Below, one piece after another: positions 1 to 64,000 of a stretch of 64,000 nt of DNA. How positions within the stretch are numbered: position 1 is the stretch's first letter; every line of letters begins with the position of its first letter. Both the position numbers and the translations under genes were made by a program. Source of the stretch: Nanobdellota archaeon (GTDB taxonomy: Archaea > Nanobdellota > Nanobdellia > Pacearchaeales > GW2011-AR1); the NCBI GenBank assembly GCA_024654565.1, contig JANLHM010000009.1, forward strand, positions 89,945 through 153,944, written 5' to 3'. The notes beneath the pieces are model-generated. The model worked only from the letters and a program-made list of their open reading frames with translations, did no database searches and had not been told where the DNA came from.

Positions 1-2
1 TT

Positions 3-128
3 GTTATGAGTAAACAAGTTGGGAAAAAAAGAATATATTCCCTTAACAAAAAAACAATTCTACCAATATTAAAAATAATTGATAAGCACAGAATGTCAAG
101 TTGTGAAGGATGTAAAGTTGGAAAATGA
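3..128 (+). CDS. C-terminal fragment of a small, probably HTH-type regulator, truncated at the window edge (…ILKIIDKHRMSSCEGCKVGK*)
   Basis: Open frame from the window edge to TGA at 126-128; overlaps the cysteine desulfurase start (ATGA). Confidence 0.5.
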   Translation, partial: VMSKQVGKKRIYSLNKKTILPILKIIDKHRMSSCEGCKVGK

Positions 129-1276
129 AATCAATTTACTTGGATAATGCAGCGACAACAAAAATCGACAATGAAGTCTTGAAATCGATGAAACCTTATC
201 TTGAAGAGTTCTATGGAAATCCTTCATCAGTTCACATCAAGGGCCAGGAAACAAAAAAAGCTCTTGAGAATGCCAGAAGGGTGATTGCTGAATCAATAAA
301 TGCAAAATCTGAAGAAATTTATTTTACTTCGGGAGGAACTGAAAGCAATAACTGGGCACTTAAAGGACTCTTTTTCAAAAATTACCCTAAAAAAAACCAC
401 ATTGTAACTTCAAAAATAGAGCATGATTGCGTCATTAAAACATGTAAATGGATTGAAAAGAATGGGGGGAAAGTAACTTACCTTGATGTCGACAAAGAAG
501 GGTTCATAAATTTAAAAGATTTGGAAAAGTCTCTCACAGGAAAAACATTCCTTGTTTCATTAATGCATGCAAATAACGAAATAGGAACTCTTCAGGATAT
601 AGAAAATATGGGCAAAATATGCAAAAATAAGGGGGTCTTGTTCCATACCGATGCCGCACAAACTTACACTAAAATCCCAATTGATGTAAAAAAAATGAAT
701 ATAAACCTTATGACTATAAACTCCCACAAAATTTACGGTCCAAAAGGGGTTGGGGTCCTTTACATAAAAGAAGGAATAAAAATTGAACCATTACTTCACG
801 GAGGAGGGCATGAAAATGGATTGAGAAGTGGCACTGAAAATGTCCCGGGAATAGTTGGATTTGGAAAAGCTGTTGAAATTTCAAAGAAAATTAACTTTCA
901 AAAGATTTCAGAATTAAGAGATTCCCTTATAACGGGAATATTAACGAATATCCCCAAAACAAATCTAAACGGTCCAGTGGGGGAAAAAAGACTCCCCACA
1001 AATGTAAACATTTCTTTTGGAGGTGCCGAGGGTGAAGCTCTTGGAGCTTATCTTGAAAATAAAGGGGTTTACGTTTCAACTGGTTCAGCCTGTATGTCTA
1101 ACACTAATTCTGAAAGCCATGTTTTAAAAGCAATAGGTCTCTCTGGAAAAGAACAGGACTCCTCAATCAGGTTTACTCTTGGAAAAGAAACCAAAAAAAA
1201 AGAGATAAGTTATGTATTAAAAGTTCTTCCGGGAATAGTTGAAAAATTAAGAATGGGAGAGGTAATTAATAATTAA
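125..1276 (+). CDS. iscS: Cysteine desulfurase (NifS/IscS family)
   Basis: YLDNAATT, TSGGTESNN, HTDAAQ, SHKIYGPKG and STGSAC motifs. Confidence 0.95.
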   Translation: MKSIYLDNAATTKIDNEVLKSMKPYLEEFYGNPSSVHIKGQETKKALENARRVIAESINAKSEEIYFTSGGTESNNWALKGLFFKNYPKKNHIVTSKIEHDCVIKTCKWIEKNGGKVTYLDVDKEGFINLKDLEKSLTGKTFLVSLMHANNEIGTLQDIENMGKICKNKGVLFHTDAAQTYTKIPIDVKKMNINLMTINSHKIYGPKGVGVLYIKEGIKIEPLLHGGGHENGLRSGTENVPGIVGFGKAVEISKKINFQKISELRDSLITGILTNIPKTNLNGPVGEKRLPTNVNISFGGAEGEALGAYLENKGVYVSTGSACMSNTNSESHVLKAIGLSGKEQDSSIRFTLGKETKKKEISYVLKVLPGIVEKLRMGEVINN

Positions 1277-1312
1277 TAATTAACAATAAATAATATAAAA
1301 GGTAATCAAAAA

Positions 1313-1519
1313 ATGAAAAAAGATTTTATAACTAAAGACATGACAATAATGGAAGTAATTGACAAAAAACCTGAAGCTATTGAGGTCTTGATGGAATTTG
1401 GTCTTGGATGTTTTAGCTGTGCATTCTCAGGAATGGAAACAATTGAACAGGGAGCACTCGGACATGGAATGAGTGAAAAAATTATTGAAAAAATGGTTGA
1501 AGAAATAAACAAATTCTAG
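1313..1519 (+). CDS. DUF1858-type redox disulfide domain protein
   Basis: 68 aa, ITKDMTIMEVIDKKPEAIEVLMEFGLGCFSCAFSGMETIEQGALGHGM. Confidence 0.8.
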   Translation: MKKDFITKDMTIMEVIDKKPEAIEVLMEFGLGCFSCAFSGMETIEQGALGHGMSEKIIEKMVEEINKF

Positions 1520-1571
1520 ATAAAAAAAGACAATTAATCTTTTAAAACTTGGTTTATTAACACTGTTTGAC

Positions 1572-1928
1572 ATGTTCGAATATAAAAATAAAGAGGGAGA
1601 TTTAGTTCAGATTATAAAACAGAATCATGAGAAAAGGTGGTTTATGAAAATCTTTTCAGCCAAAAGAAAATTTACAGAAAATCAGATTTTCCCAAGACAA
1701 TTGTACTCTGGATATGGAATAGAGTTGATTAAAAATAAAAATGGAATCTATATTCCAAATAAGATGATGGAAATAGACTGGTACTCAGATGTAAAAAAGG
1801 ATTTCCTTTTCGCTGTTAATGCTAATGAAATAGAAGTAGAAAAATTAATTCCCTACTTAAAGGAAATTGACCGTTATATTCCCCCTTCTGAAAAAGTTAA
1901 AGAACAAATTGACCCAATTAATGATTAA
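1572..1928 (+). CDS. Hypothetical protein
   Basis: 118 aa ORF in the Fe-S gene block. Confidence 0.6.
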   Translation: MFEYKNKEGDLVQIIKQNHEKRWFMKIFSAKRKFTENQIFPRQLYSGYGIELIKNKNGIYIPNKMMEIDWYSDVKKDFLFAVNANEIEVEKLIPYLKEIDRYIPPSEKVKEQIDPIND

Positions 1929-2003
1929 GATAAAAATCAGTCAAAAAATTCTTTTCTCCATGTATTGTTACATTTAGGAATAGAAAAATCTAATTTCAAA
2001 AAT

Positions 2004-2642
2004 TTAATCCTCTGAAATATTAAGGTAAGTTCCTTTTTTTATCAAATTATACAATTCAATTATATTATTATTTTTCATTCTTATGCATCCCCCTGAAACA
2101 GGTTTTCCAATAAGCCCTTCAGCAGAAGTTCCATGTAAGTAGACCATTCTTCTAAATGTATCTTTGTTTTTTTCTTCACAACCTGAAATTTCAATAACTC
2201 TTGAAGTAATAAGTTTTGTAGGGTTATACTCTCCCGCATATATTTTTGCTTTCCTTTTTGTCTCTCTTTTTGAAACAAAAACTGTCCCACAAGGAGCACT
2301 TTCCCCATACATATTACTCACTTTATGAATTCCTGTCGGCGTTTTTGAGCTATTAATTTTATTTCCGAATCCATTTTTTGAAGTTGAAACGGAATAATTC
2401 TTACTAATTTTAAATCCAAAATTATTGTTAGCAAGGTAAATCATTTGTGAAGGACCATCTAAAATAAGGGCATCCCCAGATTGAACCCCAAATTTATTTT
2501 CAATTTCTTGATATAATTGATGTAACTTTTCTTCGAGTTTGCTTTCCACATTATTCTCACTAAAAGGGTTTAATAAATGCGGAAAAAATAAAGCTCCAAA
2601 AAGTCCAACTGAAATACTCTTTGTAAATTCCCTCCTATCCAT
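2004..2642 (-). CDS. L,D-transpeptidase (YkuD-like) with N-terminal signal
   Basis: MDRREFTKSISVGLFGALFF leader; YLHGTSAEGLIGKPVSGGCIRMKN catalytic HGT…S.GCIRM signature. Confidence 0.85.
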   Translation of the reverse strand: MDRREFTKSISVGLFGALFFPHLLNPFSENNVESKLEEKLHQLYQEIENKFGVQSGDALILDGPSQMIYLANNNFGFKISKNYSVSTSKNGFGNKINSSKTPTGIHKVSNMYGESAPCGTVFVSKRETKRKAKIYAGEYNPTKLITSRVIEISGCEEKNKDTFRRMVYLHGTSAEGLIGKPVSGGCIRMKNNNIIELYNLIKKGTYLNISED

Positions 2643-2760
2643 AAAAATAAAGTATAAATAATAATTTATAAAGATATTTATTCCTTAGTTTTAAAAAGGA
2701 TACTTTCCGTAACCTTTTTATATGAACCACTTTTCATATGTTCTATAGGAACATACAAAA

Positions 2761-3024
2761 ATGCCAAAAATCATATTAAACGAAAAAGAAATTGATTTTG
2801 AAGAGGATATAAATCCATATTTAGAGTTTGAAAAGTTAGGGGTTGACTTTAGTTGCCACAATGGAGTATGTGGAACATGCAAAATCAAAGTCCTAAAAGG
2901 TATGGAAAATATAAATCCTAAAACTGAAATGGAGGAAGAGTTTCCCCTTGATGAAGATGAAAGACTAGCTTGCCAATGTCACAAATTGAAGGGAAATGTT
3001 GAAGCAAAATATGAAGAATGGTAG
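2761..3024 (+). CDS. [2Fe-2S] ferredoxin
   Basis: CHNGVCGTC … ACQC plant-type cluster motif. Confidence 0.85.
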
Positions 3025-6000
3025 GACTGATGAAATTTACAACATCAAAAATCCTGAAGACTTAAAATTCAAAAGCCCTGAAGGACTAAATGAAAAAGTT
3101 GTAAGACAAATTTCAAAAGACAAAAATGAGCCCGAATGGATGTTAAAAAAAAGGCTTGAAGGACTTAAAATTTTTAATGAAAAACCCATTCCTGACTGGG
3201 GACCGAGTCTTAAAAGTCTCAACCTAGAGAAAATTCACTTTTATATGAAACCCAATGCCAAAAATTCGAGGAGCTGGGATGACGTTCCTAAAGACATAAA
3301 AGAAACTTTTGACCGTCTTGGAATTCCTGAAGCTGAAAAAGAAGCGCTTGGAGGAGTTGGAGCCCAATATGAAAGTGAAACAATATACCACAATCTAAAA
3401 AAAGACCTTGAAGAAAAAGGAATAATCTTCAAAGATTGCGACACGGGATTAAAAGAACATGAAGAACTTTTTAAAAAATATTTTATGACTACATGCATTT
3501 CTCCAAATTTACATAAATTTTCAGCACTTCACTGTGCAGTATGGAGTGGAGGAACTTTTATTTATATCCCAAAAGGGGTGAAAGTTGAAATTCCTCTCCA
3601 AGCATATTTTAGAATGAACTCAAAAAAAGGGGGACAATTTGAACACACGCTTATAATTGCAGACGAAGGTTCAGAACTTCATTATATTGAAGGATGTTTT
3701 ACAAAAGGAAATAAAATAACAACCAATACTGATTACAAGAATATTGAGGAAATAAAAGAGGGGGATTTGGTCCTGACAAGCGAAGGAAGATTCAAAAAAG
3801 TAAAAGAATTGCAAATAAGGCAATATGCGGGCGATTTATATGGAATAGAACTTTATGGAGACCCCACTCAAAAAATTGAAGTGACAAGTAATCACGAATT
3901 TCTTTATGTCGACAAAAAAATAAAAAATGAAAGAAATAAAATTTTTAACCCTCGTTGGAATACCCCCATATTTTTCAAAAAAGGAGATTATCTTGCAGTC
4001 CCAATAAATAATGTAACAAATCATAAAAAATTTAGAGATTTTGAAATTGAATATGGGGAAAATAAAGAAAATTTGAAAGTTCCAATGAATCCAGATTTTT
4101 TTAGGTTAATTGGCTACTATCTTGCTGAAGGTTCAACAATAAATGAACACTATTTATGCTTTGATTTTAATTCTAAAGAAAGAGATTATATTGATGATGT
4201 AAAAAGTTTATTAGTAAAAGTTTTTAAAGCAAATCCTTATGAACAACCCCATAAGTTGAATAATGGGGTCTCAGTAAGAGTTAATTCAACAAAACTAGCA
4301 AGGTTATTTAAAAATTTTGGAGACAGGAATTACAATAAGAAATTACCACAATGGACAGTTTTTGAAAAGAAAGAGAATCAAAAAGAATTAATTAAGGGAT
4401 GGTTTAGGGGAGATGGAAATTATTACTCAAGAAGGCATCAATCTGGATTTAAAGAAGTGTTCAGGATAAACACAACTTCAGAAATTTTAACTAGGCAGGG
4501 GAGAGATATTCTCTTAAGGTTGGGAATTGTTTCATTCATAAATCAAAGAGACAGGTCAAAAGAAGGCAGAAGAAAAATGTTCACTCTTGGGATTTCAGGA
4601 TATTTTCTTCCAAAATTTGGAAATTTAGTTGGAATAAAAGCAAAAGAAAAACTGCATAATAAAAATCGTGCTTCAATGTTTGGGATAAATGAAAAATTTG
4701 CGTTTTTCCCAATTAAAAAAATAACAAAAAAGGTTGTGAAGAATATCTCAACTTTTAACTTTTCAGTTGAAGGAGATGAAACATATACAGTTGCAGGAGT
4801 TGCCGTTCACAATTGCTCAGCCCCAGAATATACTGAAAACTCTCTACATGCAGGAGGAGTTGAAATCCATGTTTTAAAAGGTGCAAGAGTGAGATACTCT
4901 TCAATTGAAAACTGGTCAAAAAACACATATAACCTAAATACAAAAAGAGCAGTAGTAGAGGAAAATGGAATAATTGAATGGGTAAATGGAAATTTGGGTT
5001 GCTTGACGGGAGATACAAAAATTTTTACAAATCAAAAAGGGCCTATTGAAATTAAGTCTATTGAAAAAGGGGATGGAGTTTATGTTTGGAACGAAAAAAC
5101 AAATAAAATTGATGAATCAAGGGTAAAAAACAAAATGTTTAGTGGAAACAAAAAAGTTTACAAACTAGAAGCTGGAGGAAGAGAAATTGAAGCTTCTGGA
5201 AACCACCCATTTTTAAATTTAGTCAGAAGAAAGCATAAAGAATCTCACAAAAAAAGTTTTTTTTATACCGAATGGAAACCTTTAGAAAAGCTTAAAGTAG
5301 GAGATATAATAGGTATTTCAAAAAAAATTAATCTAAAGGGAAATCCTTACATCCTTCCAAAGATAGAAAAGAATTATTTTGTGAATAGCAAGAATCAATA
5401 TTCCCAGTTTAAGATGAATACTTCTCACTTGTATAATAAAAAGATATCCATTCAAAAAGAAACCAATGAAGATTTTATGTGGTTAATGGGTTTGATAATG
5501 GGTGATGGTCATGTAGACTTAAGTCAAAATAAAATAAATATTGCAACACACGTAACCGAAGATTATAGAGAAGACCTTATAAAACTCCTTAAAAAATTAT
5601 TCAATTATAAAGTAACGGAGAAAAAAGAGAGATACATTGTAATAAATTCAAGGGTTTTATGCCAATTGTTAAATAAAATAGGATTTGTAGGTAATGCTGG
5701 AACAAAAAAAATTCCGAAATGGGTATTCACTTTACCAGAGAATCAGATAATGTCTTTTGTTGCGGGATATTCTGATTCGGACGGGCATGTAGAAGGGGGG
5801 GGATTATATCTGACTAGTGTGAATAAAAATCTTCTCGAACAGGTAAAACTTTTAGGGATACAAATCGGTTTTGGGGTTTCAAAGGTTTTTGTTCATGGAA
5901 AAGCCAAGGAAATATCTATTTTAGGAAAAATAACAAAAGCAAAAGATTCATGGAGAATTCTTTTCAATGGAAAAAAGACAAAAGAGATTCCATTAAGATG

Positions 6001-6727
6001 CAAAAAGAAAAAGGAAAAAATTATAAAAATAAAAACAAGAAGAGTGGATTCTTCTTCAGAAGGCTTAAATTTTAAAAGTAAAACTAATGAGGATATAGGT
6101 TTTGTAAGAATTAGAAAAATAAAAGAAATTGGAGTTAAACCAACATTTGATATAGAAATAGAAAATCATAATAATTTTATTGCAAATGGGTTAATTGTCC
6201 ACAACTCTAAACTTACTATGCTTTACCCATGTAGTGTTTTGAAAGGGAAAAACTCAAAATCAGATTACATCGGTATTGCTTATGCGGGAAAAGGCCAATA
6301 TCAAGATACCGGGTGCAAAATTTACCACTTGAATGAAAACACCTCTTCAACAGTTCTTTCAAAAGGGATAAGTGTCGACGGAGGAGTAAGTTCCTACAGG
6401 GGGCTCGTACAAATAAATAAAGGGGCAATAAATTCAAAATCAAGTGTAAGGTGTGATGGGCTTATGCTTGACAACAAAAGTAAAGCAATGACTCTTCCAT
6501 CAATGGATGTTCACGAAAACAATGTAGAAGTTTCTCACGAAGCAGCAGTTGGAAAAGTCGGGGAAGAAGACTTGTTTTATTTGATGAGTAGAGGTCTTCC
6601 AGAAAGTGAAGCAATTAAGTTAATTGTTGCGGGTTTTATTGAACCAGTTGTAAAAGAACTTCCATTAGAATATGCAGTTGAACTAAATAAATTAATTGAG
6701 CTTGAGATAGAAAACTCTGTTTGTTAA
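2996..6727 (+). CDS. sufB: SufB Fe-S assembly scaffold interrupted by two inteins
   Basis: Exteins [39 protein letters not shown]…[12 protein letters not shown]…. Confidence 0.95.
3695..4813 (+). mobile_element. SufB intein 1 (373 aa, LAGLIDADG-type endonuclease)
   Basis: Starts Cys ([11 protein letters not shown]), ends VAVHN before +1 Cys; internal [25 protein letters not shown]. Confidence 0.93.
5000..6205 (+). mobile_element. SufB intein 2 (402 aa, LAGLIDADG-type endonuclease)
   Basis: Starts [10 protein letters not shown], ends LIVHN before +1 Ser; [29 protein letters not shown]. Confidence 0.93.
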
Positions 6728-6739
6728 GATTAATCAAAA

Positions 6740-7057
6740 ATGAGAATAAAAGAAATTAAAGGGATTGTGAATGATTTGATGAATGTATCAAGTTGGAAAA
6801 ATCCACTTAGTCTGTTACCCGTTCAACCAGATAAAAAATATGAAATAAACTTACCAACTGGAAAACTGAATGTTGATTTTGAAGACAGTATAACTGAATA
6901 TTTAATTGAAAAATACAAGTGGTTTATTAATCGAGTTAAAAATTTAAAAGGGAATTTGAATGACTTTGAAGAAGCAAGAATAATTATTTACATAAGAAAA
7001 GAAAAAGTTAAGATTAAATACAAAAAGAAGAATTTTGAGGATGAAATAATTTATTAA
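6740..7057 (+). CDS. Hypothetical protein
   Basis: 105 aa ORF between sufB and sufU. Confidence 0.6.
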   Translation: MRIKEIKGIVNDLMNVSSWKNPLSLLPVQPDKKYEINLPTGKLNVDFEDSITEYLIEKYKWFINRVKNLKGNLNDFEEARIIIYIRKEKVKIKYKKKNFEDEIIY

Positions 7058-7064
7058 TAAAAAG

Positions 7065-7427
7065 ATGAAAACTGAATCAATATACAAAGAAAAAATAATG
7101 GAAATTTATTCTGAAAAACCTAACTTTGGAAAGTTAAAAAACAAAACACACTCGGGAACTTTGAAAAATTCCGGATGTGAAGATGAATTTACTCTTGAAC
7201 TTGAAATAAAGGACGGAAAAATTAAAGACACCAAGTTCCATGGAAAGGGTTGTGTAATCTCAACCGTTTCAGCTTCAGTATTTTTAGAAAAAATTAAAGG
7301 AATGAATCTTGAAGACGCAAAAAAAATCTCTAAAAAAGATATAGATGAGCTTTTAGGAATAGAAGTCATCCCGACAAGAGTAAAGTGTGAACTACTTCCC
7401 CTTGAAATATTGAGAGGTATAAAATGA
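7065..7427 (+). CDS. sufU: SufU/IscU-like Fe-S scaffold
   Basis: NSGCEDEF…FHGKGCVISTVSASVFLEKIKG…VKCELLPLE, three conserved Cys. Confidence 0.9.
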   Translation: MKTESIYKEKIMEIYSEKPNFGKLKNKTHSGTLKNSGCEDEFTLELEIKDGKIKDTKFHGKGCVISTVSASVFLEKIKGMNLEDAKKISKKDIDELLGIEVIPTRVKCELLPLEILRGIK

Positions 7428-8818
7428 CTCAAAAATTTAAAATTGAAAACAAAGTATGGGCAGTGTTAAGACCAGATTATTCTGAAAGCGGAATTTTAAA
7501 AAGTATTGGCATATGTGGTTCAGGTTTTTTTATTGACAAATATACTTTTGTTACCTCTTACCATATACTCAATGAATCTTCATTTATTCCAAATGATAAA
7601 TATTTTAACAAAAATATTATTATTGTCAATCCCCAAGGGAAAAAAATTGAAATCACACCCAAGAATATTTACAAATACGTTCCTGAACTAGATTTGACGG
7701 TTATAAAAATGATCGAAAAAGAAGAATATTTCAAACTTGAAAAAGAATATTCAAAAGGGGATGAAGTTAAGAATATTGGATACCCAGAAAAAAACATTAA
7801 AGAAATTTTTGATAATAATTCTACATGCATAAAAAAACAATTCGATAATTCAGGAGTAATATTTGAAATTAATAAAAATTATTCAATATTTGCCAATGAT
7901 GTAAAAATTAATAATAAGAAGGTTATAATGTTAGATTATACCTCAGAAAAAGGATTTAGTGGTGGACCCCTTTTAAAAAATAACAAAATTATAGGAATAA
8001 TGTCTCACATAAATCCCGCAAATAAAAAAACGGTAGCAATCTCAATTGAAGAAATAGAAAAAAAATTAAAAGAAAATTCTAATAAAAAATTGCTTGAAGT
8101 AAAAAATCTCCATGTCAAAGTTGAAGGTAAAGAGATACTTAAAGGAATAAACCTTACTCTTGACCTGGGAAAAGTTAATGCCCTAATGGGGCCAAATGGT
8201 TCAGGTAAGTCAACTCTTGTAAACGCCATAATGGGCCACCCAAAGTATCTTGTAACAGAAGGGGAAATTTTGTTTAAAGGAAAAAACATCATTGACCTCT
8301 CCCCCGATAAACGTGCAAAACTGGGCATATTTTTGTCTTTCCAGTATCCAAGAGAAATTTCCGGAGTAAGTGTCTCAAAGTTTTTGAAAACTGCTTCAAA
8401 AGAATTAAATCCTGAATTCTCACTTTTTGAATTCAAAAATAAAATAAAAGAAAAAATGGAAATTTTAAATGTATCTGAAGAAATGATTGAAAGATATTTG
8501 AATGAAGGTTTTTCGGGTGGAGAAAAAAAGAAAAATGAAATTCTTCAAATGCTTATGTTTGACCCAAAACTAATAATTTTGGATGAAACTGATTCTGGAC
8601 TTGACATTGACTCACTTAGAACAGTTTCAAAAGGGGTAAACAAAATTATGAACAAAGAAAAGTGTGTCCTTATTATCACCCACTACAAAAGAATACTTGA
8701 ATACATTAAGCCTGACAAGGTGATTATTATGGTAAACGGAAAAATAGCTCTCGAAGGAGACGGAAAGTTAGCCGATAAACTCGAAGAAAAAGGATACGGC
8801 TGGATTGAAGAAGATTAG
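7424..8818 (+). CDS. sufC: Trypsin-like serine protease domain fused to SufC ATPase
   Basis: N-term GSGFFIDKYTFVTSYHIL…LDLTVIKM…GFSGGPLL; C-term MGPNGSGKST Walker A, FSGGEKKKNEILQ signature, LIILDETDSGLD Walker B; ATGA overlap with sufU. Confidence 0.9.
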   Translation: MTQKFKIENKVWAVLRPDYSESGILKSIGICGSGFFIDKYTFVTSYHILNESSFIPNDKYFNKNIIIVNPQGKKIEITPKNIYKYVPELDLTVIKMIEKEEYFKLEKEYSKGDEVKNIGYPEKNIKEIFDNNSTCIKKQFDNSGVIFEINKNYSIFANDVKINNKKVIMLDYTSEKGFSGGPLLKNNKIIGIMSHINPANKKTVAISIEEIEKKLKENSNKKLLEVKNLHVKVEGKEILKGINLTLDLGKVNALMGPNGSGKSTLVNAIMGHPKYLVTEGEILFKGKNIIDLSPDKRAKLGIFLSFQYPREISGVSVSKFLKTASKELNPEFSLFEFKNKIKEKMEILNVSEEMIERYLNEGFSGGEKKKNEILQMLMFDPKLIILDETDSGLDIDSLRTVSKGVNKIMNKEKCVLIITHYKRILEYIKPDKVIIMVNGKIALEGDGKLADKLEEKGYGWIEED

Positions 8819-8907
8819 CGAGAAAGGTTCCAAAAAAACTCAAATGAATTTTTATAAAACCATAAGGTCCTAGAAAAGTTTATAAAGTTCTAAATATATT
8901 CTTCAAC

Positions 8908-9516
8908 ATGAAAACTGAAAAAAGAGATAATCATAAAAAGAAAAATAAATTGAAAAATGTAAACATCGATTTTTTAGAAAAAACTCTTGACAAGTGTTTA
9001 GCGTGGTTTTATTCATACCCTAACTCCAAAATTGGCTTAAATGACTTATCAAAATTAATTGGTTCTTCAAAAACTACAACAAAAGAGGTAGTTGAATCAT
9101 TAATTAAAACAGAATTCCTTAAAAGAGATATCATTGGGAAAGCCTGGCTTATTTACTCAAACCCAAGGCACATTTATTTTACAACAAAAAAAATACCCTA
9201 TAATTTAAATTTAATTTATGAATCGGAAATAATAAACGCTATTTATAAAATTGTTCCATCACCTAGGGCAATTATTCTCTTTGGAAGTTATAGATGGGGA
9301 AGCGATAATGAAGAAAGTGATATAGACATAGCTGTCGAAGTAATTGATAACAAAGACTTGGAAATAAATCTCCTTGGAACAATAGAAAAATTTGGATATA
9401 GAAAAAATGTACCTGTTAATTTGCATATATTCTCAAGAAATAAAATAGATCTAAATCTATATTCAAACATTGTAAATGGAATTGTTTTAGACGGAATTTT
9501 GGAGGTAAAAATATGA
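8908..9516 (+). CDS. Winged-helix plus nucleotidyltransferase (MNT-like)
   Basis: ILFGSYRWGSDNEESDIDIAVEV nucleotidyltransferase motif. Confidence 0.8.
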   Translation: MKTEKRDNHKKKNKLKNVNIDFLEKTLDKCLAWFYSYPNSKIGLNDLSKLIGSSKTTTKEVVESLIKTEFLKRDIIGKAWLIYSNPRHIYFTTKKIPYNLNLIYESEIINAIYKIVPSPRAIILFGSYRWGSDNEESDIDIAVEVIDNKDLEINLLGTIEKFGYRKNVPVNLHIFSRNKIDLNLYSNIVNGIVLDGILEVKI

Positions 9517-9908
9517 GGTTTAAACACTCCGACAAAAAAAATGCCTTAAGTATAGTTGAAGCCTCTGAAAAAGAGATGAAGTTTACATTAGAATTGCCTG
9601 TAACAGAAGAATCTTCATTTAATGTTATAAGAAATATATATGAATGCTTCAGAATGTTAGGAGACGCTATTTTAGTTTCTAAAGGCATATCCTCTCAAGA
9701 CCACATAGAACAAATAAGAGAGTTGGAAAAAGTGAATGTAAAAACAGAAAGACCATTGCAACTAATTAATTCTTTAAGGAAACTAAGACATAGTATCAAC
9801 TATTATGGATATGTCCCAAAAAAAATTGAAGCAGAAGATGCTGTGTCCATTGCAAAAACATGTTTTTACCCACTTTTAAAAGAAATTAAAAGAGAATTTA
9901 CAAAATAA
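9513..9908 (+). CDS. HEPN-like partner of the nucleotidyltransferase
   Basis: All-helical; LRKLRHSINYYG motif; ATGA overlap with the MNT gene. Confidence 0.65.
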   Translation: MRFKHSDKKNALSIVEASEKEMKFTLELPVTEESSFNVIRNIYECFRMLGDAILVSKGISSQDHIEQIRELEKVNVKTERPLQLINSLRKLRHSINYYGYVPKKIEAEDAVSIAKTCFYPLLKEIKREFTK

Positions 9909-9938
9909 TTAATCTTTCTTTTTTATCAAAAATTAAAA

Positions 9939-10166
9939 TTATTTTTTTTGAATTTGTTTCATAAGCCAAATTATCAAAAGAACAAGGGCTATTAAAATAA
10001 GAACTCCGTAAATCCAACCAAAGAACATCATACCGTAACCATTATAATTTCCGCCCATCATCCCCCCATAACCCATAAATCCAAAACTACTGAGTAAAAA
10101 AACCAAAACTGCAGCTACAATTATTACAACAAATATTTCACTTTTAGCTTCTTTTCGTTTCTTCAT
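9939..10166 (-). CDS. Small Met/Gly-rich membrane protein
   Basis: FMGYGGMMGGNYNGYGMMFFGW followed by TM segment; end of copper island. Confidence 0.65.
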   Translation of the reverse strand: MKKRKEAKSEIFVVIIVAAVLVFLLSSFGFMGYGGMMGGNYNGYGMMFFGWIYGVLILIALVLLIIWLMKQIQKK

Positions 10167-10190
10167 TATTTTATAACATTACATCCCTAT

Positions 10191-12230
10191 TTAAATTTTC
10201 TTTCTTCTGAGTAAGTTAGCATTCCCGACAACAGTTATTGAAGAAGCTGCCATTGCAATTTCAGCTATAACTGGATGTAAAACTCCTGCCACAGCAAGAG
10301 GGATTGCAATAGTGTTGTATGCAAAAGCCCAGAATAAATTTTGCTTTATTTTTGAAAATGTTGCTTTGGAGAGTTCAATTGCTTGAACAACTCCTGTTAA
10401 AGAACCTTTAGTCAAAACGATGTCCCCAGATTCTATTGCAATGTCTGTTCCAGTACCCATAGCAATTCCAACATTAGCCTGTTTTAATGCTGGGGCATCA
10501 TTAATTCCATCTCCGACAAAAGCAACAAAAGTCCCCCCATTTTTATCTTGAATTCTTTTAATTTCAAGAGATTTTCCCTCAGGAAGAACATTTGCTATAA
10601 CTTTTTTTATTCCTACTTCCTTTGCAATAGCTTCTGCTGTTCTTTCATTGTCTCCAGTAATCATAACCGTATAATATCCCCTCTTATGTAATTCCTTTAA
10701 AGCCTTAAAAGAATCTTCTTTAACTGAATCAGCCACAGCAATAAGGCCCAAAACTTTTTTATCTTTTTCAAGGGCAAGAGCCATAACAGTTTTCCCTTCT
10801 TTTTCAAGGTCTTCAATTTTTTTAGAAAAATCTTTTAAGTTAATCTTATTTTCATCCATTAGCCTTTTGTTTCCAATTAAATATTTTTTATTGAGAACAG
10901 TCCCTTCAATTCCCCTTCCCCTTAAGTTTTTAAAATTCTTAACTACCTTGTAATTTTTTAAATTTGCATAGTTAACAATTGCTTTAGATAAGGGGTGTTC
11001 AGACAACTTTTCCAAGCTCCCTGCAACTTCTAAAAATTCTTTTTCTTTAACTCCTTTTCCCATTTCAACATTAGTTACTTCTGGCTTTCCTTTTGTAATT
11101 GTTCCAGTTTTGTCAAATACGATCACTTTGACATTTTTCATTGTCTGAATTGCTTCACCTTTCCTTATCAAAATGCCCCTCTTAGCACCCATTCCCGAAC
11201 CAACAGTCAAAGCAATTGGAGTAGCTAGACCAAGGGCACAAGGACATGAAATCACAAGAACCGCAATACTTGCCCCAAATGCAGAACTAAAATTTCCAAA
11301 AATGCTCCATCCAATAAAAGTCAAGATTGACAAGGCTAAAACTGAAGGAACAAAAATATTTGTAATCTTATCCGCCATTTTTTGAATCGGAATTTTACTT
11401 CCTTGAGCTTCTTCAACAAGGTCAATAATATGAGCTAAAAAAGTGTCTTTTCCTACTTTTGTTGCTTTGACATATAAAATTCCATCCTGATTTATTGTTG
11501 CTCCAATAACATTACTTCCCTTGAGTTTGTCAATTGGTAAACTTTCCCCCGTAACCATTGATTCATCAACTGAACTCTCTCCCTTTGTCACAATTCCATC
11601 TGTAGGAATTTTTTCCCCAGGTTTAATAATCATAATATCCCCAACCTTTACTTCTGAAATTGGAATTTCAATTTCAGTTTTCCCCCTTAAAATTCTTGCA
11701 TTTTTTGCACCCATTTCTAAGAGTTTTCTTATTTCCTGACCTGCACGCCCCCTTGCTTTTGCTTCAATATATTTACCCGTAACGAAAATTGCCATTATCA
11801 TTGCGGCAACTCCTGAATAATCTTGAACCGGTAAAAAGAACTGCAAAAATCCTGTGAGATAAGCGACAACAGTTCCTAATGCAATCAATGAATCCATATT
11901 AAAGTAAAAACTAATAAATCCCCTAAATCCCGATTTAAGTGTCGAAAGACCAACAATAAAAATTACAGGAAATGCAAATGTAAGGGAAATTAAAAGCATA
12001 ACCTCACTTGAAAAAACCATCATCCCAAAAATCAAAGGCAAAATATACATAATAAGAATTATTGGAATAGTGAGAATCCATCCCCATATTAATTTCTTTT
12101 TCCACATTTCTATTTCTTTTTCCTCAGGAGTTTCACCATGGTTGTGCAAATATTCTTTATCTTTTTTCGAATGATTCATATCTCTCATATTTTTTTCCAT
12201 TTTAACAATTTTCAATTTCTTTTGCTTCAT
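10191..12230 (-). CDS. copA: Copper-transporting P1B-type ATPase
   Basis: [43 protein letters not shown]. Confidence 0.95.
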
Positions 12231-12432
12231 ATCCAGCTTTTTTTACAGCATGCTTCAACTCTTCATCTTTAACTGTGTCTTCGCACTCAATAATTGCCTT
12301 CCTTGTCATCATACTTACATTTGCAGAATTTATCCCTGAAACTTTTTTCAAGCTTCTCTCGATGTTTGCTGCACACGAAGCACAATGCATCCCTTCAATT
12401 GTAATTTTCTTTTTCATTTTATAACCCCCCAT
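12202..12432 (-). CDS. Stand-alone heavy-metal-associated (HMA) domain
   Basis: [23 protein letters not shown]; GMxCxxC motif. Confidence 0.92.
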
Positions 12433-12568
12433 TATTTTTAATTGTGTAACAAGTTACAATTTCACTTTTACAGTGTTTATCTTTTTTACATAGATTCTCA
12501 CAATTAATGGCATTTATATATGAACCTTTCAAATCAAAACAACATTTACTACATTTTTCTTTATTCAT
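12419..12568 (-). CDS. Small Cys-rich protein (start moved to internal ATG)
   Basis: MNKEKCSKCCFDLKGSYINAINCENLCKKDKHCKSEIVTCYT; supplied ORF is 12419..12631 but its N-term overlaps the cupredoxin gene. Confidence 0.5.
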   Translation of the reverse strand: MNKEKCSKCCFDLKGSYINAINCENLCKKDKHCKSEIVTCYTIKNNGGL

Positions 12569-12578
12569 TTTATTTTTA

Positions 12579-13037
12579 TTACTCCACAACCAGTGTTCCG
12601 GTTCCCATGCCCATTGAACAAGAAAACACAAAACTTCCTTTTTTAGTTGGAGTGAATTCTACATAATCTTCAGGAGTTCTAAGATTTTTTGAAATTCCAA
12701 AATCTCTTATCGTAAAACTTCTGTAACACCCTCCGACACTTTTATCAAGGTATATTCTGACAGGTTCATTTACTTTTACAGTTATGGTATTAGGGTAATA
12801 ATTGTAATTCTTGTAACTTAAAGTAATTTTTTGAATATCCCCTGAACCCCCTTCGTTAACTGCTCCTCCAGAAATAGTGGGGGTTTTAATTAAGAAAGCT
12901 CCGACTGCAACAACCAAAAGAATAATCATAACAACAGTAAACCAATTTTTCACGAGAATAATGTGCTCCTTGGTCCATAAACTATGAACCATATTGTTAA
13001 AGTCGTCAAAATTAAACTTAGAGAAATTATCCCCCAA
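12579..13037 (-). CDS. Cupredoxin-like membrane-anchored protein
   Basis: TM then NYYPNTITVKVNEPVRIYLDK…FVFSCSMGMGTGTLVVE. Confidence 0.8.
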   Translation of the reverse strand: MGDNFSKFNFDDFNNMVHSLWTKEHIILVKNWFTVVMIILLVVAVGAFLIKTPTISGGAVNEGGSGDIQKITLSYKNYNYYPNTITVKVNEPVRIYLDKSVGGCYRSFTIRDFGISKNLRTPEDYVEFTPTKKGSFVFSCSMGMGTGTLVVE

Positions 13038-13636
13038 TAGTCTTCTTTTCTTCCCCTAGGAAATTCTCTCATTTCATTATATACCATATAGTTTAAAGCG
13101 AAGATTATCACGGATGAAACAACAAAGACTAACACTCCTGCAACTCTAAGGTTATCATTAATCATCATAACTGCTGTCATCGCACCCATTATTCCCCCCA
13201 TAAAACCCGCCATAAGTCCTTCCATAACTCCCATTATCCCGCAACACCTACCGTTCCATACTCCAATAAAAATCCCAATACTCATTCCAACAACACTCCC
13301 CCAAAACATCCCATTAGTTGAACCAATAAAAAATCCTGGTAGAAATCCCGCAATCATACCGGATGTCATCCCTATCATCATCCCCGACATGCAAGCAAAT
13401 CTTTGATAAGCTCTTATCTGCCTTATCGAAGGTAAAACAATTGCATAACTTAAAATTGAAAAGAAAATAAAAAATCCATATTTTGGAATAAAGTTTTCAA
13501 TATTTTTTAAACTAAAAGAATACAAAATTGCAAATAACCCGAAAGAAACAAGAAGCGAGTAAAATATTGATTTTATTAGCTCTCCTTCAACTCTCTCCTT
13601 CCCATTCAATTCTTTTGTAAACTCTTTAACAGACAT
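12950..13636 (-). CDS. Gly/Met-rich multi-pass membrane protein
   Basis: SGMMIGMTSGMIAGFLPGFFIGS…EGLMAGFMGGIMGAMTAVMM. Confidence 0.7.
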   Translation of the reverse strand: MSVKEFTKELNGKERVEGELIKSIFYSLLVSFGLFAILYSFSLKNIENFIPKYGFFIFFSILSYAIVLPSIRQIRAYQRFACMSGMMIGMTSGMIAGFLPGFFIGSTNGMFWGSVVGMSIGIFIGVWNGRCCGIMGVMEGLMAGFMGGIMGAMTAVMMINDNLRVAGVLVFVVSSVIIFALNYMVYNEMREFPRGRKEDYWGIISLSLILTTLTIWFIVYGPRSTLFS

Positions 13637-13667
13637 TTTATTTTAATTCAACTTTCATTTATAATAC

Positions 13668-13686
13668 CTTTGGTGAAACTAATTTC
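13668..13686 (-). promoter_or_regulatory. Operator-like element copy 2
   Basis: Minus strand GAAATTAGTTTCACCAAAG followed by TATA-like ATTATAAAT, 32 nt from ATG at 13636. Confidence 0.6.
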
Positions 13687-13752
13687 GGATATGAAAATTT
13701 ATTCATATTTAAAACTTATTGTTTAAAAAATAAAATAAAAAATAATAAAATT

Positions 13753-14004
13753 TTATTTAACAATTTTATTATAAATCAATGCAATTGCGTAACCAAATAC
13801 AAATCCCCATATTGCCGCTTCAATCATACCCATGATTATCCCGAGAGGACTTATCGCAAAATACATATGCCATTCACTCATCATGTTCACCATCCCCCCA
13901 TAAGTTCCCGCATAACCAAAAAGCCCAAATAAAAGCATTGCTACTGCAGAAACAATTGCGAGAGAATATCCAAATGCAAGTTTGTTTAATTCTTGTGTTC
14001 TCAT
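13753..14004 (-). CDS. Small membrane protein (DUF5676-like)
   Basis: GYSLAIVSAVAMLLFGLFGY…PLGIIMGMIEAAIWGFVFGYAIALIYN; upstream AGGTG/AGGAGG. Confidence 0.6.
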   Translation of the reverse strand: MRTQELNKLAFGYSLAIVSAVAMLLFGLFGYAGTYGGMVNMMSEWHMYFAISPLGIIMGMIEAAIWGFVFGYAIALIYNKIVK

Positions 14005-14057
14005 TTTTCACCTCCTTTTTATTATAACGAAATCCCAAAATAAAAATGTTCCTATTT

Positions 14058-14267
14058 TTAACCCAAACATTCCCCGTATATTCCAGGATGATGACTCATG
14101 TGTTCATACCAATCCTGTTCAGTATACCCTGCGGGAACTGCACACTTTTCAGTTCTCGTTTTCCCTGAATCCCTGACTGCATCAATTATGCCCGGAAAAA
14201 AAGTAAAAACAAAAAGCAATAAGACTAAAATTCCAACAACAATATACAAAACAATTTTTTTATCCAC
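14058..14267 (-). CDS. Single-TM protein with Cys/His/Met extracytoplasmic motif
   Basis: TM then CAVPAGYTEQDWYEHMSHHPGIYGECLG. Confidence 0.65.
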   Translation of the reverse strand: MDKKIVLYIVVGILVLLLFVFTFFPGIIDAVRDSGKTRTEKCAVPAGYTEQDWYEHMSHHPGIYGECLG

Positions 14268-14721
14268 TTTTAATTTCCTCCATTTTATTTTTATGTCTAA
14301 CCATTAAAGTAATTCCCACCACATTAGAGATAATTCCAAAACTAAGAAATGCGGGTTGATATTTCATAAGAAAAAGTACTAAACCTGAAGCGCCTACAAG
14401 GGGGATTACATTAAGTAAAAAGTGAGTACAACACGCAATCATGCTCCCTCCAGAAATTCCTCCCGTTGTTGCAACTGTTCCCGTTAATTGTGCATGCTGT
14501 TTTATTGAAACAAATAATCCTATTTGAATTCCAAAACCAATCACAAGCGGAAAAATTAAGTACCATAAACTCCTTAAATTCAATAATGCAAAATCAATTC
14601 CCTGAAAAAGAGTTATAACTCCCACATAAAATCCAATTAAGATCAAACTTGAGAAAGCACCCCATAAGATGGACTTATCCTCCCCAGAAATCTTTCCGTT
14701 TTTATCCCCACAACAATCCAT
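14260..14721 (-). CDS. Membrane protein with ACCTH motif
   Basis: MDCCGDKNG…SMIACCTHFLLNVIPLVGASGLVLFLMKYQ. Confidence 0.65.
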   Translation of the reverse strand: MDCCGDKNGKISGEDKSILWGAFSSLILIGFYVGVITLFQGIDFALLNLRSLWYLIFPLVIGFGIQIGLFVSIKQHAQLTGTVATTGGISGGSMIACCTHFLLNVIPLVGASGLVLFLMKYQPAFLSFGIISNVVGITLMVRHKNKMEEIKSG

Positions 14722-14727
14722 TTATAT

Positions 14728-15168
14728 TTACCAATTCCTGCAACATTCTATTAATTTATTTACAAAACTTTTTGACTTTTTGTTTGAAAAAATAAAGATT
14801 ACACTAAAGATAAACCATAATCCAATTAAAATAAAAAAAGAGATTTTTTCAAAACCAGACAAAATAAAATAGATTATTGAAATGAAAGTTAACAATAAAG
14901 GAAGTCTGAAAACTTTTACTTTTTCACTAGCATTAGATTCGAAAATGTAAAACAAACCAAGTGAAGTGTGACCCATTAGTATTCCAAGAAGAATTTTGTC
15001 ATCAAATAAACCATATAAATTCAAAGCTAAAAGAATAATCCATGTCAAAGTTACAGATGCACAGATCACACAAAATTTTTTCTTAAATTTTTCAGAAAAG
15101 AATTCTTTTATCCCAAGTAAAACAAAAAAGAGAAGAAGTATTCCTCCGAGAACAAAATAAAATTCCAT
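14728..15168 (-). CDS. Multi-pass membrane protein with CVIC motif
   Basis: KKFCVICASVTLTWIILLALN. Confidence 0.6.
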   Translation of the reverse strand: MEFYFVLGGILLLFFVLLGIKEFFSEKFKKKFCVICASVTLTWIILLALNLYGLFDDKILLGILMGHTSLGLFYIFESNASEKVKVFRLPLLLTFISIIYFILSGFEKISFFILIGLWFIFSVIFIFSNKKSKSFVNKLIECCRNW

Positions 15169-16029
15169 TTAATTAATTACTTTCATGCCTGAATTTTCCC
15201 AAGCATTCATTCCCCCATCCAAATCATAAACTTTGTAACCCATCCCTTTCAATTTTTCCGCGACAATTCCTGACATTCTTCCACTTTTGCAATAAACTGC
15301 AATAGGTACTGAAAGGTCTTTTGGAAGCTGATCCATGTACTTTTCAATGTTTTCCCAATCTTCAACAACTAAATCGGTTCCTTCAAGTTCACCCACGTAC
15401 GGAGTGTGAGTATTCAATAAAAAAACATCTTCGTTTTGAAGGAGATACTGAAATTCTTCAGGAGAAAGATTTTCAATTGACCCAGTGGGGGTTGTTCCCC
15501 CTAATTCGGGTAAAGCAAACTGCAAAATAGTTCCAAAGAGAATTAAAAGAACTAAAGTCAATACAGTTCCTTGAAAAGGAATTGTTTTTCCTTTCCTTTT
15601 TTTAGTTAATGATTTACTCAAAATTGGGGAGGCAAAAACCAACAGACCCCCAAAAAGTCCGCTAAAAATTGAATAATTAACCGCATAAGTTTTCCCATAT
15701 TCCCCCATAAAGAAAAGATACAAGGGTCCAACTGCACTAAATATTGGAAGCAAAGGAAGAAGTGTCAGCAAAAAAACTCCAACAACAATTAAAGTTTTTT
15801 GGAATTTAAAATAATTTTTTTTAACAACTTTTGACATCCATAATCCCATTGACATTGAAAACCCTCCAACAAACAAAGCAACTACAACTTTACCGACTCC
15901 AAGCCATACTGCCCCAGTAGCTGCAGCACCAGCCCCGATTGTGCAAAGAGGGCAATGAGCACTGACTTCTCTTATTGAAAAGATTGCCAACCCCAAAAAA
16001 GTTAAAAATAAAAAATTTAATTTTTTCAT
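15169..16029 (-). CDS. Multi-pass membrane domain (CPLC) fused to rhodanese
   Basis: SAHCPLCTIGAGAAATGAVW N-term; C-term DVFLLNTHTPY…VYCKSGRMSGIVAEKLKGMGYKVYDLDGGMNAW. Confidence 0.85.
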   Translation of the reverse strand: MKKLNFLFLTFLGLAIFSIREVSAHCPLCTIGAGAAATGAVWLGVGKVVVALFVGGFSMSMGLWMSKVVKKNYFKFQKTLIVVGVFLLTLLPLLPIFSAVGPLYLFFMGEYGKTYAVNYSIFSGLFGGLLVFASPILSKSLTKKRKGKTIPFQGTVLTLVLLILFGTILQFALPELGGTTPTGSIENLSPEEFQYLLQNEDVFLLNTHTPYVGELEGTDLVVEDWENIEKYMDQLPKDLSVPIAVYCKSGRMSGIVAEKLKGMGYKVYDLDGGMNAWENSGMKVIN

Positions 16030-16034
16030 TGCAA

Positions 16035-16505
16035 TTATATCCTCATAAACTCAAATAAGCTCCTATCATGATTTACTCCGTATATAACAAAATCTCCTTT
16101 TTTTGCACCAGGCATTCCTGGACTTCCATTTGGCATCCCAGGCATCCCAATTCCTGCAATGTCTGGATTTTCTGTAAGCATCTTTTCAATTGCTTCTAAA
16201 GGAACATGACCTTCAACAAAGTAATCTCCAACAATAGTTGTATGACAACTTTCTAAAAAACCAGGAATTTCATATTTATCCATTATTTTTTTATTGTCTG
16301 TGACAGCGACCATGTTTACATTTGAATTTCCCTTTCCTTTAAAATACTGGAAATAAACTTCACAACATCCACATGATGAAGATTTGTAAATAGACATTTT
16401 TTCATCAAAGTCTTCAAGACTTTTTCCAGATCCACTTCCTGCTAAGAAGACCACTACAAAAACTACCACAATTCCAAATAAAAAATACAAAGTTTTTCTT
16501 TTCAT
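16035..16505 (-). CDS. DUF411-type metal-binding protein
   Basis: MSIYKSSSCGCCEVYFQYF…IPGFLESCHTTIVGDYFVEGHVPLEAI. Confidence 0.88.
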   Translation of the reverse strand: MKRKTLYFLFGIVVVFVVVFLAGSGSGKSLEDFDEKMSIYKSSSCGCCEVYFQYFKGKGNSNVNMVAVTDNKKIMDKYEIPGFLESCHTTIVGDYFVEGHVPLEAIEKMLTENPDIAGIGMPGMPNGSPGMPGAKKGDFVIYGVNHDRSLFEFMRI

Positions 16506-16525
16506 TTTAAATTATTTTAGATTAA

Positions 16526-16681
16526 TTAACAACCTCCAACCATTCCTCCTGCTGAGGGAGCTACAGCACCAGCAGTACTAGTTGCTGCCTGAACTCCTGA
16601 AGCGCCAACTTGAAAAACCAAAACTAAAGCCACAATAAACAGAATTCCTATAACTCCCCAGAGTAATACATTTCGTTCCAT
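16526..16681 (-). CDS. Single-TM small protein ending MVGGC (ORF track start 16780; RBS-supported ATG at 16681)
   Basis: MERNVLLWGVIGILFIVALVLVFQVGA…GGMVGGC*; AAAGGAGGT just upstream of ATG. Confidence 0.65.
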   Translation of the reverse strand: MERNVLLWGVIGILFIVALVLVFQVGASGVQAATSTAGAVAPSAGGMVGGC

Positions 16682-16769
16682 CTTTATTTTACCTCCTTTC
16701 AAGTTTTCTGAATTTCCATCTAAATCCTTGCAACATCCATCATGATTTTTCGTTTTACAACAATCCATT

Positions 16770-16997
16770 TTAACAGCCACCCACCATTTGGTTATTTACA
16801 GGTGAAGCTCCTCCTCTTACTCTTGAAGGAATTGTTCCATGCATTTCATAATTCATTATTTCATTTACACTCCACCCTGTTGTGTCTATTTCCCCTTCAA
16901 TTGTAGATGTACTTCCAAACCCTGCCTGAAAAACCAAAAATAATGCAACTATAAACAAACCCACCATCACAATCCAAATTGCAATATTTTTTTCCAT
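16770..16997 (-). CDS. Single-TM small protein ending MVGGC
   Basis: MEKNIAIWIVMVGLFIVALFLVFQAGFG…NNQMVGGC*; upstream AGGAGG. Confidence 0.75.
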   Translation of the reverse strand: MEKNIAIWIVMVGLFIVALFLVFQAGFGSTSTIEGEIDTTGWSVNEIMNYEMHGTIPSRVRGGASPVNNQMVGGC

Positions 16998-17090
16998 TTT
17001 AAAATTTCCTCCTTTTATTTTTATTTATTATATAAAAAAAAGGAAAGGGATGTAAAGACCCCAAAAAATTAAAATATAAACTGTTCATCT

Positions 17091-17753
17091 TTAACATCCT
17101 CCCACCATAGAACCACCTGAAGTTTTACCTTGCTCAATTCCTCTGTAAAGATTTGAAGCAAGATTCACATAATCCTTTGAATCAATTCCATTTTCCTCTA
17201 AAGCTATTGCTTTACTCTCATGAATTTCGGGGAAAAATAGAACTTTCCATTTTCCCAGTTCAGACAAAATTTCAATATCTGACATTTCGGGATTGTTTAT
17301 TAATAAATACTTTGCAAGACCCCTCATTGCATAACTGTGAGCACATCCACACGCCCTTTCTCCGTTAGCAAAGATGATTGAATTTGCTCCACAGCAATAT
17401 TCACAACTTATTGAACCTGCAATTTTTGTGTATCTATTCATCTCTTCAGAATTTAAATCCATATCTTCATATTGGGCAAGTTTCCTTATTGTTGCATCGG
17501 CAAGCTGGGGATTACTAGCAGTCACATCGTCATAACTAACTCCTAATACGGTCCCATAAATTGCTGGAACTCCTTTTGGGATGATTTCAGAAGCTGAAAC
17601 TGTTCCAATACCTCCAACAGACTGACCTGAAGAAACTTTACCAATATTAAATGCAACCACTAAAAGTAAAATTGCAATTATTCCAATCTGGATATATAGT
17701 TCTGTGTCGGGTTTTCCTCCTTTTCTTTTTTCTGTTACGGTTTTGTTCACCAT
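17091..17753 (-). CDS. Membrane-anchored PCYCGC-like protein ending MVGGC
   Basis: TM then CEYCCGANSIIFANGERACGCAHSYAMRGLAKYLL; C-term GGSMVGGC*. Confidence 0.75.
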   Translation of the reverse strand: MVNKTVTEKRKGGKPDTELYIQIGIIAILLLVVAFNIGKVSSGQSVGGIGTVSASEIIPKGVPAIYGTVLGVSYDDVTASNPQLADATIRKLAQYEDMDLNSEEMNRYTKIAGSISCEYCCGANSIIFANGERACGCAHSYAMRGLAKYLLINNPEMSDIEILSELGKWKVLFFPEIHESKAIALEENGIDSKDYVNLASNLYRGIEQGKTSGGSMVGGC

Positions 17754-17784
17754 GGTGATTTAAAAAAAACCTTTTATTTAACCG

Positions 17785-17803
17785 CTTTGGTGAAACTAGT
17801 TTC
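17785..17803 (-). promoter_or_regulatory. Operator-like element copy 1
   Basis: Minus strand GAAACTAGTTTCACCAAAG (contains palindrome GAAACTAGTTTC), 32 nt from ATG at 17753. Confidence 0.6.
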
Positions 17804-17849
17804 AAGAGGTGCTTAAATCCAGAAGATATAAAAACCCATTTTTGATTTT

Positions 17850-18347
17850 TTGAGTATGGAAAACAAACATGTGGGTTACCTTTTGATTGGAATTTCAATA
17901 TTAGTAATAATAATTGTTCTAATGTTCAACTCCACTTTAAAAGAGATTGTAACATCTAGCTGCACATTGGCTCACGGAGACTCAACGTCATGCCCAATGT
18001 ATGAAACAATAAACAAGCAGACATACATTGCATTAGGGGTTATAGGCCTTTTAATCATAGTCAGTCTAGTTCTAATTTTTTCTAAACCCGATGAAAAAAT
18101 AGTAATTAAAAAAATAAAGGAAAAACAAATAAAGAAGTCAATTGACAAGTCAAAACTTGAAAAAGATGAAAAGGAAGTAATTAATTTTTTAATAAATGAA
18201 GGAAATGCAGTTTTCCAAAAAGACTTGATGGAAAAACTTGAAATAGGTAAAGTAAAAATGACTCGACTTCTAGATAAACTCGAAGCAAAGCAGTTTATTA
18301 TAAGAAAAAGAAGAGGAATGAATAATATAGTTGTTTTAAAAGAATAA
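17850..18347 (+). CDS. Two-TM protein with C-terminal winged-helix domain; putative membrane-bound regulator
   Basis: TM–SSCTLAHGDSTSCPMYETINKQ–TM–linker–EKEVINFLINEGNAVFQKDLMEKLEIGKVKMTRLLDKLEAK; TATA-like GATATAAAAA at about 17825. Confidence 0.75.
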   Translation: MSMENKHVGYLLIGISILVIIIVLMFNSTLKEIVTSSCTLAHGDSTSCPMYETINKQTYIALGVIGLLIIVSLVLIFSKPDEKIVIKKIKEKQIKKSIDKSKLEKDEKEVINFLINEGNAVFQKDLMEKLEIGKVKMTRLLDKLEAKQFIIRKRRGMNNIVVLKE

Positions 18348-18824
18348 ATGAAAAAAACAAAAGAAGCATTTGAATGGATTGTCCCTATTTTAAGAAAAAA
18401 TAAAATTCCTTTTCAAATCACGGGGGGATTGGCCGCAAGAATTTATGGGTCAAATAGAACTCTTGCTGATATGGACATTGATTTGCCAGAGAAGAATATT
18501 ATTAAATTAGAACCGATTTTGAAAGATTACATAATTTATGGACCAAAAATGTATTGTGACAATAATTTTAAACTGTTATTGATGACTCTTAATTTCGGGG
18601 GTCAAAAGATAGACTTATGTGGAATAGAAAACCAAAAGGTCTTCAATAAAAATACTAAAAAGTGGGAAAAAGAAAAAATAAATTTATCCCAAGCAACAAA
18701 TAAAATAGCATACGGACTAAAGATCCCAGTAATTCCATTGGAAGATTTAATTAACTATAAAAGTAAAATAAGAAGAAGGGTTGATTTAATAGATATTCGT
18801 AATATTAGTTCAGAGGTCCATTAA
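18348..18824 (+). CDS. Nucleotidyltransferase-fold protein
   Basis: FQITGGLAARIYGSNRTLADMDIDLP. Confidence 0.65.
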   Translation: MKKTKEAFEWIVPILRKNKIPFQITGGLAARIYGSNRTLADMDIDLPEKNIIKLEPILKDYIIYGPKMYCDNNFKLLLMTLNFGGQKIDLCGIENQKVFNKNTKKWEKEKINLSQATNKIAYGLKIPVIPLEDLINYKSKIRRRVDLIDIRNISSEVH

Positions 18825-18883
18825 CTTTAAATATGAAAAAAAATTGGAAAGTTTACAGAGTTGAAAAGGAGGAAATAGAGTTA

Positions 18884-19654
18884 ATGAGTGAAACAATTCA
18901 AATAAAGAAAGATACTTTTTACAAGGGTTCAATTGTAGTTCTTGCTGTGCTTTTAATAGTCTCTATATTTACAGGAGGTTTTGGAACAGGAGGAACTGGT
19001 GCAGTGACTCAGAATCCGACAGGTGGAACTCCTGCACAAGGAACAGGTGGAGCAGCAGCAACTGCCAACGTGGGGGTAATAACAAATAATCCGGAACTCT
19101 TTCCAGCTTTAGGCCCTGCTAATGCAGAAGATGTGGTAATTGAACTTTCAGACTATCAATGCCCTTATTGTACTTTAGCTTCGGGGATTCCTGAATGGAC
19201 AAAAGAATCTCAATACCAACAGTATAGTGGTCTTATAGGTGCAGCCGGAAAAGTTAAGGAATTAGCAGAAAATGGTGAAATAAGGTTTATCTATGTACCA
19301 CTTGCTTTCCTAGGTGATGAATCAATTGATGCGGCCCAGGCAGCATATTGCGCAGGGGACCAAGGTAAATACTTCGAAATGCATGACGCTATTTTTGCAG
19401 CAAGTACTGGTCCAACTGAACACGATGGGAAGTATTCAAAAGCTAACCTTAAGTTAATTGCGCAAGGTGTAGAAGGTATCGACACAAACGCCTTCAACAG
19501 TTGCCTTGACAGCGATAAAAATAAAGCTAAGGTCGAGCAAGCAACAAGTATTGTACAAGGTGCGGGATTCCAAATTTCAACACCTCAATTCTGGGTAAAT
19601 GGACAACAGTCTCAGGCTTCCTGGACTGCAATACAAGCTGCAATAAACCAGTAA
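18884..19654 (+). CDS. DsbA-like thioredoxin-fold protein 1 (ORF track start 18833; RBS favours ATG at 18884)
   Basis: VIELSDYQCPYC motif; TM anchor; AAGGAGG before 18884. Confidence 0.9.
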   Translation: MSETIQIKKDTFYKGSIVVLAVLLIVSIFTGGFGTGGTGAVTQNPTGGTPAQGTGGAAATANVGVITNNPELFPALGPANAEDVVIELSDYQCPYCTLASGIPEWTKESQYQQYSGLIGAAGKVKELAENGEIRFIYVPLAFLGDESIDAAQAAYCAGDQGKYFEMHDAIFAASTGPTEHDGKYSKANLKLIAQGVEGIDTNAFNSCLDSDKNKAKVEQATSIVQGAGFQISTPQFWVNGQQSQASWTAIQAAINQ

Positions 19655-19671
19655 ATTTAAATTAATTTTTT

Positions 19672-19727
19672 CTTTTTATTTTTTTCTTTTTATTTTTTTC
19701 TTTTTATTTTTTTCTTTTTATTTTTTT
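19672..19727 (+). repeat. 4x tandem 14-nt T-rich repeat (CTTTTTATTTTTTT); possible tandem archaeal terminator
   Basis: Four perfect copies directly downstream of the first dsbA-like gene. Confidence 0.8.
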
Positions 19728-20047
19728 GTAACTTTTCGGGGTATAACAAAGGAACATATGTACTCCTTTTTATATATAAAATTTCTTGCTTTGCAAAATA
19801 ATTCTTGCTTCAAATTTGGCTTTGCTTAAAATTCTTTGCTCAACAAACAATTTAACAACTCAAATATTTATCTTTGAATATTAGATTTACCTTCAAAAAA
19901 ATTTGGGTTTAGTAATTTTAGGAACAAATAAACGGGGGAACTTGTTGCGAACTAATTTTAGGTTTTGCCTAGAGACATATGTCTCCTAGGAGCACATTTT
20001 GTAACTTTTCGTTACATTTATATAACAAAATTTCTTAACTCGAAGAA

Positions 20048-20743
20048 ATGGAAATAAAAAAGAAAACCCTCTACAAAATTTTAGCAGTGACAGTTGTGGT
20101 GGTAGTTTTAATTTTAATAATTAGACCAATAATTCCCACTAATGAGGATGGTGAAGGACTCTTGGTTTTTGAAGACACTTCATTATTTCCGTCTATTGGA
20201 CCAATTGATGCACAAAATGTCGTAATTGAACTTTCAGATTATCAATGTCCATATTGTGTGATGGTTGACGGAGGAGCTAATTGGACAAAAGAAACCCAAT
20301 ATATAAATCAGTATGGGTCTCTCATCGGCACAGCAAAAAAAGTCCAGGAATTAGCAGAAAATGGTGAAATAAGGTTTATCTATGTACCACTTGCTTTCCT
20401 AGGTGATGAATCAATTAATGCGGCTGAAGCGGCATATTGCGCAGGGGACCAAGGTAAATACTTCGAAATGCATGACGCTATTTTTGCAGCAAGTACTGGC
20501 CCAACTGAAAACGATGGAAAGTATTCAAAAGGAAATTTGAAAATAATTGCACAGAGTATTTCTGAAATTGACGAAGATTTATTTGCAAGTTGCTTAGACA
20601 GCAATAAAAACCTTAAAAGAGTAAAACAAGCGCTCTCACTTGCTGAAACGACAGGATTAAAAATTTCAACGCCCCAATTCTGGATAAATGGAGCGCAAGT
20701 CCCTTCTTCATGGCCAGCAATAGAAGCCGCAATAAAAGCATAA
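20048..20743 (+). CDS. DsbA-like thioredoxin-fold protein 2
   Basis: VIELSDYQCPYC motif; paralog of the upstream gene. Confidence 0.9.
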   Translation: MEIKKKTLYKILAVTVVVVVLILIIRPIIPTNEDGEGLLVFEDTSLFPSIGPIDAQNVVIELSDYQCPYCVMVDGGANWTKETQYINQYGSLIGTAKKVQELAENGEIRFIYVPLAFLGDESINAAEAAYCAGDQGKYFEMHDAIFAASTGPTENDGKYSKGNLKIIAQSISEIDEDLFASCLDSNKNLKRVKQALSLAETTGLKISTPQFWINGAQVPSSWPAIEAAIKA

Positions 20744-20785
20744 AAACAAAAATATTTAAATAATATTTTCTTTGGATAAATTATA

Positions 20786-21061
20786 ATGGATCCAACTCTT
20801 CTTGCGGGAATCTTGGGAGGTGCAGGGGGTTTGACAAGAGGTTTTGTCGGACTCTTAAAAGCACTTTCTGTAAAAAGAAAAATACTTTGGGAATATTACA
20901 CAATAACAGTTGTAATCGCAATAGTTATAGGAATTTTTGTTGGGATTATATTCGACTTTGACCCAAGACTCTCCCTCTTAGCCGGATATGCAGGTACAGA
21001 CATACTCGAAGGAATTTATAAAAGTTTTAATGTAAGTAAAGTTTATGTAAAAAAAGGTTAA
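20786..21061 (+). CDS. Small membrane protein
   Basis: 91 aa, two predicted TM segments. Confidence 0.6.
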   Translation: MDPTLLAGILGGAGGLTRGFVGLLKALSVKRKILWEYYTITVVIAIVIGIFVGIIFDFDPRLSLLAGYAGTDILEGIYKSFNVSKVYVKKG

Positions 21062-21065
21062 AAAT

Positions 21066-21332
21066 ATGGCAAAAAAAGAAAAAATAAAGGAAAAAATAAA
21101 AAAACACATCATACACAAGAGTAAACTGAGTTTTCTTCTTATACTTAAAATGATTTTTGTTATTGTTTCTTTTTCCTTAGTAGTTGTAATATTTTCTATT
21201 ATTTCACCTTGGGCAAGAATCGAAGTCGTGTCAGTCGCCCAACTTATATACTGGTCTATCGGGTTAACTCTTGGAATTCTTCTTTATCTTTCTATTATAA
21301 TAAAAATCTTGAAAATAATGAAATTTGAATAA
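21066..21332 (+). CDS. Small membrane protein
   Basis: 88 aa, two hydrophobic segments. Confidence 0.55.
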   Translation: MAKKEKIKEKIKKHIIHKSKLSFLLILKMIFVIVSFSLVVVIFSIISPWARIEVVSVAQLIYWSIGLTLGILLYLSIIIKILKIMKFE

Positions 21333-21333
21333 A

Positions 21334-21552
21334 ATGTCCCAGATAACAATTTCAATTGATGAAGAAGTGAAAAAAATACTTTCAAAAAGAGCAGACAAAA
21401 ACTTGTTCACACTAAGGGAACAAATTGAAGACATTTTAAGAAAAAGTGCTGTCAGAACAAAGTCTGGAAAAACTCAGTACGAACCAAAACTTGATGACAA
21501 ATTGATTTCAATTTTTTCAAGAGCAAAAGTAAATAGAAAAAAGAAAAGTTAA
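21334..21552 (+). CDS. Small ribbon-helix-helix-like protein
   Basis: MSQITISIDEEVKKILSKRADKNLFTLREQIEDILRKS. Confidence 0.55.
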   Translation: MSQITISIDEEVKKILSKRADKNLFTLREQIEDILRKSAVRTKSGKTQYEPKLDDKLISIFSRAKVNRKKKS

Positions 21553-22352
21553 ATTTGTTTGCACACTACTTTCACTTCTTCGATCATTTTTGAAATAATT
21601 TTCTTGTCAACACCAATCCTTCTTGAAAGGTCATATTCAGAATATTCAAGGAGATCTTTTGCAATAATAAAACCTGAGTCATACAATCTGTTTAAAACAT
21701 CGTTTGAAATTGATTTTAAAATTGTAACTGGATAAAGACCTTTCTTTTCAACTAATTTTTCCAAGTTATCTTCTTTTGGATATCTCCAACTTGTAACTCT
21801 AAGTCCAACACCTTTTGCATACTTTATTGCATCCCCCGAACACTTTGTATTTGTTACAAGCCAGGGGGCACTGAATTTGTAATTGACTAAATCCAAAAAC
21901 CTTGCATAAGTATAAAGTGCGACGTGAAGGCGGGTAATTATCCCGGGTTCATTGTGATATTTACATTCAATCATCCACTTTTTATCTTTTTCTGCAATTA
22001 CATCTACTTCATGATAAACTGACTTTCCTTTAAGTTTGTTCCCGGTTTTAGTTTTAAACCCATAGTGGTCTAATACTCTTGCAAAAAACTTTTCAAATGG
22101 AAAACCTGTTGGACCTAATGACATTATTGCTCGCTTCAGGTCATACCTTTGAGACACTCCTGGTTCACGCTCAAGATATTTTATAAGAAACAAAAGAATT
22201 TCATGAGTTGAGATATTTTTATTAAACTTCTTTTGGATTTCCTTTGCAGCGTCATTTGCAAGTTTTTTTGAACCACCCGCCTCACGTACTGTCCGGTAAA
22301 TTTTCTTTTTGTCAAACCTTTCAATAACTCCTGAGGACTTTATCACCTGCAT
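21549..22352 (-). CDS. ATP-cone domain fused to Mrr-like restriction endonuclease plus HhH region
   Basis: VIKSSGVIERFDKKKIYRTVREAGGS (ATP-cone); HEVDVIAEKDKKWMIECKYH (PD-(D/E)XK). Confidence 0.8.
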   Translation of the reverse strand: MQVIKSSGVIERFDKKKIYRTVREAGGSKKLANDAAKEIQKKFNKNISTHEILLFLIKYLEREPGVSQRYDLKRAIMSLGPTGFPFEKFFARVLDHYGFKTKTGNKLKGKSVYHEVDVIAEKDKKWMIECKYHNEPGIITRLHVALYTYARFLDLVNYKFSAPWLVTNTKCSGDAIKYAKGVGLRVTSWRYPKEDNLEKLVEKKGLYPVTILKSISNDVLNRLYDSGFIIAKDLLEYSEYDLSRRIGVDKKIISKMIEEVKVVCKQI

Positions 22353-22478
22353 AGTTAATTAAGAAAAATAAAGGTTATAAATTTATTTGAAAGTCTCATT
22401 TTTTAAAAAATAAAAATTACTATACACGGGGATAAATATTGATTTTAAAAAAAAGTTAAATATCTCTTATATTTAATT

Positions 22479-22897
22479 GTGACTTTTTCTCTTTCTAAGA
22501 AAGCTGTCGAGTGTAAATTCATCAATTCCATTAAAGAAAGTTGCCAAAGTTGCAATTGGGAGAGCCAAATCCCTTGCTTCTGTTACTCTGTACCCCCAAT
22601 TGTGACTATGTGTACTAAATTCAAAAACAAAAGACCTGAAACGATTCTTTTTTTAAATCCAACAAAATCAAGAGTGCAAAAACTATCTCAAAAATTTCAT
22701 TAATTAAAACTAAAGTTTCAGATTTTGCCATAAAAGAAACATATTCTGGGATCATTCTTGCCCACATTGAGGGATTTAAAATTTATGAAAATCCAAACCA
22801 TAGAAAAACAACTCCTATTGAAATCCTCAAAATTGAGGAAAAATACCTTTTCAATTTTTCAAAGTTAATTCTTGTAGAAAATAATTTTCATTTATAA
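22479..22897 (+). pseudogene. Possible frame-disrupted gene (T7 homopolymer at 22648-22654)
   Basis: Two ORFs in different frames join into about 139 codons if one T is added. Confidence 0.35.
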
Positions 22898-22935
22898 AAT
22901 TTATGAACTAAAAAATAAAAATAAAATATATTTAA

Positions 22936-23676
22936 TTAAATCAGTTTATAGACTGCGCTTACTGTAGCACTAATGTCCTGTTCTGTTGGAACAATTTTTC
23001 CTGCTACAGCACTTGCTGTTCCCATACCCGAATCTTCTGAATAAGCGACCCAAGGGTAATATCCATAGTCATTTACTGAAACTGATACAAGTCTTCCAAC
23101 ATTTTTACCAAATCCTCTTGCAACTGCATCGGCCTTGTCTTTAGCGTCTTTTGAAGCAAGTTCTAAAGCCTCTGCTTTATTTTCATTCTGCAGTTCTTGA
23201 CTAAGTTCAAAGTTTATGAAACTTATTCCCGCCCCAGACTCGATTCCTGCATCAACTGCAGAAGTAAGTTTATTGTTTTCAGTTGCAGACATTACTACTT
23301 TAATCGACCTTGTTGCAATAAACCCTTCAGTTACCATATTTTGTCCTTCCCAATAAGTATTTGGGTAAACCTGATAATTCTCAGTTCCAATTTCCGACAT
23401 AGAAAATCCTTCTAAAAGAAGAGAACTGACAAGTTTGTTATAAATTTTTGTATTCGCATCACTTGCTTCACTAGAAGTTTCTCCTTCAGTTTCTATATAA
23501 AAGTGAACTGAAACAATGTCGGGAATAACCTTAACTGTTGAAGTCCCCTGAACTGTTACAGTGTCCTTTTGAAGACTACTTTGCCCACCATACATAAATA
23601 ATGCAGTAAGAGCGATTACAAGAACAACTCCAGCAATAATTGACGTTACAACAATTGCATTGTTTTCTTTTTTCAT
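22936..23676 (-). CDS. SIMPL (DUF541/YggE-like) protein
   Basis: VTVQGTSTVKVIPDIVSVHFYIETEGETSSEA…. Confidence 0.88.
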   Translation of the reverse strand: MKKENNAIVVTSIIAGVVLVIALTALFMYGGQSSLQKDTVTVQGTSTVKVIPDIVSVHFYIETEGETSSEASDANTKIYNKLVSSLLLEGFSMSEIGTENYQVYPNTYWEGQNMVTEGFIATRSIKVVMSATENNKLTSAVDAGIESGAGISFINFELSQELQNENKAEALELASKDAKDKADAVARGFGKNVGRLVSVSVNDYGYYPWVAYSEDSGMGTASAVAGKIVPTEQDISATVSAVYKLI

Positions 23677-23719
23677 TTATAGATTGTCCTCCTTTTTACC
23701 ATTATAAGTTTTATCAATT

Positions 23720-24292
23720 TTACAATTTTCTCCAATTTACTACTGAAAACACCAAAAGAGCTAAAACCCCCCCTAGAAAAAACCAAATCCAAAGGGGATT
23801 AATGTCTGGACTAAGAATTGGTGGAAGTGCATTGTTAACAACTGTACCCACAATTTCATCTTTATATCCAATATTCAAATTATTTTCTACATTAATTGAG
23901 TTTATTCGACTATAAACCCAAAGTAGAACAGTTCCAGCAAAGAGAATGATAAAAGAGGGTAACAATGACTTTACTTTTTCCCCGACTGACTTTTTTGGAG
24001 AAATAATAATTGATTTATTAGTAAGTTCGTACATTACAATTTTTTTACCTTTCTTACTCCAGAAGAAATTTTTTCTTTTTTGTATGAACCCACTTTTCAA
24101 AAGTTTCTTTATGTTATACTCAATAGTGTTTATTGGAGCTTTTAAAAAATCAGCAAGATCCTTTTGACTTGCCTCAGTTGTTTCAGAAAGGTATTCAATT
24201 ATTTTTTTGCATGTCTTGTTTCCTAAAACTTCAGCAAGACTTTTTGCTCTGTCGTCATCAAGTGACATTAGTATAAATTTGTCGTCAGTCAT
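23720..24292 (-). CDS. ArsR-like winged-helix protein with C-terminal TM segments
   Basis: NKTCKKIIEYLSETTEASQKDLADFLKAPINTIEYNIKKLLKSGFI; two TMs. Confidence 0.75.
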   Translation of the reverse strand: MTDDKFILMSLDDDRAKSLAEVLGNKTCKKIIEYLSETTEASQKDLADFLKAPINTIEYNIKKLLKSGFIQKRKNFFWSKKGKKIVMYELTNKSIIISPKKSVGEKVKSLLPSFIILFAGTVLLWVYSRINSINVENNLNIGYKDEIVGTVVNNALPPILSPDINPLWIWFFLGGVLALLVFSVVNWRKL

Positions 24293-24404
24293 AGGTTTTA
24301 TAACAAAATAAACTTTATAAATAAAGCGAAGAGTTCAATTAGGATTGAAGTTATTGAATAATTTAGTATATAAAACAATTTAAACTAAACGACCACAGAA
24401 GGTT

Positions 24405-24698
24405 ATGAAAAACCTTGAAAAAAAAGTAAAAAAACTTCTAAAAGGTGAAGAAGTAGACCTTTATTACAAAAGGTTTAACGACGGAACTGAAAGTGAACCG
24501 GATATTTTAATTGACAGGGTTTATGCACAAATAGAGAATAATGGAGAAGTGAAAGACATATGTGTTTACCTTTCAAAAGAAGATGATGAACAAATTTTTG
24601 ATGCCACTGAAGTCTACAGGATTCCGTATATGAAAAACAAAAAAATTCTTAAGGAAATTTTAAAAAAAGCAAAAAAACAAGCCCATTATAATGACTAA
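24405..24698 (+). CDS. Hypothetical protein
   Basis: 97 aa ORF. Confidence 0.55.
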   Translation: MKNLEKKVKKLLKGEEVDLYYKRFNDGTESEPDILIDRVYAQIENNGEVKDICVYLSKEDDEQIFDATEVYRIPYMKNKKILKEILKKAKKQAHYND

Positions 24699-25840
24699 AT
24701 TTTCCCTTTATTGATTTTTTCAATCGTCAAAGTCACTTCTTTACCAGTAATTAAATTTTTTATTTTTATTTTCTTTTTTTCAACTTCCTTTTTACCAACA
24801 AAAATTATCTTTTTTATTCCATATGAATTTGCATATTCTAATGCTTTCCCAGGCTTCCCATAATACACTGAAACATTCTTCCCGCATTTCCTTAATTTGC
24901 GAGCAAGCTCAATTGCTTTTTTATCTTCATCAAGAGAAGAAACCAAAATTTTTTCAATGTTTATCATAATATTTGTAACAGCCATCATTCTTTCTATTGA
25001 AAAAGATATTCCTGATGAAGGAACTCCTTCAACTAAATAAGTTCCTCCCCCACAAATTGTTTCCTTTATTTTTGATTTTATTTCAAAAACGTTTCCAGTG
25101 TAATAAGCCAAACCTCTTGCAAGAGTTGGAGAAAACTTTAATTCAACCCCATAAAATTTGGAATACTTTCTCAAATCTTCAATTTCAGAGTATGAAGGAT
25201 ATTTTTTAAAAAATTCTTCCTTATTTTTTACAATCTCTAAAAGACTTTCTGCATTTATCTTTTTTAGATTTTCATAAACTTCTTTTTCAGGGAGTTTATC
25301 AAGTTTATCAAGTTCCCTTATTGCCTGTTCTTTATTTTCTACTCTCTCTCCTTCGAGTATTTCGTTTAGAAGTTTTCTATTGTTTACATAAAACACTGAA
25401 TCAACTTTCAGGGCATTTAAGATTTCCTTTACTGCTCCAAGAATCTCTGCTTCATCTTTAACAGTTGCACCAATTGTATCAATGTCACACTGTGTAAACT
25501 GCCTTAGTCTATTCCCCTGAACAGGTTCGTCTCTGAAGACTGGACCAATCTGGAACCTTTTAAACGGAAGTTTTTGATTTTTAGAAATTCTTTTTAATTG
25601 GAATGTAAATTCATAACGAAGAGCAAGATTTCTTTTCCCTTTATCCTCAAACTTGAATACATCACTAACAGCTTCATCTCCCGTGTTTTCACCCCTTACA
25701 AACTCCTCATACTCAACTATTGGCGTTTCAACTTCTTGAAAGTTATATCTTTCAAAAACCTGCCTTGAAACTTCACGTATAAAAGCAGCCTTTTCAGCAT
25801 CTTTTCCAAGTTTATCCTTAAATCCTTTTACTGTTTCCAT
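24695..25840 (-). CDS. hisS: Histidyl-tRNA synthetase
   Basis: GFKDKLGKDAEK…LRYEFT…FQIGPVFRDEPVQGNRLRQFTQCDIDTIG…LARGLAYYTGNVFE. Confidence 0.93.
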   Translation of the reverse strand: METVKGFKDKLGKDAEKAAFIREVSRQVFERYNFQEVETPIVEYEEFVRGENTGDEAVSDVFKFEDKGKRNLALRYEFTFQLKRISKNQKLPFKRFQIGPVFRDEPVQGNRLRQFTQCDIDTIGATVKDEAEILGAVKEILNALKVDSVFYVNNRKLLNEILEGERVENKEQAIRELDKLDKLPEKEVYENLKKINAESLLEIVKNKEEFFKKYPSYSEIEDLRKYSKFYGVELKFSPTLARGLAYYTGNVFEIKSKIKETICGGGTYLVEGVPSSGISFSIERMMAVTNIMINIEKILVSSLDEDKKAIELARKLRKCGKNVSVYYGKPGKALEYANSYGIKKIIFVGKKEVEKKKIKIKNLITGKEVTLTIEKINKGKI

Positions 25841-25933
25841 CTTTCGCTCCTATTTCCTGTTCTACCCTGAAAGGGAAACTGCGGAAGGCTGACGATTTCA
25901 ACTCTCCCAATTGCTCCTGTTTCAGAGTTGGAA

Positions 25934-26004
25934 GCGGAAGGAGGGAATCGAACCCCCGTTTTACGGACCACAACCGCACGTTCTACCACTGAACTACAAC
26001 CGCC
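25934..26004 (-). tRNA. tRNA-His (GUG)
   Basis: Folded by eye: D-arm TAGTTCAGTGGTAGAAC, anticodon stem TGCGG/CCGTA with loop TTGTGGT, T-arm GGGGGTTCGATTCCCTC; acceptor GCGGTTG/CTTCCGC has two U-U mismatches; extra 5' G present. Confidence 0.82.
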
Positions 26005-26180
26005 ATTACAATTTAATTGAGGAGAAGTTGATTTATAACGTTTTTTGGGGGGGGAAAATAAGTAGTTAACACTAAAGAAATCCTTTCTAATGATGGGGAT
26101 AACTCCGTGTATTTATCATTAATTTTCTGAATAACGAAAGTTTTTAAGGTTTTTGATTGAAAAAAGGCCTTAAAAAGGAA

Positions 26181-26726
26181 TTAATTTTTAACAAAATTCT
26201 TGATTAACCCAATGTTCAAAACTTCAGGATGAAACAAGACTCCATAAATTTCCTTTGATTTATGTTTAAATGCAGTGGGATATGAAAGAGTTTCATTTAA
26301 TTTAATGAACTCCTTGGGTAAAGTCACAATTTTATTGTGTAAATAATAAACCTCCTGAAGTGATTCGGACTCTTCAAAAAATTTATTCACAAATTCTGGA
26401 GTGAAGTTGCTAAAGTGAGTTCCAACATACTTTTCATCAATTAACTTTCCACCATAAGTTAAACCAATAACTTGCATTCCAGCACATATCCCGAGAATTG
26501 GTTTTTTGAATTCTTTTATCCATGAAAAAAGTTCTAGATTCTGAGTATATTCAAAATCCTGTAGAGAAGTCCCGCAAATTATAACTTTATCTGCTTTTTT
26601 TAAATCACCTTCTTTTACATCCTTATAACGTTTAGTAAAAAAACTTATTTTCACAATTTTTTCAACGGGTTTTACAAATTCATTTTCATGAAGTCTTTCA
26701 TTACATAACGAAATAATTAAAATCAT
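26181..26726 (-). CDS. Class I glutamine amidotransferase-like protein
   Basis: ILGICAGMQVIGLTYGG, GVLFHPEV. Confidence 0.85.
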   Translation of the reverse strand: MILIISLCNERLHENEFVKPVEKIVKISFFTKRYKDVKEGDLKKADKVIICGTSLQDFEYTQNLELFSWIKEFKKPILGICAGMQVIGLTYGGKLIDEKYVGTHFSNFTPEFVNKFFEESESLQEVYYLHNKIVTLPKEFIKLNETLSYPTAFKHKSKEIYGVLFHPEVLNIGLIKNFVKN

Positions 26727-26748
26727 ATTATTGGGTCGTTATATATTT

Positions 26749-27462
26749 TTAAGATCTTTCCCACTTTGAAATCTCCTGTGAAAGACAAATTTGAGAAGAT
26801 TCCCGACTATTACCTTGATACCCTTCAAAAAAATCAACAGAAAAATATGCCTGAAATAAATCCAAATCCGAAAAAATCTCTGGAAAAGCTTTTATTGCAT
26901 CAACAAAATTTTTATGGGATTTGTAATTATCTCCATCAAGAAAAAAGCTAAAATTCTTTTCCTTATTTTTTAAAAATTGAATATCAAAATAATCTTTGGA
27001 ACGCTGAAAAACTTTTATTAATTTTCCATCAGAAAATTTTGAACTCAAAACTCTTGAGAGACTAGATAAAACGGGCTCAGTGTAAAAATCTCCAAAATAA
27101 ATTCGATTCAAAGAAGAATTCCCTTCTTTGTTATAAAATGAAGTACAAACCTGCCTTCCATCACCATTTTCCAATTCCAATTGAGTATATTGAGGAGAAA
27201 AATTTTGTGAAAAAACAAAAACTTTGTTAGCCTTGGTATTAATTGTTTTGGGAGGCAATCTAAGGAAACCCGTATAATCCTTCGTGACATCCTTTGAATG
27301 AGGAATTTCCTCTTCAGAAAAGTTTGGAGTTGAAAGCCTCGCAAAATCAATAAACTTTTCACCACTTAGAACTGCATTTTCCCACTCCTCGGGAAAATAA
27401 CCAAACTTTGTATTTGCTTCTTTAATCCTATCTTGAAATTCGCAAATAGTGTTAAAGTCCAT
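26749..27462 (-). CDS. Hypothetical protein
   Basis: 237 aa ORF. Confidence 0.6.
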   Translation of the reverse strand: MDFNTICEFQDRIKEANTKFGYFPEEWENAVLSGEKFIDFARLSTPNFSEEEIPHSKDVTKDYTGFLRLPPKTINTKANKVFVFSQNFSPQYTQLELENGDGRQVCTSFYNKEGNSSLNRIYFGDFYTEPVLSSLSRVLSSKFSDGKLIKVFQRSKDYFDIQFLKNKEKNFSFFLDGDNYKSHKNFVDAIKAFPEIFSDLDLFQAYFSVDFFEGYQGNSRESSQICLSQEISKWERS

Positions 27463-27493
27463 TAATTAATTTAGAAAAAGTAGTTTATAAAAA

Positions 27494-28165
27494 TTATTGT
27501 ACCTCAATTTCTCCCCTAAATGAGTTTTCACCTTCTTTTTTTATTTTCTTTTTTATAATTTTTAATTCTCTTGTGTACAATGGGCAATTTAAAACAAAGG
27601 TTTCAAATTCTCCGCCTTCACCTGCAACATTAATTTTATATTTCTTGTTTAATTTTATAATGTCCTCAATAAACTTTTTATCAATCTCCCTAAAGACCCA
27701 TTTTTCATCAAAAGGGTAAGCAAAGACCCCGACAACAATCACCTTAAATTTATTTTTTATCAATTCCTCCAAGTATTCTTCCTCATCTTTTTGCCAAAGA
27801 GGATTAAAGCATTCAATCCCAAGTCTGTTACAAATCTCATTTACTCTTAGAGACTGATAAACTGACTTTATTGCCCCAGTCACAACTCCTTCAATTTTAT
27901 ATTCTTTAACCGCCCTTTTTATTGCATTCTCTAAATCCCTGAGTTCTATTTCTTTTTGACCCTTAGTCTTTTCAAAAATTAAAGGAATATTCATAACTTC
28001 TGACTGAATTTTTGTTTTTTGTATGTTTGGAGTGTGAAACATAAAACTTTCCTTATTTTGAGAATCAATTGAGATAAGGCAACTAATTTTGTGGCCCGCT
28101 TTTCCTGCTAAATAAGTTGCATAAACTGAATCCTTCCCACCTGAAAACAATACTCCTAGTTTCAT
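27494..28165 (-). CDS. dph6: Diphthine-ammonia ligase-like ATP pyrophosphatase
   Basis: MKLGVLFSGGKDSVYATYLA…EGVVTGAIKSVYQ…NVAGEGGEFETFVLNCPLY; ORF track start 28252. Confidence 0.85.
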   Translation of the reverse strand: MKLGVLFSGGKDSVYATYLAGKAGHKISCLISIDSQNKESFMFHTPNIQKTKIQSEVMNIPLIFEKTKGQKEIELRDLENAIKRAVKEYKIEGVVTGAIKSVYQSLRVNEICNRLGIECFNPLWQKDEEEYLEELIKNKFKVIVVGVFAYPFDEKWVFREIDKKFIEDIIKLNKKYKINVAGEGGEFETFVLNCPLYTRELKIIKKKIKKEGENSFRGEIEVQ

Positions 28166-28190
28166 GAAATAAGAAAAATACACAAAGTTT

Positions 28191-29036
28191 TTATTTCTTT
28201 TTAAAAAAATGTTTTTGAGTGTCCACCCTGACTCCATCAGATGAAGCAACATAATTTCTTATTTCTCCACTTTTAAACTCGGGAAAAAGTTCATCCAGAG
28301 TTTTTAATTCAAGTTTTCCAATTCTAATTTCATTTGATTCTTCTTTAGAAAACTCTTTCGAGAGACTATTTGAATATTCAAAAATCCCATAAGTAGTTGC
28401 AAATGACCCAAGAGTCAAAAGTCCTGCAAGACCGTACTTAATTTTAGAAGAAACCCCCTTCATGAACTTGGGGAGTCTATCAGGAATTTCAAAGGAAGAA
28501 ACCCCTTTAGTTTTTGGTTTAAATCCAAAAAGGTTTTTCAAAATGTCAGTAGTATAAGCATCAAGAGATCCAATTACAACTGAAATTGGTCCTGAACCTA
28601 ACGTTAAATTTACCGCCTTCTTTAAATCAAAGCCAAATGCAAATAAATAAGGAATTACATTAGTTGAAGAATGTACATAAGAAAAAAAAGAGTCATGTTT
28701 CCAAAAAGACTTTTTCTTAAATTTTGAGCGACTAAATAACCTTATTTTGTCAACAACATACCCTCCAACTCCAACAATTGGAAGAACTCCGAGTTTAAGG
28801 AGTTTCGAATTTTCTTCCCCCATATCAGGTAAGACACTATGTAAAAATTCAAGCGATTCGGGGAGTTTTCCCATTACTTTTGGAATTATATTTTCATAAA
28901 GGGTATAAAGAGGGGCATAAGGAATTGTTGCTCCCAAAAAACCGGCAAAAAAATCTTTAGAAAAGTTTTTCCAGTCATTTCCATAATATTCTTTAAGGAA
29001 TTCTTTTTTCAAGCGAAAGTTCTCACTAATTTTCAT
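28191..29036 (-). CDS. Membrane protein of unknown function
   Basis: 281 aa, several hydrophobic segments. Confidence 0.6.
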   Translation of the reverse strand: MKISENFRLKKEFLKEYYGNDWKNFSKDFFAGFLGATIPYAPLYTLYENIIPKVMGKLPESLEFLHSVLPDMGEENSKLLKLGVLPIVGVGGYVVDKIRLFSRSKFKKKSFWKHDSFFSYVHSSTNVIPYLFAFGFDLKKAVNLTLGSGPISVVIGSLDAYTTDILKNLFGFKPKTKGVSSFEIPDRLPKFMKGVSSKIKYGLAGLLTLGSFATTYGIFEYSNSLSKEFSKEESNEIRIGKLELKTLDELFPEFKSGEIRNYVASSDGVRVDTQKHFFKKK

Positions 29037-29076
29037 AAAGTAGCTAAAAAAATGTTACTTATAAAGAATCATGTTC

Positions 29077-29958
29077 TTAATTTTCTTCATACATCTTGTT
29101 GTTTTCTGTCTCTTTTTCAGGTTCAAATTCATCTTCAAGAATTTCCCCTTCTTCAATATGTTCTTCACTCCATTCACCAGTCATTAAATCTGCATAAGGA
29201 TTTGGGTTTTCTTTTAAAAAAATGTGTTTAAGCCATATATGTATTTCTTCAAAATGATTTTCCTGCTCAAGCCAAAGTTTCCCATTGTTTTCAAGTTGAA
29301 GTATTGGAAAAAACATAAGGGCCCTCTCCTCTTTATCTTCGCCAACTATTTTAGTATAAGACACTTTTTTGTGTTCAATATTTGTTTCAAAATAACCAAT
29401 AATTTTATTGTGAAGGTTTCCAAGTTTATTTTTTAGGTTAAACTTTCTCTTTGGGAGGCTAAGTCCAACTTCACGTAAAGCATTGTTGTCAACAATCGCT
29501 TTCTTTATACGCCTGTTCTCAGTCATAACTGCTTTATTTAAGGATTCTATTAATTCATTTAGGGTTACCTTTCTAAACCTTGGAACTGGACTTCTTGGAA
29601 CAAGGAGGGGGATATCTTCATCAAGTTCAATTCTTTCAAGAATTGATTTCTTCTCTTCTTTGTCTCCAAAAAGTATACTGTCAATACTCTTCATATATTT
29701 ACTGAGTATCAGTTCAGACTTTATTCTTAAAAGAAGGGCGGCTGCAAGTAAAACCTTACTTGAAACAAAAAAATCCATCTCTTCATATTCCTGAATTTTT
29801 AAAAGAAACCCTTCAGCCAAAAGGTTAATGTCAATGTTCCAAGGATCAAGTTGCTCAGTATTTATCAGGTCATAAATAATGTCCTGCCAACCAATCTCCC
29901 TGTTAAACAATAAATCATGAACCTGCTCCTGACTAACACTAGGTTTCGCCTCTTCCAT
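29077..29958 (-). CDS. scpA: Segregation/condensation protein A (kleisin-like)
   Basis: LLFNREIGWQDIIYDLINTEQLDPWNIDINLLAEGFLLKIQEYEEMDFFVSSKVLLAAALLLRIKSELIL. Confidence 0.88.
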   Translation of the reverse strand: MEEAKPSVSQEQVHDLLFNREIGWQDIIYDLINTEQLDPWNIDINLLAEGFLLKIQEYEEMDFFVSSKVLLAAALLLRIKSELILSKYMKSIDSILFGDKEEKKSILERIELDEDIPLLVPRSPVPRFRKVTLNELIESLNKAVMTENRRIKKAIVDNNALREVGLSLPKRKFNLKNKLGNLHNKIIGYFETNIEHKKVSYTKIVGEDKEERALMFFPILQLENNGKLWLEQENHFEEIHIWLKHIFLKENPNPYADLMTGEWSEEHIEEGEILEDEFEPEKETENNKMYEEN

Positions 29959-30084
29959 AAAAGAAGATGACCTCCAAGTTTTATAAAATATGTTGAATTC
30001 AAAAAAAACCCAAATGTTACCTTGTCATTTTGTAAGAGTAACATAATCGAAAGGTTTATATACTAAGGGTGCCCCTAATTTATA

Positions 30085-30160
30085 TCACCTCTTTTACCCA
30101 GGAGAGGACGCGTACCATCTACTTTTATTTGGTGCGAAGAATCTCCTCGGTTTTTTTTTA
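30085..30160 (+). ncRNA. Candidate structured leader or small RNA with poly-T end
   Basis: TATA-like TTTATATA at about 30056; AGGAGA…TCTCCT stem with nested CGC…ACC/GGTGCG, followed by T9. Confidence 0.35.
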
Positions 30161-30188
30161 ATTCGAGGTAAAAAGAAATAAAACAAAA

Positions 30189-30446
30189 ATGGCAAACCAA
30201 ACAAATTTATTGGAAAACGAAATTAAAGAAACAGCCCATTTGATAAAATTGGGAAAACTTGAAAATTCGATGAAAAAAATAAACGAAATGAGGTTCACCC
30301 TTGTTCAAGAAGGAAACAACCTAAACAAAGAAGATTACACCTTATTATCTTCAAAAATTGATAATCTAAACCAAATTTGCCAAAACAAATATGAAATGAG
30401 AAAAAGAGCTGATGAAGAGTCCTATTATTGTCCTACATTCTGGTAA
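30189..30446 (+). CDS. Hypothetical helical protein
   Basis: 85 aa ORF. Confidence 0.6.
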   Translation: MANQTNLLENEIKETAHLIKLGKLENSMKKINEMRFTLVQEGNNLNKEDYTLLSSKIDNLNQICQNKYEMRKRADEESYYCPTFW

Positions 30447-30571
30447 AAATAAAAAAGGATGATTATAAAAATTTTAAATATTCAAAAAACCTGTAAAGTT
30501 CTAATTTTGTATTAACTTTAAAGTGATTAAGTATAGAAAAATTTAAATATGGTGCCTTTCAAATAAAATCT

Positions 30572-31183
30572 ATGGAGATTGAGAGAAAGGTTGAGGTTTC
30601 AAAAGTGGGACTATTAAGAGAGAACAATCCCGAATGGATAATCTTACATTCCACAATAAAACACCAAACCCTTGATTCTATATACCGCCTCCATGTAAAC
30701 AAGCTAAAATGGAATGGGATAGGGTATCATTTTTTCATTTCTGGACCAGGAAAAGTTTACCAAACAAGGCCCCTTGATAAAGAAGGAGCACATGCACTGG
30801 GATTTAACTTTAATTCTATTGGAATTTGTATTCCTGAAAATGAAGATTTAAACTTAAATTTAAAAAAAACAAAAAAATTAGTAGAGAAGGTAAATGAAGA
30901 GTTTGGAAATTTACCAGTAATGTCACACACTTTAGCTCAAGTTAAATATCTAAACAAGCTTTTCAAATTTAAAGAACTAAATTACCATTTTTTTGAAGAG
31001 ACTGAGTATGTAAATAGGGAGAAATATCTTCAAACAAAAAATGAGTATCGGAAAATAGCAGATAAGTTGACCCCAAAAGATAAATATTTAAAAATAATGT
31101 TGAATGCATTTAAAAACTGTCCAGGGGAAAAATTTGAATACTTTCTTAAAGAAATAAATGAAAAAGAGCTGGAAACAGCATGA
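30572..31183 (+). CDS. N-acetylmuramoyl-L-alanine amidase / PGRP-like protein
   Basis: EWIILHSTIKHQTLDSIYRLHVNKLKWNGIGYHFFISGPGKVYQTRPLDKEGAHALGFNFNSIGICI…NCPGEKF. Confidence 0.8.
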   Translation: MEIERKVEVSKVGLLRENNPEWIILHSTIKHQTLDSIYRLHVNKLKWNGIGYHFFISGPGKVYQTRPLDKEGAHALGFNFNSIGICIPENEDLNLNLKKTKKLVEKVNEEFGNLPVMSHTLAQVKYLNKLFKFKELNYHFFEETEYVNREKYLQTKNEYRKIADKLTPKDKYLKIMLNAFKNCPGEKFEYFLKEINEKELETA

Positions 31184-32222
31184 AAAAATTTATAGGGATA
31201 GAAAATGAGTTAATTAGTTTTTACAAAGAGATAGAGTTGGATTTGAAGATTATTTTGATAAACTGAGATCTAAGAAAGATTATAAAATATCCGATACAGC
31301 GATAAGAACTAAAACAGGAAACGGTTATTATATCGATGAAGACGAGTTAGAAATTTTAACGCCCCCAATAGCCTTGAACAAAGGTTTTGCAACAAGATTA
31401 ACCAATTCACTTCTAATTGGTCGAGATCATGTTATAAAAAACACTCCTGAACTTGATCATACAGGTTATTCAATGCATTGGAATTTAACATCTCCAGAAG
31501 TAAGTGAGGAGGATTATGAAAATAAGGGAGGAATAATTTATGATGAAATTTCAGTTCCTTTCCAGTTATTTGGACTAACTCCTCTTTCAATTGGATTTAA
31601 TGTTAGATCGAGGGAACCTAGAAACAGATATGAAATACTTGGAGATTCTCTGCAAAAAGAAGATCAAATAAATGCTCTTGCACTTTTACTTGGAGCTTAC
31701 AGTTTTGCCTCTGAAAAATTTAGTTTTCCCCTAAAAATAAATGATTTCTTTGAAATAAACTGTTCAACGGATACCCAAATAAACGGAAGGAAATCCCATA
31801 TAGAGTTATTAAACAACGAAAATTTAATTTCTGCCCAAAAATACTTGGAAAAGTTCTATGAATGGGTAGAGCCTTATATTGGGAAACTTGGAGAAAATGA
31901 AGAAATAATCAATTTAGAAAAATTCATTAAAGGGGAGAAAAAACTTGAAATGGATGAAAGAGAGTACTTTGAAAAATTGAAGGAGAGGAAAGGATATGAA
32001 AACGGAGTCTATTATCCAATTGAACTTGAGGATGGAAGAAGCCAAATATTAAAGGATTCAGGTAAAAAGAATATTCCTCTTGAAGGAAAACTTTTGGGAA
32101 AAATTATAAAATTTAATGTAAAAGATTTATCTTGGAATTTTCTTGAGGTACAAGAAGGTTCTCTTGTTAAAAAAATAGAAGGTATTGATGAAATTTATCA
32201 ATTTGTATTAAAACACAACTGA
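31180..32222 (+). pseudogene. Dop/PafA-like (glutamine-synthetase-fold ligase superfamily) gene, frame-disrupted near 31218-31222
   Basis: MKKFIGIENELISF | frame change | …AIRTKTGNGYYIDEDELEILTPP…TGYSMHWNLTSPE…RNRYEILGDSLQKEDQINALALLLGAYSFA; ORF track holds only 31374..32222. Confidence 0.6.
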
Positions 32223-32297
32223 AAAGAATCTAGTTACCCTTTTGAAAGCCCTTTGGCCAACAAATAAATATTTATACTTCTTGCCCTTCTAAATTAA

Positions 32298-32561
32298 GTG
32301 AAAAACGTTGAGCTTTGGGTAACTGAAATTGCTGGAACATTTACGGTATTGGATAGATGGGATTTTTCTTTTGAAAGGAAAAACCCTGTGATAAATTATT
32401 TTTCTGATAAATGCTGTCAAGTAAATCCTTCTGAAATTAAACAAAGAATAAAACACTACATAACTGATAAATACAAAAAGTGTGAACCAACAATTGATGT
32501 AAATATAATGTACAAAAACATAATAACCAATATTGAAAAAGCAAATTTAGAAATTATTTAA
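32298..32561 (+). CDS. Hypothetical protein (GTG start)
   Basis: 87 aa ORF. Confidence 0.5.
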   Translation: MKNVELWVTEIAGTFTVLDRWDFSFERKNPVINYFSDKCCQVNPSEIKQRIKHYITDKYKKCEPTIDVNIMYKNIITNIEKANLEII

Positions 32562-32771
32562 TTATTTCTTTGAATCAAATTCAGCATAGTGACACTTTCC
32601 ACAATACACTCTTTCCTTTGCCTTCATTAAAAATACTCCTGGACCACAACGTGGACAGAATCTCCCCTTCTTTAAAGAACCACCATCTTCTTTGTACATT
32701 AAATATTTCTTACTTGTGGGTTTGTTTTTGTGCGGTTTTTTACCCTTCTTTACTATTTTTTTCTTTGCCAT
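32562..32771 (-). CDS. rps27ae: Ribosomal protein S27ae
   Basis: FCPRCGPGVFLMKAKERVYCGKCHYAEF. Confidence 0.92.
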   Translation of the reverse strand: MAKKKIVKKGKKPHKNKPTSKKYLMYKEDGGSLKKGRFCPRCGPGVFLMKAKERVYCGKCHYAEFDSKK

Positions 32772-33148
32772 TAGTTTTCCTCCGTCTTTTCTTCAGATCC
32801 CGATTCAGCTTTCTTTTTTTCTTTTGCAGCCTTCCTTGCTTCTGCTTCAAGAGCCAACTTTTCTAGAAGAACCTTCTTTTCTTTTTCTTTTTCTTGTTTT
32901 GTTTTTTTAACCACCAGATCAAATTCTTTTTTCGAAGAATAAACATCAACAAAAACATCAAATGACCTTGAACCAAACTTCCCTGAAATTTTCTGGATTC
33001 TTATGAGCTCCGGGTTAAATGAAAACTTCTCAGATAAACCATTTTTCATTTCTTCATGACTTGGAACTGAATTTGATTTTACTTCAAAATGTATTTCCTT
33101 TCTTAAGAACAATGGATTTTCTTTTTCTAATATTTTTTTTATTTCCAT
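32771..33148 (-). CDS. rps24e: Ribosomal protein S24e
   Basis: ENPLFLRKEIHFEV…GSRSFDVFVDVYSS. Confidence 0.9.
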   Translation of the reverse strand: MEIKKILEKENPLFLRKEIHFEVKSNSVPSHEEMKNGLSEKFSFNPELIRIQKISGKFGSRSFDVFVDVYSSKKEFDLVVKKTKQEKEKEKKVLLEKLALEAEARKAAKEKKKAESGSEEKTEEN

Positions 33149-33342
33149 TATCTTGTTTTTATTGCAAATTCCCCATTTGAATTTATATTTATTTTTTTAG
33201 CAATTTCAGACTTCTCAGAGTTTAATACATGAATTTTTCCTTTGTAAGAATCTGTAAACTCTTTTGAACCACAATTTGGACATTTGTCTCCCTCATAAAT
33301 TGATTTACAAATTTTACACGCTTTACTTTTTATTTTTGCCAT
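33148..33342 (-). CDS. spt4: Transcription elongation factor Spt4
   Basis: ACKICKSIYEGDKCPNCGSKEFTDSYKGKIHVLN. Confidence 0.92.
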   Translation of the reverse strand: MAKIKSKACKICKSIYEGDKCPNCGSKEFTDSYKGKIHVLNSEKSEIAKKININSNGEFAIKTR

Positions 33343-33343
33343 T

Positions 33344-33964
33344 TTATTTTTTCTTATCCTTTTTAGTTTTGGGTTTATCTTTTTCTTTATTACCTTCTTT
33401 CACTGAAGCTTTTTTGACATCCGCATTTTTTTTGGCTTTGTCTTCTTTTATCCATTCTATTTTTCCAAGTCCAGGTTGCCTCATAGTTAGACCTATCTTT
33501 GGATCTCCCCCTTTGTGGGAGATTGCAACAACTCTTGCAACACAGAGATCATTTTCTTTTAAGACTCTTCCACTTGACTTTCCCGATAAAGCGCCAGTAT
33601 CACTAAAAGTCACATAATCTTCCATAGTTTGACTTATGTGTATCATCCCCCTCATAACCCCCATGTTCACAAAAGCTCCAAAGTTTGTTATTTCAGAAAT
33701 TTTTCCATAAACAAGCTCTTGAATTTCAGGCTTCCATATAAGGAGTTTAAAAACGCACTTGTAATAAGCAGCGCCATCTCCAGGGATAATCACTCCATTC
33801 CCAACATCAAGAACTTCAACGACTGAAACCACTTTTCCTAGATCCCTTTCATAATAGTCTACATAAGTCACGTCAAGCTGTTCCCTGACCGATTCCGAAG
33901 TAGGTAATCCAAAGAGTTTCGGATCCACTCTTACATAGTCTTCAACTTCTACAAGATAAAACAT
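33344..33964 (-). CDS. rpo7: RNA polymerase subunit Rpo7 (RpoE1)
   Basis: MFYLVEVEDYVRVDPKLFG…GVIIPGDGAAYYKCVFKLLIWKP…TNFGAFVNMGVMRGMIHISQ. Confidence 0.93.
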   Translation of the reverse strand: MFYLVEVEDYVRVDPKLFGLPTSESVREQLDVTYVDYYERDLGKVVSVVEVLDVGNGVIIPGDGAAYYKCVFKLLIWKPEIQELVYGKISEITNFGAFVNMGVMRGMIHISQTMEDYVTFSDTGALSGKSSGRVLKENDLCVARVVAISHKGGDPKIGLTMRQPGLGKIEWIKEDKAKKNADVKKASVKEGNKEKDKPKTKKDKKK

Positions 33965-34032
33965 TTTAATCAAAAATAGTTGTGAATTTTGGTTTTTAAA
34001 GCTTTTCCCGAAAAAAAGGTGTTAAAATGAAT

Positions 34033-34404
34033 CTACTGAAGCTCTAACTTTTTTTTGTTTCTTATAACAATCTTCCTGTTCCTAACAGATTTCTTCAGAA
34101 GAACGTCAAGACTTGCAAGAATAAACTCCTTATGTTCATCCAAATAATTTTTTATTCCCTTGTCAACATATTTTCCTGGACAACTTATTTCCTTGTGATT
34201 TCCTGAAAGAATCAATTTGAGAGCCAGATTCGCTTCATCCTTAACTTTGAGGGATTTTGAGGAGTTTTTTATTCGCTCTATCTCATGAATAACTTCTTTT
34301 GGAATAAGAACTGAGTGCCCCTGATTTATTAATTCTTCATAAAAATCAAGCTTATTTCTGACTGAGGTCAATATAAAACTTGTGTCAAGTACTACATTTG
34401 CCAT
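34033..34404 (-). CDS. PIN-domain protein
   Basis: VVLDTSFILTSVRNKLDFYEEL…. Confidence 0.75.
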   Translation of the reverse strand: MANVVLDTSFILTSVRNKLDFYEELINQGHSVLIPKEVIHEIERIKNSSKSLKVKDEANLALKLILSGNHKEISCPGKYVDKGIKNYLDEHKEFILASLDVLLKKSVRNRKIVIRNKKKLELQ

Positions 34405-34450
34405 ATGAGAAAAAAGAAAGGGATATATAAAAAACTAACATTTATAACCT

Positions 34451-35011
34451 ATGAAAAATTTTATAGAAAATTCAAAAAAAATGGTGATAGAAAAAGCCCG
34501 GGAATTTGCAAAAGAGAAGCATAAAGGGCAAACAAGGAAGTTTGCGGGGGAACCTTACTTTAGTCATCTTGAGAATGTTTCAAAGATTGTGAAAGAGTGT
34601 GCTCCAAAAGAAAGTAAGGAAGAAATGATTGCAATCGCCTTCCTTCACGACATTCTTGAAAACACTCCAACAACTGAAGAAGAATTGGAAAAAAATTTTG
34701 GGAAGAAAATTGCTTCAATTGTAAGGGAACTCACTACAGACAAAATTGAAAGTGAAAAAATCGGAAAAGGAGAATACCTTGCAAAAAAATTGTCCAACAA
34801 TAGAAAAGTTAGTGATAACACACTCCTAATAAAACTTGCAGATAGACTTGACAATGTTTCAGATTTACATAACGGAAAAAATGATTTTGTAAAGGCCTAT
34901 GCAAAAGAAACTAAACACATAATTGACGCAATAGAAAAAGAAAGAGAGATAAACAAAATTCACAAAGAGTTAATAGGAAAGATAAAAGAAGAAATTGAAA
35001 AAATTATTTGA
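34451..35011 (+). CDS. HD-domain protein (RelA/SpoT or MESH1-like hydrolase fold)
   Basis: KGQTRKFAGEPYFSHLENV…AIAFLHDILENTPTT…LLIKLADRLDNVSDL. Confidence 0.85.
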   Translation: MKNFIENSKKMVIEKAREFAKEKHKGQTRKFAGEPYFSHLENVSKIVKECAPKESKEEMIAIAFLHDILENTPTTEEELEKNFGKKIASIVRELTTDKIESEKIGKGEYLAKKLSNNRKVSDNTLLIKLADRLDNVSDLHNGKNDFVKAYAKETKHIIDAIEKEREINKIHKELIGKIKEEIEKII

Positions 35012-35016
35012 AAATA

Positions 35017-35269
35017 TTAAAAAAAGTCCCAAACAGATTGAAACGCTTTATTAGTATCCCCGTAACAAATTATGGGAAAACTGTTCCTTCTTATCCCCTC
35101 ATTAAACTTTAATACAAAACACCTTGGAGAATAGTGAGAAATAACCCCTTGAAAACTTTCATTAGATTTTATCAGCTATATCAAAGGCATTCTCAAAAAA
35201 ATGTAGTTTAAACCGGTCTTTGTCTACAGATTCATAATAAGGGTTATTAAACTCCCAGTCATGGACCAT
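35017..35269 (-). pseudogene. Frame-disrupted ~83 aa gene of unknown function
   Basis: MVHDWEFNNPYYESVDKDRFKLHFFENAFDIADK | SNESFQGVISHYSPRCFVLKFNEGIRRNSFPIICYGDTNKAFQSVWDFF* joins if one base of the 4-base run at 35167-35170 is removed. Confidence 0.5.
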
Positions 35270-35318
35270 TAAGTTTTTCGTAAAAAGATTTAATAATATT
35301 CACTTATAAATTTTTCTT

Positions 35319-35636
35319 ATGTCTAAAGGTTTAAATGAAAAAATAATTAGTAAAGGAATGTTTCTACACAAGACTCGGGAAAGAGTTAGTGCGGCACGTA
35401 ATACTTCTTCAGACACTCTTGAAGGAAAAGTAGATATAGAGTCTATAAAAACAAGATTACCGGTCTTTCTTAAAAATAGCTTAATAGAAAACAAAGTGTC
35501 AATACAAGGGGTCCAAGAAGATTATAACAAAAGGGTTGTTGAAGCCTACAAAAATTCCGACTTTGACCGGTGCAATAAAAATTCACTAAATGAATTTGCA
35601 GAGAAGTACATTGTCAAGCTTTTATATTGGGAATAA
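35319..35636 (+). CDS. Hypothetical protein
   Basis: 105 aa ORF. Confidence 0.55.
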   Translation: MSKGLNEKIISKGMFLHKTRERVSAARNTSSDTLEGKVDIESIKTRLPVFLKNSLIENKVSIQGVQEDYNKRVVEAYKNSDFDRCNKNSLNEFAEKYIVKLLYWE

Positions 35637-35666
35637 GTTTATATCCCCGTTACAACTATTGTTTTA

Positions 35667-36419
35667 ATGACACCTTCCGCCGAAAAACAGCAACATTTTT
35701 TGAAAAACAAGGAAATCCTGAAAAAAGAAATAAAAATTGCAAAACTCAAAAAAACAGACAATGTGATTGAAATAGGTTCAGGAGATGGAAGGCTTACAAA
35801 ATTAATTTCAGAAAAAGTCAAAACCCTTACTTCTTATGAAACAGATTTAGATTTCAAGTCAAATCTTGAAAGTCTTAAACTAAAAAATACAAAATTCATT
35901 TTTGAAAGTGCTCTTAAACATTCGTGGCGTGAACACAACAAAATGGTTTCAAACATTCCCTACTCCCTTTCTGAACCTGTAATAATGAAAGCAATTAAAG
36001 ACGAAATAAAAGAATTGACTTTAATCGTGGGAGAAAACTTTGCCAACTTATTAAAAGAAAAAGAAACAAAAATAGGAATTATTTCAAACCTTTATTTTGA
36101 TATTTCTTTTATTGAAAAAATAAATAAAAAAGATTTTGAACCTGTCCCAAGAGTCGATTCATACTTAATTTACCTAAAAAGAAAAAAGCCAACAGAACTT
36201 GAGACAGTTATTCAATCTATCCTTGAAAAAGAGGGAAAAACAAAAAACGCAATAATAAAAACTCTTCAAAATTATGGAAAAACAAAAAACGAGGCAAGAA
36301 AAATAATTGAAGAAATGAATTTGAATATAGAAACATTAAACAAATCCACAAAAAATATGTCAGGAAAGTTTATTGAATTTCTTAACGAAAAGCTTAACAA
36401 ATTTTTAGACAAATCTTAA
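35667..36419 (+). CDS. ksgA: rRNA adenine dimethyltransferase KsgA/Dim1
   Basis: VIEIGSGDGRLTKLI…SNIPYSLSEPV…VPRVDSYLIYLKR. Confidence 0.9.
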   Translation: MTPSAEKQQHFLKNKEILKKEIKIAKLKKTDNVIEIGSGDGRLTKLISEKVKTLTSYETDLDFKSNLESLKLKNTKFIFESALKHSWREHNKMVSNIPYSLSEPVIMKAIKDEIKELTLIVGENFANLLKEKETKIGIISNLYFDISFIEKINKKDFEPVPRVDSYLIYLKRKKPTELETVIQSILEKEGKTKNAIIKTLQNYGKTKNEARKIIEEMNLNIETLNKSTKNMSGKFIEFLNEKLNKFLDKS

Positions 36420-36448
36420 AAACCCGTGATTCAATATTCTCATGTAAA

Positions 36449-36519
36449 GGGTCTGTAGTATAATGGTATTATGTCGGCCTCCAGAGCCGAAGAAGAGGGT
36501 TCAATTCCCTCCAGGCCCA
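36449..36519 (+). tRNA. tRNA-Trp (CCA)
   Basis: Acceptor GGGTCTG/CAGGCCC + A73; anticodon stem TCGGC/GCCGA with loop CTCCAGA; T-arm GAGGGTTCAATTCCCTC. Confidence 0.85.
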
Positions 36520-36552
36520 TCCGCCACAAAAATAACTTACTCAAAATAAAAA

Positions 36553-37026
36553 ATGAAGAAAAAAGATTTTAATGAAGAACCTAGGGAAGAAAAACTCGAC
36601 AGATTTTTAGGTAGAATCGGTCAGAGAGACCTCGTGCGAACAATGTGGAGCATAAACTTTTCTGATAATGATGTTGAAAGAAATTTGTCAACAGATTTAG
36701 CGATTAATAGTTTTGTAGATTTTAGTGATGGAAGATTCACTTCAAACATTTATAGAGATTTGCAATATAGCAATATGACTGGGAAAAAAGACTCAAATGA
36801 TGCTATGGAAGACTTGGGAAAGTTTTCAGAAAGGTTTTCCATTACAGAAAATGAAAATAAAGCAATTGAGAGAATTGTAAAAAAAGTAGAAAATAAAGAA
36901 GAAGTGAAAATAGGGGATTTCTATAACTTGGGTAAATCTCTGTCAACTGCAAGAGATTTATGTTCTGATCATTTTAAAAGGTGGATATCTTACAACAAAC
37001 TATGGGGAGAAAAAAATAACCCATAG
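36553..37026 (+). CDS. Hypothetical protein
   Basis: 157 aa ORF. Confidence 0.55.
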   Translation: MKKKDFNEEPREEKLDRFLGRIGQRDLVRTMWSINFSDNDVERNLSTDLAINSFVDFSDGRFTSNIYRDLQYSNMTGKKDSNDAMEDLGKFSERFSITENENKAIERIVKKVENKEEVKIGDFYNLGKSLSTARDLCSDHFKRWISYNKLWGEKNNP

Positions 37027-37080
37027 AACTTTCAATTCATAAAAAATCCAAATAGAAGTTCAGACTTTAATGATTTTAAT

Positions 37081-37379
37081 TCAAAAATTTTTATAGAGTT
37101 CAATTTTTCTCATGACTTTATCAAATTTAACAGATGTATCAACATTAGTTTTTAAAAAATTATATGAAATCTCTCCAGAAGAAGTGAGGTAGTTTTCAAT
37201 CTCTTTATTGCATGAGTCAACCCCATTTTTGTAATCAAAAGTAAATCCTTTTTATATCCTTCAAAAAAAGGAAAAATTTCAAAAAGTTTTAAAGAAGAGA
37301 ACTTTCTGTGATTCTCATAAAGTTCCCCATACCACTCAATGAAAGGTAAGCCATCCTCAGGGGGAAAGTCTTCCATCAA
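37081..37379 (-). pseudogene. Frame-disrupted ~99-codon gene of unknown function
   Basis: MMEDFPPEDGLPF…FFEGYKK | GFTFDYKNGVDSCNKEIENYLTSSGEISYNFLKTNVDTSVKFDKVMRKIELYKNF* joins if one base is added to the 5-base run at 37249-37253. Confidence 0.5.
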
Positions 37380-37383
37380 AAAA

Positions 37384-40300
37384 CTAATCAGTTAAATTGC
37401 TCAAATCTTCTTCGTCATGAACTTTAACAACATCCGTTACATAATCCCCTGTTTGAAGTTTTACAACTCGGACCCCCTGTGCAGCACGTCCCATAACTCT
37501 TATCTGTTTTAAACTCATTCTTATAACCTGGCCTTTTGCAGTTGTGATGATAAGTGAATCTTTGTCATTAACTGAAATTGCATTCACAACTTCACCTGTC
37601 TTTTCATTAACTTTAAGGTTTATCACTCCCTTTCCAGCTCTTGACGTTTTTCTATAATCCTCAACAGAAGTTCTTTTACCAAAACCATTTTTTGTTATTG
37701 TAAAAATTGCTTCAGTATCTAAAACTTCCAAAGAAACAACTTGGTCTTTTGGAGAAAGTTTTATTCCTGTGACCCCATAGCTTGAACGACCCATTGAACG
37801 AACATCCTTTGAACTAAACCTTATAGCCTTTCCTTCTTTTGTTGCAAGGCTTATTTCCTGACCTTCTTTAACTATCTCAACCCCAATCAAATCATCCGAA
37901 TTGTCAAGGGGCATATTAATCGCTTTTACACCAGAAGACCTCGGTTTTGAAAAGTAATTGAGTGCTATTTTTTTAACCATTCCTTTCTTTGTCGCCATAA
38001 GAAGTGAATCCTCAAAATTTTTAACTGAAATTGCTTTTGTTACCGTTTCTTCCTTGAGACCAAGAAGATTAACTATAGCTTTACCTTTTCCATACCTTTC
38101 AGCTTCAGGAACGTCATAAGACTTGAGCCATAAAACTCTCCCACGTGAAGTGAAAAACATCAAGTAATCATGAGTTGAACATGTTAAAATCTGTTTAGTA
38201 AAGTCGTCCGTTGTAAGGCTACTCCCAATAACCCCTTTTCCCCCACGTCTTTGCTCTTTATATGTCTGAATATCCATTCTCTTTACATACCCTTTTTCCG
38301 TAATTGAAATAACAACTTCTTTTTCTTGAACTAAATCTTTTTCAGAAATTTCTGAAAATCCTCTCTTTAACACTTGGGTTCTACGTGGGTCTCCATACTT
38401 TTCCTTTAACTCCAAAACTTCTTTTCTTATAATTTTCAAAACTTCCTTAATGTCCCCCAAAATTTTCTGGTATTCCTTTATTTTTTTCTCAAGTTCTTTT
38501 GATTCATTTCTGAGTTTGTCATTTTCTAAAGCAGTTAATTGCCTTAAACGTGTCTCTAAAATTGCCTTTATCTGGTTTTCAGTAAATTTAAATTTTAATT
38601 TGAGTTCTTCAGAAGGATTTTTTCCAAATCTTATTATTTTTATTACCTGGTCAATGTTATCAAGTGCTTTAAGAAGACCTTCGACAATTTCTTGCCTTAG
38701 TTGGGCCTTCTTTAGTTCATACTGAGTTCTCTTTGTAACAATTACTTTCCTAAATGAAACATAATTTGAAAGAACATCTATAAGACCAAGAATTTTAGGT
38801 TTTCCCCCGACAAGAGCCAAAAAATTAACATTAAAAGAATCTTGAAGTCTTGAATATTTGTAAAGACCATTTATTATGAACTTTGGATTTGCCCCTTTAC
38901 GAAGTTCAAGAACAATTCTTATTTTACCTTTGTTAGACTCATCCCTTAATTCGGAAATGTCTTTTATTTTTTTATCACGAACCAGGTCAGCAATCTGGGT
39001 AATTAATGTTGACTTATTTACCATGTAAGGAATTTCAGTAATTACTAATGTGGGTTTATTCTTCTTTTCATCAACATCAATTTTCCCCCTCATGATAAGT
39101 CTCCCCCTTCCTGTTTCATAAAGTCCATTCATATCTCCCTGAACAATTCCTCCTGTCGGAAAGTCCGGTGCAGTCACAATTTGAGTTAATTCTTTTAAAG
39201 GAATATTTGGGTTGTCAATATATGAAACAATAGCGTCAGCTACTTCTCTTAAATTGTGGGGAGGGATGTTTGTTGCCATGCCGACAGCAATTCCTGTTGC
39301 TCCATTAAGCATTAATGCCGGAAGTTTCCCTGGAAGTAAAACTGGTTCCTTAAGGGAATTGTCATAATTTGGGACAAAGTCAACCGTGTCTTTATCGATG
39401 TCTTCAAGAAGCTCTTCAGCAAGTTTTTCCATCTTTGTTTCAGTGTAACGCATTGCAGCAGGGGGATCTCCGTCAATAGAATTGTGGACAAAGACCCCTG
39501 AAGATAGAGAAAAATTATGCGTTTTATCAATAGTAAGGTCATAAACATCGGCAAACTCATTCAAAAACTCAGTTTTAACAACCTTGTGATTTGAATTTAA
39601 ATTCAAAAGAATTAAGTTTATGCTTTCCTGAAAATATTTTTTAATTCCCAAATCCCAACTTGTAAAACTTTTTGTTCCAAAAACTTTTTTTCTTGCAGAT
39701 TCATAATTTTCCTTGTTTATGATTAGATTATTTTCGATGAGATATTTACAAATATTAAGAAATTTTCTTTTTCCAGTTAAGTTTGTTTCTCTTTTTTTAT
39801 TTGAAACAACTATTTTTTCATTAAACAAAGTTCTATAAATTGGATCTTTCCACATCCTTTTCATGGTATTTGATGACTTAATTTTTATCTCTTCAATTCT
39901 TTCTGGATGATTTTGAAGATATTCTTTGTTCACCTCGCTAAGAAAGCGACTCATTTTTTCCCGATAAATAGGTTTTTCCCAATTGATTTTATTTTGCTCC
40001 GACATCCTCCTTGAATAATTAGCTCTATTTGAAGGTTGGTTCCAAAATCTTTTTCTACCCTCATCCAGTTTTTTTCTATAGTCTGCATCTGTTTTATGTT
40101 TATTTGAAGTGAAATCATAATGAGTCTTCCAATGCTCTTTCCAATGCATTCTAAGAATATTTCCGGGATTATTATTTAATTTATTAAAATCAATATGGTG
40201 CCTTATCCTTCCAGTCGATTTTTTATAAATTTCATTGTCCAAATTCCATTCATCTGAAAGAATATGAACAAAATCCCAAGAATCGGTCTTGGGTTGATAG

Positions 40301-41124
40301 ACCATTGAATACCCCACAGTGCGCGAATTATCTTCTTTTTTGGATAATTTATTGTAAAGAGGCATTAAAGACTCTCCTAAAGCTAGATCTTTAGCTTCTT
40401 TATAGTTTCCATTTTTTAACATAAATTTGTGATTTAAAGTGCACCTAATTTCTTCACCATTGTCTAAAATAACCTTCATAATCTCAGCATTTTTTCTTGT
40501 TAGACGGGGACTCTTTATCTCTGCAATCTTTACAAATCCCTCATCAATTGTGAAAGTAAAATTTCTTTTTCCTTTTTTATTTTCTTCAACTAACTCCAAA
40601 AAAGAAAGGTCTCTTCCATCTACAAGTTTTACTTTTGTATCTGCAGTAAAACACCCAAAGTTACCCTGCCCATAAACAAGAGGATAACGGAGTGAGAAAT
40701 CCTGAGCCATACGAACCATTGCATCATAAACTGCAGTGTCTCCATGAGGGTGATACTTACCTATAACGTCACCAACAATTCTTGCTGATTTCTTTGTCTG
40801 GGTATTTGGTTTTAAACCCATTTGTTGCATTGAATATAAAATTCTTCTCTGAACAGGTTTCATCCCGTCTTCAATTGAAGGAATTGCACGCGAAACAATA
40901 ACGCTCATTGCGTAATCAAGGTACGCCTTCTTCATCTCTCCTGAAACTTCGGCATTGAAGACCCCCTTTTCTTTCACAGGAAGTTCTCCCTTGAATGATT
41001 CCTTTACTTGAATTTCTTTTTTATTTTCTTCAACTTGAGTTCCATCTAATTCATTGTCTTCATTCATTTCTTCCTCTCCTCCATCATCTTTTTTCTTTGC
41101 CATTTTTATTCTTCGTCCTCCCAT
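37384..41124 (-). CDS. gyrA: DNA gyrase subunit A with intein
   Basis: [33 protein letters not shown]…[19 protein letters not shown]-terminal beta-pinwheel repeats. Confidence 0.95.
39481..40653 (-). mobile_element. GyrA intein (391 aa, HNH-type endonuclease)
   Basis: Starts [10 protein letters not shown], ends SGVFVHN before +1 Ser; [28 protein letters not shown]. Confidence 0.93.
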
Positions 41125-41387
41125 TCTTCATCTTCATCGTCTTCTATGTCTTCATCGTCTTCACCAATCTGTGAATCATAATTTATAACAAGTTCACTCT
41201 CTTCATCAAGTTCAAGAGCAATACTTCCACCATGTCTTTCACGAAGTTCTTCAAGTTTTGATATCCATTGATTTATCTCAACTTCATTAAGGGAGATTTC
41301 AGTCACTTCAATTTCAACTTCCTCTCCGTCAATAAAGTCTCCTTCAACATGTACCTCTTCATATTTTTCTTCTTCGTATTCTTCCAT
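41106..41387 (-). CDS. Highly acidic small protein
   Basis: 93 aa, Glu/Asp-rich tail. Confidence 0.6.
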
Positions 41388-41389
41388 TT

Positions 41390-41650
41390 TTAAGCGACCT
41401 CCTCTCCTTTTTCATCAAGATATTTCATAAACTCTTCTTCATCAAGTTCCTCTTCCTTTGGAGTTCTTCCCTTCCATTTACATTCCTTACACTGCCAAAC
41501 GCCAACTTCACCTATAACAACTGAAACGTCATAGGAATTACATTTCGGGCATTTCCTTACTTTGAAAGTTTTTCCCTTCTTTTTTGTTTTCTCTGGTTTT
41601 TCTCCTTTCAGTATCCAGTCAGGGGTTTTTATTTTTGGTTTTTTTGCCAT
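41390..41650 (-). CDS. Zinc-ribbon protein
   Basis: CPKCNSYDVSVVIGEVGVWQCKECKWKG. Confidence 0.7.
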   Translation of the reverse strand: MAKKPKIKTPDWILKGEKPEKTKKKGKTFKVRKCPKCNSYDVSVVIGEVGVWQCKECKWKGRTPKEEELDEEEFMKYLDEKGEEVA

Positions 41651-41652
41651 TT

Positions 41653-41847
41653 TTATTGATTATTTTTAATTTTATTTAATCTTTTTGAATCAATCTCCTT
41701 AATAGGAAAAGCCATATTATTATACCCACAATCATTGCAAACCCAGTTTTCAATACCAACTAAAGCAACTTCCAATCTAACATTTGCCGACTCACACTCT
41801 TGACAAAACCTTACTCCAATATTATCTTTTTCATTTATTTTCACCAT
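41653..41847 (-). CDS. Zinc-ribbon protein
   Basis: CQECESANVRLEVALVGIENWVCNDCGYNN. Confidence 0.7.
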   Translation of the reverse strand: MVKINEKDNIGVRFCQECESANVRLEVALVGIENWVCNDCGYNNMAFPIKEIDSKRLNKIKNNQ

Positions 41848-41849
41848 TT

Positions 41850-44800
41850 TTAAATATCAAGTGCAGCTTCATGCGCATTTTCAGCGATGAAGTCCTTCCT
41901 CCCTTGAACATCGTCTCCCATAAGCATTGAAAAGACCTGATCTGCTTCAACAGCGTCTTCAATATATATTCTTTTTATTTTTCTCGTTTTAGGGTTCATC
42001 GTCGTGTCCCACAACTGAGTCGAATCCATTTCACCAAGACCCTTAAAACGCGTGATATTTGGGTTTTCAATACTCCCAATTTCTTTTTTCAATTCTTCTT
42101 CAGAATAAACATAGTGGTCCTGCTTTTTTCTTATCCTAAAAAGGGGGGGCATTGCAACATAAACGTGGCCCTCTTCAATTAACCTTGGCATAAACCTGAA
42201 AAAGAAAGTTAAGAGAAGGGTCTTTATGTGCTCCCCATCAACATCTGCATCAGTCATAATTATTATTTTTGAATATCTTAATCTTGAAATTTCAAAGCTG
42301 TCCCCGACTCCAGTTCCAATTGCAGTTATCATATTTGCAATTTCTTCTGAAGAAAGGGCCCGAGATGGATTTGCTTTTTCAACATTTAAAATTTTACCCT
42401 TAAGTCCAAGAATTGCCTGATTTTCTTTGTTTCTTGCGTTCTTGGCACTATTATGAACAAAAATTCCTGATGCAAGAGCAAAATTATGGGTATGGGGAAC
42501 TTCTATATCATAAACATCAATTTTTTCATTTAAGATTTCTATTCTTTTTATTTTATGATTCCAATTATTTACTGCTTCAACCATCTCTTCTTCATTTCCC
42601 CTAAAAAAGTTATTTTTAAAAGTTTTCATACTCAAAGCATTTTTATTTTTGTTTTCAATTCTCATTTTGTCAAAATCCTTTAGACTTCCTTCCTTTTCAA
42701 TAACTTTTTTCATTAATTTCATGGTTTCATTGTAGTAAGTCTGGTCATATGATTCCTTTCTTTTCTTTCTGAATTCAGGAGTCCATTGCTCTTTTGTCTT
42801 CTGACTCCTCCAAATTACTAAATCGTTATCCTCCCATTGTTTTTTTGCAATATAAGAGAGATAGCTTTTAGCATCAGGATTTTCTTTGAAAAAATTCTTA
42901 ACTTTTAAAGAAGCCTTTTTTCTATTTTCGGGAACTGCCCAATAATCTTTTTGGGCCTTATCCAACACTTTTTTATTCAATTCCACATACTCTGGATTGT
43001 TTTCACAAAATTCTTTAAATTTTTTTACCATATAAGATTTATATTCTGTACTTTCCCATTGTTTTTTTGCCCTTTCTGAAAGCATCCTATTGACTTCTGG
43101 TTTTTTAGCCCAATCACTCATTTTATTTCTAAAAGCCGGACTCTGATGTATTATTCGGCATTTCTCTTTAATATCCTCCCTATGGATAGTTTTATCAAGA
43201 TTTTGAACATGCAATTTCATATGCTCATCTTTATTTAGACGAATAATATTAGTAGGATTGTTATTTAATTTATTAAAATCCATATGGTGTTTATGGCTTC
43301 CTCTTTCTTTTGGATAAGATCCTTTCTTAAGATTGTACATATCCGACAAGAGATGAGTAAAAATCCATTTTCCATTCGTATCTAAAACCATTTCATAACC
43401 TTCAATTGTAATCTTTTTCCCGATTTTTGAAAGTTTTCTGTTTAAAGGCATTAAAGAATCTTCAACAGTTAAATTTAGAGCTTGTTTATAATTTCCATCT
43501 CTTAACATAAATTTATGGTCAGGGGTGCAAATAATCTCTTCATTATTATCCAGAACAATTTTTATTACTCCTGCATTGCTTTTTGTTACTCTTGGATTTT
43601 TTATTTTTTCAAGACCGATACTTCCATCATTTTTTATAGTATAACAAAAGTTTTCTTTGCCCTCTTCATCTTCCTTGACTAAATCTTTAAAAGATAAATT
43701 TCTTCCATCAGCAAGCGCAATTAGGACATTTCCCTCAAAGCAACCACCTGCGGATTCTCCTTCAACAAGATACAATTCTGATTCCTCAGACTTTTTACTT
43801 GAACAATCTGCAAGTTTTCCAGGTAAACCCCCTAGAGAAAATGCATTTTTTCTTCTGACAAGGTCCTTTGCTTTTTTCGCCGCAAGTCTTGCTTTTGCTG
43901 AATCGAGGGCCTTTTGAACAATTGCTTTTGCAACTGAAGGATTTTCTTCAAGAAATTCAGACAAGAACAATGTAACAGATGAATCTACATACCCTTTAAT
44001 TTCAGAGTTTCCTAATTTACTTTTTGTTTGACCTTCAAACTGGGGATCAGGAATTTTTATACTTACAATTGCAGTTAAACCTTCCCTTACATCCTCCCCC
44101 ATAAGTGTCTCTTCCCCTTTAAGAAGATTCTTTTTTTTAACATAATCATTAATAACTCTTGTTAAAGCAGTCTTAAAACCGGAAATGTGAGTTCCACCTT
44201 CAACCGTGTTTATTGTGTTTACAAAGCCAAAAATGTTTTCCTGATATCCTGAATTATACTGAATCCCAATTTCAATTGAACTTCCATCCACATCTTTTTT
44301 GAAATAAACTGGCTTTTGATGTAAAGGTTCTTTTGACTTATTTAACCACTTAACAAAATCAAGAACTCCTCCCTCAGCATGAAACTCCTCCTTCTTTCCT
44401 TTTATTTCGTCATCCAAAAATATTTTAAGACCTGCATTCAAAAAGGAAACTTCTCTGAATCTATTCTGAAGAATCTTGTAATCAAATTCGAGTGTTGAAA
44501 ATATTTGTGGGTCGGGGAAAAACTTTACAAATGTACCCGTTTCTTTGTCCGGGCATTTCCCAATCATTTTTAATTTGGTAATGGAGTTTCCTCTTGAATA
44601 CTCTTGCTCATAAATTTTGCCCCCTTTTTTTATCCTTATGTATAACTTTTCTGAGAGAGCATTAACGCAACTTACTCCCACTCCATGAAGTCCTCCTGAA
44701 ACCTTATAAGAATCTTTGTCGAACTTTCCTCCAGCATGAAGTTTTGTTAGAGCAACTTCAACAGCAGGAATTTTATAGATTGGGTGAATTTCAACAGGAA

Positions 44801-45032
44801 TTCCTCTTCCATTGTCTTCAACAGAGCATGATCCGTCTTTCCATATCACAACATCTATCTTGTCACAATATCCTCCGAGTGCTTCATCAACAGAATTATC
44901 TAAAAGTTCATAAACAAGGTGATGAAGTCCTTGTTTATCCGTTCCTCCAATATACATTGCGGGTCTTTTTCTAACTCCTTCAAGCCCTTCAAGCACCTTA
45001 ATGTTACTTGCACTGTATTCTTTTTCTGCCAT
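41850..45032 (-). CDS. gyrB: DNA gyrase subunit B with intein
   Basis: VRKRPAMYIGGTDKQGLHHLVYELLDNSVDEA…LYLVEGESAGG/SAKNARNKENQAILGLKGKILNVEKA…MTDADVDGEHI. Confidence 0.95.
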   Translation of the reverse strand: MAEKEYSASNIKVLEGLEGVRKRPAMYIGGTDKQGLHHLVYELLDNSVDEALGGYCDKIDVVIWKDGSCSVEDNGRGIPVEIHPIYKIPAVEVALTKLHAGGKFDKDSYKVSGGLHGVGVSCVNALSEKLYIRIKKGGKIYEQEYSRGNSITKLKMIGKCPDKETGTFVKFFPDPQIFSTLEFDYKILQNRFREVSFLNAGLKIFLDDEIKGKKEEFHAEGGVLDFVKWLNKSKEPLHQKPVYFKKDVDGSSIEIGIQYNSGYQENIFGFVNTINTVEGGTHISGFKTALTRVINDYVKKKNLLKGEETLMGEDVREGLTAIVSIKIPDPQFEGQTKSKLGNSEIKGYVDSSVTLFLSEFLEENPSVAKAIVQKALDSAKARLAAKKAKDLVRRKNAFSLGGLPGKLADCSSKKSEESELYLVEGESAGGCFEGNVLIALADGRNLSFKDLVKEDEEGKENFCYTIKNDGSIGLEKIKNPRVTKSNAGVIKIVLDNNEEIICTPDHKFMLRDGNYKQALNLTVEDSLMPLNRKLSKIGKKITIEGYEMVLDTNGKWIFTHLLSDMYNLKKGSYPKERGSHKHHMDFNKLNNNPTNIIRLNKDEHMKLHVQNLDKTIHREDIKEKCRIIHQSPAFRNKMSDWAKKPEVNRMLSERAKKQWESTEYKSYMVKKFKEFCENNPEYVELNKKVLDKAQKDYWAVPENRKKASLKVKNFFKENPDAKSYLSYIAKKQWEDNDLVIWRSQKTKEQWTPEFRKKRKESYDQTYYNETMKLMKKVIEKEGSLKDFDKMRIENKNKNALSMKTFKNNFFRGNEEEMVEAVNNWNHKIKRIEILNEKIDVYDIEVPHTHNFALASGIFVHNSAKNARNKENQAILGLKGKILNVEKANPSRALSSEEIANMITAIGTGVGDSFEISRLRYSKIIIMTDADVDGEHIKTLLLTFFFRFMPRLIEEGHVYVAMPPLFRIRKKQDHYVYSEEELKKEIGSIENPNITRFKGLGEMDSTQLWDTTMNPKTRKIKRIYIEDAVEADQVFSMLMGDDVQGRKDFIAENAHEAALDI
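42450..43742 (-). mobile_element. GyrB intein (431 aa, HNH-type endonuclease)
   Basis: Starts CFEGNVLIALADGRNL, ends SGIFVHN before +1 Ser; [29 protein letters not shown]. Confidence 0.93.
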
Positions 45033-45239
45033 TTTTGTATGTTTTTGCCTGACTTTTAGAGGGATAAAATTCAGACTTTTTTAAGCCCATTTTTTCTAAA
45101 AAGTCATGTATTTTTCATTAAAAAAAAGGGAAATTAGTTTATAAACTTTTATGTCAAAAAAGAGCCTTTTCCGTCGGAAATTTGAAAACAAGTGATAAAG
45201 AACCCAAATATTTAAAAAAGTTTTTTCAATTGAAATTTA

Positions 45240-45497
45240 ATGGAAAAAACAGAGAAAATTCTTCTTATTTTACTCATTTTTTTAGTGCTTATTTTAATCA
45301 TTCCAAAACTTAACATAACTGGAAAGGTGGTTCTAGATAAATATGCTTATACAAAAGCAATTTGTTCCAATTCAACATATTGTGAAGACTATTATATTGA
45401 GTGTGAAGGAGAAAATGTTGCCGGGTTTAACCCGACAGGTTTTGCAATAGAAACCGTAAATGCTAAAGAAAACTCAAATGAAAAATTTTGCGGTTAA
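45240..45497 (+). CDS. Small TM-anchored protein
   Basis: 85 aa with N-terminal TM and Cys-containing ectodomain. Confidence 0.55.
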   Translation: MEKTEKILLILLIFLVLILIIPKLNITGKVVLDKYAYTKAICSNSTYCEDYYIECEGENVAGFNPTGFAIETVNAKENSNEKFCG

Positions 45498-45499
45498 TT

Positions 45500-45703
45500 T
45501 TATTTCTTTTTCTTCTTAACCTTTATCTTATTCTTTGGATTGAACTTCAAGTGAGAGGGAAGCCACCTGACTTTTCTTCTTCCCATAAGCATATTTTTTC
45601 TGCACTTAGATGAACAAAGGTAATTAACAGTCCCGTCCTTCATTACTAATGTAACTCCTCTTGGAAATTCATAATTTTCCTCACAATAAGCACATTTAGG
45701 CAT
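45500..45703 (-). CDS. rpl24e: Ribosomal protein L24e
   Basis: CAYCEENYEFPRGVTLVMKDGTVNYLCSSKCRKNMLMGRRKVRWLP. Confidence 0.92.
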   Translation of the reverse strand: MPKCAYCEENYEFPRGVTLVMKDGTVNYLCSSKCRKNMLMGRRKVRWLPSHLKFNPKNKIKVKKKKK

Positions 45704-45705
45704 TT

Positions 45706-46002
45706 TTAATTGTAATTCCCCTTTGTAATGTTTGATTTTATCCTTCTTGCTTCAATTTCTGTCTCTCTTAGAATTAAAATGTCACCAATTCTCACCGCAC
45801 CACGAACATTTCTCCTCATAACCCTTCCCTTATCTTTACCTTCTTCAACAAGGACCTTAACCTGAGTTATTTCCCCCCTGAAACCAGTCCTTCCAAGAAG
45901 TTCTTTAACTGTTGCGGGAACTGCTTCTCCCAATATCCTCTCAGAACCTTTTGAAGCCTGAGACTTTCCTTGATTTGACTTTTGAACTTGACTTTTTGCC
46001 AT
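45706..46002 (-). CDS. rps28e: Ribosomal protein S28e
   Basis: [62 protein letters not shown]. Confidence 0.92.
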
Positions 46003-46036
46003 TTTCTTTTTTAAATAATAGAAACTGAATTATTAA

Positions 46037-46375
46037 TTATTGTTTAATTGACTTTATGTCCTGTTCAGCTTCCCCAGGAACAATAACTGCAACAGAAGAA
46101 GCAGAAACTGGAAGCTGAGCTGCAATTCCCAACTTTTGTTTACTGTCAACTTCTAAACAAGGAATTCCCTTTTCTTTGCATAAAAGGGGCAAATGAGCAA
46201 CAATCTCTTTTGGTTCAACATCTTTTGCATAAACAATAACTTTAGCAGTCCCTCTTTCAATTGCTTTTGTTACTTCGTTTGTTCCTTTTTCAATTTTTCC
46301 CGTCCTGTTTGCCTTCTCAACTATTTTATATCCATCCATTTTATTCGCCGCCGTATTTAAATTTTCGAAGAACAC
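46037..46375 (-). CDS. rpl7ae: Ribosomal protein L7Ae
   Basis: [48 protein letters not shown]. Confidence 0.92.
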
Positions 46376-46464
46376 TTTTGATCTTCATCTGAACCGTGTC
46401 CATCCGACAAGAATATTAGACAAAGTTTAGTTTATAAAGTTTTCTTAAGAAAAAAATAAAGAAA

Positions 46465-47490
46465 TTAATTTTTCCAGCTCACATCAACTTCATCTGTACG
46501 TTGTCTTGGTTTTATGTCAAGGTCTTCTGATTCACTGTTCTCAAACTTTATTCCTGAATTAAACATTATTTCACCAAGGTAAGCAATCATTGCGCCATTG
46601 TCAACCAGTAGGGACTTTTCCGGGCAAAAATACCTTGCCCCCCGTTCATTACACATTTTTTTTGCCATTTCCTGAAACCGAGAGTTGCATGCAACCCCTC
46701 CACCCAAAACAAGCTCATCCTTCCCAACATGAGCAAGAGCTCTTTCAGCAGTTTCAACGAGCATTGCAAAGACTGTTTCTTGCATTGAAAAACTAAGGTC
46801 TTCAACTGAATAACTTTCTTTTTTTAATTTTTGTTTTAAATTTGTTAATATCCCTGAAAATGAAACGTCCATCCCTTTCACTACATAAGGAAGTTCAACA
46901 TAATTTTTCCCCGCCTTTGCAAGAGTTTCAATCTTTGGTCCTCCGGGAAACCCAATTCCTGCATAACGTGCAAAGTTATCAATAAAGTTACCAACTCCTA
47001 TGTCAAGAGTCTCACCAAAAATCCGGTATTTACCCGATGCATAACTTATCACCTGGGTATTAGCTCCTGAAGCATAGAGTAAGACCGGATCCTTTGCACC
47101 TTCCCCCTCATTCTGCAATTTGGAGTATGCACAACGACATTTTCCAATTTCTAAGTGGGCAACACAGTGATTCACGGGAACAAGTGGTTTAGACAATTTT
47201 TTTGAAATTTTTTTTGAAAATTTTAAACCCTCAAGTAAAGAAGGAGCGAGACCCGGACCCTGACTAAAAGCAACTGCATCAATTTCATCTTGATTTATTC
47301 CTGATTCAAGAAGAGCTTGAGCATAAATTCCCTCACAAACTTCCCGATGATGTTTTGCAGAGTCCATAGGAATAATTCCTCCCGACTCAGTTGTGTACAT
47401 ATCTCTTTTATTTGCAATTATCTTTCCATCTCTGACAATACCCACACCGAATGTATGTGCTGTTGATTCAATCCCAATTATTGTCGCCAT
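46465..47490 (-). CDS. kae1: tRNA t6A modification protein Kae1/TsaD
   Basis: MATIIGIESTAHTFGVGIV…HHREVCEGI…NHCVAHLEIGK…VLYASGANTQVI; ORF track start 47550. Confidence 0.93.
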   Translation of the reverse strand: MATIIGIESTAHTFGVGIVRDGKIIANKRDMYTTESGGIIPMDSAKHHREVCEGIYAQALLESGINQDEIDAVAFSQGPGLAPSLLEGLKFSKKISKKLSKPLVPVNHCVAHLEIGKCRCAYSKLQNEGEGAKDPVLLYASGANTQVISYASGKYRIFGETLDIGVGNFIDNFARYAGIGFPGGPKIETLAKAGKNYVELPYVVKGMDVSFSGILTNLKQKLKKESYSVEDLSFSMQETVFAMLVETAERALAHVGKDELVLGGGVACNSRFQEMAKKMCNERGARYFCPEKSLLVDNGAMIAYLGEIMFNSGIKFENSESEDLDIKPRQRTDEVDVSWKN

Positions 47491-47627
47491 AAATAAAAAA
47501 ACAGAAGAAGAATATATAAAACTAACCCAATAAAAAACAAGAGAACACAAAAAAAATAAAAAAAATAAAATCCGGGAAACCCCTATACACCTCTTTACCC
47601 AGAAACGAACTAAACATGATTAAAAGA

Positions 47628-47801
47628 TTATCTTTTTTTCTTCTTAACAACCTTTTTCTTCACTGGCTTTTTAGCGACAGACTTTTTCTTCTTCTTTCCG
47701 CCTCTAGCCATCTTAGCCTCACAAACATTTCCCTTACCATCAACGTAGTAAAGGTGTCCTGGCTTTCTCTTAATAACGTTCTTTACAATAACTTTTCCCA
47801 T
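47628..47801 (-). CDS. Small basic Lys-rich protein (57 aa, below ORF-track length cutoff)
   Basis: MGKVIVKNVIKRKPGHLYYVDGKGNVCEAKMARGGKKKKKSVAKKPVKKKVVKKKKR*; GGAGG upstream. Confidence 0.7.
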   Translation of the reverse strand: MGKVIVKNVIKRKPGHLYYVDGKGNVCEAKMARGGKKKKKSVAKKPVKKKVVKKKKR

Positions 47802-47885
47802 ATACACACCTCCTTTTTATTAAATATTTTCCTCTTAAATTTTAAAAGAGGCTTTTAATTCTATGAAGAAAAGTTGAACTCCTAT

Positions 47886-48239
47886 TTAAATCTTTCTTTC
47901 AACCGACGACATTTGAAAGAATTTATATTTTGAGTTCAAGGGAATTTCAATAAGCTTTTTAAAATTTTCCGACGGTAAAACCCATGAACTAAAAGGTTTT
48001 ACAATTTTTGAATCAACAACTTTATTTTTCGAATTAATCCATATTGCAAAAAAAGGGAAAAAAACAAACCATGAATGAATGGGCATCCTTACTGATTTTT
48101 TAAATTCAAAAATAAGAGCTCTTGAACTTTCTCTTCGTGAAAACATAAGGCCTATCCCTTCATACCACTTAGGAACAACTCTCACCTTAATTCTAACTTT
48201 CTTTTTCCCGAGATAAAAAGAGATAATTTTTTCTTTCAT
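47886..48239 (-). CDS. DUF192-like protein
   Basis: GIGLMFSRRESSRALIFEFKKSVRMPIHSWFVFFPFFAIWINSKNKVVDSKIVKP. Confidence 0.6.
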   Translation of the reverse strand: MKEKIISFYLGKKKVRIKVRVVPKWYEGIGLMFSRRESSRALIFEFKKSVRMPIHSWFVFFPFFAIWINSKNKVVDSKIVKPFSSWVLPSENFKKLIEIPLNSKYKFFQMSSVERKI

Positions 48240-48276
48240 ACAAATAGATATAAACAAATCGATTATTTAAACATTA

Positions 48277-48453
48277 ATGAAAAGTCTTAACAACAAAGTT
48301 TTTGTATTTGAAGTTGTGAATAATGACGACAATCTAGAACTTATGAACAGAAATTTTGAAGAGATTCTTAAAAAAGAGGGAATTAATCTAAGAAGGTTAA
48401 ATGAAAAAGAAATATATGAACTAACAAACTCGCTAAATTTTATTCCCGACTAA
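48277..48453 (+). CDS. Small hypothetical protein (58 aa, not in ORF track)
   Basis: MKSLNNKVFVFEVVNNDDNLELMNRNFEEILKKEGINLRRLNEKEIYELTNSLNFIPD*. Confidence 0.4.
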   Translation: MKSLNNKVFVFEVVNNDDNLELMNRNFEEILKKEGINLRRLNEKEIYELTNSLNFIPD

Positions 48454-48875
48454 AAAATAAATTTCTTTTTTTGCTTTCGTAATTTAAACCAATCAATCTT
48501 TTTATTGTTCTCAACGCAATATTTGTAAGCTTTGTAACACTCTTCAACATTTTTGTCATTCACAACATTGTGATTCTTAAAGCCCCCCCCGAAAGTTTCA
48601 GGAATATGCATAAGTTCATGAATCATAACTTTAACTTTCTCCTCTTCAGGCATCTTATTAAATCTCTCCCCCAAGAATTCAAGAGCATAAAATGGTTTTA
48701 CTTCCATTGCTTCCTGCAAAAGTTTTCCAAGAGCATGACACCTTGCAATTGTGTGTTTAGTCGACGAACCATAGCTTCTAAAACACTTCACTCTCTCAAT
48801 AATTACATGTGGAAAAATCCTCTCTGCAATGTCTTCGGCTAAAATCTGAAGACTTGGGGAAAATTCATATTTCAT
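48450..48875 (-). CDS. Putative zinc metallopeptidase (HExxH)
   Basis: VMIHELMHIPETFGGGFKNHN. Confidence 0.7.
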   Translation of the reverse strand: MKYEFSPSLQILAEDIAERIFPHVIIERVKCFRSYGSSTKHTIARCHALGKLLQEAMEVKPFYALEFLGERFNKMPEEEKVKVMIHELMHIPETFGGGFKNHNVVNDKNVEECYKAYKYCVENNKKIDWFKLRKQKKKFIF

Positions 48876-48905
48876 GGGGAGAAAATGAATTAGAGGTTAA
48901 TAAAA

Positions 48906-49127
48906 CTAATCGATTAATCCCAAAACATCTACAATTTTATAGTTAGACTTTAATCCGTGAATGATTTTACACTCTTTCTTGAAATATTTCTTTAATTCTT
49001 TTTCTAAATGTTTGTTAGCCTTGCCATCAATTGGTTTTTCCTTTGTCCAGATTTCATAACTTTTGTCAGAAATTTTCTCAATTTTGTCTGTTGAAGAATT
49101 TGTATGAACCTTAATTTTCAACTTCAT
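48906..49127 (-). CDS. DUF167 (YggU-like) protein
   Basis: KVHTNSSTDKIEKISDKSYEIWTKEKPIDGKANKHLEKELKKYF. Confidence 0.8.
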   Translation of the reverse strand: MKLKIKVHTNSSTDKIEKISDKSYEIWTKEKPIDGKANKHLEKELKKYFKKECKIIHGLKSNYKIVDVLGLID

Positions 49128-49492
49128 TTTACTTTTCCTTGCGAATATAGTTTGTCATAGATATTTAACATATCTTCATTAGAAAGTTTAAGGCCCACAT
49201 CAAACGTAACTTTATTGTCCTTAATTTCAATTCGTTCAGAAAGTCCTTCAAGATTATTTTTTTTGCAAAAATAAAGAATATCATAACTCTCTTTCAAAGT
49301 ATCCCATTTTGAATTGGAATTACTATCAAAATAATTAATAACTTTACCAATTTTTTTATGAACTATTGGAGAATAAAATTCTTGTTGAACAAAAGAAAGA
49401 AAAGAAATTGTAGCTAGAATTGTGAATCCAAAATCCCTAACTAAATTTAGTTTTCCTCTTTTGGATTTCAAGAAGTATTTATTACTCACCAT
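49124..49492 (-). CDS. Hypothetical protein
   Basis: 122 aa ORF, ATGA overlap with DUF167 gene. Confidence 0.55.
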   Translation of the reverse strand: MVSNKYFLKSKRGKLNLVRDFGFTILATISFLSFVQQEFYSPIVHKKIGKVINYFDSNSNSKWDTLKESYDILYFCKKNNLEGLSERIEIKDNKVTFDVGLKLSNEDMLNIYDKLYSQGKVK

Positions 49493-49543
49493 ATTTACGT
49501 TTAACGAGTAACCATAAGTATATAAAAATTGTTATAAATTTTT

Positions 49544-50728
49544 TTAACGAGAAATAATTTCAATGGCGTCCCTTGGTTTAAGTTTATAGTCTTTCCCGAG
49601 AATCATCTTTGTTTTAGCGTTTATTGCTTTTATAAAATTTTTACCAAAGTCCGTATGCAAAAAATATGCAAAGTCAAGTGCAGTTGAACCTGGGGGGAGT
49701 AAGAAACAATCAGGCAAAATATTCCCTTTTGAATCCCCAAGTTTTGTTGCTCCGGCAGGAAAAATTGGAAGGTATCTAAGAATGTCAAAAACAGCCGTAT
49801 TCAAAACTTTTTGAACTCCTGTCCCGTATTCAAACTTATTCAAAACAGTCCCCTTAATTTTATCCAAAGCTCTTTCTTGTTTCCCACTTAATTCTTTTAA
49901 AATTTTAAAATCTTTTTCTCCGGGAATGTACTCAATTAATCCCGCTTTACCAGCATGCCTTAAAGCAAGTTCTGAATCTGCTGAACAGGGAAGGATAATG
50001 TAATCAGGAAATTCTTTTTTTATTCTCTCAAAGTTTTCGGGACCTTTTTTAAGGTCAACCTTATTTGCGGCAATAATCATTGGTTTTGAAGCTTTTCTTA
50101 GAAAAGAAGCAAATCTTTTTACCTCATTGTCACTCCATTGACCTGGACTTTTTTCAAAACCTCCAAGAATCAAAACTTCCTTAACTTGTTCTTCATTTAC
50201 TTTTAGTCCTGAAAACTGTTTTGCGACAGCCTCAGCAAAGTTTGAATGTTCTTGTTCAGTTTTCCTTGCAAAAGTCTTCCATACTTTTGAAAGAATATTA
50301 AAATACCACTTGTCAAGCTCATCTTCAAGAAAAATAATGTCTTTGGAAGGGTTATAGTTTTCAGTTTGCTTTCCATCAATGTCAGTCTCTCCAGAAACAT
50401 CTAATATATGAATAAAACAATCAGCTTGACGCAAGTCATCAAGAAATTTATTTCCAAGGCCTTTTCCCTCACTTGCACCAGGGACTAAACCCGCAACATC
50501 CATTAGGTCTATTGGAACAAAACGAATTCCATTTATACAAAAACCATGATTTGGGTTACACTTAACATTAAACTCTTTTTCAATGCAATCGAGTGAAACA
50601 TAACCCACTCCATGATTCGCTTTTATTGTGGTAAAGGGGTAAGATGCAATCTCGACTTCAGCCAAAGTTGCTGCTTTAAAGAAAGTTGATTTTCCTACTG
50701 AAGGCTTTCCAACAAGTCCTATTAACAT
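49544..50728 (-). CDS. ychF: YchF/OLA1-related GTPase with TGS domain
   Basis: [49 protein letters not shown]. Confidence 0.88.
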
Positions 50729-50778
50729 ATTAAAAAAATAAAAAAAGAGTTTATATTGTTTTGCCCAAAACCAAAATG

Positions 50779-52335
50779 TTAAAGTTTATCAGGGAGTAGA
50801 GGAACTTCTTTTGGAAGACCACTTCTTATTTTTTCAGAGCTCTTTTCCGATTTCAATTTCTTTGAAATTTTTATAAGTTCCTTTCTTTGCATATGTCTGT
50901 AAATTCTGTAAGCAAGGTACATTGAGAGAATTATTATTATGATTAAAAGGAACCATGAAAAAGTTGAAACTTCCTCTACTACAAAAGTGTCATAACTTGA
51001 AGCATTCACTTCTCCATACCTCACTTGAGTGTAAAAAAGATAATTTCCAATTGAGATGTTTTTTGGAAGGTCAAGAAAGAAAACATCATTGTAAGACTGG
51101 TCAATTGCAAAATCTTCCTTTTTAAGAGTATATTCGTTCCTGTCAAAATCAATAACTTTGTATTCTAATTGAACATCAAAATTTCTTAAATCACCCTTGT
51201 TTATGAGGGTTACATTTGCTCTTACTCTTCCACCAGGAACAACATATTTTTTCAAGACTTCAGTACGTATGTCAAAAAGGGCATCTCTTTCATTTACCTG
51301 AAGAACAACCTCGGAATCTTTTTGAACCTCTGTTGCAAAAAAATGAATTTTTCCAACATAAACATCTGCTTCCCTTGACTCAGAGACATAAACGTCAAAC
51401 CTTAAAGGAATTGATTCCCCCGGTAAAACTGAAATTGATCTTTCCTGAGGAAAAATAAAGTTTTGAAGCTCTTCAACTGAAATTAGTATTGTTAACGATT
51501 TGGAACCCATGTTAGTTAGGTTGATTGTTTGCTGGTAATATGTACCTTTATCCATTTTTAACTCAAAAAAATCAGGATTTACTACAAAATTGTATTCTTC
51601 GCTTGTCGCGGGGGTTACATTACTAGTGGGTGTTGTACCTCCGCCACCACCTGAACCTCCACCTCCTGTGGGAACAAATCCACTACATGCAAGGTTACAA
51701 CTTCCGGGTTGCCCATTTGAAGAGCCACTGTCACAAACTTCTCCAGTTTCAACAACTCCATTTCCACAAACTGGAGTTGAAGGATTTTCAACAAGCCAAT
51801 AAACCCCATCAAAAGAAGAGACTTGAAACTTATAAATTCCACCAGAATAACTTATAAAAGTACAGTCAGAGCATATAACTCCATTGTTATAGATTAAAGG
51901 TGAAGAAAAAGTAATTCCGTAAATTGATAGGTTTGCACTTTTGTTTATTCCCGAAAGGTTTGAGTTGTCAACAAGAACAAGGTTATCTGATAAATTTAAA
52001 TCCCGGTCAAAGTTAACAATTAGCTCACTTCCACCCATTGTGACTAAATCAAGGTTTTCATTAAATTCAACTTTGCCATAGCTTGTTTTCTCTAAGGTTA
52101 CAAAAGGAAAATTTCGGTAAGTACTTTCATTGTTGCCCGAAAAATTTGTTGTAGAACCATTAAATGTTTCAGCTAAAACAGTAAAAGATGCAATTGTAAT
52201 GTTTGATGAAGAGTCCACTTCGGTTGCAAAACCTGTTAATGTAGCAAAAGTAAAACCCATACCAAAAACAATAATAAAAAAATATAAAAAATTCTTCCAA
52301 CATAAAATTTTCCGAAAAACTTTTAACTCACCCAT
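50779..52335 (-). CDS. Secreted membrane-anchored surface protein
   Basis: N-term signal, CGNGVVETGEVCDSG…GTCNLAC-like motif, Gly-rich linker, beta-rich repeats, C-term TM. Confidence 0.65.
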   Translation of the reverse strand: MGELKVFRKILCWKNFLYFFIIVFGMGFTFATLTGFATEVDSSSNITIASFTVLAETFNGSTTNFSGNNESTYRNFPFVTLEKTSYGKVEFNENLDLVTMGGSELIVNFDRDLNLSDNLVLVDNSNLSGINKSANLSIYGITFSSPLIYNNGVICSDCTFISYSGGIYKFQVSSFDGVYWLVENPSTPVCGNGVVETGEVCDSGSSNGQPGSCNLACSGFVPTGGGGSGGGGGTTPTSNVTPATSEEYNFVVNPDFFELKMDKGTYYQQTINLTNMGSKSLTILISVEELQNFIFPQERSISVLPGESIPLRFDVYVSESREADVYVGKIHFFATEVQKDSEVVLQVNERDALFDIRTEVLKKYVVPGGRVRANVTLINKGDLRNFDVQLEYKVIDFDRNEYTLKKEDFAIDQSYNDVFFLDLPKNISIGNYLFYTQVRYGEVNASSYDTFVVEEVSTFSWFLLIIIIILSMYLAYRIYRHMQRKELIKISKKLKSEKSSEKIRSGLPKEVPLLPDKL

Positions 52336-52432
52336 AAAAAGTAAAAATGAAGAATACTTTTTAATTCTTTGCGAGACAAGAAAATAAACAAAAAATTTAA
52401 AAGAAATTTAAAAGTCAAATTAAAAAATTAAA

Positions 52433-53044
52433 TTACTTTTTAGGGGTTGCCTTCCCTTTAGCACTCTTCTTTTTATAAATTCTCCAGACAAGTATTGCAA
52501 GTGCCGTCAATCCTACAACTATGTAAACAAGAGCATAATCTCTTGGATGAGGAATGCACTGTACTCTAACTCTTAAAGGGGCTGAAACTGTCATTGTTGT
52601 TGTTGATCCGCCACTCCCCCCTGTCTGCAACTCAGATTCACTAACTTCAATAACTTCAACCTGACCTTCATAAACTTTTAACTCCCCCTCACACAACTGA
52701 CTACACAAAAGACCACCGACTAAACAATCTTTTTTGTAAACTGAAGAAGTTTTAAAACAAAACTTTACAGGAATTGCTGAATCACTTGAAGTATATTTCG
52801 GAATTGAATCAACTTTCGTGTCACCTGAAACCATTATTTCCTGAAGAGATTCTGAAAGCTGAACTTTTACGTAAGAATCTTTTGGCCAAGGGTTATACAC
52901 CCCATAAGTAAGGCAAACATTTGAATTTTCAGGAATAAGTGCAGTTTCCTGTTCCCACCTAAGACCAACTCCTGCGGATGACAAAGGTAATACCGCTAAA
53001 AGCAGAATAGACACAAGAAATAAATTAACTATTTTTTTTTCCAT
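52433..53044 (-). CDS. Secreted membrane-anchored protein
   Basis: Signal peptide plus C-term TM and basic tail. Confidence 0.6.
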   Translation of the reverse strand: MEKKIVNLFLVSILLLAVLPLSSAGVGLRWEQETALIPENSNVCLTYGVYNPWPKDSYVKVQLSESLQEIMVSGDTKVDSIPKYTSSDSAIPVKFCFKTSSVYKKDCLVGGLLCSQLCEGELKVYEGQVEVIEVSESELQTGGSGGSTTTMTVSAPLRVRVQCIPHPRDYALVYIVVGLTALAILVWRIYKKKSAKGKATPKK

Positions 53045-53098
53045 TTTTTTTATTGTTTTTAGTTGAGTAATCTTTGATTTAATAATCTTTTACTCTTT

Positions 53099-53707
53099 TT
53101 AACAGGCAAGTCCAGCAGACACCCCCTCAAAAAGTACACTATTGTTATAGTCTCCAGACGGTTGTGCAGCAGGAACATCAAGCCAAAATCTCCAATAACT
53201 AAAGTCTCCAGGAGTAATACTCCCAACTGCTTTAATGTAATCAGTGGTCATTGAACTTTCATTTGAAAGAAGGGGGTAAGTAGAGTTTGTGTGACTAAAT
53301 GAAGAATAAGATTCATTATCAATACCAATAACATCAAGTCCTGAACTTGTAAGCCCTGCATTTGCCTTTATACAAAAGTCAACCGCAGTATTGCTGTCAT
53401 TATGTACTTCTATTGAATAAGTTGTGTTACTCCCAGCACCGTCATAATCGTGACTAGCATTAACATTTTGTGCAGGCAAAAGAGCAACTGTTCCAAACTG
53501 TATTCCTTCTGAAAGGTTAGCCCCCATATTTATTGCAAGAAATTTTGAAATTGTTACATTAGAAGTTGTACTTCCTTCAGTTGCATTTCCAGTAATTGAA
53601 AAACTCTGGAAAAAAAAAAGAAATAAAGAAGCCCCAACAACAAAAGTAAGTAAAAGATTTATATGCCCCTTCTCTTTATCGAATTTTTCCATCTTTTTCA
53701 TATTCAC
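53099..53707 (-). CDS. Secreted surface protein, paralog A
   Basis: N-term TM; NMGANLSEGIQFGTVALLPAQNVNASHDYDG…; C-terminal Cys. Confidence 0.65.
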   Translation of the reverse strand: MNMKKMEKFDKEKGHINLLLTFVVGASLFLFFFQSFSITGNATEGSTTSNVTISKFLAINMGANLSEGIQFGTVALLPAQNVNASHDYDGAGSNTTYSIEVHNDSNTAVDFCIKANAGLTSSGLDVIGIDNESYSSFSHTNSTYPLLSNESSMTTDYIKAVGSITPGDFSYWRFWLDVPAAQPSGDYNNSVLFEGVSAGLAC

Positions 53708-53822
53708 CTTAACCCTTTTATCAAGCTAAAACCCTTTTTAAATATTCCTGCAAAAGAAAGACAATCTTTTAAAAAAGAGGGGTAAAAAATTTCATTTAAG
53801 ACTGAATTTAAAAAAACAAATG

Positions 53823-54410
53823 TTAACATAAATTTCCAGAATCAAGACCCTGAAAAGAGAGAGTGTTGTTATATTCTCCTGTCGCTTGTGCAGCAGGGAT
53901 ATCAAGCCAAAATCTCCAATAACTAGAGTTTCCAGGAAAAATGTTAGACACTGCTTTTACATAACTAGTAGTTATAGGAGTTTCATTTGAAATTTCAGGG
54001 TGGGTCAAATTCGTAAAGTTATAAGCAGTATAAGTTTCATTTGAGAGACCGATAACATCAAGCGCCACACTTGTAAGCCCCGTATTTGCCTTTATACAAA
54101 AGTCAACCGCAGTATTGCTGTCAAGATGTACTTCTATTGAATAAGTTGTACTATTTCCAGAACCATCATAATTGTGACTAGCATTAACATTTTGTGAAGG
54201 CAAAAAAGCAACTGTTCCAAATTGAATTCCTTCTGAAAGGTTTTCCCCCATATTTATTGCAAGGTATTTTGATAAACTCACGTTAGAAGTCGTAATTCCT
54301 TCAGTGATATTTCCCGTAACTGAAAAACTATTTAAAACAAAAAGAAAGATGAAAAACAAAAAAATAAAAATTAAAAGAAATTCATAACCACCAATAAACA
54401 CCTTTTTCAT
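53823..54410 (-). CDS. Secreted surface protein, paralog B
   Basis: N-term TM; NMGENLSEGIQFGTVAFLPSQNVNASHNYDG…; C-terminal Cys. Confidence 0.65.
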   Translation of the reverse strand: MKKVFIGGYEFLLIFIFLFFIFLFVLNSFSVTGNITEGITTSNVSLSKYLAINMGENLSEGIQFGTVAFLPSQNVNASHNYDGSGNSTTYSIEVHLDSNTAVDFCIKANTGLTSVALDVIGLSNETYTAYNFTNLTHPEISNETPITTSYVKAVSNIFPGNSSYWRFWLDIPAAQATGEYNNTLSFQGLDSGNLC

Positions 54411-54457
54411 GAACTAATCAAAAGATTAAATTTTAAATATCTTTACAAAATTTTCTT

Positions 54458-56728
54458 TTAAGGTTCTTCTCCTTCTCTTACTGCTTTAAATTGAAGTTGG
54501 TTCAAGTAAATTCCTGCAGGCTGTGTTGAAGGGGCATCAAGATAAAACTTCATGTATATTGCTGAACCATCCTCAAGTGAACCCCCAATAAGAGTGTAAT
54601 TTGTAGTCATATTAAAAACTTCTGAATTTGAAACAGTGGGGTCAGTAGTGTTAACTGAATAAGTTTCATTACCAAGCCCTAGTACATCCAATGCATCCGT
54701 ATAAAGGTCTCCGTTAGCCCTCACATAAATATCCACCAGAACGTTTGTTGCAGAGATGTTAATATAGTAATAAGTTAATCCGGTTGCATTGTTTCCAATA
54801 GCATCAAGGTCATCCACAGGTAGACTAACAACATTCCATTTTACTCCAGTTTCAAGTTCATCAGAAAGTAAAATTGAAATTCCTGCACTGTTTAAAATTG
54901 TAAAGTTTGTAGAATTGTAACCCAAATTGTTTGAAGTGTCATTACAATAATATTCTAAAAAGTGGGGTCCTGGTCCAAGACTTGGTTCAAACCAAAAATA
55001 AGAATCATTAACTTCTGTCATTGTTACATTTGAATCAGAATCCAGGCTGTAAAAACACATAGAAACATTTTCATTTTCAACGACACTTATATTAAAGTCA
55101 ACCTCTAAAGTCGTGTAGTTGATTGAAGAATTGGGGCTTATAATTGTGATATTTGGGGAAGTAATGTCGACAATTGTCAAATTGTTTGAATTTACCCAAC
55201 TTGAATAAGAGTCTCCATCATAAGTTCTAACTGAACACTTCCATATGTCCCCCAAGGTCAAATTGCCAGAGTTAAGTAAAGTTGAAAAAGTTGTTGCGTT
55301 GTTTATGTCTTCAAATGTTTGATTCAAAACAGAAGTGTTGTTCTTGAACCAATTTAAAGATACATCAAGTAAGGAATTATCAAAGTCAGAGATAAATGCT
55401 GAACAATTTAAATTTGTATCAGACTCATTTCTTCCATTTAAAGAAACAAGAGTGACGTCAGTCGGGTCTTCAGGTACCGAGTCGTCAATTGATAAAACAT
55501 TACTAAGCACAGTCGCCCCGTCCATTATTCTGTCATTAGGAGTTATTGCCACCTGCCATGAGTCCCCCTTCGCTGTCTCCTGACTCACAACTTTCTCCAC
55601 TTGATGCCCTGCAACTCCCGCATCATAAATTGCACTCACCTGTTCAGGAGACAAAGCCCTGTTATAAATTTGGATTTCATCAATTGAACCATTAAAAAAC
55701 CACTGACTGCCATCGCTGTAACTACCCAAGTATAAATCTATTGAATTGGAAACAGAATTGTCATTTCCTAAATCATAAACTGCATTACATTTTTCATCCC
55801 CATTTAGATAAACATATATTTTGTCATTCCTATCAAAAACTGCAACTCCATGATACCATTGATCTGCAAGAACAGCTGAGTTCGCACAGTTTACGTGTTG
55901 GTTTGTCCCTGATGAACCCATTACATCTGCACTAAAACTATTTCCCGAAGAAATAGAAATTGAATAACCAGGTGAACCTGAAGCTCCTTTAACAGCAATT
56001 CCTTTCCAATCATTTGGAAGGGAATTCAAGTAAAACCATCCAGAAACGCTAAAATTCCCTGTTCCAAAATCTAAACTTCCTGAGGCAGGGTCATTAACTT
56101 TTAAATAATCACCCGTCCCGTCAAAACTGTAACACCCTCCAACTTTACATGATGAATTCCACGTTGGACGAGCTGAAGAAGTTCCTCCGCCAAGCGTTCC
56201 ATTATTTCCGTATGTCGAATAATCACGAACAGCGCCTGAGGTAAGTTCCGCTACATTTTTGTCAAAGGGCATGTTTAAGACTGAAGTTGAAGTTCCTGAA
56301 AGTCTCCAGTCAGTAATGTTGGAAATAAAATCTAGATCGGCGTCAGACGACGTGAATGTGACAGTCAAGTTGTCAAAAGTGAAGTTATTCCCAGATGTCG
56401 AAGTTAAAAGAACGTTTGAGACTATTGGAATCCTATTTGCCTGAGAAAAAAATTCTTCAACAAACCCCCCAGGAGTGATTATCGTATCATTTCCTCCACC
56501 GGAGTTTACAGAAATTACATCAGCAACAACTAAAGAAATAAAAAAAATGTAAATGAAAATTCCTAAGAAGGTAAGAATTACAAAAGAAAAGCTTAAATAC
56601 TTAGGGGGTTTAAGTGAAGTAACAGGTAAAACCTGCTGGTCAGTGCACCTTGAGGTGCGCGCTTTAGTACCATCAGGTGCTGTTACCTTCTTTCCTGACC
56701 TTATTTTAATTTTTTCCATACTTGACAA
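54458..56728 (-). CDS. LamG/concanavalin-like adhesin
   Basis: LamG region AVRDYSTYGNNGTLGGG…YSFDGTGDYLKV…WYHGVAVFDRNDKIYVYLNGDEK…GSIDEIQIYNRALSPEQVSAIYDAG; C-term domain resembling paralogs A/B; ATG at 56719 also possible. Confidence 0.8.
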   Translation of the reverse strand: MSSMEKIKIRSGKKVTAPDGTKARTSRCTDQQVLPVTSLKPPKYLSFSFVILTFLGIFIYIFFISLVVADVISVNSGGGNDTIITPGGFVEEFFSQANRIPIVSNVLLTSTSGNNFTFDNLTVTFTSSDADLDFISNITDWRLSGTSTSVLNMPFDKNVAELTSGAVRDYSTYGNNGTLGGGTSSARPTWNSSCKVGGCYSFDGTGDYLKVNDPASGSLDFGTGNFSVSGWFYLNSLPNDWKGIAVKGASGSPGYSISISSGNSFSADVMGSSGTNQHVNCANSAVLADQWYHGVAVFDRNDKIYVYLNGDEKCNAVYDLGNDNSVSNSIDLYLGSYSDGSQWFFNGSIDEIQIYNRALSPEQVSAIYDAGVAGHQVEKVVSQETAKGDSWQVAITPNDRIMDGATVLSNVLSIDDSVPEDPTDVTLVSLNGRNESDTNLNCSAFISDFDNSLLDVSLNWFKNNTSVLNQTFEDINNATTFSTLLNSGNLTLGDIWKCSVRTYDGDSYSSWVNSNNLTIVDITSPNITIISPNSSINYTTLEVDFNISVVENENVSMCFYSLDSDSNVTMTEVNDSYFWFEPSLGPGPHFLEYYCNDTSNNLGYNSTNFTILNSAGISILLSDELETGVKWNVVSLPVDDLDAIGNNATGLTYYYINISATNVLVDIYVRANGDLYTDALDVLGLGNETYSVNTTDPTVSNSEVFNMTTNYTLIGGSLEDGSAIYMKFYLDAPSTQPAGIYLNQLQFKAVREGEEP
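56619..56686. repeat. Imperfect long inverted repeat (hairpin) inside LamG gene 5' end
   Basis: GTAACAG…CCTGcTGGT…GCACCT-tg-AGGTGC…ACCAtCAGG…CTGTTAC. Confidence 0.7.
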
Positions 56729-57336
56729 ACCTCCTGTTCTATTTCAAGCTCATTCACAAAATTCTCATTATTATACTCAAACTTTTGAAAACAAGACCAT
56801 GCTAAAACATCTGCAAATTGAAGTCCACCCCATGAATGTGACCAACTGTGTTCAATTTTGCATTTAATTCCTTCACAATTTTCTTTTAGATGATTTTCAA
56901 AATATTTGTTAAAGTCCTCCTGCAAAAATAAATTTCCTTTTGATTTGTCAATCTTAATCTCAAAATTAGTGTCATTAAAATTCATATTTCTGGCTAGTTT
57001 TCCTGCAACAAAATTATATAATTTATGCTTATCTTTTTTTAGATAATTGCTATAAATCTTGGATTTGTCAAGAACTATATAATAAACTTTCGTACCACTC
57101 AATTCATTTAACTTTTTTAACATATAAACAATTACTTCTGAGGAGGATTTGTTTGCTTTTATCTCACTCGCTTTTCTTAACTCTTTTTTGAATTTATTTC
57201 TCCTCATATTCTTTATTATCCTCTCTAAATCCGCCGGATTGTCAACAACCAAAGCAGATAAAATCAGAAACTTTGAGCTTCCGCCCTTTGTTCCCAAATC
57301 TCCACTCTCATCAATATATACATATTTAAATTTCAT
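56701..57336 (-). CDS. DUF3800-like protein
   Basis: YVYIDESGDLGTKGGSSKFLILSALVV…HSWSHSWGGLQFADVLAW. Confidence 0.8.
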   Translation of the reverse strand: MKFKYVYIDESGDLGTKGGSSKFLILSALVVDNPADLERIIKNMRRNKFKKELRKASEIKANKSSSEVIVYMLKKLNELSGTKVYYIVLDKSKIYSNYLKKDKHKLYNFVAGKLARNMNFNDTNFEIKIDKSKGNLFLQEDFNKYFENHLKENCEGIKCKIEHSWSHSWGGLQFADVLAWSCFQKFEYNNENFVNELEIEQEVCQVWKKLK

Positions 57337-57434
57337 TTGGAACTCCCTCCACCGGAGTTTACAGAAATTACATCAGCAACAACTAAAGAAATAAAAAATA
57401 ATGCTACGACAGTAAAAAATATTTTAGAGTTCAT
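57337..57434 (-). pseudogene. 5' fragment of a LamG-adhesin gene (signal peptide only)
   Basis: MNSKIFFTVVALFFISLVVADVISVNSGGG; about 50 nt identical to the start of the intact adhesin. Confidence 0.7.
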
Positions 57435-58026
57435 CTTTTCTCACTTCTAAAAGAGTTAAGGATTTTTTATAAATTCTCTCAGGATAGACTTTAAGATACC
57501 TTTTTAATTTTTTCAAATCAATTTTCTGTCTAATTTCTAACAACCCCTCTTTGGAAAGTTTTTCATTAAGCAAAACAAAGTCAAGAAAAGTTTTCTCTAA
57601 ATCTGAATAAGGAACATAAAAATTCCCCTCTTTCTTCAATTCATATCCAAAAAAATATCCTTTACTTATTTTTCTAACAAGAATATTCTTACCTAAAACT
57701 TTCCTAAGTCCTGTTCTTACATTTCTAGAGGTAAGAACAATTGGAATTGTTGCCTGATCCCAAATACCATAAAAACTTAATGCGGATTGCAGTCCCAAAT
57801 AAGACGGATTGAAACAAAATACAGACAAAGAAATCTCCTCATGTTTAGTATAAAATCCTTTGCCAATTTTTTTAATTTTACCTTTTTTAACCAAATTATG
57901 GACTAACAACTTTGTATAACTGCTCTTTTTTGATTTTCCAACAACCCTCTCAAGAGATTTAAAGTCCACGACAGGACTCTTTTCAAATAATTTTTCTACT
58001 TTATCTAGATGTATTTGTTTTCCCAT
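57424..58026 (-). CDS. AbiEi-like antitoxin / wHTH regulator
   Basis: Winged-helix N-term, SALSFYGIWDQATIPIVLTSRNVRTGLRKVLG; overlaps the AbiEii-like gene. Confidence 0.7.
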   Translation of the reverse strand: MGKQIHLDKVEKLFEKSPVVDFKSLERVVGKSKKSSYTKLLVHNLVKKGKIKKIGKGFYTKHEEISLSVFCFNPSYLGLQSALSFYGIWDQATIPIVLTSRNVRTGLRKVLGKNILVRKISKGYFFGYELKKEGNFYVPYSDLEKTFLDFVLLNEKLSKEGLLEIRQKIDLKKLKRYLKVYPERIYKKSLTLLEVRKDEL

Positions 58027-58658
58027 TTTCTTTTTATGTAATCAAACATCAAATCAGAAGAAGGAACAACACCTTCAAGCAAAATCAATTTTAAAGCTTC
58101 TTCATCAATAGGCTTTTTATATTTTTTAATTAACTTTTCAATTTCTTTTATTTTTTTGAGGTCTTCTATTTTGTTCAAAAGGAAAAAAATATCCCATAAA
58201 TCCCTTATTTTAAATCTCTTTAGATAGGTATTGCATTTTTCTGATAAAAATTGATCTGGAGTTAAACTATAAATCGAGCTAAAATTTCCATTTGAAAATT
58301 CATAATCACATAGAACAAATTTTATCTTTTGGAATGTAGCTTCTAACCTGACGGGGGTTCTTTCATATTCTAAAAGGGAATAAACACTTCGGGAAGAAAT
58401 TTTTAATTTTTTTATTTTAAATCCTTTAGACTCCAGTGAAGAAAAAATCTCCCTTATTTTTTTCTCATTCCGGGGGAAGTAAAAATCAAGGTCCTCTGAA
58501 AATCTCCTTCCGGAATAACATCTCCAGATAGCAGTACCTCCATGTAAAACTGCATTCCCAATTTTTTTATAAACTTCTTCTAAAATCAAGTCCTGAGCAT
58601 AAGCTATTCTTTTGTGAATTTCTCTTTTCAGCCTCAGCCCAAGCGGAATTTTGCTCAT
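58005..58658 (-). CDS. AbiEii-like nucleotidyltransferase toxin
   Basis: VLHGGTAIWRCYSGRRFSEDLDFYF. Confidence 0.8.
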   Translation of the reverse strand: MSKIPLGLRLKREIHKRIAYAQDLILEEVYKKIGNAVLHGGTAIWRCYSGRRFSEDLDFYFPRNEKKIREIFSSLESKGFKIKKLKISSRSVYSLLEYERTPVRLEATFQKIKFVLCDYEFSNGNFSSIYSLTPDQFLSEKCNTYLKRFKIRDLWDIFFLLNKIEDLKKIKEIEKLIKKYKKPIDEEALKLILLEGVVPSSDLMFDYIKRKWENKYI

Positions 58659-58755
58659 TTTATATATTTACAAAGGTTATACATTTATATATCTTTCGTA
58701 ACTCAGTCTTTTGAGAGGTTTTTCCTTAAAAACCCCAGTATTAAGATCTTCCCAT

Positions 58756-59010
58756 GTCCCGTCAAAACTGTAACACCCTCCAACTTTACATGATGAATTC
58801 CACGTTGGACGAGCTGAAGAAGTTCTTCCGCCAAGCGTCCCATTATTTCCGTATGTCGAAGTTAAAAAGAACGTTTGAGACTATTGGAATCCTATTTTTA
58901 CCTGAGAAAAAAACCCCCAATATTTCTCCTGAGATTTATAACAGTCTCATTACCCCACAGAGTTTACCGAAATGACATCAGCAACAACTAAAGAAATAAA
59001 AAAATGCAAA
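58756..59010 (-). pseudogene. 5' remnant of a LamG-adhesin gene with internal deletion
   Basis: 58756-58860 matches 56115-56219 with about 2 mismatches; then jumps to sequence homologous to 56403 onward. Confidence 0.8.
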
Positions 59011-59037
59011 CTCCAAAGAAAATTAATCTATTCATTT

Positions 59038-59292
59038 TTAATAGTCGATATCTTCTATTTTACCCCTATTTTTTATAAATGATTCAACTGTCTCTTCATC
59101 CAAAACCCTTTTTCCAAAGGTATCCATCTCGTTTTTTAATTTATTAATCAATTTTTCAACCTCTTCAAAAATAAAACATTTCAAAATTTCTTCTCCTTTT
59201 TTAGAGATTCTTTTTATTCCTTTTTCCCGGAGTATTTTAATAAGACCTTTCCTCTTTATTAATGCATTATTAATTTCTCTATTTTTTTCCAT
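59038..59292 (-). CDS. Small protein, possible histone-fold
   Basis: GIKRISKKGEEILKCFIFEEVEKLINKLKNEMDTFGKRVLDEETVESFI resembles an archaeal histone pattern. Confidence 0.4.
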   Translation of the reverse strand: MEKNREINNALIKRKGLIKILREKGIKRISKKGEEILKCFIFEEVEKLINKLKNEMDTFGKRVLDEETVESFIKNRGKIEDIDY

Positions 59293-59298
59293 TTTTCA

Positions 59299-59820
59299 TT
59301 AATCTATTAAAACATAGTATTTTCTGAATTTGATTTTCGCATTCATAAAAAACTTGTCAAATATAGAATCATAAATAACCGGACATAAAAAAACCTGATT
59401 GCTTACCCATTCTCCTTCTTTTTCCAAAACTAAACCTTTTTCACCCTTTCTCCCCCTTAAAAAATTTACTACTTGGACTTTCTTGGAAGCCGATAAATCT
59501 GAAAGTTCATACCTGAAAAGACACTTGTTTTTAAAACCATAAACTTCTGAAAAGGGTTTATTTTTCTTCAAACTGTATCCCTCCCTTATGAGGGTATTAA
59601 CTAATCCTATCGGCTTAAAAAAATCCTCTAATGATATTATGCTGACGTGATAATTTTTAAATTTAAAAATTTTTTTGTCCGAAATCACTGCAACATCTAT
59701 ATCTTGGGGTTCAGTTTTTCCCTTGACAAATGACCCAAATAAGATAACATCATAAACCATCTTATCCTCCAAAACCTGCTTAAAATTGTTTTTTATTTTT
59801 GATAAATCTTTTAAGTTCAT
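59299..59820 (-). CDS. Nucleotidyltransferase (MNT-like)
   Basis: VILFGSFVKGKTEPQDIDVAVIS. Confidence 0.8.
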   Translation of the reverse strand: MNLKDLSKIKNNFKQVLEDKMVYDVILFGSFVKGKTEPQDIDVAVISDKKIFKFKNYHVSIISLEDFFKPIGLVNTLIREGYSLKKNKPFSEVYGFKNKCLFRYELSDLSASKKVQVVNFLRGRKGEKGLVLEKEGEWVSNQVFLCPVIYDSIFDKFFMNAKIKFRKYYVLID

Positions 59821-60118
59821 TTGAATAATTTTTAAGAAATAAAACCTCCTTCAACCCCATTTTAAAGTTATATGATTTAACATAAATTTCAAATAAAGGA
59901 CAGACTTTTGAATAAATTTCTTTAAAATAAATTTTTAACAAATTAAATCTATCATTATGGTTTTTAGGAAGCCTTCTTATTTCCCCATAAATTAAATAGT
60001 CACAGAAAATAACAATAGACTTGAAAAAGTCACTTGCTGAAGCATTAAATCTTTTTTTTATTAAATTATCCTCTCCAGAATCCATAAATTCTCTTGCATT
60101 TTCTAAAAGTCCTTCCAT
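59780..60118 (-). CDS. HEPN-like protein
   Basis: Helical; RRLPKNHNDRFNLLK motif; overlaps the MNT gene. Confidence 0.7.
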   Translation of the reverse strand: MEGLLENAREFMDSGEDNLIKKRFNASASDFFKSIVIFCDYLIYGEIRRLPKNHNDRFNLLKIYFKEIYSKVCPLFEIYVKSYNFKMGLKEVLFLKNYSNELKRFIKNKKQF

Positions 60119-60322
60119 GTTAATACATTAATATATATTAGATTATTTAAATGTTTTTATTAATGCAATAACCAACACTCAAGATTATAAAAATCACAAC
60201 TAATACATTATCGCTAATGCTATTTTTACCTGAAGAAGAAAAAAGAATTAATTAAATAATTGGCAACCAATTAATTAACTACACAATCGCAGTAAGCTAC
60301 GGGTAAACCCTGGAGGAATAAT

Positions 60323-63300
60323 TTATACACACAAACCAGGATTATTTGAGCAAATTTTATCCACTAGTGAATTTAAGTTTGTTACAGTTTTGTTGAGTTC
60401 ATTGTTTTTGTTTTTAAGTTCAATATTTTCAACCCTCATTTTGGAGTTCTCTATTTTTAAGTCCTTTATTTCACCATTAATTTTAAGAGTGTCTTTACTT
60501 AAATCTAGGATTGATGAACTTGTTTTTTCATTAAGTTCATTTATTGCCTGAATTAATATTGGCGAGAAGTCTTCATAATTAAGTCTTAAATATCCATCAG
60601 TACCATTAACAACTAATTCTGGGAAAACTTTTTCTACCTCTTGAGCAATAAGTCCAAAATTAGTCTTATTGTTATAGAATGGACGAAGTTCTTTAGCTTT
60701 ATCATTCCATTTGAATTCTACTACCTTCAAATCTTTTAATTTTTCCAAAGACCCACTAAAATTAGAAGTAATATTTTTTAATCTTGAATCTGAAAAGTCA
60801 GCCATACAAGAGGCAGAAGCTCCACTACAAACGTCTTCACTTGCATAAATATACCCTGTAACTTCCAAATTATATCCAGGATTTGTCGTTCCGATGCCGA
60901 CATCGCCCTGAACTAAAAGCCCGTTACTTGGTGCTGTATTTGTTCCTGAATATGTCGCTCCGATAACTGCTCCACCTTCTACGTCTAAATTGTTTTGTGG
61001 CGCCGTCGTTCCAATACCAACGCCCGTGCCAGACCCAGAAATGAACATTGATGTAACAGAACCTATAACATCAAAACTATAATCGCCACCACTGTTAAAC
61101 ACCATTGAACCGTTTTTTACCCCAATTCCATAAGAATCAGACGGATTTGCCTCACTGTAAAGCAATAGCTGGTATTCACTGAAACTATCTAGATAACCAG
61201 TAGCAAAATTGTTACCAATAGTCAATTTACTACCAGGCGCCGTCGTTCCGATTCCCACTCTCCCACTAGTATCAATATATAATTTATCCGCACTTCCATT
61301 TGAACCTAGGCTTAAACCCCCATTTAATTGAGAATAAATTTGTGCATCATTTCCACTAACAGTCAACCTTCCAACAGGATATGCCGTGTTCCCCCACTCA
61401 AGATGGTTTGTTGAGTTTGTTCTAATATCTAACTTCGCCCCAGGTCCCGTCGTCCCGATGCCGACGTTGCCGTTAGGAGCAGTAATTGTCATTACTTCTA
61501 CTGGAGGGATATTTGTTGTTCCATTTTTAACAGCGAAAACCATATCTGCATAGCCATAACCTGTAACACTTGTTGTTCTTGTTCCAACAAATCCAAGCGG
61601 ATAATTTCCCCCATAATGTGCAAAATTAATACCAGCAAATCTATCAATGGCAACAGATGGATTGCTTATCTTTAAAAAATTAGGAGCATTTGTTAAGGTT
61701 GCTGTTGTGTCTGTTTTTTCTATTTCAAATATAGTATCCGGACTCGTCGTCCCGATGCCGACATTGCCGCCGTCTATTGTTACAGTTTCATAGTTTTCAC
61801 CATTACCCAAAGCTACTCGTCCATTTCCTGTCGCACCAAAATATGCAATTCCTCCAGTACTTTGAGCATACGCATAATTTGTACCATCGTCTGATGTTCT
61901 AAAATATCCACCATAAACTTCTAATTTCGCTTCCGGCCCCGTCGTCCCTATGCCGACGTTGCCGTCTTGTTGAATGGTCATTCTCACGTCCCCATCATCC
62001 AAAAATTTTAATTTATCGCCATCATTTCCATCATTATAAACTTCCCACTTTGTTATTGCGTTTTCTCTAAAATATATTCCAGAGTCTCCATCTGTAGCTG
62101 AATTTAATCCCAAATATGCACTGTCCGATGAATTTATATATAGAAGACCAATGCTCCCTACATTTGCCCCATTTACGTGAAGTTTAGTTGACGGCCCCGT
62201 CGTTCCGATGCCGACGTTGCCGGTCTCTGATATTCGTAACCTTTCCTGTACACTTGTCCCTCTAGTTGAGAACGCTAAATATGTATCACCATCTGCTGGC
62301 GAGTTAGTCCGTACTGCGCTAATTGTCGCAAATGTATCAGCACCGCCAGCACCATTAAAATTGAATAATATATTTGCGCCCGTATTCGCATTAGCATTCG
62401 GATTCAATAATTCCAATCCCGTAACAGTTGCTCCGGCGGAAGATTTACTTACCGATAGTTTCTGGTTTGGCGCCGTCGTCCCGATGCCGACGTTGCCGGT
62501 GTCTGTAATCCTCATTTGTTCCGTAATATACCCACCCGCAGTTTTTGTATGAAATGACATTATTCCTTTTTCAAGTCCATCGGTTGTATCGGTCATTTCC
62601 CCAATTATAGCTGATGTCAAAACTTGTTCTGAACCAGCATTTAATTGACTAAATCCAAATAAATTACTACCGCCAGCCAGTGAATTGCCAATGATTAAAC
62701 CGTCATCATCTACACCAGATACTATCATTGTTTTAATCCCATAATCACTACCTGCACCATAAATTTTATATGTCGGCGCCGTCGTTCCGATGCCGACGTT
62801 GCCGTTGACTAACATTGTCATTTTCTCAGCAAGAGTAGGACCTGTAACTGTCGTGAACCAACGGAATGCTTGATTCGTTGCGGGCTGGGCATCAAGATGT
62901 TGAAAATCAATGGTGCGTTGAGTTGCATCAATACGTCCGCCGAATATACCGCCAGTGACCGAATCATCAGCATAAAATTTAATTCCCGCACTAGTGCCGC
63001 TTGTATCCACAGACTCAATTCGTAGCACTTCCTGAGCTAATCCCGTAGTGGCTCCATTGTCTATGTGTAACTTCGCCCCCGGCGCTGTCGTTCCGATGCC
63101 GACGTTGCCGTCGTTTTGTATTCTCATCTTTTCCGACCACCCTGTGCCTGGATAAGTAGCGACTGTGCCAAATATCAAGCTTCTACTACTACCAGAAGCA
63201 CCCCAAGAAACATAACTATCACCAGCAACATTATCTAATATGATAAAATCAGACCCTTCTTTGTTTGCAATTGCTCCATTTACTTCTAGGGGTACCCCCG

Positions 63301-64000
63301 GTCCCGTCGTCCCGATGCCGATGTTGCCACCTTCGGTAATGACCATTTTTGCATAAGTCATGGCTGCCGTGCCCACAGGATATGGATTAGCACCAGCAGC
63401 CCCCACTGCAAAAACCATTGCTTCCCCCCCTACACCTGTAATATAGCGATGGAAAATGGAACTGGCCCGATAGTTACTACTGTCTATTCTGGAAAAAATT
63501 AGACCTCCACCTGTTGTATCCGCGCCGGAGGCGCTAGTATAAACCTCCAAAGGAGCTCCTGGTGTGGTCGTCCCGATGCCGACGTTGCCGTCTATTGCTG
63601 TCAAAATACTTGCCCCATTAGATGCTAAAACAGTTCCACCAGTATCAGAACCAATGTATGTTTTACTTCCAACAACACCAGAATACAGATACATCACATT
63701 GTCTACAGAGTTGTAATAAGTCCCCGGCTGCGAGCCCGAACCTGCCACACCATTGAAGTTAATAGATTGACCAGCATTAAGAGTCAATTCACCAGAAACA
63801 TGCAATTTTGTTGCCGGACTCGTCGTTCCGATGCCGACGTTGCCGGTATTTGAATTGACGAAGAAATCCGTCGTTCCGATGCTGAAATTGTAGTCGCCAA
63901 AGACGACGTTCTTGTCTGAACCTGTATACGGAACGTAGTCGGACAAATTCAAGGCCGAAACGTTCAAATTAGTAAGTCGTGAGCCGTCACCAACAAAATA
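60323..64000 (-). CDS. Large fibre-like protein with repeated GNVGIGTT motifs and C-terminal peptidase S74 chaperone domain; 5' end beyond window
   Basis: SDSRLKNITSNFSGSLEKLKDLKVVEFKWND…NFGLIAQEVEKVFPELV; frame stays open to 64000 (YFVGDGSRLTNLNVSA), ORF-track start at 63967 is an internal TTG. Confidence 0.88.
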   Translation of the reverse strand, partial: YFVGDGSRLTNLNVSALNLSDYVPYTGSDKNVVFGDYNFSIGTTDFFVNSNTGNVGIGTTSPATKLHVSGELTLNAGQSINFNGVAGSGSQPGTYYNSVDNVMYLYSGVVGSKTYIGSDTGGTVLASNGASILTAIDGNVGIGTTTPGAPLEVYTSASGADTTGGGLIFSRIDSSNYRASSIFHRYITGVGGEAMVFAVGAAGANPYPVGTAAMTYAKMVITEGGNIGIGTTGPGVPLEVNGAIANKEGSDFIILDNVAGDSYVSWGASGSSRSLIFGTVATYPGTGWSEKMRIQNDGNVGIGTTAPGAKLHIDNGATTGLAQEVLRIESVDTSGTSAGIKFYADDSVTGGIFGGRIDATQRTIDFQHLDAQPATNQAFRWFTTVTGPTLAEKMTMLVNGNVGIGTTAPTYKIYGAGSDYGIKTMIVSGVDDDGLIIGNSLAGGSNLFGFSQLNAGSEQVLTSAIIGEMTDTTDGLEKGIMSFHTKTAGGYITEQMRITDTGNVGIGTTAPNQKLSVSKSSAGATVTGLELLNPNANANTGANILFNFNGAGGADTFATISAVRTNSPADGDTYLAFSTRGTSVQERLRISETGNVGIGTTGPSTKLHVNGANVGSIGLLYINSSDSAYLGLNSATDGDSGIYFRENAITKWEVYNDGNDGDKLKFLDDGDVRMTIQQDGNVGIGTTGPEAKLEVYGGYFRTSDDGTNYAYAQSTGGIAYFGATGNGRVALGNGENYETVTIDGGNVGIGTTSPDTIFEIEKTDTTATLTNAPNFLKISNPSVAIDRFAGINFAHYGGNYPLGFVGTRTTSVTGYGYADMVFAVKNGTTNIPPVEVMTITAPNGNVGIGTTGPGAKLDIRTNSTNHLEWGNTAYPVGRLTVSGNDAQIYSQLNGGLSLGSNGSADKLYIDTSGRVGIGTTAPGSKLTIGNNFATGYLDSFSEYQLLLYSEANPSDSYGIGVKNGSMVFNSGGDYSFDVIGSVTSMFISGSGTGVGIGTTAPQNNLDVEGGAVIGATYSGTNTAPSNGLLVQGDVGIGTTNPGYNLEVTGYIYASEDVCSGASASCMADFSDSRLKNITSNFSGSLEKLKDLKVVEFKWNDKAKELRPFYNNKTNFGLIAQEVEKVFPELVVNGTDGYLRLNYEDFSPILIQAINELNEKTSSSILDLSKDTLKINGEIKDLKIENSKMRVENIELKNKNNELNKTVTNLNSLVDKICSNNPGLCV
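60885..63845 (-). repeat. 13 dispersed copies of a ~23-nt GC-rich motif (plus strand GTCGTYCCGATGCCGACGTTGCC) encoding GNVGIGTT
   Basis: Copies start near 60885, 61005, 61242, 61449, 61746, 61941, 62199, 62475, 62781, 63087, 63306, 63568, 63822; degenerate copy near 63870. Confidence 0.9.

What the first reader, a model, noticed from the sequence alone, without database searches (positions are those of the whole stretch)
13668..17803. Shared 19-bp operator at identical spacing upstream of two transcription units in the copper island
Minus strand GAAACTAGTTTCACCAAAG (17785-17803) and GAAATTAGTTTCACCAAAG (13668-13686) differ at one base. Each lies 32 nt upstream of its ATG (17753, 13636) and immediately upstream of an AT-rich TATA-like stretch. 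The first copy contains the perfect palindrome GAAACTAGTTTC. Inference: a common regulator binds next to the BRE/TATA and controls both units.
Basis: seen in the sequence. Interest (0 to 1): 0.7.

Follow-up and report, generated by a model that had tools for sequence, protein, structure and literature searches.

The report
Copper-regulon operator of Pacearchaeota-type archaea
The repeated DNA word is a real, deeply conserved switch site in front of copper-handling genes of tiny uncultivated archaea, and almost everywhere it travels with a gene for a membrane-embedded regulator that probably senses copper outside the cell.

Summary
Both copies are at the stated coordinates, exactly 38 nt from palindrome end to ATG, and are the only close copies in the 772-kb genome. 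The core is the palindrome TGAAACTAGTTTCA. Exact GAAACTAGTTTC occurs in 70 of 181 genomes of the family, against a handful for the reversed palindrome. Across the class, operator+BRE/TATA sites occur in 50 of 378 genomes, with 2 control hits. In 45 of 74 searchable exact sites an ATG lies at +38 (about 2.3 expected per offset). First genes downstream are copper-module genes (220-aa Cys protein, 228-aa 5TM protein, HMA/cupredoxin fusions). A divergent gene, 17856-18347(+), encodes two TM helices, an outside loop with a Cys-His-Cys-Met pattern and a DUF7343/MarR-like winged helix. It tracks the operator genome by genome (67/70 versus 31/111), also within genera and among CopA+ genomes (51/75 versus 1/18). 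Paralogous regulators with a similar recognition helix sit beside a variant ACTAGT-centred palindrome; those with another helix do not. Best reading: a membrane one-component regulator binds just upstream of BRE/TATA and probably activates copper genes. Binding, sign and ligand are inferred. New variant of a known kind.

The parts
17791..17804 (-). Operator 1: perfect palindrome TGAAACTAGTTTCA, upstream of the 220-aa Cys-protein operon and between it and the divergent regulator gene
17774..17788 (-). BRE/TATA of unit 1 (AAAGCGGTTAAATAA); 38 nt from palindrome end to ATG 17753, leaderless-type start
13675..13686 (-). Operator 2: GAAATTAGTTTC (11/12 of consensus, distal half-site degenerate), 38 nt from ATG 13636
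13657..13671 (-). BRE/TATA of unit 2 (AAAGGTATTATAAAT)
17856..18347 (+). Candidate regulator: 163 aa, two TM helices, extracytoplasmic loop with C36-H40-C46-M48, C-terminal winged helix (Pfam DUF7343, MarR-like)
17825..17834 (+). TATA-like GATATAAAAA of the regulator gene, downstream of operator 1
   Evidence: sequence
17091..17753 (-). Unit 1 head: 220-aa anchored Cys protein, no Pfam hit; orthologues carry the operator
16035..16505 (-). Unit 1: DUF411 protein
15169..16029 (-). Unit 1: membrane protein with rhodanese domain
12950..13636 (-). Unit 2 head: 228-aa protein with several hydrophobic segments, no Pfam hit; orthologues carry the operator at +38
12579..13037 (-). Unit 2: cupredoxin-like protein
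12202..12432 (-). Unit 2: HMA copper chaperone (CopZ-like)
10191..12230 (-). Unit 2: copper-translocating P1B ATPase (CopA; TIGR01511 above cut-off)

Best explanation
TGAAACTAGTTTCA is the operator of a copper regulon. A dimer of the membrane-embedded one-component regulator encoded divergently at 17856-18347 binds it through its cytoplasmic winged helix, centred about 44 bp upstream of the start codon and directly upstream of BRE/TATA. When the Cys-His-Cys-Met loop outside the membrane binds copper, the bound dimer most likely recruits TBP/TFB to both promoters. Both units are then expressed together: CopA, CopZ-like chaperone, cupredoxin, DUF411 protein and the Cys-rich exported proteins. 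Shown by sequence: operator, fixed spacing, conservation, association with copper genes, association with the regulator, regulator architecture. Inferred: binding, dimerisation, copper as ligand, activation.
For: Exact palindrome in 70/181 family genomes; reversed palindrome in only a handful. Operator+BRE/TATA (up to 1 mismatch) in 50/378 class genomes, control 2 hits. All 12 close orthologues of the 220-aa gene carry the site or a 1-mismatch form. ATG at +38 in 45 of 74 sites, about 2.3 expected, Poisson 2e-41. 44 of 49 sites with ATG at +38/39 lie within 5 kb of copper-module or regulator genes. Exact sites sit at heads of operons (228-aa and 220-aa genes), not before internal CopA. Regulator versus operator: 67/70 against 31/111, Fisher 2e-21; 58 of 102 regulator genes have a site within 300 bp, 77 within 5 kb. 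Within-genus permutation: 0 of 20,000. Among CopA+ genomes: 51/75 with the regulator have the exact operator, 1/18 without. Outside the family: 15 of 17 canonical sites lie beside the regulator. Paralogues with PKSKV-type recognition helices have variant palindromes such as GTAGAACTAGTTCCAC next to them in 4 of 6; paralogues with another helix 0 of 13. Loop ligands: Cys 51/52 and 52/52, His 39/52, Met 44/52. Model: two long helices plus winged helix, mean pLDDT 86. P. furiosus CopR and S. acidocaldarius ArnR sites also lie upstream of BRE and activate (PMC7830388; PMC6396743).
Against: No binding or expression data. 31 regulator-positive genomes lack the exact palindrome, though 16 of them have a degenerate composite site. 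The regulator gene itself rarely has the operator at the fixed distance. CopR of T. onnurineus, with an almost identical promoter, is reported as a repressor (PMC7830388), so layout alone does not fix the sign. His and Met of the loop are less conserved than the two Cys, and paralogues keep the Cys pair without the His/Met, which would also fit thiol-disulfide sensing.
Confidence: 0.55

Rival explanations
1. Same regulator and operator, but the regulator represses: bound next to BRE it blocks TFB/TBP, and copper releases it (derepression).
For: MarR-like winged helices are mostly repressors (general knowledge). The palindrome lies within 2-3 bp of the BRE. CopR of T. onnurineus is reported as repressor (PMC7830388).
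Against: The conserved site does not overlap TATA or start and keeps a fixed phase upstream of BRE, the layout of archaeal activators CopR (P. furiosus) and ArnR. The BRE of these promoters departs from that of neighbouring promoters (G at -32 in 58% against 9%), as expected for a weak promoter needing help.
Confidence: 0.22
2. Same regulator and operator, but the signal is envelope thiol redox or another soft metal (Ag, Hg), sensed by the Cys pair, not copper as such.
For: Cys pair near-invariant; His 39/52 and Met 44/52 only. Paralogues keep two Cys without His/Met. DsbA-like genes neighbour the regulator in the window and elsewhere, and a DsbA-like gene follows the operator in one genome (L320).
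Against: The dominant targets are CopA, HMA, cupredoxin and DUF411 operons; His/Met additions are typical copper ligands (general knowledge).
Confidence: 0.2
3. The operator is bound by a different, unlinked global regulator or by a promoter-class general factor; the adjacent winged-helix protein merely travels in the same island.
For: Regulator and targets are often one cassette, so co-occurrence partly follows linkage.
Against: Among CopA+ genomes the operator follows the regulator gene (51/75 vs 1/18). Adjacency holds across several families. Paralogous regulators sit next to a variant of the same palindrome.
Confidence: 0.1
4. Chance or duplicated promoter sequence without function.
For: The two window copies differ by one base and could stem from a promoter duplication.
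Against: Family- and class-wide conservation with control counts near zero and fixed spacing.
Confidence: 0.01

Closest known systems
CopR of Pyrococcus furiosus / archaeal cop cluster (PMC7830388)
   Same: Copper regulon with copA; regulator gene divergent from its target; semi-palindromic site directly upstream of BRE; activates copA.
   Different: CopR is a soluble Lrp/AsnC-type HTH with a TRASH metal domain and motif TTNNCAWWWTGNNAA; here a two-TM protein with MarR-like winged helix, no TRASH, and palindrome TGAAACTAGTTTCA. The CopR motif is at chance level in the window and absent at these promoters.
ArnR/ArnR1 of Sulfolobus acidocaldarius (PMC6396743)
   Same: Archaeal membrane-bound one-component activators with two TM helices; inverted repeats upstream of BRE.
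   Different: TM helices C-terminal, HAMP-like sensing domain, motif TCGAC-N5-GTCGA, control archaellum/pili; here TM helices N-terminal, short Cys-His-Cys-Met loop, copper genes.
Transmembrane transcription regulators (TTRs; PMC10269533)
   Same: DNA-binding domain plus TM region in one protein; widespread in bacteria and archaea.
   Different: A find for copper, metal and DPANN in that paper's main text gave no hits; no operator or regulon is assigned there to this group.
MarR/SlyA winged-helix regulators
   Same: Winged helix aligns with solved MarR structures.
   Different: Only the winged helix aligns; a membrane anchor replaces the rest of the MarR fold; Pfam MarR score below gathering for the window protein.

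Membership tests
Transmembrane transcription regulator (TTR) | Predicted DNA-binding domain and at least one TM region in one chain | tested here: met
   DUF7343 above its cut-off; two long hydrophobic helices 3-39 and 47-75 plus winged helix 103-161 in the model
Transmembrane transcription regulator (TTR) | Controls transcription from the membrane | not testable with these tools
   needs experiment
Pfam DUF7343 | Score above gathering | tested here: met
   30.8 vs 27.6 bits; 52 of 52 orthologues match
MarR family (PF01047) | Score above gathering | tested here: not met
   23.3 vs 24.6 bits for the window protein
CopR (Lrp + TRASH) | Lrp-type HTH with C-terminal TRASH domain | tested here: not met
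   no such domain in the Pfam scans
CopR (Lrp + TRASH) | cop motif TTNNCAWWWTGNNAA upstream of BRE | tested here: not met
   only two chance-level matches elsewhere in the window
Copper regulon | Operator precedes copper export/handling genes across genomes | tested here: met
Copper regulon | Copper-responsive expression | not testable with these tools
   no expression data

The most novel reading that the evidence does not exclude
A family of DPANN membrane one-component regulators with a readable protein-operator code: a short extracytoplasmic Cys-His-Cys-Met loop senses copper outside the cell and directly drives ACTAGT-centred operators from the membrane, while a paralogous branch with only the Cys pair uses a variant palindrome (GTRGAACTAGTTCYAC-like) for DsbA/Cys-protein operons.
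Probability: 0.4. Interest if true: 0.78.

Novelty: new variant of a known kind. Interest (0 to 1): 0.62.

Why it matters
I found no described regulon for uncultivated DPANN archaea in the literature searches done here. This gives a testable operator, regulator and target set conserved across a class. It also makes direct outside-the-cell metal sensing by a membrane-bound archaeal transcription factor testable in vitro, with a paralogue/variant-operator pair as a natural specificity control.

Tried and rejected
Chance duplication: rejected. Rfam elements in the region: none but tRNAs elsewhere. Bacterial sigma-70 promoters and terminators: at shuffle level. CopR motif: absent at these promoters. 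Co-evolution of recognition-helix residue 133 (V/A) with operator base +15 (C/A): strong raw association (19/2 vs 3/20, p 4e-7), but the tree shows essentially one split and no significant independent pairs, so it is not used as proof. A genome-contig scan with a short composite also returned many unrelated bacteria: the short pattern is not specific at that scale, so inference rests on controlled counts in relatives.

Full report
1. Observation. The two 19-bp sequences are present exactly as reported, on the minus strand at 17785-17803 and 13668-13686, one mismatch apart, at the same distance from ATG 17753 and ATG 13636. In the window, up to 3 mismatches, only these two occur (shuffle mean 0.15; 1 of 100 shuffles reaches two). 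In the whole 771,678-base genome the next best matches have 3 mismatches and are no more frequent than the reversed control. The core of copy 1 is a perfect 14-bp palindrome, TGAAACTAGTTTCA (17791-17804); copy 2 is degenerate in the half-site away from the promoter.

2. Conservation. Orthologues of the 220-aa protein of unit 1 were found in 16 of 92 genomes. The 12 close ones, the window included, all have GAAACTAGTTTC, or a 1-mismatch form in two of them (L012, L014), followed by BRE and TATA. Exact GAAACTAGTTTC occurs in 70 of 181 genomes of the family, while the reversed palindrome occurs in only a handful. A composite of operator, BRE and TATA with up to one mismatch occurs in 50 of 378 genomes of the class; the reversed control gives 2 hits. 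Named records among the matches include Candidatus Pacearchaeota, Woesearchaeota and other DPANN archaea. Several share contig lengths with genomes of the family (e.g. L181 and G137:C38, L234 and G039:C18), so the window is from a Pacearchaeota-type archaeon (inference).

3. Geometry. In 45 of the 148 directions read from about 74 exact sites an ATG begins exactly 38 nt after the palindrome, against about 2.3 at other offsets (Poisson 2e-41; related genomes are not independent, so this overstates the case). Both window copies have this spacing. Information content shows T plus palindrome, then A-C-M-x-A-A-G, then TTATA. The palindrome centre lies about 44 bp upstream of the start codon and just upstream of BRE. 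Transcripts are probably leaderless (inference from TATA-ATG spacing). Compared with 342 neighbouring promoters, the BRE stretch is unusual (G at -32 in 58% against 9%).

4. Targets. The genes after the operator are heads of copper-module operons: 220-aa Cys protein, 228-aa 5TM protein, HMA and HMA-cupredoxin fusions, small exported Cys proteins. The 228-aa operon head has an exact match at about +38 in 13 of 28 fetched cases and 9-11 of 12 in four more, including two congeners of the window (L120, L126). Internal CopA genes lack it. In the window, unit 2 includes a copper-translocating P1B ATPase (TIGR01511 above cut-off) and a CopZ-like protein; unit 1 includes a DUF411 protein. 62 of 75 exact sites, and 44 of 49 with ATG at +38/39, lie within 5 kb of these genes or the regulator. 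Several of the remaining sites appear by eye to lie in coding sequence and are likely chance.

5. Regulator. The divergent gene 17856-18347 encodes 163 aa with a DUF7343/MarR-like winged helix. The model shows helices 3-39 and 47-75 and a winged helix 103-161 (mean pLDDT 86). The stretch after the second helix is rich in Lys, so the winged helix is cytoplasmic and the loop 25-58 outside (inference). In 52 sequences the loop keeps Cys36 (51/52), Cys46 (52/52), a His between (39/52) and Met48 (44/52). Genomes with the operator have this gene in 67 of 70 cases, those without in 31 of 111. The association holds within genera (0 of 20,000 permutations) and among CopA-positive genomes (51/75 versus 1/18, p 1e-6), so it is not only the copper genes that carry the signal. 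Outside the family 15 of 17 canonical sites have the regulator next to them. The operator may lie divergently upstream of the regulator gene or just downstream of it, so simple autoregulation does not explain it.

6. Paralogue test. A paralogous regulator (recognition helix PKSKVSRILDKLE, same R-RRGMTN wing) sits beside a variant palindrome: GTAGAACTAGTTCCACGATACCTTTATAAG twice in L086 (before a DsbA-like gene and a 220-aa paralogue), GTGAAACTAGTTCTAC in L329, GTAGAACTAGTTTCAC in L328, CGGAACTAGTTCCG in L333. That is 4 of 6 such paralogues. Paralogues with a different helix (SKAKLSYVLQELE) have none, 0 of 13 (Fisher 0.004). The grouping was made after seeing the data, so this p-value is only indicative. 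It links protein family and operator type independently of copper genes.

7. Mechanism. Committed reading: a membrane-bound dimer binds the palindrome and, when copper occupies the loop, helps TBP/TFB at the neighbouring BRE/TATA of both units. Shown: site, spacing, conservation, targets, partner gene, architecture. Inferred: binding, dimer, copper ligand, activation. Activation is favoured by position and by two parallels: CopR of P. furiosus, whose semi-palindrome lies directly upstream of BRE and which activates copA in vitro (PMC7830388), and ArnR, a two-TM archaeal activator with inverted repeats upstream of BRE (PMC6396743). Repression and thiol-redox sensing remain open.

8. Novelty. 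Transmembrane transcription regulators are a known class (PMC10269533). In the literature searched, the exact palindrome and DUF7343 had no occurrence in any of the listed papers, and no DPANN regulon paper was found. The system is a new variant: new operator, new regulator type for archaeal copper, in DPANN.

Noticed in passing
window 19999-20017: Inverted repeat TTGTAACTTTTCGTTACA directly upstream of TTTATATAA and the DsbA-like gene at 20048; rare in shuffles. It may be the operator of a second, separate regulator.
   Followed up: partly
L086:9845 and 11722; L328:2954; L329:3504; L333:8581: Variant ACTAGT-centred palindromes next to paralogous membrane winged-helix genes, before DsbA-like and 220-aa paralogue genes.
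   Followed up: yes
promoters with the operator, about -15 to -5 from ATG: TTTC(T)..(G)AAA-like stretch between TATA and start, 9 of 55 operator promoters against 3 of 342 others; in out-of-family loci a GTTTC half-site follows TATA (L318, L321, L324, L325). Possible second contact site.
   Followed up: partly
window 16526-17753: Three consecutive proteins (84, 75 and 220 aa) all end in MVGGC: a shared C-terminal Cys tail of unknown role in one operon.
   Followed up: no
window 18833-19654 and 20048-20743: Tandem DsbA-like thioredoxin-fold genes with long near-identical protein stretches, next to the regulator.
   Followed up: no

Follow-up and report, generated by a model that had tools for sequence, protein, structure and literature searches.

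The C-terminal peptide MVGGC and its co-occurring partner family in Nanobdellota archaea

Three adjacent minus-strand genes of a Nanobdellota contig encode proteins that end in the same five residues, Met-Val-Gly-Gly-Cys (MVGGC). Why should different proteins share such a tail, and what could read it? The stretch of DNA analyzed here (the window, 64,000 nucleotides) carries the three genes, the largest of which is called LARGE and the two others small partners:

17091..17753 (-): LARGE, 220 aa, with an N-terminal TM segment (about residues 17-40), an unnamed, predicted helical Cys domain and a C-terminal MVGGC
17094..17108 (-): MVGGC tail of LARGE, residues 216-220; V217, G218 and C220 are at least 90% conserved even at 30-40% overall identity
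17337..17405 (-): Cys/His site of LARGE, C117-x2-C120-C121-x13-C135-x-C137-x-H139, invariant in a 42-sequence alignment
16770..16997 (-): small partner 1, 75 aa, with a single TM segment, a GWSVNEIMNYEMHGTIPSR segment, an MVGGC tail and GGAGG 5′ of its ATG
16773..16787 (-): MVGGC tail of small partner 1
16526..16768 (-): small partner 2, with a single TM segment, an Ala/Ser/Gly arm and an MVGGC tail
16529..16543 (-): MVGGC tail of small partner 2

The initial annotation had reported that the three ORFs share this end with differing codons, which the exact codons confirm. LARGE ends in GGSMVGGC (ATG GTG GGA GGA TGT TAA), small partner 1 in NNQMVGGC (ATG GTG GGT GGC TGT TAA) and small partner 2, read as ORF 16526-16780, in AGGMVGGC (ATG GTT GGA GGT TGT TAA). 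Its description of two of the proteins as short, with a TM segment and a small ectodomain, also fits both small partners. The start of small partner 2 is ambiguous, its 84-aa ORF opening at a GTG within the upstream gene; the candidates for the real start are ATG 16768, one base past the upstream stop (80 aa, MDCCKTKNHDGCC..., of the form MDCC...GCC...), and ATG 16681 (51 aa, MERNVLLW...), which lies 9 nt after a GGAGGT at 16691-16696. The segment 16679-16768 (-) probably holds two starts, one for the long form and one, after the GGAGGT, for the short form; in the long form, the GGAGGT bases belong to the codons read as 'KGG', and DCC...KGG N-termini like that of the long form also recur among relatives.

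In the entire assembly from which the window comes (772 kb), the pattern ATG-GTN-GGN-GGN-TGY-TAA occurs at three sites only, those of the three window genes, and the reversed control pattern has no match. A census based on DNA patterns with built-in reversed controls, applied to a sample of 380 genomes drawn from the phylum, found MVGGC followed by a stop-like TRR end in 99 genomes, mostly as two to four clustered copies each, against a total of three matches for the reversed pattern. With few exceptions the motif occupies the very C-terminus and, when the last codon is left free (MVGG-x-TAA), Cys is terminal in 72 of the 78 cases among the matches listed. Of about 190 genes, nearly all encode the same Met, Val and two Gly. 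Among the first 124 genes gathered, by contrast, no synonymous codon is missing for Val (four), for either Gly (four each) or for Cys (two), each of the three stop codons is used and 80 different 18-mers occur. Since synonymous codons and stops vary freely while the peptide stays, MVGGC is under selection at the protein level, as the initial annotation had argued from codon drift against a recent DNA duplication. The adjacency of the three genes is a point in favor of chance, or of a DNA segment having recently been duplicated or spread by gene conversion, but the control counts, the diversity of the 18-mers and the conservation of the tail between proteins of 30-40% identity refute this explanation, to which we leave next to no probability.

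Far from being scattered at background frequency, the tail always accompanies LARGE. Homologues of LARGE are present in 102 of the 380 genomes; all 99 tail-bearing genomes have one, and none of the 278 genomes devoid of LARGE has a tail. The co-occurrence with a gene neighborhood that had been anticipated is therefore real and takes the form of a strict co-occurrence with one partner gene. The three genomes with LARGE only carry variants of the tail (L112, L141 and L119, see below). The distribution of LARGE and of the tail is patchy within genus and family. LARGE was also found in 16 loci of an all-species collection that partly overlaps the 380 genomes, in a scan with the window protein that reaches close relatives only; all 16 belong to archaeal metagenome-assembled genomes, with Pacearchaeota, Woesearchaeota and Nanoarchaeota among the named groups. 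No viral or plasmid carriage was found. A literature search for MVGGC as a tag of this kind returned unrelated matches only, and the view that the tag is undescribed is thus upheld. Overall, a protein family and a C-terminal motif that both appear to be undescribed recur together in about a quarter of the sampled genomes of one archaeal class, whose members have tiny genomes and mostly unnamed genes.

The LARGE proteins appear to form an undescribed family with an unnamed domain: searches of Pfam, NCBIfam, PDB sequences and PDB folds gave no significant match, all fold matches having E > 0.7. An alignment of 42 diverse members, which share 26-72% identity with the window protein, shows C117, C120, C121, C135, C137, H139, E165 and P175 among the invariant residues, and the pattern CxxCC...CGCxH is found in 100 of the 102 LARGE ORFs. 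AlphaFold2 without templates predicts a confident helical core with pLDDT blocks above 90. In the model of the window protein, the Gly/Ser tail block reaches 71 versus less than 50 for the N-terminal linker; in that of a distant homologue (L049), the linker 309-317 is below 50 and the tail block that follows is at 78. A tail with a higher pLDDT than its linker, as in these two models, is what a docked peptide would look like.

The initial annotation had assigned to the third protein a PCYCGC-like Cys domain, and this assignment did not hold. Like LARGE, members of the PCYCGC family (PF13798) are Cys-rich and membrane-anchored, and some of them occur in the same archaeal loci. However, none of the 42 LARGE proteins matches this Pfam family, and a profile-profile comparison (hhalign) with real PCYCGC proteins of these loci gave a probability of 0.7%. 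A search of the own genome for the PCYCGC family gave no match, and neither did the positive-control genomes of that search. The PCYCGC-type proteins encoded beside LARGE (L055:6060-6506, L059:11995-12456, L060:12026-12493 and L061:4507-4959), unrelated to it by profile, were assigned by a PF13798 match in L055 (E 1.4e-20) and by motif and alignment in the three others.

About 100 LARGE loci were fetched for a comparison of neighborhoods. In almost all of them, one or two small genes encoding the same tail come after LARGE. Their products have one TM segment in 108 of 109 cases, located at the N-terminus, and an ectodomain (median 45 residues) of which about half is Ser, Gly, Ala or Thr; in all 109, the terminal Cys is the only ectodomain Cys. 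When small proteins are grouped by homology and not by tail, 71 of the 72 members of the main cluster end with MVGGC. Lys and Arg average 2.2 before the TM segment and 1.6 after it, which weakly suggests that the C-terminus of the small proteins lies outside the membrane. A lone free Cys on a flexible arm would suit intermolecular disulfides, and DsbA-like proteins are encoded nearby in the window; the terminal cysteines could therefore merely crosslink proteins as a structural hub, MVGG providing a local fit. This explanation, which we consider decidedly improbable, leaves unexplained the fixation of Met, Val and both Gly and the occurrence of QVGGC in both partners of one locus. The two DsbA-like genes (18833-19654 and 20048-20743, +) adjoin each other beside the island and have a very similar core, probably reflecting a tandem duplication.

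The window locus further includes:

16035..16505 (-): DUF411 protein (PF04214, E 2.4e-23) with an SSCGCC motif; 29 of 100 loci
15169..16029 (-): membrane protein carrying an HCPLC motif at the N-terminus and a rhodanese domain (PF00581, E 8e-9) at the C-terminus; 42 of 100 loci
14260..14721 (-): small multi-TM protein with an ACCTH motif, no family
12579..13037 (-): membrane-anchored cupredoxin (PF13473, E 3e-11)
12202..12432 (-): HMA metal-binding protein (PF00403, E 2.6e-16) with a CASC motif
10191..12230 (-): P-type ATPase of the CopA type with a CPC motif (PF00122, E 1e-56)
17850..18347 (+): divergent regulator, two TM segments followed by a MarR-like winged helix (PF24034, E 3e-7); 52 of 100 loci

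Two operon types were distinguished. Type I, that of the window, comprises the two-TM MarR-like regulator (divergent in the window), LARGE, one or more small genes, DUF411 and rhodanese genes and, further on, genes of multi-TM Cys proteins, a cupredoxin and CopA. Type II comprises LARGE, a small gene, one gene for a protein carrying three thioredoxin-like CxxC segments and one for a CcdA/DsbD_TM transporter, and is often divergent from a regulator of the penicillinase-repressor/CopY type. The transporter was recognized by a PF02683 match and the three-CxxC protein has weak, below-cut-off matches to thioredoxin (45 and 54 of 100 loci, respectively); a DsbD/CcdA-type transporter with a thioredoxin-like partner is absent from the type I locus of the window. 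Some loci carry no copper genes inside the fetched stretch. The CopA-type ATPase, HMA, cupredoxin and DUF411 genes of the island point to copper and thiol chemistry. These neighborhoods, together with the TM counts of the small proteins, substantiate the proposal that the tail is enriched in single-TM proteins of copper/thiol clusters. The loop between the two TM helices of the MarR-like regulator contains SSCTLAHGDSTSCPM, and this protein may be a membrane sensor of metal or redox state. The product of the gene that follows the rhodanese gene (14728-15168, -) and a family of about 164 aa, which occupies the corresponding position in 25 loci, have CC-motif ends (ECCRNW in the window, DCCKE or ECCKE in relatives), possibly a second C-terminal Cys signature.

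Which of these proteins would read the tail? In type II loci, LARGE and the small protein alike end with (S/N)(I/L)x(D/N/E)LPxMVGGC. Of 85 tailed loci, 82 have a LARGE and a small protein that agree in the presence or absence of LP, and small proteins bear the tail type of the LARGE clade in 93 of 97 cases; both counts are uncorrected for relatedness. Where the LARGE clade and the set of neighbors conflict (L104 and L147; L065 and L078), the tail type goes with LARGE. Furthermore, Pro was lost from both LARGE and small tails in L116, and in L112, whose LARGE lacks MVGGC, both LARGE and its small partner end with QVGGC. LARGE also lacks MVGGC in L141, where it ends with QVGGC and the small gene was not seen on a 2-kb contig, and in L119, where it ends with IVGEC and has no small partner. 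Tail-less LARGE proteins occupy 12 of 100 rows of the tree and require at least five changes on it, and each of their loci retains a tailed small partner. The association of tail types rests largely on one deep split of the LARGE tree and on two clean derived changes (L112 and L116).

LARGE is thus a domain that both co-occurs and co-varies with the peptide, as a receptor should, and the simplest reading of these patterns is that LARGE itself would read the tail, in cis or in trans. Thioredoxin/CcdA, rhodanese and membrane-protein genes are also frequent neighbors, and the reduction of surface cysteines would be a natural task for a CcdA/thioredoxin pair, so that one of these proteins might be the shared reader and LARGE one of its clients. 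However, none of these neighbors is present in all loci or in the same form across both operon types, and where the neighbors are of the other type, the tail type is still that of the LARGE clade. We regard this alternative as rather improbable.

The initial annotation had left open a lipidation or sorting signal, a disulfide or metal handoff site, or a recognition site for an enzyme of the island. Our results favor recognition and handoff. Lipidation or sorting is disfavored because no TM helix or basic segment follows the motif, no processing enzyme is found among the recurrent neighbors and the tail type tracks LARGE. A processing or sorting signal, in which some enzyme would cleave, lipidate or crosslink the terminal Cys as in sortase-like or CTERM systems, would account for a motif placed nearly always at the exact C-terminus, with five fixed residues, and common to unrelated-looking proteins. 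The MYXO-CTERM, GlyGly-CTERM and PGF-CTERM signals are short C-terminal sorting motifs followed by a TM helix and basic residues; they are cut by a dedicated protease and occur in many proteins per genome, and MYXO-CTERM has an invariant Cys (PMC11980579, PMC3237569). MVGGC resembles them as a short C-terminal motif common to different exported proteins, and MYXO-CTERM also by its Cys. However, it ends at the stop codon, the TM segment is N-terminal and only two to four adjacent genes carry it, all beside LARGE, which does not fit a genome-wide tag; a CTERM-type signal was rejected on this architecture. No dedicated processing enzyme was found among the recurrent neighbors of the fetched loci; the gene families that these loci have in common include neither a sortase nor an intramembrane protease that could be cognate to the motif, and the two operon types have no candidate protease or transferase in common. 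We therefore consider a sorting signal unlikely. RiPP, ubiquitin-like (GG-C) and prenylation readings were also rejected: no YcaO, radical SAM, E1, JAMM or prenyltransferase was recognized among recurrent neighbors and, if the tail lies outside, the membrane would separate it from any ATP-dependent activation.

MVGGC is a real C-terminal motif that is strongly conserved and tied to a defined partner family, and the comparisons above constrain its function. We give about an even chance to the proposal that it serves the two proteins of an extracytoplasmic module, within a copper/disulfide system, as a peptide for docking and handoff. LARGE, anchored by its N-terminal TM segment, would present the invariant Cys5-His site on its helical domain, and the small partners would act as TM-anchored flexible arms with the last residue as sole ectodomain cysteine. 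The tail, supplied in cis by LARGE or in trans by a small partner, would insert into or beside the Cys/His site, where a pocket would read the free C-terminus and M-V-G-G and the terminal thiol would be delivered. This thiol would most likely take part in coordination and transfer of Cu(I) or another soft metal, or in thiol-disulfide exchange. Either process would take place between LARGE and its neighbors DUF411, rhodanese, cupredoxin and CopA in operons of one type, and between LARGE, the triple-CxxC thioredoxin-like protein and the CcdA-type electron transporter in the other. A pocket that reads a free carboxylate is equally needed by a processing enzyme, and this counts against the docking proposal. 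A bolder form, which we hold only tentatively, makes LARGE a new receptor-enzyme fold in which interchangeable MVGGC tails, its own or those of the small arms, serve as plug-in ligand or substrate thiol, giving a metal or redox site exchangeable in cis and trans and unlike any known system.

The proposed action resembles that of a docking peptide combined with a swinging thiol arm. Peroxisomal SKL and encapsulin cargo peptides are likewise short C-terminal peptides read by a partner and portable between proteins; here, however, the proposed receptor also bears the peptide and the last residue is a reactive Cys. In the CC tail of mercuric reductase and the GCUG tail of thioredoxin reductase, a flexible C-terminal arm, of the same subunit or of the other subunit of a dimer, brings a thiol to a buried site of metal binding or redox chemistry, whereas MVGGC has a single Cys in a fixed MVGG context and its arm would come from separate small membrane proteins. 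The Scs system (ScsB/ScsC) offers a comparison for the type II loci in particular, since it combines extracytoplasmic thiol proteins with a DsbD/CcdA-type electron transporter in copper tolerance; ScsC binds Cu(I) and is kept reduced by a DsbD-like protein, a precedent for a copper-thiol link (PMC8900818), and a DUF411 protein responds to copper stress (PMC6444534). However, LARGE has no thioredoxin-family match, and a thioredoxin-fold, ScsC-like isomerase was rejected as the central protein, LARGE having no Pfam, PDB sequence or significant fold match. To our knowledge, Scs proteins carry no MVGGC tail and have no small tailed partners. If the docking proposal is true, plug-in thiol tails may be the means by which these archaea move copper or electrons outside the cell, and MVGGC would be a precise handle on this process: five residues, one reactive atom and one candidate receptor.

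Other arrangements were observed in some loci. In L053, L071 and L137, a tail-less LARGE (402-412 aa) is fused to a four-TM GxICPVCxSIG protein related to standalone neighbors. L126 carries, beside a normal MVGGC gene, two extra small ORFs ending with NLRVSTSLVGGC and NLRTTVSLVGGC, a possible family of tail variants. In the window, a 69-aa single-TM protein (14058-14267, -) ends with YEHMSHHPGIYGECLG and is similar to the YEMHGTIPAR segment present in some of the small MVGGC proteins.
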